Shown: positions 1 to 31,776 of the stretch, in pieces
How the letters are laid out: each line of letters begins with the position of its first letter
How positions within the stretch are numbered: position 1 is the stretch's first letter
DNA from: a virus
Reading direction: 5' to 3' (one strand)
Virus record (IMG/VR): IMGVR_UViG_3300005095_000270
Coordinates: 1-31,776 of that record
Length of the DNA stretch: 31,776 bases
Position numbers and translations under genes: made by a program
Notes under the pieces: generated by a model
The model's database searches: none
What the model saw: only the letters and a program-made list of their open reading frames with translations
Told to the model about the DNA's origin: nothing

Positions 1-118
1 GGCGTATTCTATACAACTGAGACTTGAGCGCAACCCCTATTTGCATTTAATTCACTGTTTTTTGTGTTTATTTGCGTTTTATCTCAAACACGGGGCTTAC
101 CACCAGCTTACTCAGGAC

Positions 119-139
119 TTATGCACAAGGTTATCCACA
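119..139 (+). promoter_or_regulatory. Pair of DnaA boxes
   Basis: TTATGCACA (119-127) and TTATCCACA (131-139) lie in direct orientation, starts 12 bp apart. Both fit the DnaA-box consensus TTATNCACA. That DnaA would bind here is inferred from the consensus. I see no AT-rich unwinding repeat array and no adjacent replication gene that would show an origin. Confidence 0.55.
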
Positions 140-180
140 ATTCGCCATTTATGTGCTTTGAGTTTATAAACGATAGATAC

Positions 181-207
181 AAAAAAACCGCGTAAACGCG
201 GCTTTTT
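181..207. terminator. Short hairpin with A/T tracts, likely bidirectional terminator
   Basis: CCGCG (188-192) pairs with CGCGG (197-201) around a TAAA loop. An A-run lies on the left and a T-run on the right, so it could work as an intrinsic terminator in either direction. The genes it would serve lie outside the window. Confidence 0.6.
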
Positions 208-270
208 AATCACTGTCTTGTCAGATAAAGCTTATTGAAACACACGCTTTATCCTTTATAAAACACTTAA

Positions 271-303
271 AACCAAACAAACAGGTCTGGTTGTTTGGTT
301 TTT
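271..303. terminator. 10-bp stem hairpin, probable terminator
   Basis: AACCAAACAA (271-280) pairs perfectly with TTGTTTGGTT (291-300), and a T-run follows on the plus strand. The stem is AT-rich, so its strength as a terminator is uncertain. It lies in chromosomal flank with no gene visible to either side in the window. Confidence 0.45.
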
Positions 304-546
304 CATCGTTAAATATGACTATTGATTTAACCTCTAGCAATATTTAATTGTCTAAATTAAAAATAGAAAGCCATTCATGCCAACACACCACTCACTTTAT
401 ATTCTTAGAAGTGAAAAGACACTATTATTATGCGCACATGAAGCTGTAGGAAAAATGTAGGAGGATATAGTGGTAGGATTGCTTTAAACGAGATTTAAGA
501 ATGATTTGTGAAAACGCTGTAAGCGCTTATTCATAAGGGTTTGTAA

Positions 547-591
547 TGGTGGGCCCTCGCGGACTTGAACCGCGGACCTGTCGATTATGAG
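547..591 (-). other. attL core: 3' part of a CAU-anticodon tRNA gene
   Basis: Read on the minus strand, this is the 3' part of a tRNA: anticodon loop CTCATAA (591-585), anticodon-stem 3' strand TCGAC, variable loop, T-arm CGCGG-TTCAAGT-CCGCG, acceptor strand AGGGCCC, discriminator A and encoded CCA (549-547). The bases 5' of the loop cannot pair with the anticodon-stem strand, so the tRNA identity stops at about 591/592. A tRNA 3' fragment beside a phage whose integrase lies at the other end is the usual sign of an attachment site. The intact tRNA should be rebuilt beyond the right edge of the window. A CAU anticodon means elongator tRNA-Met or lysidine-modified tRNA-Ile2; the fragment alone does not decide. 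Confidence 0.82.
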
Positions 592-647
592 AGGATAGGC
601 GCATTTATACATTCACCTTATAGTTCAACAACTTATAAAAATAAATC

Positions 648-720
648 TTTCCCACAAGCAGTGGTACTTGATATCGTTTAACCCCTGCCGCTGCGGGCTT
701 CTCGATTTCTCTGTGGGAAA
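648..720 (-). terminator. Structured 3' end after the tape measure gene
   Basis: TTTCCCACA (648-656) and TGTGGGAAA (712-720) are perfect inverted repeats that enclose a GC-rich inner segment and a smaller hairpin, CAAG-N8-CTTG (655-670). The structure begins immediately after the tape measure stop codon. On the minus strand it is followed by an AT-rich stretch with a short T-run. It may terminate the left late operon. Integrase arm-site function is an alternative because it lies within 130 bp of attL. Confidence 0.4.
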
Positions 721-2742
721 TCAAAATCCAAAATCTAGCAGCCCCCCTGTATCTACGTTAAGGTTTGTAAAGCCATCGGTTTGCACTTTGTCAATCGACA
801 CAGGCAGATCTGATTTAACTTGAAGCGTCACTTGTGATTTACTTTGCACTTGAGGGTGCTTGATGATGCTGTCAGCGCTTACTGTTCTCGTCTCTTTAGC
901 TCCTTTATATTCTCCTGATAAGTTCACGAGCGTATTCTCGCTTCGCGTCAAGGTAAGCGTCTGCTCTGCTATTGCCCTATCTCTTCTCGTGTCATTAAAG
1001 TGTTCTTGAAGGGATTTTCCTTTAGCATCAGCAAATTGCTGTTGTGATCTAGCTGTATTCATTAATGTTTCATCAAATGCCCGCATTTTATTGTTAAGCG
1101 ATTCAATGCTTGCCCCCCAGTCATCCGGCATGACTGATTTTGGCATTTTGGCTAAGAGCGAAATAAGAAGCTTAAAGGGTGAGATTAAGCCTGAAACGAT
1201 AGTGTTTCCGATCGCGCTAAATTGTGCCGAAACTTTGCTTGCGAAAACACCTATCACTTTACCTATCGCTTTAAATGTGTCCAGCGTCGCTTTCATTGCA
1301 TACTTAACTTTTCTCCAATGACTTGCCATGTAGATTAAGGCGACAACAAGGGTTGCAATGAGTGAGACGATTAACCCAATCGGGTTGGCCATCATTATTG
1401 CGTTTAAGTAAAAAAAGGCAACTTTTACAAGCGCTATCCCCGCTACTATTTCTGGGAAGTAATCTACTAGGGTTTTAAATGCACTATATATAGTCTTTAC
1501 TGCAGAGAATAAGCCGTCGATTGCTTCTGTCACTTTCTTAATGGCTTTATCGCGCCATTTAGCGTTTTTAAAGTTCGTGATTAAGTCTTTAAATACGGTC
1601 GTTAGCTTTTTCATTAACGGCGTAATGATTTTAAACTTCATGCTGTTTAGCGCTATCTTGATGTCGAATAGTGCGTCGTTATATGCTTCGGCTGACGCGG
1701 CATCTTCATCCGTAAGTCCACCACCTAATTCATTAAACTCTTTGCGTGCGCTGGTAAGCCCTTTTGTGCCACTGCGTAGCATGATGAGCATTTTACGACC
1801 ATCTTGACCAAAAGCGGCATCTGCAAAGGCCATCTGCTCCTGATTTGTTTTAAGCTTAGAGAATGACTGTAAAACTAGGTTGTATGCATCTTGCGTGCTT
1901 TTAGCGTGCTCAAGCTGTCCAAACAGAGGGTTCTTACTCTTTTTAAGATAAGCACCGAGCGCCCCGTTTCCCGCTGCTTGAAGCTGGCCGAATCGCTTAG
2001 TAAAGCGAATCATATTACCGCCCATCGTATCGGCGCTAACGCCTGCATGTTCTGCTTGAAATTGCAGTGCTTGCAAGGCATTAAGGGGCATTTTTAAATT
2101 TTGCGCTGTTTTGGTCAGCTTGTCGGCCTCTTCAGACACTTTAGTTGTTAGTGCGAATGCCCCTGCGGCTGCAATATTGACTGCACCAAACCCTTTGGCC
2201 ATGTTACCCAGGCTAAAAGCCACTGCGGTTTTTTTAACTTTAGATATGGCTGAATTTAATGCCTTATAGCGTCGTGTAATGGCGGTTAATTTCTTTTGAT
2301 TGGCTTCTAGCTCTCGACCTAGCCGGCTTTCTTCAGATGCTAGGTTTTTAGTGTTCACACCTTGTTTTTTAAGCGCTTGCCCTGTTTTAGCCAATGTCTT
2401 TTTGTAGCCTTTTTCAGCTTGGCTAAGCAGGTCAAGCTTTGCCTTGGCTTTGTTGAACTGCGCGATTTGTGCCGCACTTAATGCCTTGCCCGCTTTTATC
2501 TGTGCTTGATATTTTGCAATTTTAGCCGTGGCCACAGCCATCTGGTCGCTGTTTGCTTTGTGCTGAGTCAGTGTTTTTTTGTACGTAGCAATGTCTGCCA
2601 GCATTTCTAGCCGGTTACTCACTAAAGCTTTTTGCGCCTTTTGCACCCTGGGTGTAAAATGACCATATTCACCGTTTATTTTTTTAAGCGGTGCGCTGGC
2701 TTGGTCTATTGTTTTCATTACTACCGAGAGGTTCATTTTCAT
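721..2742 (-). CDS. Phage tail tape measure protein
   Basis: This 673-aa protein should set the length of the contractile tail and act during DNA ejection, as Mu gp42 and P2 T do. The N-terminal ~170 residues are Lys/Ala/Gln-rich and predicted coiled coil. A glycine/alanine-rich hydrophobic segment follows at about 175-200. A strongly hydrophobic stretch at about 430-475 fits the membrane-active region usual in this family. AAGGAAG lies just upstream of the ATG. It is the last gene of the left late block. In Mu and P2 the tape measure directly follows the E/gp41-E' chaperone pair; here the HipA-like/HIRAN moron lies in between, and the circularization/baseplate genes that normally follow are ~12 kb away on the other strand. 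Confidence 0.88.
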   Translation of the reverse strand: MKMNLSVVMKTIDQASAPLKKINGEYGHFTPRVQKAQKALVSNRLEMLADIATYKKTLTQHKANSDQMAVATAKIAKYQAQIKAGKALSAAQIAQFNKAKAKLDLLSQAEKGYKKTLAKTGQALKKQGVNTKNLASEESRLGRELEANQKKLTAITRRYKALNSAISKVKKTAVAFSLGNMAKGFGAVNIAAAGAFALTTKVSEEADKLTKTAQNLKMPLNALQALQFQAEHAGVSADTMGGNMIRFTKRFGQLQAAGNGALGAYLKKSKNPLFGQLEHAKSTQDAYNLVLQSFSKLKTNQEQMAFADAAFGQDGRKMLIMLRSGTKGLTSARKEFNELGGGLTDEDAASAEAYNDALFDIKIALNSMKFKIITPLMKKLTTVFKDLITNFKNAKWRDKAIKKVTEAIDGLFSAVKTIYSAFKTLVDYFPEIVAGIALVKVAFFYLNAIMMANPIGLIVSLIATLVVALIYMASHWRKVKYAMKATLDTFKAIGKVIGVFASKVSAQFSAIGNTIVSGLISPFKLLISLLAKMPKSVMPDDWGASIESLNNKMRAFDETLMNTARSQQQFADAKGKSLQEHFNDTRRDRAIAEQTLTLTRSENTLVNLSGEYKGAKETRTVSADSIIKHPQVQSKSQVTLQVKSDLPVSIDKVQTDGFTNLNVDTGGLLDFGF

Positions 2743-3021
2743 GAGCAGCTTCCTTTATTATGCAGGGCTTTCTTTTGTTATTTTTTGGCTGTCTGTTGCG
2801 TATATTTTTAATTGATAGCTTTGTTGATATTATTATCCATAGCCACTTGTTTATAGCGAGACAAGAGGGTTTTAGATAGGTTGTTTAAAGCCTATTCACA
2901 AGTGTTTTTAAACGTATTTTCTGGGTGGAGTTGGGTTATTTAATGAATTGAATTAAAGGCGCACTAGCCTGATCATTCGTTTTTATGCTACTGTTCTAGC
3001 TTTTATGCTGGAGTGGTAAAG
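2743..3021. promoter_or_regulatory. Divergent intergenic region between tape measure and HipA-like moron
   Basis: This AT-rich gap separates the minus-strand tape measure gene from the plus-strand kinase gene and must hold the promoter of the latter. A direct repeat TTTTATGCT occurs at 2981-2989 and 3001-3009, just before the kinase start, and could be an operator or overlapping -10 elements. On the minus strand, TTGTCT-N17-TATGGA and TTGTGA-N17-TATCTA are weak sigma-70-like candidates that could drive the tape measure gene on its own. None of these is strong. Confidence 0.35.
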
Positions 3022-3906
3022 ATGCAAGAAGTCGTTAAAACCATAAGCCGAAACCAAACAGGGCTTGAGCACCAGGGGACAAAATATAAGTATTGGTTTG
3101 ATGATGGGCTTTTTAAAGTTGGAAAAGTAGCGGGAGAAAACTGGGCGGAAGTAGTCTCTTATCAATTATCGCTTCTCTTAAAAATCCCTGCTGCTGAATA
3201 TATTTTTGCTGAATTTAAAATTGAGCAAGAGGATGGTATAAAAGGGACTTATTCTAAGAATTTTATTCTACCAGGCCAAACTTTAATCAATGCAAATGAA
3301 CTATTAAATAAAAAGTCTAATGGCGAATATGATCCTTATGTAAAGTATCACCATCATAATTATACTTTTCAACGAGCGATGTCTCTGATGAAAGTGCTTT
3401 CGCTTAGCCATTCTCCCGTGGAAAATTACAATCCTAATAAGCAGATTATTGGCTATTTTTTATTTGATGTATTAATTGCAAACCAAGATCGTCATCACGA
3501 AAACTGGGGATTTATTTCCTGCCCTATTAATGGTTTCTATTTAGCACCAACTTATGATCATGGTTCTAGCCTTGCCTGTAGAATGCCTATTGATGAACGT
3601 GAAAAAAGATTAGCCTCAAAAGACCTAGGCTACCAAGTTGCAACGTTTGCTAAAAAAGCCAAGTCTGCTTTTCATTACGAAGGAAAGTCATTAAAGACTT
3701 ATAAGCTGGCTGAGCTGTGTGTTCAAAGGTTTCCTGTAGAAAGTCAGGACTGGATTAAACAAATAAAATCGCTTTCGGCCGAGGATTTTCGTTCCATGTT
3801 AGAATTCATCCCTGATAATAGGATGTCGGATATAGAAAAAGAATTTACGTTAAGTTTGCTTCAAACTAATCAACAATATTTATCTGGATTATTAAAAAAT
3901 GTGTAA
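3022..3906 (+). CDS. HipA-like serine/threonine kinase domain protein (moron)
   Basis: The protein carries the HipA-type kinase signatures. The catalytic loop NQDRHHENWG lies at about residues 154-163 and the metal-binding YDHGSS at about 178-183, counted from the ATG at 3022. GTKYKYWF near residue 20 and GENWAEVVSYQLS resemble the N-lobe of HipA_C kinases. At 294 aa it is much shorter than E. coli HipA (~440) because the N-terminal subdomain 1 is missing; that module seems to be in the next gene. The SIS/ISGxQxK autophosphorylation loop is not recognizable. I chose ATG 3022 over in-frame GTG 3013 because GGAG lies at 3009-3012. The gene overlaps the next by 8 nt. HipA kinases phosphorylate host targets such as aminoacyl-tRNA synthetases; the target here is unknown. 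No hipB-type HTH gene is adjacent. Confidence 0.82.
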   Translation: MQEVVKTISRNQTGLEHQGTKYKYWFDDGLFKVGKVAGENWAEVVSYQLSLLLKIPAAEYIFAEFKIEQEDGIKGTYSKNFILPGQTLINANELLNKKSNGEYDPYVKYHHHNYTFQRAMSLMKVLSLSHSPVENYNPNKQIIGYFLFDVLIANQDRHHENWGFISCPINGFYLAPTYDHGSSLACRMPIDEREKRLASKDLGYQVATFAKKAKSAFHYEGKSLKTYKLAELCVQRFPVESQDWIKQIKSLSAEDFRSMLEFIPDNRMSDIEKEFTLSLLQTNQQYLSGLLKNV

Positions 3907-4636
3907 GGAATTAGGCTTGTCTTGGCAAGATAGTAAAACTAGAAAGTGGCTCCCTATTGCTCGTATTTCTAAGCGAGATGATGGGTACTTTTTTCGGTAT
4001 ACCAATGGTGCTATTGAAGCAAAAAAATATGGCTTTAATATGTTGCCAGGGTTCCCTAACTTTGAGAAAGCTTATTGTTCAAGTGAGATTTTTCCTGTTT
4101 TTCAAAATAGGATTATGAATAAAAGCCGTCCAGATCGTAAAGTATTTTTAGATTGGATTAATTTAAATGACGAAAGTTATAGCCCGTTTGAAGAGCTTGC
4201 TAGAACAGGCGGGATTAAAGCCACTGATAATTTACAGCTATACCCAATTCCGGTCTCTAAAGATGGGCTGTATACTTTGAGTTTTTTTGTACATGGCGTC
4301 AGTCATTTACCCCAAAGCTATAAAAAACGTACTCTAAAACTTGAGCCTGAAGATGCGTTATTTTTAATGAAAGACGTTCAGAATAAAATTGACCCTGCCG
4401 CACTCGCTTTAAGAACTGAAGATCCTATTGAATTGGTAGGCTATGTACCTAAGTTTTTTGCTGGTGATTTTGAAAAGCTATTTAATCATAATAAAGAACA
4501 CTTTCACGTCGTTGTTGAAAGGCTTAACTCAGCAGCTCCAGAGCAGTTAAGATTGCTATGCAAGCTTTCTACCCCGTGGCCCAGAGATTTTAAGGCCTTA
4601 AATATGCCTTCTTTTACACCCTTGATTAATATTTAA
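3899..4636 (+). CDS. HipS-like N-terminal domain fused to a HIRAN domain
   Basis: This 245-aa protein starts at ATGTGTAA, which overlaps the kinase stop by 8 nt, so the two are probably translationally coupled. Residues ~18-118 resemble HipA N-subdomain 1/HipS, with a beta-strand YFFRYTNGA, an LPxFPxF-like stretch and YCSSEIFPVFQNRIMNKSRPDR in two parts. Residues ~125-215 look like a HIRAN domain, with LEPEDALFLMKDVQNKIDPA followed by GYVPKFFAGDF. HIRAN domains (first seen in HIP116/Rad5) bind DNA ends. In HipBST systems the separate HipS subunit restrains the HipT kinase, so by inference this protein could neutralize or direct the upstream kinase. The HIRAN call is strong from its motifs; the HipS likeness is moderate. 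The HIRAN part suggests sensing of DNA ends. Confidence 0.75.
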   Translation: MCKELGLSWQDSKTRKWLPIARISKRDDGYFFRYTNGAIEAKKYGFNMLPGFPNFEKAYCSSEIFPVFQNRIMNKSRPDRKVFLDWINLNDESYSPFEELARTGGIKATDNLQLYPIPVSKDGLYTLSFFVHGVSHLPQSYKKRTLKLEPEDALFLMKDVQNKIDPAALALRTEDPIELVGYVPKFFAGDFEKLFNHNKEHFHVVVERLNSAAPEQLRLLCKLSTPWPRDFKALNMPSFTPLINI

Positions 4637-4663
4637 CGGTTGCTGGTAAATAGTATTTAACGC

Positions 4664-4701
4664 AAAAAGGGGCTAAGTGAATAATCACTTAGCCCCTTTT
4701 T
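4664..4701. terminator. Strong bidirectional intrinsic terminator
   Basis: The 17-bp arms at 4664-4680 and 4685-4701 pair perfectly around an ATAA loop, with A and T tracts at the outer ends. It lies 27 bp after the HIRAN gene and 9 bp beyond the E' stop codon, between converging transcription units. It should end both the moron transcript and the minus-strand late transcript before the tape measure gene. Confidence 0.9.
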
Positions 4702-4709
4702 TTATTTCA

Positions 4710-5119
4710 TTATTCTGTTTGGGTGCGCTTTTCTGCATGTGTTCGCCACATGCCTAGGTCATCTATTTCCATTTGGTCCAGCTCTGAGGGTGGCCAGTGA
4801 AATATGATTGCTAGGTCGGCGTACCAGTCTTCTATGCGATCGGGCAGGCTTAATCCATTGTCACGAAAAAACCCAGTGTTTCTACCGATAGATGTGCGAA
4901 ATCTTCCATCTCTAAGTTGTGCAGGTCTTTTTCGCGTAGCTCTGAAATGCGTGGAATCAGTTGCATCATGGCATCGACATCTTGCATTTGAATTAAGCTT
5001 AGCTGTAAGCCTCGTAATTCGCCTGCCTTGGGTTTTCTAAGGGTGACTTCAGTTAGGGTTGTATCGCCCTCTTGAGTAAGCGGGAACTTTAGTTTAACGA
5101 GTTTGCTCTTGTTATTCAT
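4710..5119 (-). CDS. E-E' tail assembly chaperone fusion made by -1 frameshift
   Basis: A -1 shift at TTTTTTC (4871-4865) after codon 85 of E carries translation past the E stop into a 51-codon extension ending at 4710. The total is ~136 aa. The extension includes DWYADLAIIFHWPPSELDQM, the hallmark of P2 E'/GpE-type proteins (xIFHWPPxEL followed by a short helix). The frames are GGT TTT TTC then CGT GAC, a canonical X XXY YYZ slip. Tail chaperone pairs made this way bind the tape measure and recruit tube protein in P2, Mu-like and lambda-like phages. No strong stimulatory stem is obvious just downstream. The E' frame has no good independent start for the conserved part, which supports frameshifting. 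Confidence 0.85.
4850..5119 (-). CDS. Phage tail assembly chaperone, E/gp41 type
   Basis: This 89-aa protein has the E/41/14-family pattern: KLKFPL, then TLTEVTLRKPKAGELRGLQL (the conserved LRxPxxGELRG core), then a helical C-terminal half. It assists tail assembly around the tape measure and is also the N-terminal part of the frameshifted E-E' product. It overlaps the 3' end of the gpM-like gene by 8 nt, which indicates a single transcription unit. The gene order tube, chaperone, tape measure is conserved with Mu except for the inserted gpM and the moron. Confidence 0.85.
   Translation of the reverse strand: MNNKSKLVKLKFPLTQEGDTTLTEVTLRKPKAGELRGLQLSLIQMQDVDAMMQLIPRISELREKDLHNLEMEDFAHLSVETLGFFVTMD
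4865..4871 (-). promoter_or_regulatory. Programmed -1 ribosomal frameshift slippery site
   Basis: On the minus strand this reads T TTT TTC in the E frame, so P- and A-site tRNAs can re-pair on TTT TTT after slipping back one base. It is followed by the E stop 13 to 15 bases later. The conserved E' motif lies in the -1 frame. P2 uses a similar T-run. Confidence 0.85.
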
Positions 5120-5816
5120 TTGTACTTTCCTCTGATTCTAGTTCTGTTGCTAACTGTTCTTTTGCTTGTTTTAGCAGTTTTTTAACGCCTGCCCCGTCGT
5201 CTAAGCTAAGGGCTTTTTCAAAGTATTTAATGGCTAATTTGGGATCATTGAAGCGATAGGCTACTTTTCCCATCAGCGCAAACAGCTTTGACTTAAGCGG
5301 GGTATTGGTAACTACTTTACCTTCAGTTAAGTCTGTAACGGCTCTTAATAAGTACTCTGTTACAAATTCCTTTTCTTCTTTAAAGGCTTTGTTTGAGTAT
5401 ATGTAAACAGTGTCTAGGTAGATTGTTTGCCAGTCACGCTTAAATTCATCTGGCGTTGTTAGTCCGTGTTGAATGGCTTTGTAAAACAGGGGCTCTACCG
5501 CCTCAAACCCTTCAATGTCTAAGCGCCAAAGTAACCAGTAAAAAATAACCTTTTGACCCGCCCAGTTGTCATATTTCATCATGGCTTGCGCGTAGGCTTT
5601 GTATTTTTCAATAAGCTCTTTTTTAAACGGGTGGCGTTCTGCGTCACCATTGGCGTGTTTTAGTGTGATTAAGTCGGCTGGCAAGCTTTCTTTTAAGCTT
5701 GCAAACTCTTTTACACTAGAAGCATTTGGCGCTACCGATGTAATACTGATTCTTTCGATGTCCGCAGGACTTGCCTTAGATTGCATTTTTCGTTTATGCT
5801 TTAAAGCTATGCTCAT
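5112..5816 (-). CDS. M: P2 gpM-like terminase endonuclease subunit, out of its usual place
   Basis: This 234-aa protein matches P2 gpM along its length from what I recall of the family. VIFYWLLWRLDIEGFEAVE and HGLTTPDEFKR correspond to the conserved core. The C-terminal KLFALMGKVAYRFNDPKLAI and ALSLDDGAGVKK form the TPR-like repeat that ends the family. In P2, gpM works with the gpP ATPase to cut concatemers at cos for packaging. There M lies between N (capsid) and L (head completion). Here the N-L gap (9037-9173) is empty, and M sits between the tail tube and chaperone E, overlapping E by 8 nt. Expression with tail genes is therefore likely. No pseudogene signs are visible. Confidence 0.8.
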   Translation of the reverse strand: MSIALKHKRKMQSKASPADIERISITSVAPNASSVKEFASLKESLPADLITLKHANGDAERHPFKKELIEKYKAYAQAMMKYDNWAGQKVIFYWLLWRLDIEGFEAVEPLFYKAIQHGLTTPDEFKRDWQTIYLDTVYIYSNKAFKEEKEFVTEYLLRAVTDLTEGKVVTNTPLKSKLFALMGKVAYRFNDPKLAIKYFEKALSLDDGAGVKKLLKQAKEQLATELESEESTNE

Positions 5817-5825
5817 GCCATTCTC

Positions 5826-6185
5826 CTAGGATTGTTGGATGCATTCAGAGCCAAAAAATTCGACTTCAAGCGTGCCGTCTTTAACGTTAAGCTCTAATTC
5901 GTTGCCCACAAACGCGTCGGTTAATGCGAACTGTTGGCCGTTGTTTGTAGAGTAAACAAGGGTTTCGCCTACAAATTTTTGAAGCTTTTCTTTGTCTAGC
6001 GCGCTTGAATCAACGAGCGTTACTTTGATGCTGGGTGCAATTTTTGTTTCAGTATGGCCAAGCACGCCTTCGTCGCCCATCACTGCTTCACGAGTGACTC
6101 CGCCTAATTTGATTGTGCCGCCTTCTTTGGTTGGCAAGCGCCCTGCTGATCCTGCATCTAAAAATCCACGTGATGTGATTAACAT
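5826..6185 (-). CDS. Phage tail tube protein (Mu gpM family)
   Basis: This 119-aa protein fits the Mu-type tail tube family in size (~118 aa) and in its features. It has an RLPTKEGGTIKLGG segment near the N-terminus and a beta-rich middle. The C-terminal half alternates strands, ending with GTLEVEFFGSECIQ. The subunit polymerizes into the rigid inner tube of the contractile tail. It follows the sheath gene, as in Mu and P2, and precedes gpM and the chaperone. The ATG has AAAAAGGAAAA upstream on the minus strand. Confidence 0.82.
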   Translation of the reverse strand: MLITSRGFLDAGSAGRLPTKEGGTIKLGGVTREAVMGDEGVLGHTETKIAPSIKVTLVDSSALDKEKLQKFVGETLVYSTNNGQQFALTDAFVGNELELNVKDGTLEVEFFGSECIQQS

Positions 6186-6273
6186 GATTTTTTCCTTTTT
6201 AAATTCTATTTAAGCGCCTGTTTAGACGCTTGTTTTATTGCCGTGTGATTGCACTTATTAATGCGAATTCAGG

Positions 6274-7428
6274 TTATTTTCTAAACTGAATTTTTCCAGC
6301 GTAGATGATCATGCCGTTCACAAACATTGGTGAATCTTGAATATTTATTCTTGATGGGTTGTCCATGTCTAACCCGACCACTAGGCTATTTTTGTAGCCG
6401 TCAAAATCTTGCACAATCGCTTTGTATTCAAGCTCTCTATAAAGCGCTAGCAACTCGGCTTTGATGATAGCCGGGGTTACCACGGCTTGCCCTGTGGCAA
6501 ACTTGGTACCATCTTTTGCCAACTTGTGGCGTGGGAACTTGCTTAAGATTCGTGAACGCTGTTTGGCACGGTAATACATGGCAGTAGCTGGCACGGTAAT
6601 ATCCAAATAACTGTCGTCTGCAGCCCCTGCATTGTTTTCTTTATACAGTGTCACTGGGCGCTCAATAATGGCTTGTTTTGCGCCATTGCATCGGGACGTT
6701 CCAATGCCTGAATAAAGCAATAGATTGCGTTCTGCATAGGCCCATTCGGGTTCTGCATTGGCGTACACTTTAGTCATTGGCAGTGTTTGCAGAGGGCGTG
6801 CTGGATCAATAGCAAGTGAGTTGGATATTTGCCCTGCCCATGCGGCTGCTAACTCCGCTTCTGTAATAACTGCACCTGTGCCATCTACTAAGCTATTAAC
6901 CCCTAGTACACTAATAAATGGACTGTTAAAGCCTGCTCCATAACTTACCAGGCCTGCATGAATGTCTTTTTTGGCAATATAAGCAAGACCAGGGATTTGC
7001 GCTAGTGCATGATAACGGGCTTGTAAGAACTCGGCCATGGCGGTTACGTTGGTCGCATCGTTAAAAGCGCTTACAATGTGGTGAAACTGGTCGTCACCCG
7101 TGGCGGCTAATGCGGCAGCTACATCGGGTGTGGCGCTATCGGTTGACACGGCGTACATTGGCAGGGCAATATTTTGCGTGTAAAAAGCTTGTGCCATTTT
7201 GTGTATTTGACTGTCTGTGCCAAACAGCTCGGCGGCTGATTCTGGTGTAACAGCTAATTTAACAACATGGTTAGCGGTGGCTGCACCCGCTGCGCCAGCA
7301 CCAATTAACAATACGCGCTGAAGGTCTTCTGCGTTGTTGGCCAGCGAGTTGTCAATTTCAATGTAAACGCCGGGCACTCGAACGTTGGCGGGCACTTCGT
7401 TAAAGCTAATGCTTGCATAATCTGGCAT
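6274..7428 (-). CDS. Contractile tail sheath protein (Mu gpL family)
   Basis: The 384-aa protein opens with SFNEVPANVRVPGVYIEIDN, the typical start of Mu-type sheath proteins (IPxxxRxPGVYxExDxS). It includes the conserved ELAAAWAGQISNSLAIDPARPLQ region in two parts, RNLLLYSGI and the C-terminal ITVPATAMYYRAKQRSRI. Sheath subunits surround the tube and contract to drive it through the cell envelope. It directly follows the DUF2635 gene, the Mu arrangement gp38-L. Its length is somewhat shorter than Mu L (~495 aa) and closer to P2 FI. Confidence 0.9.
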   Translation of the reverse strand: MPDYASISFNEVPANVRVPGVYIEIDNSLANNAEDLQRVLLIGAGAAGAATANHVVKLAVTPESAAELFGTDSQIHKMAQAFYTQNIALPMYAVSTDSATPDVAAALAATGDDQFHHIVSAFNDATNVTAMAEFLQARYHALAQIPGLAYIAKKDIHAGLVSYGAGFNSPFISVLGVNSLVDGTGAVITEAELAAAWAGQISNSLAIDPARPLQTLPMTKVYANAEPEWAYAERNLLLYSGIGTSRCNGAKQAIIERPVTLYKENNAGAADDSYLDITVPATAMYYRAKQRSRILSKFPRHKLAKDGTKFATGQAVVTPAIIKAELLALYRELEYKAIVQDFDGYKNSLVVGLDMDNPSRINIQDSPMFVNGMIIYAGKIQFRK

Positions 7429-7431
7429 GAG

Positions 7432-7605
7432 TTATTGCTCCTGTTTTTTTGTTTTGATTTCGGTTACAGACCCGTCCATTAAGCGGCGTAGCCAGTATTC
7501 GTTTTTGGGCTTTATTTCACCGGTTGTTTTTAGTGCCTTGTAGGTTTTAGGATCTAGCACCTGCATGCCTTTTTGGGGCTTTATTTTGAATTGGACTTTG
7601 ATCAT
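7432..7605 (-). CDS. DUF2635 family small protein (Mu gp38-like)
   Basis: This 57-aa ORF starts at an ATGA overlap with the stop of the tail-completion gene and stops 3 bp before the sheath start. It has the DUF2635 pattern: GMQVLDPKTYKALKTTGEIK followed by NEYWLRRLMDGSV, ending in a Lys-rich tail. In Mu and many related phages a DUF2635 gene sits directly before the sheath gene; its function is not known. Its tight packing between two tail genes and its family motif make it a real gene despite its size. Confidence 0.82.
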   Translation of the reverse strand: MIKVQFKIKPQKGMQVLDPKTYKALKTTGEIKPKNEYWLRRLMDGSVTEIKTKKQEQ

Positions 7606-8117
7606 TTTGGCTCCATGTGTTGCATTATTTTGTGGGCAATTTGCTGTTCAAGCTTTGGTGTCCAGCCTATAAATGTTCGTTTTGGCATTCTGTAAGCGGC
7701 CTTTCTTTTTATGCCGCCCTCCCATCTATTGGTCTTTGAGTTGAACCAGCCGTTCATTCGAGTGGTATAGCTAATGGCTTGCCCTTCGTTATGTTTCTTT
7801 GCTATCTTTCCCGCTACGCCCGCTATTCCTACGCTAAACCCGTTTTCGTCTGACTGTGGCATCAGCATTCTTGAAAGCCCTGTTAACATGTTTCTATTTA
7901 CTTTTTTCATGCCAATTCTTTCCCGTTCTGCCCGTCTCTTTCTTGGCGCGTACGATGTTCCATTTATATCGGACTGCTTTTTAATTTGGCCTCGAAAGAA
8001 GTTGCGCGTGTCGCTTGCCAGTTCTTTATTTAGCTGTTTTTGCTTGGCTGAGGTCAACTGCAAACTGGCTAGCATGTCCATTAAATGTTCGGGGGTTTTA
8101 ATGTCTAGCGTGGCCAT
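7602..8117 (-). CDS. S: Phage virion morphogenesis / tail completion protein (P2 gpS, Mu gpG family)
   Basis: The 171-aa protein resembles the phage virion morphogenesis family. The N-terminal helix leads into LNKELASDTRNFFRGQIKKQ and then GTSYAPRKRR. The C-terminal RMPKRTFIGWTPKLEQQI matches the conserved pR.FlG.s..d end of the family. P2 S is needed for tail completion, and Mu G has a similar role. It overlaps R by one base upstream and DUF2635 by 4 nt downstream, consistent with one operon. Confidence 0.82.
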   Translation of the reverse strand: MATLDIKTPEHLMDMLASLQLTSAKQKQLNKELASDTRNFFRGQIKKQSDINGTSYAPRKRRAERERIGMKKVNRNMLTGLSRMLMPQSDENGFSVGIAGVAGKIAKKHNEGQAISYTTRMNGWFNSKTNRWEGGIKRKAAYRMPKRTFIGWTPKLEQQIAHKIMQHMEPK

Positions 8118-8584
8118 TATGTATTTAGCTCTGTATCTTGCGTGTGAGCGTCTACTATTCGTAGCTGGACATGCTCTTCATAGTGTATTGATTCATCAAA
8201 ATTACTGGTTACGCTGGCGGTTACGCCGTTTACCAACCATTCGCCATTTGGGTTTTCTAGCAAGTTGAATTGCTCAATGAATTCGACTTTAAAGCCTATG
8301 TCGTATCCCTTGCCATCTAGTCGTTCACTAAAGAACTGGGGCGGTGATAGGTCTTGCCCTTCTCGCTCTGAATTGAATGCGTGAACCCAGCTGACTAACA
8401 ACATAAATAGGCGCTTTGGCTCCATTTCTGTCACTGATATTTCAAGATTAGCCACATATTTAATTTCAAAGCCGCCTTCTGGCGTGCTGGGGCTGAAATG
8501 AATGGTGCCATCTTCTGCCCAAGCTTCTAAGTTTTTAACGCCATTGTTTTTAAAATGGTCGGTTAGGCTTTGCAGTAGTTCCAT
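8117..8584 (-). CDS. R: Tail completion protein (P2 gpR family)
   Basis: The 155-aa protein fits gpR: an N-terminal helical segment, an acidic beta-rich middle with FEIKYVANLEIS, WVHAFNSER, and a C-terminal strand with FNLLENPNGEWLVNGVTAS. In P2, R and S complete the tail and enable head-tail joining. It starts where L stops (1-nt overlap), keeping the P2 order L-(X-Y-K-lysis)-R-S with the P2 lysis genes absent; lysis genes are instead at 22084-23557. Confidence 0.8.
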   Translation of the reverse strand: MELLQSLTDHFKNNGVKNLEAWAEDGTIHFSPSTPEGGFEIKYVANLEISVTEMEPKRLFMLLVSWVHAFNSEREGQDLSPPQFFSERLDGKGYDIGFKVEFIEQFNLLENPNGEWLVNGVTASVTSNFDESIHYEEHVQLRIVDAHTQDTELNT

Positions 8585-9036
8585 TAAATTAACTCGAAAG
8601 TGTAGCCGCTGCCGTTTTGCAAAAGGCTGTCTATGGCGTTTCTATATTGGTTTAACAGATGGCTAACTTTGTCAGTAAGCGCCTTCTGTCTGTCTGCTGC
8701 TTCTTTTGTGGCATCCAAGGCCATTTTTTCGCCTATTAAGTTAGCGGCGGTTAAGCTGAAAACGGCTTTTTTATAAAAAGCTTCGGCTGTAGTTTGGTTG
8801 CCAAATAGCGCTTGCGAACAGCTTGTAAAGTCTGGGTAATCGACAATTAGTCTGTTTAGTTGACGATGTACTGTGGCTCTATCTACTTCCATTTGAAGTA
8901 AGATTGAGTCTTCTGTTTGATTTTCTAAAAAGCTAAATACTCTTTGAAAATCGGCAATCAATAAAGCGGGATAAAAGTCGGTGGCAGGCAAGGAGCTTGC
9001 GTACTGGTTGCTTTGGTCTGCAATAAGCTGTGCCAT
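8584..9036 (-). CDS. L: Head completion/stabilization protein (P2 gpL family)
   Basis: This 150-aa protein has the gpL pattern. AEAFYKKAVFSLTAANLIGE corresponds to the FYxRAVxxxAxAxLxER core, followed by a helical segment with DRQKALTDKVSHLLNQYRNA ending near a conserved hydrophobic C-terminus. P2 L stabilizes filled heads at the portal and prepares them for tail joining. It follows the capsid gene after a 137-bp gap that in P2 would hold gpM. Confidence 0.8.
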   Translation of the reverse strand: MAQLIADQSNQYASSLPATDFYPALLIADFQRVFSFLENQTEDSILLQMEVDRATVHRQLNRLIVDYPDFTSCSQALFGNQTTAEAFYKKAVFSLTAANLIGEKMALDATKEAADRQKALTDKVSHLLNQYRNAIDSLLQNGSGYTFELI

Positions 9037-9173
9037 GCTTTATCCTTTTATTGTTGCTTGAATAGGGGCGGGCTAAGTGCTTTGTTAATGCGTATTTAAG
9101 CAAGCTTAATATTCATTAACTGGCACCGCCCGCGGGGGTTGGAGCTGGTTAAGCGTGCGGTTACTGGTCTAAA

Positions 9174-10214
9174 TTACGCCCAGGTTGTGCCGCCGTCTGT
9201 TGTTAGTTTTACGTTTGCGTGAGCAACTGCGGCAATTTTGCCAAGCTCTTCAATTACGTAGTCCATGTTTTGCGACTGGTACGTTTCGTAGCGATCACGC
9301 TTGACGTTGTCTAGCATTAAGCGACGAATAGAGTCTTTTTGAATGTAAATTGACAAGTTTTTAAAGCTTGTAATCAGGATGCCGCGCGCTGGAAAGTGCG
9401 GTACTTTGTAAGCGGGTAGCCCGCCGTAGGTGCCGATAACCTGCTTGTCTTCAATCTTGGCTTTTTCGCTTGGTGTATTACCGTGTGTGTCGTAAAACTT
9501 GGCTTTTTCTGCGGCTAATAGTTCTGACCCGATAATCACGACTAGGTCGCCATCATCTTCAAATTCAGGCTCAATCAGCTGCTTAACGTCGTTCACTGCT
9601 GCGTCTAAATTGATGTAGTCCGTGCCAGTGCCTTCGCCGATGCGAATTTGCCCAAGGGTTGCGCCTTCAGTTAAGAAGTTCGCCGGTGCTTGAAGTTCTA
9701 GCTTTTTTAGCCAGCCTACTGCTACGTCTTGCCCTTTAGGGTTTGTGACAGGGTCGGAATTTGCAGCACGGGTTTCACCCCAGAACCCAATCGTGATCTG
9801 GTTGGCACTAATTTGCTTGCGAGTTTGGCTTGCGACTAGCTTTTTAAAGTTCTTATCGTGCGCCCATGCATCTAGCGTTGCGTACTTAATTGCCGTGTCG
9901 AAATCAACTTGCTGGCAGCTGTATGGTGTGCCGCCTAGTGAGTGCGGTTCAATTGGGTTACGATCATTAGCGCTTGTATCTGTAACGCCTGCAATCATGC
10001 CTGTTGCATCAATGCGAATGGCTTCGCCTTGCTGGTTTGTGACTAGCACTGTATTGATTCGGTTTAAAAAGCTATTTTCTAGCTTGGCGGCGGCAATCAG
10101 TTTTTGCGCTGCATTGGGTGTGACATTAAACTTTTGTGCTACGCTGTCAATTTCATATTGAGCGGCCATAGCCAGCTCTAGCTCTGTTACTTTTTTGCGA
10201 GTTGCTTTTAACAT
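9174..10214 (-). CDS. N: Major capsid protein (P2 gpN family)
   Basis: The 346-aa protein is close to P2 N in length (357). Recognizable parts are SFLNRINTVLVTNQQGEAI, TSANDRNPIEPHSL, YSCQQVDFDTAIKYATLDAW, QISANQITIGFWGETRA and the C-terminal IYIQKDSIRRLMLDNVKRDR with YETYQSQNMDYVIEELGK. It builds the icosahedral shell after maturation cleavage by the gpO protease, so the N-terminal residues are probably removed. It lies directly after the scaffold gene, as in P2. Confidence 0.92.
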   Translation of the reverse strand: MLKATRKKVTELELAMAAQYEIDSVAQKFNVTPNAAQKLIAAAKLENSFLNRINTVLVTNQQGEAIRIDATGMIAGVTDTSANDRNPIEPHSLGGTPYSCQQVDFDTAIKYATLDAWAHDKNFKKLVASQTRKQISANQITIGFWGETRAANSDPVTNPKGQDVAVGWLKKLELQAPANFLTEGATLGQIRIGEGTGTDYINLDAAVNDVKQLIEPEFEDDGDLVVIIGSELLAAEKAKFYDTHGNTPSEKAKIEDKQVIGTYGGLPAYKVPHFPARGILITSFKNLSIYIQKDSIRRLMLDNVKRDRYETYQSQNMDYVIEELGKIAAVAHANVKLTTDGGTTWA

Positions 10215-10255
10215 GTTGTTTCCTTTTTTTGCAAATGGCTAAGGTGTTTTATTTT

Positions 10256-11023
10256 TTAAAGCACATCTTCTAGCGTGTCGGTTGTGCCGGTTGCTTCGGC
10301 GCGATCTTGCTTGTCTGTTTCAGCTTTCAACTTAGTTAATAAAGTTGTTTGATCTGCCACTGTTTTGCTTAGCTCTGAAATTTGAGACTTTAAAGCTGTT
10401 AGCTCTTCTGGCGCTTGTGCTTCTTCGCTTTCTTCTGGCTTTTTGTTTAGCAAGACTGTTAACGCTTTAACCTCTTCAGACACTTCTGAAAGCTGGGTTT
10501 GCATCTGTGCGATAGCTTCTAATGTTGCTTTATCCATGATGTTTTCCTTTTTTTGGAATGGGTTTTTTAATGAAAAGGTTGGCTTGGTATTTTCAATTGT
10601 TTCGGCGGAGGTAAATACCTCTGCTTGTTCACCGTTTACAGATAGCTTGAGTTCTGTGGTACCAAGGCTAGCGGGGGAATCTGTTAATGCCAGTCCAGTT
10701 AAATACGCCTTGCCTGTTTTGGCGAAGTTAAGAACTATCTCAACTGATGTGTGAAGCTTTTGACCTTGCTGGTTTAGATATAAGAAAAAATCGTTTGGCT
10801 TTAAAACTGCAAACAGTTTTTTTTGTTCCCCAAAATCTCTGGCTTCTAGCGAAATCACTGTGCCAAGCTTGGTGCCGTACTGGCGGTGCTCTTCATTAAT
10901 AATGGCGTTATAAGTGTCTGGGTTGTAAGTATCCGCAAGCTCTTGCACTACTTTCGCCGAAACTTCACGACCATCTATTGTGTGTCCGGATGTCAAAATA
11001 CAAATTGGGTCTGTTTTTAGCAT
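10256..11023 (-). CDS. O: Capsid scaffolding protein with maturation serine protease (P2 gpO family)
   Basis: The 255-aa protein has the gpO two-part design. Residues 1-~150 are the protease, with a visible triad: D17 (in HTIDGRE), H46 (in INEEHRQYG) and S93 (in LHTSVEI), equivalent to D19/H48/S107 of P2 O. LTGLALTDSPASLGT is conserved. Residues ~160-255 form an acidic coiled-coil scaffold domain. The protease processes capsid, scaffold and completion proteins during head maturation. It is the first gene of the minus-strand late block, divergent from terminase. An internal ATG (M163, 10537-10535) is preceded by AAGG with 8-nt spacing, so a free scaffold may also be made. Confidence 0.9.
   Translation of the reverse strand: MLKTDPICILTSGHTIDGREVSAKVVQELADTYNPDTYNAIINEEHRQYGTKLGTVISLEARDFGEQKKLFAVLKPNDFFLYLNQQGQKLHTSVEIVLNFAKTGKAYLTGLALTDSPASLGTTELKLSVNGEQAEVFTSAETIENTKPTFSLKNPFQKKENIMDKATLEAIAQMQTQLSEVSEEVKALTVLLNKKPEESEEAQAPEELTALKSQISELSKTVADQTTLLTKLKAETDKQDRAEATGTTDTLEDVL
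10535..10549 (-). promoter_or_regulatory. Possible internal translation start for scaffold-only product
   Basis: On the minus strand AAGGAAAACATCATG lies inside the gpO gene in frame, at M163. The ATG would give a 93-residue product that covers just the coiled-coil scaffold. Nested scaffold genes are known from lambda C/Nu3; their use here is inferred from the ribosome-binding site. Confidence 0.45.
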
Positions 11024-11178
11024 TTTATTGCCTTTTTTCTTGGTGTGTTTTTGAGTTGCTTTTCGCTAGGTCTTAGTATCTTCCTTTCGCTAACTCATTG
11101 AAACCACAACTAGTTTTAAGTTATTGATTTAAAAAGAGGTTGTAACAATATTGAACGGTTTTATCGCATAATTTACAC
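11024..11178. promoter_or_regulatory. Divergent late promoter region between O and P
   Basis: This 155-bp gap separates the divergent scaffold and terminase genes, the place where P2 has two late promoters. It is AT-rich and contains TTGTAACAATATTGAA near 11137-11153, a partial palindrome with the TAACA element that recurs upstream of ogr. I do not see a clean TGT-N12-ACA Ogr site. Late promoters on both strands are inferred from gene orientation. Confidence 0.5.
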
Positions 11179-12906
11179 ATGGAAAACTTAATAGAAGAAA
11201 ACGTGCTTTATACACCCAATCAAACCCGTGCTTTAGGGTTGTATTTAAGGCAGATAAACCCTAGTGAAATTGCGCGCCAAATTGGTGTAACGGACAGGTC
11301 GGTGCAAATTTGGGTTAAAAAGTTTAAGTGGCAAGTGTTGCGGGATGATTCCCCGCCTGAATTGGTTATGCGACAACGCATGGCTTATTTGATGTGGGTA
11401 GATGAAAAAACAGAGCGTCAATTAAGTGAGCTGGATACGCTATTAAAGTATACGTTTGGCGACCCAAAGCTGATTAATACGGCAAAAACTGGACGTGCTA
11501 AAGATGGGTCAAGGAAGGGCCGGCCGTCTAATAAGATGAAAAATGATGTGTCAAACATCACGCTAGATATGTTGGCCAACTTTAGAGATGAGACCTTTTT
11601 TGCGTATCAGCATGCTATTTGGGAGGTAAAAAACAACTCTGAATTAAACTGGATGCGCTTCTATTTAAAGTCTCGACAAATTGGTCTTACTTATTACTTT
11701 GCATTTGAAGCATTTGAAGATGCGGTGTTAACGGGCGACAACCAAATATTCTTATCGGCCTCTAAAAAGCAGTCTGAAATATTCAAAAACTACATTCGTA
11801 TGTTCGCTGCAAAGATTGGCGAGGTCGAATTAAAGGGCAAGGATGAAATTCAACTGAGCAATGGCGCAACCTTGTATTTTTTAAGCACCAATTCACGGAC
11901 CGCACAGGGTTTTCATGGCCACTTATATATTGATGAAGTCTTTTGGATTCCACGCTTTAAAGAGCTAGATGAGTTGGCGGGCGGTATGAGTATGCACGAC
12001 AACTGGCGCACGACTTATTTATCCACCCCTTCTTCTACTACGCATGAAGCTTATGTGAAGTGGACGGGTACCAAGGATCAGAAAATAGATATTTCCCACA
12101 AGGCTTTAAAAAATGGCGCTTTGGGTGTGGATGCGATTTATCGCCAAATAATTACGGTTGATGACGCTATTGCGGGCGGTGCCAACTTTTTTAATATTGA
12201 TCGCTTGCACATGAAATACCCCGATAAAGAGGTGTTTGATAACCTGTTGCGGTGTAAGTTTTTAGATGATTCTAGCTCTGTATTTGGCTTAAAACAGCTA
12301 ATGGCGTGCAAAGTTGACGCGGGCGATTGGAGTGACGTGTCGCTAGACAAGACTATGCCAGTGGGCAATCACCCTGTTTGGATTGGATATGATCCGTCGG
12401 GAGTGGGCGATGAAGCTGCAGTGGTGGTTGCTATGCCGCCACCCAACCCGCGCGGAGCTTTCAGGCTGATTGAAAAGCTGAGGCTACAAGGTGCCTCTTA
12501 TGAACAGCAGGCGCAGGTAATTAAAGACTTAACTGAAAAATACAATGTGGCGGAAATTGCGATGGATACATCGGGCATTGGTGAGCCAACTGCTCAACTG
12601 GTCGAGGCGTTTTTTCCTCGTTTGCAGCGCATTATTTACAGCATTCAAACTAAAAACCAAATGGTTTATAAGGCGCGTGAAATTATTGGCGCTGGCCGTT
12701 TGCTGTTTGACGGTGGTTGGGATGATGTGATCCATTCGTTCTTAATGATTAAGCGCCAAATTACCGCCCGTTCTGGGCAAATGACTTTTACCGCGAAACG
12801 CACAAAAGAAAATTCACACGCCGATTTGGCCATGGCAATTATGCACGTGCTAATTCTTGAAGGGGTTGACCCTGAGCAGAGCGTTACCCCTACTATTTCA
12901 TTTTGA
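11179..12906 (+). CDS. P: Terminase large subunit, ATPase (P2 gpP family)
   Basis: The 575-aa protein drives DNA packaging. Residues ~28-50 form a helix-turn-helix (SEIARQIGVTDRSVQIWVKK). The ATPase core has the deviant Walker A of P2-type terminases (FYLKSRQIGLTYYFAFEA, ~161-178) and Walker B LYIDEV (249-254). The C-terminal nuclease-like half has acidic clusters at D405 (WIGYDPSGVGDEA) and D463 (IAMDTSGIGEP). Length is near P2 P (590). It should act with the gpM-like subunit at 5112-5816. ATG 11179 lies after AT-rich DNA without a strong ribosome-binding site. Confidence 0.93.
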   Translation: MENLIEENVLYTPNQTRALGLYLRQINPSEIARQIGVTDRSVQIWVKKFKWQVLRDDSPPELVMRQRMAYLMWVDEKTERQLSELDTLLKYTFGDPKLINTAKTGRAKDGSRKGRPSNKMKNDVSNITLDMLANFRDETFFAYQHAIWEVKNNSELNWMRFYLKSRQIGLTYYFAFEAFEDAVLTGDNQIFLSASKKQSEIFKNYIRMFAAKIGEVELKGKDEIQLSNGATLYFLSTNSRTAQGFHGHLYIDEVFWIPRFKELDELAGGMSMHDNWRTTYLSTPSSTTHEAYVKWTGTKDQKIDISHKALKNGALGVDAIYRQIITVDDAIAGGANFFNIDRLHMKYPDKEVFDNLLRCKFLDDSSSVFGLKQLMACKVDAGDWSDVSLDKTMPVGNHPVWIGYDPSGVGDEAAVVVAMPPPNPRGAFRLIEKLRLQGASYEQQAQVIKDLTEKYNVAEIAMDTSGIGEPTAQLVEAFFPRLQRIIYSIQTKNQMVYKAREIIGAGRLLFDGGWDDVIHSFLMIKRQITARSGQMTFTAKRTKENSHADLAMAIMHVLILEGVDPEQSVTPTISF

Positions 12907-12916
12907 GGAAAATAAT

Positions 12917-13876
12917 ATGTTTATTGAGTTTGGTGAACCAGAATCGGTTTTAAATGGGGGGGTTGATGATTACTTAGAGACCGCTTTAATTGATGGTTAT
13001 TATGAGCCTCCTATTTCTTTTGTGGGTTTGGCGCAAAGCTTTAGAGCCAATGCGGTGCATTCTTCGGCCATTTATGCCAAGCGTAATATTGTAAGTGCAT
13101 CATCTCTATTAAGCGAGTTACTATCTCGTTCTGATTTTGACCGATTTTTAGTCGATTACTTTATTTTTGGATCGGCGTATTTGTTGGCTGTTAAAAATAA
13201 ACTGGGCCAGCTGGTTAAATTGGAACATTTGCCTAGCTTATATATGCGTAGGCGCGAGGAAAAAGATTGTTTTAGCTGGAAAACCGAAAGCCAGACGATT
13301 GACTATAAGCCTGGCCAGGTTCTTCAAATGATCGAGTATGACCCCACGCAAGAAATTTATGGTATCCCGCAATACTTTGCCACCCTTTCATCGCTTTGGC
13401 TAAACGAAGATGCCACTCTTTTTAGACGTAAATATTATAAAAATGGCGCGCACTCTGGCTTCTTGTTGTACATGAACAACCCAAACTTAACACCCGAGCA
13501 AGAAAAAGAGATTAAAACTGCATTAAACAGCGCAAAAGGTCTGGGAAATTTTAAGAACATGTTTGTGAATGGCAAAGGTAAAGATAAAGAAAAGCCCGAG
13601 TTGATTCCCATCGGTGAAATTAGTGCAAAAGACGAATTTAAGAGTATGAAGAATGTGACCACGGCAGATATTTTATCGGCACACCGCATTCCTCTTGACT
13701 TGATGAGCATTGTACGCGAGGGGTTTGCCCCTGCTGGTGACTTGAATAAAGTGGATCGCATCTTTTATAAAAATGAAGTTCGCCCTATCATTCAAGTGTT
13801 GAAGAGCATTAATGCGTTTGCAGGTAGTGACGTGGTGACAATGAAGGATTACGAGAGTTTGGAGGGTGAAAGTTAG
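12917..13876 (+). CDS. Q: Portal protein (P2 gpQ family)
   Basis: The protein has typical P2 Q features: SSAIYAKRNIVSAS near residue 50, FIFGSAYLLAVKNKLG, YGIPQYFATLSSLWLNEDAT, RRKYYKNGAHSGFLLY, and DILSAHRIPLDLMSI with EGFAPAGDLNKVDRIFY towards the C-terminus. Twelve copies form the ring at the head vertex through which DNA is packaged. I chose ATG 12917 because GAGGAA lies 6 bases upstream; an upstream in-frame ATG at 12857 lies inside the terminase gene and adds sequence unlike the family. The predicted 319 aa compares with 344 in P2. Confidence 0.92.
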   Translation: MFIEFGEPESVLNGGVDDYLETALIDGYYEPPISFVGLAQSFRANAVHSSAIYAKRNIVSASSLLSELLSRSDFDRFLVDYFIFGSAYLLAVKNKLGQLVKLEHLPSLYMRRREEKDCFSWKTESQTIDYKPGQVLQMIEYDPTQEIYGIPQYFATLSSLWLNEDATLFRRKYYKNGAHSGFLLYMNNPNLTPEQEKEIKTALNSAKGLGNFKNMFVNGKGKDKEKPELIPIGEISAKDEFKSMKNVTTADILSAHRIPLDLMSIVREGFAPAGDLNKVDRIFYKNEVRPIIQVLKSINAFAGSDVVTMKDYESLEGES

Positions 13877-14352
13877 CCAAACCATATTTAAGGGCATAAG
13901 CTCTGAAACCCTGATTCTGTGGTTGATCTGTAAAAAATAAGCATGGGGTGTTTTAAGGGGCTAAAAACCTAACACTCCAAGTTAAAACAAGTAAATAACT
14001 TATATATCAATGAGTTACAGTTTATTTAAAAGTGTAACATTCCCTAACACTGGATTTTCTTAAAGCTCCTAAAATAATGAGTTTTAGCTTTAATATCAAT
14101 AGGTTATGTTGTAAATTTCCTTATATTGAATGTCATACTTTTAAAAGCTAACATTGTTATAGAATAGTTAGGAAAATGTTAGGTTATTGTTATGCTTTTA
14201 AATAGACTATAAACACATATAAATCATTAACTTATAGTATAATGATTAAAATAGTTACACTATTGAACGAACACCCATACCGTGAAAATTCCCCGTTAAT
14301 TTTCACCTAGCCGAAGGTATGAGATTTCACCTTATTTAAGGAGTATTCTCGT
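13877..14352. repeat. 476-bp non-coding regulatory region with TAACA repeats upstream of ogr
   Basis: No credible gene lies here. The DNA is very AT-rich with recurring CTAACAYT-type elements: CCTAACACT at 13968-13976 and again at 14043-14051, GTAACATT at 14034-14041, CTAACATT at 14148-14155, and its inverse AATGTTAG at 14175-14182. GGGGTGTT/AACACTCC near 13944-13978 can form an 8-bp stem with one G-T pair. A TATAAT at 14238-14243 is a possible -10 element for ogr. The repeats look like binding sites for a regulator, or iterons, but nothing decides between these. Confidence 0.5.
14276..14321 (+). promoter_or_regulatory. Nested inverted repeat in the ogr leader
   Basis: GTGAAAATT (14282-14290) pairs perfectly with AATTTTCAC (14298-14306) around CCCCGTT. 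The flanking CATACC (14276-14281) pairs with GGTATG (14316-14321) with a 9-nt bulge on one side. It lies 31 bp before the ogr start, so it may be an operator or a structured leader RNA that limits the activator. Confidence 0.5.
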
Positions 14353-14613
14353 ATGCTTGTGCGCTGCCCTAAATGCCTATCTAAAGCCAGAATCGCTGCC
14401 AGCGACCAGATGTGCGACACTGTTCGACACCTGTACTGTCAGTGCATGAATATAAATTGTGGCACCCGCTTTAAAGGTGAATTAACCTTTTTAGAATACA
14501 TTGGCACACCTGAAGAAAATCCAACACCGCCAGACCCAGCGCTACAACCCGAATTGCTTAAAAACCCAAATCAGATGGATTTATTAAGCGACTGCCTTGG
14601 GGGTCAAGCGTGA
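14353..14613 (+). CDS. ogr: Ogr/Delta-type zinc-finger late transcription activator
   Basis: The 86-aa protein has the Ogr zinc motif: C5 and C8 in RCPKC, C31 and C36 in YCQCMNINCGTRF, with the conserved spacing to P2 Ogr (CX2C...CX4C). Ogr proteins activate late promoters by contacting the RNA polymerase alpha subunit. The C-terminal ~35 residues are Pro-rich and differ from P2. TTAAGGAG (14335-14342) precedes the ATG. The gene lies between portal and tail genes rather than near the genome end as in P2. It is probably the switch for both late blocks. Confidence 0.88.
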   Translation: MLVRCPKCLSKARIAASDQMCDTVRHLYCQCMNINCGTRFKGELTFLEYIGTPEENPTPPDPALQPELLKNPNQMDLLSDCLGGQA

Positions 14614-14759
14614 CAAGCCCTATTACACCTTCCAAAAAGCATTCGCCAACCACCTTCGGCCTAGTTTTGCACTATTTCAGTGTGGAGGGGGAGGTGAGCG
14701 GAAACGGTTCGGCTGACATTGAGCTGCTAAATACTTCAGGTGACTTACATGTGGGATAA
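14610..14759 (+). CDS. Small ORF between ogr and the circularization gene, hypothetical
   Basis: A 49-codon ORF starts at GTG 14610 in a GTGA overlap with the ogr stop and ends at 14759, overlapping the next gene by 11 nt. It would translate to a Ser/Gly-rich peptide. It has no family I recognize. The tight overlaps on both sides suggest translational coupling, but the GTG start and lack of a good ribosome-binding site leave it doubtful. It may simply be the spacer. Confidence 0.3.
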   Translation: MTSPITPSKKHSPTTFGLVLHYFSVEGEVSGNGSADIELLNTSGDLHVG

Positions 14760-15930
14760 ACAATTTAAAAAAGCTTCATGGAATGGTACGGCCTTTAACA
14801 TCCTTAAAACTGTACGTGATGGCGGTAAACGACTGCAGGTTGTTGAGCTGCCTTATAAAGATGATCCCAGTATTTGGATAATGGGTGGAAAGGCGAAAGG
14901 CTATAAAATTGAAGCGGTCTTTGCCGGTGCCAATGCTTTAGCGGATGCGAATGCGTTTGAATCTGGGCTTGATGCTGACCCGGTGGGTAAACTTGAACAC
15001 CCATACCTTGGCGAACTTGATCTGGTTTACCGAACATCGTCCATGTCATTCAGCACTAAGCAAGGCCTGGTCACGCTATCGCTTAAGTTTATCAAGCAAG
15101 GTGCTGCCATTGAGGTTCCCACCAGTAGCATCAAAGCAATTAAGAACTACACGCAAGAAGTTATTAAGCAATCGACTAATGAATTTGTTAGAGCAATCGA
15201 GCAAGCCAGCGCCAATGAAGTTGCCAGCTTTCAGCAAGAATTTACGACACTGCTGAGCAAACTAAGATCTATCGCTAATCAAATGCAACGCCCTGGCATA
15301 GCGCTGGCAAGCTTGAACAATCAAATTAACGATGGCCTTACTGCGATTTCAACCATTGCAAATGCACCCCAAGCTTTTGCAGAGCACGTGAACGCAACGC
15401 TGGGCAATCTATCTTTGCAGCTAAACCAATCTAGCCAATCTACGACAACGAAACTGTCTACGCAAAGTGCCACCACCCCTGGTTATTTTGCCAGCCGACA
15501 GCTTAAACAAGTAGAGCAATCTAGCAGTAGCAAACACATTAAGACGCTGACGACTATGGCCGCTATTGAAACCAACGAATTTATCAACACCAGTACGCCC
15601 GCCACATCTACAAACATTGAACAAGCGGAAGCCAGTATTCACGCACTGGCTTTAAGAGTGAGTGATCGCCAAACAGAAGCCACAGAACAAGCCACTTTTG
15701 AGGGGTATGACTTAGTAGCCTCTATTGAAGCGATAGGCTCTGAACTTGCAAAGCATCAAGCGCGCATAGAAGCAATAAAACAAAACCTAAGCACAACCAA
15801 TATTTTTAACCCCAGCCCAGCACTTGTTTTAGCACACAAGATGGAATGCCAGCTTGAACAGTTTGGCGCACTCAATGCCATTGGTCACCCACTGTTTGTA
15901 ACGGGCAAGGTAAGCGTGCCGCATGAATAA
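14749..15930 (+). CDS. DNA circularization / tail protein (Mu gpN, gp43 family)
   Basis: The N-terminal ~110 residues match the DNA circularization N-terminal domain: W-KQFKKASWNGTAFNI, RLQVVELPYKD, IWIMGGKAKGYKIEAVF, DANAFESGLDADPVGKLEHP and YLGELDLVY. The rest is helical and Ala/Gln/Thr-rich. In Mu, N is a tail protein that also helps circularize infecting DNA. I place the start at ATG 14749 (AGGTGA just upstream) rather than GTG 14740, giving 393 aa. It opens the second tail block; in Mu it directly follows the tape measure gene, which here is ~12 kb away on the other strand. It overlaps gp44 by 8 nt. Confidence 0.85.
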   Translation: MWDKQFKKASWNGTAFNILKTVRDGGKRLQVVELPYKDDPSIWIMGGKAKGYKIEAVFAGANALADANAFESGLDADPVGKLEHPYLGELDLVYRTSSMSFSTKQGLVTLSLKFIKQGAAIEVPTSSIKAIKNYTQEVIKQSTNEFVRAIEQASANEVASFQQEFTTLLSKLRSIANQMQRPGIALASLNNQINDGLTAISTIANAPQAFAEHVNATLGNLSLQLNQSSQSTTTKLSTQSATTPGYFASRQLKQVEQSSSSKHIKTLTTMAAIETNEFINTSTPATSTNIEQAEASIHALALRVSDRQTEATEQATFEGYDLVASIEAIGSELAKHQARIEAIKQNLSTTNIFNPSPALVLAHKMECQLEQFGALNAIGHPLFVTGKVSVPHE

Positions 15931-16858
15931 AATAATTTTAAAAATAGACGGCCAAGCCACCAATTTTGAGACTGCCACTCTCACTTTTTCAATTGAACAA
16001 ATGGCCCACACATTTAACTGCACCATCAATGACATGGACATTGCGAGCCCCCTGCCCGTGCAATTTTATTTTAATGAGCAATTAATTTTTACAGGTCAAA
16101 TAGACAGTACTAGCAGTGCCTCTAAAAAAATGATTAACATCACAGGGCGATCACTGTCAGCCCACTTAATAGATAGCCGAATTAAGATAGATGCACTTTA
16201 TAATCAGACGTTTGATGCCCTGCTGCGGGTCGTTGTAAAAGACTTTAACCTAGGCGTGAAAAACAACGTAAAAACAGCCTTGCCACTCATACCCGAGTTT
16301 CAAATAAATGCTGAATCTCCACTGCAAAACTTAGCGCAAATTGCAAAACAACAAAACCTAATATTATTAGAACAAAACGGCCAAATTTTAATAGAACAGC
16401 CAGGCCAAGCCGCAATTACAAACCTAGTACTAGAAGAAGGTAAAAATCTACAAGAACTCACTTTACAGAGCAATTTTGCCAACCAGTTTTATCACTATGA
16501 AATTCAAGGCGCATGGGACGGCGCAGAAGCAGTTGTGACTTATTCTCCCGCCAATACATGTCGTAAAAAAGTAATCATTGCAGACAAGCTACAAGACCAA
16601 GCAAGCTGTCAAACCCGAGCAGAATACGAGCGTGATTTAGCCATTGCCAAAGGACTAATCGTTAGCGCGAATGTGCCAGACCTGCATAAAGAGTTAACTC
16701 CTGACGTGCTCAATAAAACCGTAGTCGTTAAATCACCAGAACGTGATTTTGAAGAAGAGCTGTTAATCAAATCCATCAGTCTATCCGTATCGCCAACCAG
16801 TCAATCTACCAAAATAGAGTTGTTTCGCCCATTTAACAAGGCCATTAAAAATGTTTGA
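15923..16858 (+). CDS. Baseplate hub protein (Mu gpP, gp44 family)
   Basis: The 311-aa protein has a gp27-like hub start (IDGQATNFETATLTFSIEQM), then LPVQFYFNEQLIFTGQIDS, ITGRSLSAHLIDSRI and FQINAESPLQNLAQIAKQQN. The C-terminal part carries LYKELTPDVLN-like hub motifs with LLIKSISLSVSPTSQSTKIE. In Mu, gp44 forms the trimeric hub at the tail tip that joins the tube to the spike. It overlaps both neighbours by 8 nt, so translation is probably coupled. Confidence 0.88.
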   Translation: MNKIILKIDGQATNFETATLTFSIEQMAHTFNCTINDMDIASPLPVQFYFNEQLIFTGQIDSTSSASKKMINITGRSLSAHLIDSRIKIDALYNQTFDALLRVVVKDFNLGVKNNVKTALPLIPEFQINAESPLQNLAQIAKQQNLILLEQNGQILIEQPGQAAITNLVLEEGKNLQELTLQSNFANQFYHYEIQGAWDGAEAVVTYSPANTCRKKVIIADKLQDQASCQTRAEYERDLAIAKGLIVSANVPDLHKELTPDVLNKTVVVKSPERDFEEELLIKSISLSVSPTSQSTKIELFRPFNKAIKNV

Positions 16859-17339
16859 ACAGATCATGCTGCGTCTTAAATTACTATTTGGCACCGGCAC
16901 GGCCACCCGAGTAGAAACGGGCATTATTCAAGTAAAAATGGCAGCTGGCATAGTAAACGACCGCATTAAACGGCTGCATAACTATGGCTTCATGAGCCGT
17001 CCGCTTACCAAGTCTAAAGCCTATTTATTTTTTATCGGCGGAGATACATCGCGTGGCGTGGCAATGTGCGTAGAAGATGAACGCCATCAAATAGAGCTAC
17101 AACCAGGTGAAGTGGCCATGCTCGATGACAAAGGTAATTTAGTGCATTTTACAGCGAGTGGAATTCACATTAAAACAACCAATACTTTAACAATCGATGC
17201 GGCTAAAACAATTATCAATTCAGACCTAGAAATTAATGGCCACGTTACCAATATCGGTGGTATTGAGATAGACGGTTTAGAGTTTGGAGCGCACACCCAT
17301 ACAGGCGATAGCGGCGGCACAACAGGTGCGCCAAAATAG
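16851..17339 (+). CDS. Baseplate spike protein (Mu gp45 / P2 gpV-like)
   Basis: The 162-aa protein has an N-terminal OB-like part with FMSRPLTKSKAYLFFIGGD and VAMCVEDERHQIELQPGE. A triple-strand beta-helix follows with GNLVHFTASGIHIKTTNTLT. The C-terminal GAHTHTGDSGGTTG places H148 and H150 as the HxH iron-binding tip seen in Mu gp45 and P2 V. The trimeric spike pierces the outer membrane. Upstream overlap with the hub gene is 8 nt. Confidence 0.9.
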   Translation: MFEQIMLRLKLLFGTGTATRVETGIIQVKMAAGIVNDRIKRLHNYGFMSRPLTKSKAYLFFIGGDTSRGVAMCVEDERHQIELQPGEVAMLDDKGNLVHFTASGIHIKTTNTLTIDAAKTIINSDLEINGHVTNIGGIEIDGLEFGAHTHTGDSGGTTGAPK

Positions 17340-17357
17340 ATAATAAGTGAGTAAGAG

Positions 17358-17738
17358 ATGAGCAAATTTAAACTAAATGCACTTTATGAAAACACAGAAA
17401 GCACAGCAGGCATCGAGCACGCTGTTTTGCAAAGCTTACTAAATTGGTCCAAAGCACACATTAACGACCCGATAGAAAAACACAAAAGTAAACAAGGCTG
17501 GTGGGCAAACGAATTTTTAAGCGGTGTAGGCTGCCGAGACTGGACGCTAGCACGATCAAAACAGACACAAGAAACGCTAAAACGTGCAAAGCACTATACA
17601 GAACAGGCCTTGCACTGGTTAATCAGCCAAAACCTGGCAACAAAAATCACAGTAGAAACAGGCTTTACCAACGAACGCTTAATTCGCATCATCAAAATAA
17701 CGCTTAAAGACCAAAGCACAACGGAGATCACGCTATGA
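17358..17738 (+). CDS. Baseplate wedge protein GP46 family
   Basis: The 126-aa protein has the GP46 pattern: KSKQGWWANEFLSGVGCRDW (the RGWWGDxxx...GSRLW element), LARSKQTQETLKRAKHYTEQ with ALHWLISQNLATKITVET. In Mu, gp46 belongs to the baseplate wedge (P2 W counterpart). It overlaps gp47 by 4 nt (ATGA). AAGAG lies just before the start. Confidence 0.88.
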   Translation: MSKFKLNALYENTESTAGIEHAVLQSLLNWSKAHINDPIEKHKSKQGWWANEFLSGVGCRDWTLARSKQTQETLKRAKHYTEQALHWLISQNLATKITVETGFTNERLIRIIKITLKDQSTTEITL

Positions 17739-18748
17739 ACCAACCCAGCTTACAAGAACTAATTCAGCGTGCAAAAACCAATATGGTCAGAGCTACAGGA
17801 CAGGACAACCCTGCAATAGACGCACTTGCATCCGCCATTGCAGGGGCAAGCTTTGGCCAATATGCTTATCAAGATTACCTGTTTCAGCAAATTAACCCAG
17901 AAACTGCCAACGAAGATTGGCTGTATATTTGGGCAGAAAGAGTGGACCAGTCACGCATACCCGCGCAACCATCAAACGGCCTAGTCACCTTTAGCGGTGT
18001 AGCAGGCGTGGTATCAATCCCGCAAGGCACACTGTTAAAAACAGCCGACGATAAACGCTTTAGCGTAACTCAAACAACAAATTCTGATAAGCCAGTACCT
18101 GTGCAATCGACAGATCAAGGCGCAAACCAAAACTTGTCAGCAGGCACTGCGCTGTATTTAGTAACCGCCGTTACCGCTCTAAACCCAGATACCATCATCA
18201 GCTCTGAAATATCTGCAGGCGCAGACACTGAAGATATTGAGCATTGGCGAGATAGAATCGTCACAACATTTAAAGAACGCCAAGCCGTGGGTACCACTAG
18301 TGACTATCAGTTATGGGCAAAAAGCGCGCATCCTGATATTGACTACGCATGGGCATTAGACAACACTCCGCAACTCGGGCAAGTGACTGTTTACGTTGGC
18401 CAGCGTACAAACACCCCGCAGGTAAGCGATGGCACAAAGCAAATCGCGCAATCCTATATTGATTCCGTTCGCCTAGCCGGTTGCCATGTATTTGTGCAAC
18501 ACCCAATAAGCAAGCCGATAGACATAGCCATTAACGGCGTACCAGACCAAATCACGCGTGACCAAATAGCCACAGCGCTGCAAAACCTATTCACTCAAAA
18601 AATGGGCGGCCGTAGCGACTTAGCGCCATCAGAAATTATCCTGTCAATCACGCCTGTAACCGCCACTTTTGGATTAGATTCCCCCACAGCAATTCAAACA
18701 CTAAACCATAACGAGCTATTTACACTCGGAGCCGTTACATGGACGTAA
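17735..18748 (+). CDS. Baseplate J-like protein (Mu gp47)
   Basis: The 337-aa protein shows the Baseplate_J sequence features: ASAIAGASFGQYAYQDYLFQ, WAERVDQSRIPAQPSNGLV, GTLLKTADDKRFSV, AGADTEDIEHWRDRIVTTFK, AVGTTSDYQLWAKSAHPDID and YAWALDNTPQLGQVTVYV. It builds the wedges that trigger sheath contraction. It overlaps both neighbours (4 and 10 nt) within the baseplate operon. Confidence 0.92.
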   Translation: MNQPSLQELIQRAKTNMVRATGQDNPAIDALASAIAGASFGQYAYQDYLFQQINPETANEDWLYIWAERVDQSRIPAQPSNGLVTFSGVAGVVSIPQGTLLKTADDKRFSVTQTTNSDKPVPVQSTDQGANQNLSAGTALYLVTAVTALNPDTIISSEISAGADTEDIEHWRDRIVTTFKERQAVGTTSDYQLWAKSAHPDIDYAWALDNTPQLGQVTVYVGQRTNTPQVSDGTKQIAQSYIDSVRLAGCHVFVQHPISKPIDIAINGVPDQITRDQIATALQNLFTQKMGGRSDLAPSEIILSITPVTATFGLDSPTAIQTLNHNELFTLGAVTWT

Positions 18749-19290
18749 CACAACTAGACCCGCCAAGAACCCAGGCCGACTTTGCCAATGCGCTGCAACA
18801 ACTTCTACCGCCGGGTGACTATTGGCATCCGCAGCAAGAATCACCCGAATTAACACAAATGCTAAACGGTTTAGGCGCTGAACTAAAGACAGTACATGAC
18901 GAGACCAAACTAAGCTTTTTATTTGCTATCGATAATAGTCTGATGGGTTGGAAGCTAGCCGACTTTCAAGCATTATTAGACTCGGGAAACTTAAATAGCA
19001 CAGTGTACGACAACGCCCAAACGCCCAACCTTATTTACATAAAGTTTGAGCAGCAAGATAATGCGGGCGCACTTATGCAAACGCTTGAAGAACACAGGTT
19101 GCCGCACACAAAATTGAACTGGCAAGCACAGAACAGAGCCAAGCTACACACAGCAAGTGCAACAAAGAACATGGCAATAGATAGAGCACAAAAAAGCTTT
19201 AACTTAACGCAAAAATCACCAGGGGTGGTATCCGTGTTAACAGGCAATAAAAACACAATTATTAACAGAACAAACATGAGGACTAACTAA
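18739..19290 (+). CDS. Baseplate/tail protein gp48 family (P2 gpI position)
   Basis: The 183-aa protein begins with an N-terminal segment typical of this family (FANALQQLLPPGDYW, then LTQMLNGLGAELKTVHDETK). The rest is poorly conserved. By order it is the counterpart of Mu gp48/YmfQ and P2 I, which connect wedge and fibre. It overlaps gp47 by 10 nt and the fibre gene by one base. The family call rests on the LLPPG motif and position. Confidence 0.75.
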   Translation: MDVTQLDPPRTQADFANALQQLLPPGDYWHPQQESPELTQMLNGLGAELKTVHDETKLSFLFAIDNSLMGWKLADFQALLDSGNLNSTVYDNAQTPNLIYIKFEQQDNAGALMQTLEEHRLPHTKLNWQAQNRAKLHTASATKNMAIDRAQKSFNLTQKSPGVVSVLTGNKNTIINRTNMRTN

Positions 19291-19862
19291 TGGCATTAAC
19301 GATCACCCAAGCGGGCTTAAATCAAGCAGTACAAGCCTCGGCCAACGGAATTAGCTTAGATATTACTCATGTCGCACTGGGAACAGCGGGATACACACCC
19401 AGCCGAAGCGCCACATCACTTCAAGCAGAAGTAGCGCGCTCCCCTATTTCTGGCGGTGCAAACGTGTCTGACACCCAAATTCACCTAACGGCTGTTTTTA
19501 ACGACAACAACCAATTTTCAGCCAAAGAAATCGGCTTCTTTCTAAGCGACGGTACCCTGTTCGCTGTAGATTCACACCCAACCGACGTTCTAATCTACAA
19601 ACACAGCAGCGCCACTCTTATAGAAGCCTTCGACCTCACACTAGACGCAGTGCCAGCCAGTAGCATCACAGTCAACACAACAGGTGATTTAAGTCTCTAT
19701 TACGCCGAAGAGTTCACAAACTTTAGTAGAAGCATAAACGGCAACGCGTACAGACAAATTCAAATGCAAAGCCAGCTTGATGACCAAGCCGAACAAATTC
19801 GCGTGCTAAACACCGCTATCAACTATTTAAGCCAGCAAGCTGGCGGAAACGACTTAATTTAA
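19290..19862 (+). CDS. Tail fibre N-terminal (baseplate-attachment) protein, short
   Basis: This 190-aa protein looks like the N-terminal fibre domain of P2 H/Mu S-type fibres: ALTITQAGLNQAVQASANGI, ITHVALGTAGYTPS, QIHLTAVFNDNNQFSAKEIG and FFLSDGTLFAV. The C-terminal part has YYAEEFTNFSRSINGNAYRQ leading into a coiled coil (DDQAEQIRVLNTAINYLSQQ). It ends without a receptor-binding domain, so it is probably an adaptor onto which the next protein is attached. Confidence 0.8.
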   Translation: MALTITQAGLNQAVQASANGISLDITHVALGTAGYTPSRSATSLQAEVARSPISGGANVSDTQIHLTAVFNDNNQFSAKEIGFFLSDGTLFAVDSHPTDVLIYKHSSATLIEAFDLTLDAVPASSITVNTTGDLSLYYAEEFTNFSRSINGNAYRQIQMQSQLDDQAEQIRVLNTAINYLSQQAGGNDLI

Positions 19863-19880
19863 GACAACTCGGAGAACACT

Positions 19881-20621
19881 ATGAGCTTAGAAACCAGCGT
19901 GGCAGCACAAACCGCCACAATACAAGATTTAATAGATAATTTTAGCGCAAAGAAAGCAGAGATAGATACAGCAGTAAGTAACGCGATTGCAGCAGTACCG
20001 AGTATGTCACGTAATTTTTACGTTGATGCGATTAATGGAAATGATGCTAATGCAGGTTCATCAACAGCCCCGTTCCAGACGATTAAAAAAGCGTGTGATA
20101 GTGTGCCAATCGGCGGAAGAGGGGTTATACGTATACAGTGCGACCAGACACACATTATTGACGTTGCCGTAACTATCGGAAGCAAGAATATTGAGATAGT
20201 TAGAAATGGTGTAACTGCTGTACCAGTTGTACACATCAAAGCCAATATCTCTTTGCGACAAAGTACGTTTCTGACACAAGGGCCAGGGGTTATTTGGATA
20301 GACACGCTTCAAGCGTTTGGGCTTGCGGGAAGTACATTGACGCTGGGGCAATATTACACGTGGGATATTGTTATGAAGAACACAACAGGAGAACGCAGGA
20401 TTGCTACAAGTGACTACAATCTGCTCGCGGGACTTAATTTGCTAAATTTACATAGAGTGAATGTATCAGTTGAGAGTACCACATATCCAGCAATTTTAGC
20501 TTCAACAAATCAAACTCAAGTGACACTCTTGAATCGCTGGAGTTCGATTTTCGACGCTCACGTCACGACAACAAATGGCATAGAAACTACACTATCCACG
20601 CGCACATCTCTGATTTCGTAA
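19881..20621 (+). CDS. Putative receptor-binding tail fibre/spike with beta-helix
   Basis: The 246-aa protein opens with a coiled coil (~1-40). A segment NFYVDAINGNDANAGSSTA then PFQTIKKACDSVP resembles the start of DUF1565/pectin-lyase-like right-handed beta-helices. A beta-rich, Thr/Asn-rich remainder follows. Such proteins trimerize as tail spikes or fibre tips that bind surface polysaccharide. The sequence after ~20000 looks less biased than the preceding structural genes, suggesting a swapped specificity cassette. GGAG lies 9 bases before the ATG. A catalytic depolymerase activity cannot be claimed. Confidence 0.6.
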   Translation: MSLETSVAAQTATIQDLIDNFSAKKAEIDTAVSNAIAAVPSMSRNFYVDAINGNDANAGSSTAPFQTIKKACDSVPIGGRGVIRIQCDQTHIIDVAVTIGSKNIEIVRNGVTAVPVVHIKANISLRQSTFLTQGPGVIWIDTLQAFGLAGSTLTLGQYYTWDIVMKNTTGERRIATSDYNLLAGLNLLNLHRVNVSVESTTYPAILASTNQTQVTLLNRWSSIFDAHVTTTNGIETTLSTRTSLIS

Positions 20622-20632
20622 GGAAGAAATAA

Positions 20633-20995
20633 ATGTATACATTCAAATTAAACAACACAAACTACTCAAACTTTGACTCAGAATCACTGGCAGAGCTAGT
20701 CAAAGCAGGCAAAATCACACAAGCAGAGGCTGATGTAATCATTGCTGAACACGAAGCAAAGGCACAAGAAAAGCTAGAAAAGACAACAGGCTTAGAATAC
20801 GCATCAACTGGCGTAATCGTGCCTTTTACGTCTGATGACGCAATCGGATTGTTACAAGTAAAGGCCGCATTTGAGCTGGGGTTAGCAAACACCGTTATCA
20901 AGTTTAGCAATGGTCAATCGCTAGACATGGTCGCTGCAGATTTCCCCGCTTTTGCAACGTGGTTTGTAACTGAACGTAATAAGTTCTTCGCATAA
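20633..20995 (+). CDS. Tail-fibre-associated protein, possible fibre assembly chaperone
   Basis: The 120-aa protein follows the putative spike by 11 bp, with AGGAAG upstream. Its first ~50 residues are charged and helical (TQAEADVIIAEHEAKAQEKL). The C-terminal half (VPFTSDDAIGLLQVKAAFEL and FATWFVTERNKFF) vaguely resembles DUF4376-type domains found at the end of fibre and fibre-assembly proteins. Position suggests a fibre chaperone or distal tip. I do not recognize it with certainty. Confidence 0.5.
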   Translation: MYTFKLNNTNYSNFDSESLAELVKAGKITQAEADVIIAEHEAKAQEKLEKTTGLEYASTGVIVPFTSDDAIGLLQVKAAFELGLANTVIKFSNGQSLDMVAADFPAFATWFVTERNKFFA

Positions 20996-20996
20996 A

Positions 20997-21377
20997 ATGC
21001 TTGTCACAGCTCAAATTCTGTTGCCGAAAAAATGGTGGCAGAAGCCTCGTTACCGACTTTTAAAGCCCATGGAATGCGCAGGGTTTGAAGTGCCAGCAGG
21101 GTTTATTAGCGACGGTGCAACCGTACCCAGAATTTTATGGCCACTATTTCCGCCAGTGGGAAAATATCTAAAAGCCACTCTAGTTCACGACTACCTTTTA
21201 ACGCAAAATCCGCACGACCGAAAAACTGCAGACTTGGCATTTCGCCAATGCTTGCATAGCTTAGGCATAGCGCGCTGGCGTGCTAATATTATGTTTTACG
21301 CCGTGCGCGGGTTTGGCATAGCTAAGTTAATTTTCCAGCGTCAGTTGTTTAAGCGCCAAATTCATGGCCTTTGCTAA
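20997..21377 (+). CDS. DUF1353 family protein
   Basis: The 126-aa protein has the DUF1353 core: FEVPAGFISDGATVPRILWP (pxGFxxDgaSvPrxxW), LKATLVHDYLL (AxxxHDyLy) and RKTADLAFRQCLHSLGI. It is common in phages near fibre or lysis genes; no function is established. The C-terminal ~17 codons overlap the antitoxin gene on the opposite strand by 51 nt, so the end (KRQIHGLC) may have been redefined when the TA module arrived. Confidence 0.75.
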   Translation: MLVTAQILLPKKWWQKPRYRLLKPMECAGFEVPAGFISDGATVPRILWPLFPPVGKYLKATLVHDYLLTQNPHDRKTADLAFRQCLHSLGIARWRANIMFYAVRGFGIAKLIFQRQLFKRQIHGLC

Positions 21378-21674
21378 TTTTTGCAACGTCTCTTCTCGTG
21401 CCTCATGCTTGCCTGCTTCAATGCGTGCTAATGCACTTTGCGCCATCGTTGCTTTTTGCGCCAATTTTTTTTGAGTTAACCCCAAATGCTTGCGCCAAGC
21501 CTTCACTAGGGGCATGCCTTCCACAGCATGTAAGCCGACCACCTCATGCGGAATATAACCATTTTCCACCGGCTTTCTTGTGATTTCAAGCTGAGTAAAT
21601 TCATCATAAGGAATCACAACAAAAGCGGGGTGTCCGCCAGCTTCTATAATTTGATAATTAGTAAGTGCGTTCAT
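21327..21674 (-). CDS. HTH antitoxin of a RelE-type toxin-antitoxin pair
   Basis: The 115-aa protein has an N-terminal toxin-binding-like strand-helix part (YQIIEAGGHPAFVVIPYDEF) and a C-terminal Xre-type helix-turn-helix (LVKAWRKHLGLTQKKLAQKA, then QSALARIEAGKHEAREETLQ). It should neutralize the toxin and repress the operon. It follows the toxin gene with a 17-nt overlap, a toxin-first order as in higBA. Its 3' end overlaps the DUF1353 gene by 51 nt on the opposite strand. Confidence 0.82.
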   Translation of the reverse strand: MNALTNYQIIEAGGHPAFVVIPYDEFTQLEITRKPVENGYIPHEVVGLHAVEGMPLVKAWRKHLGLTQKKLAQKATMAQSALARIEAGKHEAREETLQKLAKAMNLALKQLTLEN

Positions 21675-21918
21675 CTCGTTTTTTCACCTCTTCAATGTTA
21701 ATAACTTCAACCTCATTATTATCGAGCACATTAAAAAATACTCGATAATCCCCCACTCTTAAACGATAGGCATAGTCATGATTCACCAACGGCTTGACAT
21801 TGCTAGTGTCGGGAAATGTTTTAAGCGTGGCCACCTTGGCATAAATGCGCCCCACGGCCACTTTATTTTTAAGTTTATTAAGCTGTTTAACCGCTTTGAT
21901 TGACCAGTTGATAATCAT
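21658..21918 (-). CDS. RelE/ParE-superfamily toxin
   Basis: The 86-aa protein fits RelE: MIINWSIKAVKQLNKLKNKV at the N-terminus, then TSNVKPLVNHDYAYRLRVGD, YRVFFNVLDNNEVEVINIEE, and KKRDERTY at the C-terminus. RelE toxins cleave mRNA on the ribosome; gyrase poisoning by ParE is the alternative. The C-terminal R-x-x-Y pair and the central Arg fit mRNA interferases. It is driven by its own promoter at 21948-21975. It is a moron between structural and lysis genes and could stabilize the prophage or act against other phages. Confidence 0.85.
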   Translation of the reverse strand: MIINWSIKAVKQLNKLKNKVAVGRIYAKVATLKTFPDTSNVKPLVNHDYAYRLRVGDYRVFFNVLDNNEVEVINIEEVKKRDERTY

Positions 21919-21947
21919 GTTGTGTACCGCTTTATAATGTTAATTTA

Positions 21948-21976
21948 ATTATAACAAATATAACAAATATAACAAT
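21948..21976 (-). promoter_or_regulatory. TA promoter on tandem 9-bp repeats
   Basis: Minus strand TTGTTA (21975-21970), 16-bp spacer, TATAAT (21953-21948) is a good sigma-70 promoter for the toxin gene at 21918. It coincides with tandem repeats ATAACAAAT (21951-21959), ATAACAAAT (21960-21968) and ATAACAAT (21969-21976). These could be the antitoxin's autoregulatory sites. Confidence 0.65.
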
Positions 21977-22083
21977 AAATGAAACCCTACTTTTACCAAT
22001 CACAATTAAAAACCCATCCTATAGAAGCTATAAACCAAAGCAATTACAATGATTTAAACACTTTAATCATAATCGGAAACAGC

Positions 22084-22392
22084 ATGGCAATAGAGATTCA
22101 AGAAGAGATTCAAAGCTTAAAAATCATCATTCAAAAACTTGAGCAGAATCAAGAACAAACGACTGCCCTGCTCACAGATATGAGCCACTCACTTCGTGAC
22201 TTGGTTAAGCTGCAAAAAGACCATGATGTTTTAAGAATTGAATGTTTCAACAAAATAGAAGCCAACTCACAAGCTATCTTGCGCGCTCATCAACGTGTCG
22301 ACAAAATTGACAGCGCGCAAACATGGTTTACCAGGTTAGTCTTTAGCGTAATAACAGTTTGCGTGCTGGCCGCAGTTGGTTTATCAAGATGA
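22084..22392 (+). CDS. Small coiled-coil membrane protein, XhlA-like
   Basis: From ATG 22084 (GGAAAC 7 bases upstream) the product is 102 aa. Residues ~1-75 form a coiled coil (IQEEIQSLKIIIQKLEQNQE), then VDKIDSAQTWFTRLVFSVIT and a C-terminal transmembrane segment. This build resembles haemolysin XhlA-type proteins, which help holins in lysis. The open frame extends up to 21979, but that part is AT-rich leader. It overlaps the amidase start in ATGA, supporting a role in the lysis operon. Homology is inferred from architecture. Confidence 0.6.
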   Translation: MAIEIQEEIQSLKIIIQKLEQNQEQTTALLTDMSHSLRDLVKLQKDHDVLRIECFNKIEANSQAILRAHQRVDKIDSAQTWFTRLVFSVITVCVLAAVGLSR

Positions 22393-22823
22393 AAAAATGG
22401 CAAGGCATCGTTATCCATTGCAGTGACTCAGAGTTTGGTGACAATCTAGTGATAGACGACTGGCACAAGCAAAATGGCTGGGACGGAATAGGCTATCACT
22501 TCGTCATTACAAATGGCATACAACACAAGCACGACCGTTATTTACGTGCAACAGATGGCGCCATAGAAAGCGCACGCTCATTAAATAAAACAGGCAGTCA
22601 CGCAAAAAAATACAACAGCAGCCATATCGGAATTTGCTTAATTGGTATCAATGACTTTACCGACCTACAAATGCGGTCACTACAGCTACTAATTAAAGAA
22701 TTGATAGACAAGCACCAAATATCAACAGAAAACATCATAGGTCACTACCAATGCAGCACCGCAAACGGAAAAAACTGCCCTAACTTTGATGTAGACCAGT
22801 TTAAAAACTCAATTTTTGAATGA
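22389..22823 (+). CDS. Endolysin: zinc N-acetylmuramoyl-L-alanine amidase (T7 lysozyme-like)
   Basis: The 144-aa protein is an Amidase_2/PGRP fold. Zinc ligands are visible as H10 (IVIHCSDS), H119 (IIGHYQC) and C130 (GKNCP). Y36 (GIGYHFVI) and K128 match the catalytic Tyr and Lys of T7 lysozyme. It cuts the amide bond between MurNAc and L-Ala in peptidoglycan. There is no signal peptide, so release should depend on the holin. I chose ATG 22389 (ATGA overlap with the upstream stop) over an ATG at 22359, which lies inside the preceding gene. It heads the cassette with holin and spanins. Confidence 0.92.
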   Translation: MKKWQGIVIHCSDSEFGDNLVIDDWHKQNGWDGIGYHFVITNGIQHKHDRYLRATDGAIESARSLNKTGSHAKKYNSSHIGICLIGINDFTDLQMRSLQLLIKELIDKHQISTENIIGHYQCSTANGKNCPNFDVDQFKNSIFE

Positions 22824-22832
22824 TATTAAAAT

Positions 22833-23039
22833 ATGACACATCAAACATTCAATCAATGGCGCATCATTCCCCGCTTACTAATTAGTGGATACGCCTACCT
22901 AATGTTTGACATAGCACAATGGTTTATGGCACTTAACGACCCAACCAACGCACAAGCCGGCTTTGTATCCGCTATGGGCGTGGCTTCGGCTGGCGTGTTC
23001 AATTTTTACGTAAACTCAGGAAACAAAACAGATGCTTAA
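22833..23039 (+). CDS. Putative holin
   Basis: The 68-aa protein has two hydrophobic segments (IIPRLLISGYAYLMFDIAQW and FVSAMGVASAGVFNFYV) separated by a short polar loop. This fits small two-helix class II holins and similar proteins in other phages. It sits between amidase and spanins, the usual holin place, and overlaps Rz by 8 nt. The call depends on size, topology and context. Confidence 0.65.
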   Translation: MTHQTFNQWRIIPRLLISGYAYLMFDIAQWFMALNDPTNAQAGFVSAMGVASAGVFNFYVNSGNKTDA

Positions 23040-23403
23040 CCCACGCTTACTTTTAACGATTGTCGGGGTTCTTGCAATCATGGCCATGTTTTATCAGACC
23101 TACCAAACAGGCTACCAGAACGGCCAAAACCAAGCCAATTTAGAATGCCAAAACGCGCAAGTAACAGCCATCAACCGAGTCATACAGCAAACCAATAAAA
23201 TAAACAAAGAAAATGCTCAAATAGAAGAAAGCTACTGGCAAGAACAAATAGACGCCAAACCAAAAATAAAGCTACTTGAAAAAAGGATTATTCAATATGT
23301 ACAAACTACCAAGCCTGGTCGTTGCGATCTTGATGATAACGAGCTGCACATCCTCACCGACCTCACCCGTATTGTTAACGGAAACCCCAAAAGTACAAAC
23401 TAA
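23032..23403 (+). CDS. Rz-like i-spanin
   Basis: The 123-aa protein has an N-terminal membrane anchor (LLLTIVGVLAIMAMFYQTYQ) followed by a long periplasmic coiled coil (INRVIQQTNKINKENAQIEE) and a C-terminal CDLDDNELHILTDLTRIV segment, the typical Rz end. With Rz1 it spans the periplasm and fuses inner and outer membranes in the last step of lysis, which points to a Gram-negative host. Rz1 is nested in its 3' end in another frame. Confidence 0.85.
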   Translation: MLNPRLLLTIVGVLAIMAMFYQTYQTGYQNGQNQANLECQNAQVTAINRVIQQTNKINKENAQIEESYWQEQIDAKPKIKLLEKRIIQYVQTTKPGRCDLDDNELHILTDLTRIVNGNPKSTN

Positions 23404-23557
23404 CCAGGCCTGGTTAGTTAAGTGCGGGCCAGTACCACTGCCCGTAAAAGACAAAGCACAACATTTGTTATGGAAAAAGGCATTGCTACTGCAGTACAAA
23501 GATTGCCGAGATAGGCACAACGCATGGGTAGACACCAGAAATGAAAAAGGCCGCTAA
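23297..23557 (+). CDS. Rz1-like o-spanin lipoprotein
   Basis: This lipoprotein starts inside Rz in another frame. ATG 23297 gives MYKLPSLVVAILMITSC, an N-terminal signal with a lipobox ITSC, then a Pro/Thr-rich stretch (SPTSPVLLTETPKV). An in-frame ATG at 23276 would add 7 residues. It is 86 aa. The overlap with Rz is 107 nt, and it runs 154 nt beyond the Rz stop. Its stop codon lies within the downstream terminator stem. Confidence 0.82.
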   Translation: MYKLPSLVVAILMITSCTSSPTSPVLLTETPKVQTNQAWLVKCGPVPLPVKDKAQHLLWKKALLLQYKDCRDRHNAWVDTRNEKGR

Positions 23558-23572
23558 TTAGCGGCCTTTTTT
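23544..23572. terminator. Bidirectional terminator after the lysis operon
   Basis: AAAAAGGCCGCTAA pairs with TTAGCGGCCTTTTT in an almost uninterrupted palindrome, with A and T runs at the outer ends. It lies between the converging Rz1 and AbiC-like genes and should serve both. It separates the lysis module from the cargo. Confidence 0.9.
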
Positions 23573-23599
23573 ATATTGAAAACTTTTTAAGGAACCATT

Positions 23600-24484
23600 T
23601 TATTCTCTTTCTTTTTTAAAATCATCTCTATGTGCTTCATCAAATAAAAGTTGCGTAGGCAGGTGTTTCAATAAATCATAGCGATAACAAAGTGCTTTAA
23701 AGCCCTCTCCCTGCTTAGAATGGACGTTATAGAACAAAATAACTAATTCATAATCCGATAATTGGGCTCTAAGAAGGTTTGCAAATTCATGCTTTTTATT
23801 TTCATCTTGTTGCTTATTGGTATCTAATTTTGCAGAATCTATAAACCTTATAATACGATATAAGATTCTAAAATAGTGGGGTAGCCAGACTCGCTCTTCA
23901 TTATAAAAAGTGCTCCATATATTTGATGTGCTAATACTGATATTATCGATTTCAGCCCTGCTCCCGTTCAAAACATCTCTTCTAAAGGATGACCTTAATT
24001 GATAATAATAGCTTTTAAATACGCGCCTCCCTTTAAATTCCTCTGAAGCATTAGTATCAACAAGCTTTATTTCTTCAATTACATTATTTAGAACTCCAAA
24101 TAATTGAAATAATGAACTCTCCACTGTTTGGTAGTTCATCACATCGCGAGTGAGCTTCATCTCCTCCTTTTGTACCGCAATGGTATAAAACAATAAAACA
24201 AGTGCTAAACCAGTGAATAACGTAGCCAATCCAGAATAAGACGCTCCAAAATCTGCGGCCTTTTTCAGTTCTTCTTTGCTGAGACTATCAAGACGAACTT
24301 CCCAGGAATAATAAGTAAAAAAAATCAACAAAAGCATTAATATCGTAACTATCAAAAGTCCATGCTTTTTAAATAGGTTAAGCATAAAAATCAAAACCTC
24401 TGTTAATAAATAAAATGGCGCTAAGCAACAACGATTCTTCTTAACAAACCAATTACTTATTTTTTCAAGTATCATTTCATACAC
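23600..24484 (-). CDS. AbiC-like putative phage abortive infection protein
   Basis: The protein fits the putative phage abortive infection (putAbiC) family. It has two transmembrane segments (~42-60 and ~85-104) joined by a short periplasmic-type loop (WEVRLDSLSKEELKKAADFG), then a long cytosolic helical domain. The C-terminal LLRAQLSDYELVILFYNVHS then GEGFKALCYRYDLLKHLP is the family's most conserved part. Such proteins stop phage growth, usually with cell death; the trigger is unknown. GTG 24484 has AAGG 7 bases upstream; TTG 24487 and internal ATG 24385 (GAGG upstream at 11 nt) are alternatives. It is transcribed opposite to the lysis genes, beside a BRCT-domain gene. Confidence 0.78.
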   Translation of the reverse strand: MYEMILEKISNWFVKKNRCCLAPFYLLTEVLIFMLNLFKKHGLLIVTILMLLLIFFTYYSWEVRLDSLSKEELKKAADFGASYSGLATLFTGLALVLLFYTIAVQKEEMKLTRDVMNYQTVESSLFQLFGVLNNVIEEIKLVDTNASEEFKGRRVFKSYYYQLRSSFRRDVLNGSRAEIDNISISTSNIWSTFYNEERVWLPHYFRILYRIIRFIDSAKLDTNKQQDENKKHEFANLLRAQLSDYELVILFYNVHSKQGEGFKALCYRYDLLKHLPTQLLFDEAHRDDFKKERE

Positions 24485-24543
24485 CAATCAACCTTAGTAC
24501 CGCCGTCATATTTGACCGCCATTTTTAATCAATATTTATCGTT

Positions 24544-24624
24544 TTAACGCACGTTTTCCATCACATGCTCGACGAACCTTTGAGCGATATCTTCCACTCG
24601 CTGTACAAACTTTTGTGGAGCCAT
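24544..24624 (-). CDS. Possible 26-codon ORF or gene remnant after the BRCT gene
   Basis: A short frame (MAPQKFVQRVEDIAQRFVEH and a few more residues) begins 4 nt after the stop codon of the BRCT gene and ends before the AbiC-like gene. It is amphipathic and helical. No strong ribosome-binding site is seen, though coupling to the BRCT stop is possible. It could be a remnant of a larger gene. Low confidence. Confidence 0.25.
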   Translation of the reverse strand: MAPQKFVQRVEDIAQRFVEHVMENVR

Positions 24625-24628
24625 AAAT

Positions 24629-26140
24629 TCAGAGCCAAGCAAGTCCTTTATTTACGCCAATATACTTTTTAATTTCATATTTCATCTCTGATTCTGGCAG
24701 CCTTAAAGGGTCACGATCCACCAACAAACCCTGATCACCGGACTTTATAAATTTTATAAAAGTATCAAAATCTGCTTCAGCCAACTTAATATATTTTTTT
24801 GTACTTACATCAAAAAACAATAATATGAACGATTCATTATCAAACCCAAAAATTTGCAAAACATAGCCTTCAGTCCTGTGTTTAAACAAATAACCTTCTG
24901 AAAACAATTCTTTATCTAAATCGTATTTTGCCCAACCACTAATTTTTGGCCTAATTTTTTTAACTGCAATAGCACGCGCATCTTTGGCTTGCAGCTCAGC
25001 ATCATTAGCTAATAATTCCTTAACCATAGCAGCCCTTAAAGGCTTTGCTTTTTCAATATCAATCCACTCTGTCCATCTAACGCCAAATATTTCCCAATAC
25101 TCACAATCAATTTTAAAAACCCAATCTTTAAAGCAATGCTCTGGTGGGTTTTTTAGCCTAACCCCTTTCTTTTTTTTAGATTTAACAACAGTATTTTTTT
25201 CTTTTTTGACGACCACGCTAGGCTCGACCTCAGTCTTTAAATTCCGTAAAAAATCAGATTCAGAAATAATCCTAATAGAAATTCCTTCTTCTTTATATCG
25301 CACAGCCTTAAGGATTTTTTCTCCATAAGAGGCGTGCTTCCAGTCCCTAGATGCTCCATCGCCAACAACTAAATAACTGACTTTATAAGTTACTCTTGGT
25401 GAAACATAAGCGCCACTTTCAACTGCCTTTTTCTCGCATTCCTTTCGAGTTCCAGAAAGAAATTTACCGGTAAAGCACACATGCTTAAACTCAAGATCAA
25501 CAGTTTCAACACTATCCAATGGAAGGCTACTGGAAGCAGTATCTGCACACCCTGTTTGCTCAAATTCATTTCCGGTTATTTTATTAAGGAGTGCTAATAA
25601 GTCTCCTTTACCACCCTCATCCTGCCCATTTTTAGACAGCAAAAAATTCACGCTACTTAAAACATTACTAAAAGGCCATTGCTCGTGAAGCGCAGAGTGG
25701 CTATCCAGCCAGCTTCCTAAAGAACGCAGCTCTTCATTCGTAATAGCCTGACTGGCGGAAATCCCTCTTAAAACACCCAAACCTTCATCAATTAAGCTAA
25801 TTTTTTCATCGCTAAAAGAATCAATTTCCGACAAAGCAGACTGAATTCGCTTCACAAGCTCATTTTCTTCAGTTTCTTCAAAAAATAACTTACCCAGCAT
25901 GGTTGACAAAAAATCTATCAACCTTTGGCAAACAGGAATATCTGTAAAAAATTCCTGGCCTTTTATCCAACTATGCAAATAAACAACATCATTAGGCGTA
26001 ATCCTTCCATCTGCCAACAGTCCTTCTAAAAACCCCTTTAACTCACCTAAAAAACGTTGCCTATTTCTTGCGTAACTAAATCTTGGAGAAATAGCCTGCC
26101 CATGCTCATCTGTTTCACCAGATTTAATTACTTGAGCCAT
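24629..26140 (-). CDS. BRCT-domain protein of unknown function (cargo)
   Basis: This 503-aa protein has three parts. Residues ~24-150 hold two copies of a helical module (LGELKGFLEGLLADGRITPN and GISASQAITNEELRSLGSWL), a TerB-like/exclusive BRCT-partner arrangement seen in small bacterial BRCT proteins. Residues ~216-300 are a ligase-type BRCT domain (HVCFTGKFLSGTRKECEKKA, YLVVGDGASRDWKHASYGEK). A Lys-rich linker (~312-330) leads to a C-terminal domain (~335-503) that I do not recognize. There is no ligase adenylation motif, so it is not a DNA ligase. BRCT domains bind phosphoproteins or DNA ends. It lies before the AbiC-like gene on the same strand, separated from it by 141 bp, so the two may form one defence unit. 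Confidence 0.72.
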   Translation of the reverse strand: MAQVIKSGETDEHGQAISPRFSYARNRQRFLGELKGFLEGLLADGRITPNDVVYLHSWIKGQEFFTDIPVCQRLIDFLSTMLGKLFFEETEENELVKRIQSALSEIDSFSDEKISLIDEGLGVLRGISASQAITNEELRSLGSWLDSHSALHEQWPFSNVLSSVNFLLSKNGQDEGGKGDLLALLNKITGNEFEQTGCADTASSSLPLDSVETVDLEFKHVCFTGKFLSGTRKECEKKAVESGAYVSPRVTYKVSYLVVGDGASRDWKHASYGEKILKAVRYKEEGISIRIISESDFLRNLKTEVEPSVVVKKEKNTVVKSKKKKGVRLKNPPEHCFKDWVFKIDCEYWEIFGVRWTEWIDIEKAKPLRAAMVKELLANDAELQAKDARAIAVKKIRPKISGWAKYDLDKELFSEGYLFKHRTEGYVLQIFGFDNESFILLFFDVSTKKYIKLAEADFDTFIKFIKSGDQGLLVDRDPLRLPESEMKYEIKKYIGVNKGLAWL

Positions 26141-26162
26141 AAACCTTCCTTACTTTAAATAC

Positions 26163-26183
26163 AAAAAAACCCGTTTTAACAGG
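26163..26183 (-). terminator. Intrinsic terminator between repressor and BRCT gene
   Basis: On the minus strand CCTGT-TAAA-ACGGG (26183-26170) forms a short stem with one G-T pair, followed by seven T's. It should end the repressor transcript before the cargo genes. The BRCT gene would then need its own promoter in 26141-26276, or depend on read-through. ACCATC occurs at 26191, 26219 and 26234 in this stretch. Confidence 0.75.
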
Positions 26184-26276
26184 TATAACTACCATCTAAA
26201 TAGATATAATTACTTACCACCATCCAATATAATACCATCTTTAGCACCAGTCTGTTTTCAGCTAATCACAGCACCA

Positions 26277-26561
26277 TCAGGCGTGCTTTTCCTGAGAATG
26301 TAAATCCCTCAGTGTTTTTTCTCTTGGCGTTATCTGATCTGGTCCACAGTTGGCAGGCATCTCATCAAACATTAAGTACATTGTGTAGTGCGGAAAAGCC
26401 TTACATAATTTTTGAATAGCTTCTAAGTTTGGATTGCGACGTCCATTTTCATAGTTTTTTAAACTATCAATACTGAAGCCACAAACCTCACAAAATACCT
26501 TTTGTGTTAAATCCTCAGATTCTCTTATAGACTTAATTTTCTTACTTACTGGGGTTGACAT
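26277..26561 (-). CDS. Xre-family HTH repressor, probable lysogeny repressor
   Basis: The 94-aa protein has a helix-turn-helix near residues 18-45 (LTQKVFCEVCGFSIDSLKNY followed by ENGRRNPNLEAIQKLC). Its length is close to P2 C (99). It is transcribed away from the early genes (26626 onward). GAACACC/GGTGTTC operators flank its start. Lack of a C-terminal peptidase domain means it would not be cleaved in SOS induction, as for P2 C. That it is the master repressor is inferred from position. Confidence 0.78.
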   Translation of the reverse strand: MSTPVSKKIKSIRESEDLTQKVFCEVCGFSIDSLKNYENGRRNPNLEAIQKLCKAFPHYTMYLMFDEMPANCGPDQITPREKTLRDLHSQEKHA

Positions 26562-26562
26562 A

Positions 26563-26606
26563 TGAACACCTCGGCATTAACATTTAAAAGGTGTTCAAAC
26601 GAACAC
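26563..26606. promoter_or_regulatory. Operator region of the lysogeny switch
   Basis: TGAACACC (26563-26570) and GGTGTTCA (26590-26597) are perfect inverted repeats 19 bp apart. GTGTTC (26591-26596) also pairs with GAACAC (26601-26606) around AAAC. The three half-sites share GTGTTC and lie between the divergent repressor and the first early gene; the leftmost overlaps the repressor's ribosome-binding region. This is the likely repressor or Cro/Cox-type binding site. Confidence 0.68.
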
Positions 26607-26625
26607 TAATAATGGAGCCGAACCC

Positions 26626-26898
26626 ATGAGAACAAATTTAGACACACTCGCACAAATCAACTTTAAAGCTGAAACAGTCAGTGATTATTTTAGTGTGAGT
26701 AACAAGCAGATTTCATTTCTAAACGCAGACCCCTTGAAACAGGATCTAAGGTGTGAGAATGAAGTCCACTGTCTTTTGCAGAATACCTTTTCTTCGACGA
26801 TCGGGGCATTCAACGCAGCATGGATTATGGGTTCGGCTCTATTTTCCAAATTCAGTGGGCTTCATTGTCACACTTTTAAGTCCAATTATCAAAGTTAA
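26626..26898 (+). CDS. Hypothetical early protein, first gene opposite the repressor
   Basis: The 90-aa protein lacks a family I recognize. GGAG (26614-26617) lies 8 bases before the ATG and the gene is first after the operator, a position held by Cox/Cro-like regulators. Yet I see no helix-turn-helix. The C-terminal part has a hydrophobic stretch (FNAAWIMGSALFSKFSG). It could be a small early regulator or a degraded gene. Confidence 0.5.
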   Translation: MRTNLDTLAQINFKAETVSDYFSVSNKQISFLNADPLKQDLRCENEVHCLLQNTFSSTIGAFNAAWIMGSALFSKFSGLHCHTFKSNYQS

Positions 26899-26909
26899 AC
26901 GGGGTAATC

Positions 26910-27098
26910 ATGCGTATATCTATCAATACTAATACTATTCAAAACAATCTAAAGACCTTATCAAGACTACAGTCAAAGCTTAAAAGCACTCAAATAGCGA
27001 GCTTATCAACCGCTGAGATGCTCAAGTTAGTATCTGACTTAGCGCAAATAAACGGTCAAATAAAAGCCTTTTCGACAATCCTTAAGACACAAGATTAA
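26910..27098 (+). CDS. Hypothetical small helical early protein
   Basis: The 62-aa protein is almost wholly helical (LKTLSRLQSKLKSTQIASLS) with Lys/Gln/Leu heptad-like spacing, which suggests a coiled coil or a subunit-binding role. An SD-like GGGG lies 5 bases before the ATG. It lies 11 bp after the previous gene and 11 bp before the next, consistent with an early operon. No function is assigned. Confidence 0.6.
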   Translation: MRISINTNTIQNNLKTLSRLQSKLKSTQIASLSTAEMLKLVSDLAQINGQIKAFSTILKTQD

Positions 27099-27109
27099 GG
27101 GGGTTCGTA

Positions 27110-27418
27110 ATGAATATACGCACCGCAATCACTCAAACTGACCCTGCGCACACGATTACGCAAAACATCTGCGGCATGACTGAAGACCTATCTCCCCGAT
27201 TAAACCCATTAGGGTGCTTTAGAGGCATTGTAGAAGATGTATTTAAAGCGCCGGTTTACATCATCTTTTATAAAGACACTAGCTTTACTTTTCATAGCTT
27301 TGAAGCGCTAAGAGACTGCATATATCACGATATGTCGTTTACACAAGTGATTGCATCTAAAAGCTTAAGCAATCCGCTCCCGGATGAAGATAACGTCACC
27401 CTTACCCCTCATTATTAA
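27110..27418 (+). CDS. Hypothetical early protein
   Basis: The 102-aa protein contains PVYIIFYKDTSFTFHSFEAL and RDCIYHDMSFTQVIAS and is mixed alpha/beta. GGGGG lies 7 bases before the ATG. It immediately precedes the primase-helicase gene by 14 bp and is probably co-transcribed with it. I recognize no family. Confidence 0.6.
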   Translation: MNIRTAITQTDPAHTITQNICGMTEDLSPRLNPLGCFRGIVEDVFKAPVYIIFYKDTSFTFHSFEALRDCIYHDMSFTQVIASKSLSNPLPDEDNVTLTPHY

Positions 27419-27432
27419 TCAAAGACACTCTT

Positions 27433-30111
27433 ATGAAAGCATCTACTAATTTCGAGCAAATCAACTGGAGCCAGGTTATAGAGCGCTTAAAAAGCGATTA
27501 TAGCTTTACCCAATCGGGCAAGCACTTAAGCCGTGGAAGATGCCCTGAGTGTGGCAAAAAAGAGCTACATACTCACGTTGACACGCCTTATTCAATCAAG
27601 TGCAACCGACTTAACAACTGTGGCTATGAAGAAACCATTAAAAACATCTATCCAGACCTGTACACCCACTTTACTCGTAAGTACCCAAGCACCAAGCAAG
27701 ACCCAGATTTAACGGCAAAAAGCTACCTAAGCATCGCTAGAGGGTTTGACATCAGTAAGCTTACCGGTGCGTTCGAGCAAGGCATTCAATACGACCACGC
27801 CTCTAATACGACGACAGCCACGGTGAAGTTTTGGATTGATAAACCCAATAATGTCTACTGGGAACGCCTGATTGATTACTGTGATGTATTTGGCAAAAAA
27901 GCGCATTTTTCAGGGGCTTACGGCGGCCTGTGGTGGACACCGCCAGCACAAACGCATATAGACCCTACTAGACCCCTTTATTTAGTTGAGGGTATTTTTG
28001 ATGCGCTCTCGCTATGGTTTGCAGGATTTCAAGTCGCCAGCCTAATGAGCAGCAACAACTATCCTCACAAAATGCTAACTGCACTTGATTCAGCGCAAAT
28101 CATTGTCTTTGCCCTAGATAACAATAAAGCAGGCATAGCCGCATCAAAAAAGTATGCCAAACGCGCAGAAGACGCAGGGCTTGCCGCCTTTGTGGCCATA
28201 CCTGCCACTACGAAAGATTGGAATGATTTATTCATTACCCGTGGCGATGCTGCCATGCGCTCAGTCATGGACGAGGCTTTATGGCATGGGGCAGCTATCT
28301 ACGCAAACGATGCCTCACAAACCGCTGCGATAATGCTTGCACATACTCGTAAACACTATCGAATTATTGACAAAAACAACGCTTACTGGGAGGCAAGTTA
28401 TGACCAACAAAAGCTAGAAAAAATGATTGGCGACCCCGAAGACCCAGAATTGCTGAATGGATATTTTAAGCGCGATACCTTTGAACTATTAACAGATACC
28501 ACGTTTTTATCACAAATTAAAAGCTGCATAAAAATGACCAGCCTTTCAAATTGCACAATTAACTTTGAGTATCAGCAAGTTGATCAGTACACCCAAGAGC
28601 GTTATTACCACTTTAATATTTGCTATGAAAATAGCGATATGACCACTCCTATAGACTTAACAGGCTCGGCCATATCGAGTTCATCAGAGTTGAATAAATC
28701 TATTTTAAACAGCACGGCAGGTGCTACGTTTTTAGGCGGAAAGAAACACCTAGAATTTTTACACTTAAATAACTGGTTTAAAAAACAACCAAAAATCGTT
28801 AAAACCATCGACTTCGTAGGCTATGACAAAGCACATGAAATTTATGTATTCAATGACCTCGCTTTTAAAGAGAAGCATCGTATTCCAGTCAATAAACAGG
28901 GCTACTTTAACCACAAAGATATCGCAATCAAAAGCACAATGAAACTCGAGGACCCGATCACACTCTCAAGCATAGATAGTTTTGACGCAAACAAATTCTG
29001 TTTCCACTTGCAAAATGCCTTTTTCGACAAAGGTTTAATTGTACTGGCCTGGTGGGTTGGGAGCCTTTTTGCGACTCAAATACGCGACAAGATAGGCCAT
29101 TACCCATTTTTTGAATGGGTAGGTGATGGTTCTTCGGGTAAATCCAGCCTAATCGAAATATTTTGGAAACTGTATGGCAGAGACCATGAAGGCTTTAATC
29201 CATTTACTACCAAGATAGTGGGAGTCACTAGAAAGATGAGTGAAGTCTCTAATATGCCAGTTGTTTTCCTAGAGTCAGATGCCAATGACGAACGAGGTGG
29301 AAACGCTTTGGGCTTTAACTGGGAGCTTTTAAAAGCCGCGCATGACGGCAAAGGGATACGCTCACGCGGCGTAAAAAATAACGGTAACGAAACGATTACC
29401 CCGCCTTTTAGAGGCACGCTTATGGCCACGCACAACAACCCAATCAAAGCCAGTGAAGCCACCATGTCTCGCTTTGTACACCTTCACTGGGGCAAATTAG
29501 ACCATCGCAAAAACAGTGGCGAGCATTCTGATATTTTGCGCTATCAAGACAAGTCAGAAACATCTGGTTTTTTACCAATGATGGTTCAGCACGAAAAACA
29601 GATCATTAAAACAACCCTTGAACAGCAAGCTCAATTTGCACCCCTTCTTAAATCAATTGGCGTCAGCAATCCAAGAATCATCAAAAACCACGCCCTTATC
29701 ATGGGGCTTTTAGTTGCTATTGGCGAGGTTCTACCACTCGATAAAAACACAATTGATAATGCAATCGAGCGACTAACAACAATGGCAAAAGAGCGCCAAC
29801 TCTCTACACTGCAAGACCATCCAAGTGTCGAAGAATTTTGGGATGCATACGATTACTTAAATCTACAACAAGACGGACTTCTTACAAATATTGTTTTAAA
29901 TCATTCGTGCAACCCTGAAATAATCGCTATCAACCTAGTACATTTTGAAAAAATATGTAAAGAAAGAGGCGTTAATCCGCCCGACAAACGAGAGCTAAAA
30001 CGTCATATACAAGGCAATAAGCGTCACAAATATATAAGCCATAAATCAATCCGCTCAAATATTACTGACAAGACAGTCTCTTGCTACCTGTTTGAAGCAC
30101 CAAAAGACTAA
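27433..30111 (+). CDS. Bifunctional DNA primase-helicase
   Basis: The 892-aa protein should prime and unwind phage DNA. An N-terminal zinc finger has C37, C40, C57 and C63 (RCPECG...CNRLNNCG). A TOPRIM-like domain has E186 and D190 (PLYLVEGIFDALSLW) and D229 (VFALDNNKAG). A D5/gp4-type helicase part has Walker A GDGSSGKS (564-571) and Walker B-like VVFLESD (610-616). The order is like P4 alpha and related phage primases. P2's own replication uses a gpA nickase, which I do not find here, so replication of this phage has probably been replaced. It is the largest gene of the early operon. Confidence 0.9.
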   Translation: MKASTNFEQINWSQVIERLKSDYSFTQSGKHLSRGRCPECGKKELHTHVDTPYSIKCNRLNNCGYEETIKNIYPDLYTHFTRKYPSTKQDPDLTAKSYLSIARGFDISKLTGAFEQGIQYDHASNTTTATVKFWIDKPNNVYWERLIDYCDVFGKKAHFSGAYGGLWWTPPAQTHIDPTRPLYLVEGIFDALSLWFAGFQVASLMSSNNYPHKMLTALDSAQIIVFALDNNKAGIAASKKYAKRAEDAGLAAFVAIPATTKDWNDLFITRGDAAMRSVMDEALWHGAAIYANDASQTAAIMLAHTRKHYRIIDKNNAYWEASYDQQKLEKMIGDPEDPELLNGYFKRDTFELLTDTTFLSQIKSCIKMTSLSNCTINFEYQQVDQYTQERYYHFNICYENSDMTTPIDLTGSAISSSSELNKSILNSTAGATFLGGKKHLEFLHLNNWFKKQPKIVKTIDFVGYDKAHEIYVFNDLAFKEKHRIPVNKQGYFNHKDIAIKSTMKLEDPITLSSIDSFDANKFCFHLQNAFFDKGLIVLAWWVGSLFATQIRDKIGHYPFFEWVGDGSSGKSSLIEIFWKLYGRDHEGFNPFTTKIVGVTRKMSEVSNMPVVFLESDANDERGGNALGFNWELLKAAHDGKGIRSRGVKNNGNETITPPFRGTLMATHNNPIKASEATMSRFVHLHWGKLDHRKNSGEHSDILRYQDKSETSGFLPMMVQHEKQIIKTTLEQQAQFAPLLKSIGVSNPRIIKNHALIMGLLVAIGEVLPLDKNTIDNAIERLTTMAKERQLSTLQDHPSVEEFWDAYDYLNLQQDGLLTNIVLNHSCNPEIIAINLVHFEKICKERGVNPPDKRELKRHIQGNKRHKYISHKSIRSNITDKTVSCYLFEAPKD

Positions 30112-30122
30112 AGGATTAAACA

Positions 30123-30476
30123 ATGAATCATTTTAAGGCAGCAAAACAGCCCACCAAAAAACAAGCTTTACAGCGCATGGAAACGGCCGAAAGCATTGCG
30201 CTCTACAAAGAACTGGAGATGGAAAGACTAAACAGTAACTGGGGGCTAAAGTTCGATATGGTCGTCAAGCTATTTGAAGCAGCGCTAAAAGATGCAGGCA
30301 CCCTAGGAGAGGCTAAGAAGTGGTACGCAACATGGACAAAGCAAGTAAACGACATTGACCATACGAGCGACGATGCCGAACAGCAAATGGACGCCATCAT
30401 TGAACAACATGGCTTTGAATTCAATATCACCCCTGTCGCAGTAACACATCAAGAGATGTGTGGCAGAACCAACTAA
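30123..30476 (+). CDS. Hypothetical early protein
   Basis: The 117-aa protein is charged and helical (KQALQRMETAESIALYKELE, LKFDMVVKLFEAALKDAGTL). It begins 11 bp after the primase-helicase. It has no membrane segment or recognizable motif. A role in DNA replication is possible only by context. Confidence 0.6.
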   Translation: MNHFKAAKQPTKKQALQRMETAESIALYKELEMERLNSNWGLKFDMVVKLFEAALKDAGTLGEAKKWYATWTKQVNDIDHTSDDAEQQMDAIIEQHGFEFNITPVAVTHQEMCGRTN

Positions 30477-30501
30477 ATAACTAAACCAAGAGGAAAACAC
30501 C

Positions 30502-30981
30502 ATGGCACAACTAGGATCAACATTTGACGCAACGCAAGTACAGCCTTCATCAGACCAGTTGCCAGCAGGCTGGTACACAGCGCTGATTAGCGCATCAGAA
30601 GTTAAAGGCAATAAAAACGGCACAGGCCAACACCTTTCGCTTGAATTTACCATTACAAGCGAACAATTTAACGGCTGGAAAATCTGGGAGCAGCTCAACC
30701 TTTGGCACTCAAGCCAAAAAGCCAGCCAAATTGCACAAGGCAAGCTGTCTGCCGTCGCAAATGCAATCAACGTACTACAGTTCAGCGACTCAAGCGCGCT
30801 GCACAACTTTAATATGCAAATACGAATCGCACACAACAATGAGGGACGTGCGGAGATTAAAGGCTTTAAAGCTGTTGAAACACAAGGCAATCAAGCCTCA
30901 CCAGGGCGAGCCTTTGCAGAGCAGCCACAAGGCAATCAACCCCAACACCAAAACCCATACGGCTCAGCAACAGTTTTTTGA
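30502..30981 (+). CDS. DUF669 family protein, probable ssDNA-binding/recombination accessory
   Basis: The 159-aa protein matches DUF669 in its pattern: LPAGWYTALISASEVKGNKN, GTGQHLSLEFTITSEQFNGW and KIWEQLNLWHSSQKASQIAQ. DUF669 genes occur beside phage replication and recombination genes and may act on single-stranded DNA. The C-terminal tail is Gln/Pro-rich (QPQGNQPQHQNPYG) like the linkers of ssDNA-binding proteins but lacks an acidic tip. AGAGGAAAA lies before the ATG. Confidence 0.72.
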   Translation: MAQLGSTFDATQVQPSSDQLPAGWYTALISASEVKGNKNGTGQHLSLEFTITSEQFNGWKIWEQLNLWHSSQKASQIAQGKLSAVANAINVLQFSDSSALHNFNMQIRIAHNNEGRAEIKGFKAVETQGNQASPGRAFAEQPQGNQPQHQNPYGSATVF

Positions 30982-30982
30982 A

Positions 30983-31231
30983 ATGATTGAGCAGTCTTCA
31001 ATGTCGGCAATAGCCTTACGCTATTTTGATAAAGATACACGTCTATGCAATATCATCTCGCAGGACATAAACCTATATAGCCCTGGTGAGCAGTTAATGC
31101 TTAAGTTTTTCGCAAATGTATGGTTTGACGAACCTGTATATGAATTTGACATTGTGTATGCCGCTTCAAAGTTAGACCAAAACAACCGTCAGATTATTAT
31201 CGATTGGTTAGATATGCCATTCTGGCCATAA
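30983..31231 (+). CDS. Hypothetical protein
   Basis: I place the start at ATG 30983, one base after the DUF669 stop, giving 82 aa; the open frame extends upstream inside DUF669 but that is an out-of-frame shadow. It contains IALRYFDKDTRLCNIISQDI and a C-terminal IVYAASKLDQNNRQIIIDWL. It has no signal or membrane segment. The tight spacing supports translational coupling with DUF669. No family is recognized. Confidence 0.6.
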   Translation: MIEQSSMSAIALRYFDKDTRLCNIISQDINLYSPGEQLMLKFFANVWFDEPVYEFDIVYAASKLDQNNRQIIIDWLDMPFWP

Positions 31232-31240
31232 GGACAAACA

Positions 31241-31468
31241 ATGGAATCACTAGAATACATCGGCGCAACAAGTGCCATCATTGGGTCAATTTGGTTAACA
31301 CATAGGTTGCCAGGGCACGCCTACGGCTTTATTCTATTTCTGCTCGCCAGTATTAGCCTAGCCCTGTTTTTTATGCACCAGAAGCAGTACGGTGCATTTG
31401 CAATGGAGCTTGTCTTTGTATACTCAAACCTGGTAGGCATCAAGACCTGGGTTTTAAATAAAGGCTAA
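31241..31468 (+). CDS. Small membrane protein
   Basis: The 75-aa protein has two clear hydrophobic segments, YGFILFLLASISLALFF and FAMELVFVYSNLVGIKTWVL, and a weaker N-terminal one. The end (YSNLVGIKTWVL) faintly resembles the last helices of PnuC-type transporters, but it is far too short to be one. It lies between a hypothetical gene and DUF4224. Function unknown. Confidence 0.6.
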   Translation: MESLEYIGATSAIIGSIWLTHRLPGHAYGFILFLLASISLALFFMHQKQYGAFAMELVFVYSNLVGIKTWVLNKG

Positions 31469-31471
31469 CGA

Positions 31472-31696
31472 ATGTTTTTAAGTAAAGAAGATCTGTACAA
31501 CTTGACAGGCAAAAAGCGTGCTTCATCGCAGCTAAAAGTCTTAAAAGCCAATGGAATTGATTACTTTGTAAGAGCGGATGGCAAGCCGTCCGTTTTAATT
31601 GCTAGCCTTGAAAACAAAAATAATTGCGCGCATACTAAAAAACCACCGGAGCCGAACTGGTCGTACTTAAATGCCGAACAAAAAAATAAGAAATAA
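31472..31696 (+). CDS. DUF4224 family protein, upstream of integrase
   Basis: The 74-aa protein starts with MFLSKEDLYNLTGKKRASSQ, LKVLKANGIDYFVRADGKPS, the DUF4224 pattern (mfLtxeElxxLTGxkxxxxQxxxLxxxGI). DUF4224 genes commonly precede tyrosine integrase genes. They may be excisionase-like DNA-binding factors; this is not established. It starts 3 bp after the membrane protein and overlaps the integrase start by 26 nt. Confidence 0.85.
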   Translation: MFLSKEDLYNLTGKKRASSQLKVLKANGIDYFVRADGKPSVLIASLENKNNCAHTKKPPEPNWSYLNAEQKNKK

Positions 31697-31776
31697 AGAA
31701 AACCAAGGTCTCCCGTCGCGCTGGCGCAAAAAAGGAAACTCATATTATTATCGAGTCCCCCCTGGCCAAAACGTAA
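31671..31776 (+). CDS. int: Tyrosine integrase, N-terminal fragment (cut by window end)
   Basis: From ATG 31671 the frame is open to the window end: NKENQGLPSRWRKKGNSYYY then RVPPGQN. This is the arm-type DNA-binding start of lambda-like tyrosine integrases (xxLPxxLYxRkxxYYYRxP). The catalytic domain lies beyond the window. It overlaps DUF4224 by 26 nt. Position at the phage end, facing outward, fits integration at a tRNA whose fragment is at 547-591. Confidence 0.83.
   Translation, partial: MPNKKIRNKENQGLPSRWRKKGNSYYYRVPPGQNV

What the first reader, a model, noticed from the sequence alone, without database searches (positions are those of the whole stretch)
3022..4636. Two-gene HipA-like kinase plus HipS-like/HIRAN module inside the tail operon
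Seen: a short HipA-type kinase without N-subdomain 1, followed with an 8-nt overlap by a protein that combines a HipS-like subdomain with a HIRAN domain; own terminator, opposite strand to surrounding late genes. Known: HipBST systems split the N-subdomain from the kinase and use it as the antitoxin. Inferred: a HipBST-like toxin-antitoxin or defence unit in which a HIRAN domain replaces or supplements the HipB part, perhaps sensing DNA ends made by an incoming phage. Gene order is kinase first, the reverse of HipS-HipT, and no HTH gene is present.
Basis: partly seen in the sequence, partly recalled or inferred. Interest (0 to 1): 0.82.

Follow-up and report, generated by a model that had tools for sequence, protein, structure and literature searches.

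The report
hipIN kinase toxin-antitoxin cargo in phage
A bacterial virus carries, between two of its tail genes, a known two-gene pair (a HipA-like kinase and its probable HipS-HIRAN antitoxin) that most likely helps its host cell resist other viruses; the pair was already described and listed as a defence candidate, so this is a well-placed new example, not a new kind of system.

Summary
A HipA-like kinase without N-subdomain 1 (3022-3906, +) overlaps by 8 nt a HipS-like + HIRAN protein (3899-4636, +), opposite to flanking tail genes. Kinase motifs are intact. The second protein's model matches solved HipS and HLTF HIRAN structures. It is not new in kind: it is hipIN of Gerdes et al. 2021 (PMC8262856), who proposed the same DNA-end-sensing abortive-infection idea, and PADLOC lists the pair as PDC-M03A/B (1e-78, 6e-83). 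Kinase first is the rule, not a reversal: all 132 relatives fetched by kinase alone have HipN immediately downstream. New here: the pair sits in an accessory slot between tail genes E' and T, empty in 67 of 69 relatives and holding a RelE/ParE-like pair behind the same two-way terminator in a sister phage. Its kinase branches with chromosomal Thiomicrorhabdus/Thiomicrospira copies, not with the main phage clade sampled. Most likely: a kinase toxin held by HipN, carried as lysogeny cargo against superinfection. Toxicity, neutralisation, DNA sensing and defence are untested. New member of a known kind.

The parts
3022..3906 (+). HipI-type HipA-family kinase (probable toxin), 294 aa
   Evidence: PF07804 3e-9; PDC-M03A 1.4e-78; core residues conserved
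3067..3090 (+). Gly-rich loop equivalent, EHQGTKYK (residues 16-23), with Thr20
   Evidence: alignment
3481..3507 (+). catalytic motif NQDRHHENW (residues 154-162; D156, N161)
   Evidence: invariant
3556..3558 (+). Mg-binding Asp D179 (YDHG)
   Evidence: invariant
3899..3906 (+). 8-nt gene overlap ATGTGTAA (translational coupling inferred)
   Evidence: the same overlap in L055
3899..4636 (+). HipN: HipS-like + HIRAN protein (probable antitoxin/sensor), 245 aa
   Evidence: PDC-M03B 6.5e-83; model and PDB matches
3899..4213 (+). HipS-like domain (about residues 1-105)
   Evidence: Foldseek to 7ab3_E, 8ezr_A, 7vkb_B; strand/helix order; domain limits are approximate
4271..4570 (+). HIRAN domain (residues 125-224)
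   Evidence: PF08797 4e-8
3010..3013 (+). ribosome-binding site GGAG for the kinase ATG
   Evidence: sequence
4664..4701 (.). two-way terminator shared by hipIN and tail gene E'
   Evidence: same element in L156
2743..3021 (.). divergent intergenic region, presumed promoter(s) of kinase and T; two TTTTATGCT copies and a 13-nt inverted repeat
   Evidence: no promoter called above chance, so low confidence
721..2742 (-). tape-measure gene T, one side of the slot
   Evidence: phrog_8125 9e-91
4710..5119 (-). tail genes E and E' (frameshift extension), other side of the slot
   Evidence: phrog_103 1e-24; frame and stop

Best explanation
This is a hipIN module (PADLOC PDC-M03), a two-gene toxin-antitoxin-like unit carried as cargo by a P2-like, probably temperate phage. 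Shown by sequence and fold: an intact HipA-family kinase core; a partner with HipS-like and HIRAN domains; strict kinase-HipN coupling; insertion into an accessory slot that is usually empty. Inferred: in the lysogen both proteins are made together by coupled translation; [quoted passage not shown] an infecting phage releases the kinase, perhaps by offering DNA ends or single-stranded DNA to the HIRAN domain; the kinase then phosphorylates a target needed for translation (an aminoacyl-tRNA synthetase in HipA and HipT) and stops growth before the intruder can multiply. This protects the prophage's host population and so the prophage.
For: Full-length matches to a paired defence-candidate family. 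Invariant catalytic core. HipN model matches E. coli and Legionella HipS and DNA-bound HLTF HIRAN. 132/132 relatives fetched by kinase alone have HipN directly downstream, mostly with a 4-20 nt overlap. Mobile-element cargo: beside integrase genes in Vibrio tailless phages and a C. difficile phage, beside the portal gene in other P2-like contigs. The slot holds another toxin-antitoxin-like pair in a sister phage. The same phage carries a putAbiC abortive-infection gene below its repressor-like gene. Closest tested relatives of this design: HipA kinase + DUF3037 (DS-6/HipAD, PDC-M66) defends, needs the kinase, and is toxic without its partner (PMC13092281; PMC12548924).
Against: No experiment on any hipIN was found. 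Neutralisation, target and trigger are unknown. HipS likeness is structural only; sequence comparison with HipA failed. A predicted kinase-HipN interface could not be read: the model of an in-frame relative gave pTM 0.71 and no contact data. The three closest relatives sit alone among chromosomal genes, not in evident defence islands.
Confidence: 0.62

Rival explanations
1. Maintenance (addiction) toxin-antitoxin without a defence role: the pair keeps the prophage in the lysogen by killing or arresting cells that lose it.
For: Mobile-element setting; another toxin-antitoxin-like pair uses the same slot; the nearest chromosomal copies are solitary.
Against: Addiction does not explain the HIRAN domain; a tested kinase-first HipA pair acts in defence; the phage carries another abortive-infection-like gene. 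The two roles can coexist.
Confidence: 0.18
2. HipN is not an antitoxin but a DNA-targeting or activating subunit: the kinase works with HipN, for example phosphorylating a protein at DNA ends or stalled forks, as a phage regulator or host modifier.
For: HIRAN binds DNA ends in HLTF (PMC8262856); strict pairing; no neutralisation data exist; the HipS-like part lacks sequence similarity to HipA.
Against: Fold match to HipS, a demonstrated kinase inhibitor (PMC10627512); partner of the analogous DUF3037 pair is a neutraliser.
Confidence: 0.12
3. Sensor reading: HIRAN of HipN binds phage DNA ends or ssDNA, and that binding is what releases the kinase (a specific form of the best explanation).
For: HIRAN fold match to DNA-bound HLTF; conserved N162, D165, A168; proposed by Gerdes 2021; ssDNA-activated kinases regulate other immune operons (PMC13373217).
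Against: The HLTF Tyr of NPYDKNA is Ile164 here and GH is GY; no binding data. HIRAN could instead autoregulate or localise.
Confidence: 0.3
4. Inert passenger: a decayed or unexpressed insertion with no function in this phage.
For: No promoter called above chance; insertion is rare in relatives.
Against: Both frames intact, ribosome-binding site present, all core residues kept at 56% identity to the nearest relative.
Confidence: 0.06

Closest known systems
hipIN modules (HipI kinase + HipN), clade XI of Gerdes et al. 2021 (PMC8262856)
   Same: Short kinase without N-subdomain 1, gene order kinase then HipN, HipN = HipS-like then HIRAN, no HTH gene; relatives include Proteobacteria and Cyanobacteria as in one HipI subclade.
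   Different: Nothing in architecture. This copy is in a phage tail-operon slot; its kinase is 56% identical to its nearest relative found.
PADLOC PDC-M03 (candidate phage defence pair)
   Same: Both proteins match over nearly full length.
   Different: PDC-M03 is a prediction; no test was found.
HipBST (HipB-HipS-HipT)
   Same: Kinase without N-subdomain 1 plus a separate HipS-like protein.
   Different: No HipB/HTH gene, opposite gene order, HIRAN fused to the HipS-like domain, kinase of a relative scores closer to CtkA than to HipT.
HipAD / DS-6 / PDC-M66 (HipA-like kinase + DUF3037)
   Same: Two-gene HipA-family kinase with a non-HipB partner; shown to be toxin + neutraliser and anti-phage.
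   Different: Partner is DUF3037/DUF1829, not HipS-HIRAN.
HipL kinases
   Same: Kinase, HipS-like and HIRAN domains in the same order.
   Different: Single chain; here two genes.
P2-like phage accessory hotspots (Rousset et al. 2022, PMC9122126)
   Same: Anti-phage cargo in P2-like prophages.
   Different: The E'-T slot described here did not show up in that paper's text under tail or tape terms.

Membership tests
hipIN (Gerdes 2021) | HipA-family kinase of about 279-321 aa with the conserved core motifs | tested here: met
   294 aa; PF07804 above cut-off; K32/E43/D156/N161/D179 conserved
hipIN (Gerdes 2021) | no N-subdomain 1; Gly-rich loop near the N terminus | tested here: met
   conserved GTK motif at residues 19-21; fold match of a relative to CtkA
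hipIN (Gerdes 2021) | kinase gene first, putative antitoxin gene directly downstream | tested here: met
   8-nt overlap; 132/132 relatives
hipIN (Gerdes 2021) | partner = N-terminal HipS-like + C-terminal HIRAN | tested here: met
   HIRAN by Pfam; HipS-like by structure only
[quoted passage not shown]
   Thr20 in EHQGTKYK
hipIN (Gerdes 2021) | kinase placed in clade XI / HipI subclade by phylogeny | not tested
   no named HipI reference sequences were used; tree of 114 relatives only
PADLOC PDC-M03 | adjacent M03A and M03B proteins | tested here: met
Type II toxin-antitoxin system | toxin inhibits growth; antitoxin protein neutralises it by binding | not testable with these tools
   no experiment; interface not readable from the model
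HipBST | three genes with an HTH HipB | tested here: not met
   no HTH ORF seen between E' and T
Anti-phage defence system | reduces phage multiplication | not testable with these tools
   needs a plaque or growth assay
DNA-end-binding HIRAN | DNA-contact motifs of HLTF HIRAN kept | tested here: inconclusive
   HLTF NPYDKNA aligns to NKIDPAA (N162, D165, A168 kept in 98-100% of 108; the Tyr is Ile in this copy) and HLTF GH to GY; the roles of these residues are partly from memory

The most novel reading that the evidence does not exclude
A phage-borne toxin-antitoxin in which the antitoxin is itself the sensor: binding of incoming or replicating phage DNA ends by HIRAN moves the HipS-like domain off the kinase and triggers abortive infection. 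The idea is published for the family (Gerdes 2021) but untested; this copy, in a tail-gene slot that another toxin-antitoxin-like pair also uses, would be a ready test case.
Probability: 0.3. Interest if true: 0.7.

Novelty: new member of a known kind. Interest (0 to 1): 0.33.

Why it matters
It places a predicted but untested defence family (hipIN/PDC-M03) in a defined phage cargo slot between tail genes E' and T, where a sister phage carries a different toxin-antitoxin-like pair behind the same terminator. That slot can be used to look for further phage-borne defence genes. The pair is compact (1.6 kb), its catalytic residues are known and tested analogues exist, so toxicity, neutralisation and DNA-triggered release could be tested directly.

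Tried and rejected
Close relatives of HipN in IMG/VR by single-sequence patterns: none; the kinase query worked. Search for relatives of the 5112-5816 gene: none. Alignment of a window fusion with unpaired rows was misaligned. It gave confident domains (pLDDT 92.9) but pTM 0.71 and no interface data. Profile comparison of HipN with E. coli HipA found no match to its N-subdomain 1, so the residue equivalent to HipS Trp65 (PMC10627512) could not be assigned; F68-x-N70-R71 is near-invariant in HipN. A conserved upstream element shared with L055 was suspected by eye, but the alignment with L056-L058 did not support it. P2-type late-promoter dyads (TGT-N12-ACA) were not found in the slot. Considered and rejected: a broken kinase core (residues intact); chance domain hits (E-values, pairing); HipBST membership (no HipB, other order).

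Full report
Observation. The window is an IMG/VR virus record of 31,776 bases that encodes a P2-like myophage: capsid, scaffold, sheath, tape measure, terminase, portal. On the + strand, against the tail genes, lie two ORFs. The kinase is best read from ATG 3022 to 3906 (GGAG 8 nt upstream; the nearest relative L055 starts at the matching ATG). The second ORF is 3899-4636 and overlaps by ATGTGTAA. Pfam finds HipA_C (3e-9) and HIRAN (4e-8), both above cut-off. Phage families phrog_8728 and phrog_8026, of unknown function, also match.

Kinase. In 17 aligned relatives the residues equivalent to the kinase lysine (K32), helix Glu (E43), catalytic Asp and Asn (D156, N161 in NQDRHHENW) and Mg-binding Asp (D179) are invariant, and the last three are ~100% in 114 distinct sequences. 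The role names are assigned from HipA-family knowledge. There is no N-subdomain 1. The best solved relative is CtkA of Helicobacter pylori by sequence and by fold (TM 0.78 on the CtkA length, from the model of relative L099), ahead of HipA and HipT.

Partner. An AlphaFold model of the 245-aa protein with 17 rows has mean pLDDT 85.7 and pTM 0.78. Its PDB matches at Foldseek probability 1.00 are of two kinds: HIRAN (human HLTF, DNA-bound entries 4s0n and 6kcs included, with lp_0118 beside them) and HipS (7ab3 of E. coli, 8ezr of Legionella, 7vkb). The order of strands and helices in residues 1-105 is what I expect for HipS, and HIRAN follows at 125-224. The HipS-like part is not found by sequence, so this claim rests on structure.

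Family. Gerdes, Baerentsen and Brodersen 2021 (PMC8262856) described hipIN: a HipI kinase lacking N-subdomain 1, followed by HipN, a HipS-like + HIRAN putative antitoxin. They proposed that HIRAN senses phage DNA ends and that the kinase then aborts infection. PADLOC holds the pair as PDC-M03A/B; the window proteins match at 1.4e-78 and 6.5e-83. No experimental work on the pair was found in the held library. A related kinase pair with DUF3037 has been tested: defence needs the kinase, and loss of the partner is toxic (PMC12548924; PMC13092281).

Pairing. Loci were fetched by the kinase only: 52 from viral contigs and the best 80 of 383 from genomes. All 132 have HipN directly downstream on the same strand, mostly with a 4-20 nt overlap. 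Gene order is therefore fixed in this family. In phage records the pair sits beside the integrase of a Vibrio tailless phage and of a Clostridioides phage; in several P2-like contigs it sits beside the portal gene; in L006, a different myophage, it lies just before a tail protein with tape-measure similarity, on the same strand.

Slot. In relatives found by the tape-measure protein, E and T are separated only by the short E' stretch in 21 of 22; in relatives found by the sheath protein the gap is at most 314 nt in 67 of 69. In the window the gap holds hipIN. In L156/L157 (one contig, sheath 85% identical) it holds, also on the opposite strand, a 99-aa RelE/ParE-like protein (Pfam ParE 0.01, below cut-off; RelE3 0.09) and a 155-aa partner. 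Both phages have the same two-way terminator, GGGGCTAAGTG-N-CACTTAGCCCC, right after the E' stop. L162 has a small membrane-like ORF there. The junction is thus an accessory slot, rarely filled. The L156 pair as a toxin-antitoxin is a weak call.

Origin. In a tree of 114 kinases the window kinase is sister to chromosomal copies of Thiomicrorhabdus and Thiomicrospira (100/98) and then a Bathymodiolus symbiont (100/100), apart from a clade of 33 phage-borne kinases. This suggests a separate capture, probably in a sulphur-oxidising gammaproteobacterium; the host itself is not known. Sampling was by similarity to the window, so the 33-member clade may look cleaner than it is. The three nearest copies stand alone between chromosomal genes.

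Setting. The phage has a repressor-like gene at 26277-26561. On the same strand below it are a BRCT protein and a putAbiC gene (23600-24487, 1e-19; AbiP/AbiC in PADLOC). Two separate blocks of likely anti-phage cargo in a probably temperate phage fit a superinfection-exclusion role.

Mechanism. [quoted passage not shown] HIRAN as the sensor of DNA ends is plausible but only inferred: the Asn, Asp and Ala of the HLTF NPYDKNA motif are conserved, but the Tyr is Ile in this copy and the GH motif is GY. Toxicity, neutralisation, target, trigger and defence are not shown. I rate toxin-antitoxin-type cargo with a defence role at 0.62, and DNA-end sensing at about 0.3.

Verdict. It is a new member of a known kind, with a modestly useful new fact: the E'-T cargo slot.

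Noticed in passing
window 23600-24487 (-): putAbiC protein (PF16872 1e-19; PADLOC AbiP/AbiC), a second likely anti-phage gene, downstream of the repressor-like gene.
   Followed up: partly
window 24629-26140 (-): 503-aa protein with a BRCT domain (Pfam 6e-6; phrog_3989 2e-67; weak PADLOC PDC-S48), between the repressor-like gene and putAbiC; function unknown.
   Followed up: partly
window 5112-5816 (-): A small-terminase-like protein (PF05944 2e-18, phrog_74 2e-38) with a TPR-like C-terminus sits in the tail operon between tube and E, not near the capsid gene; the same order is seen in the relatives.
   Followed up: partly
L156 6978-7741 (-): RelE/ParE-like 99-aa protein with a 155-aa partner in the same E'-T slot; the partner has no convincing family match.
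   Followed up: partly
L162 11714-11953 (-): 79-aa membrane-like ORF on the opposite strand in the E'-T slot of another relative.
   Followed up: no
window 4710-5119 (-): E gene with a P2-like frameshift site (GGTTTTTTCGT) and a -1 extension E' ending at 4710.
   Followed up: partly
L006 8001-9669: A different myophage also carries hipIN directly upstream of a tail protein with tape-measure similarity, on the same strand.
   Followed up: partly
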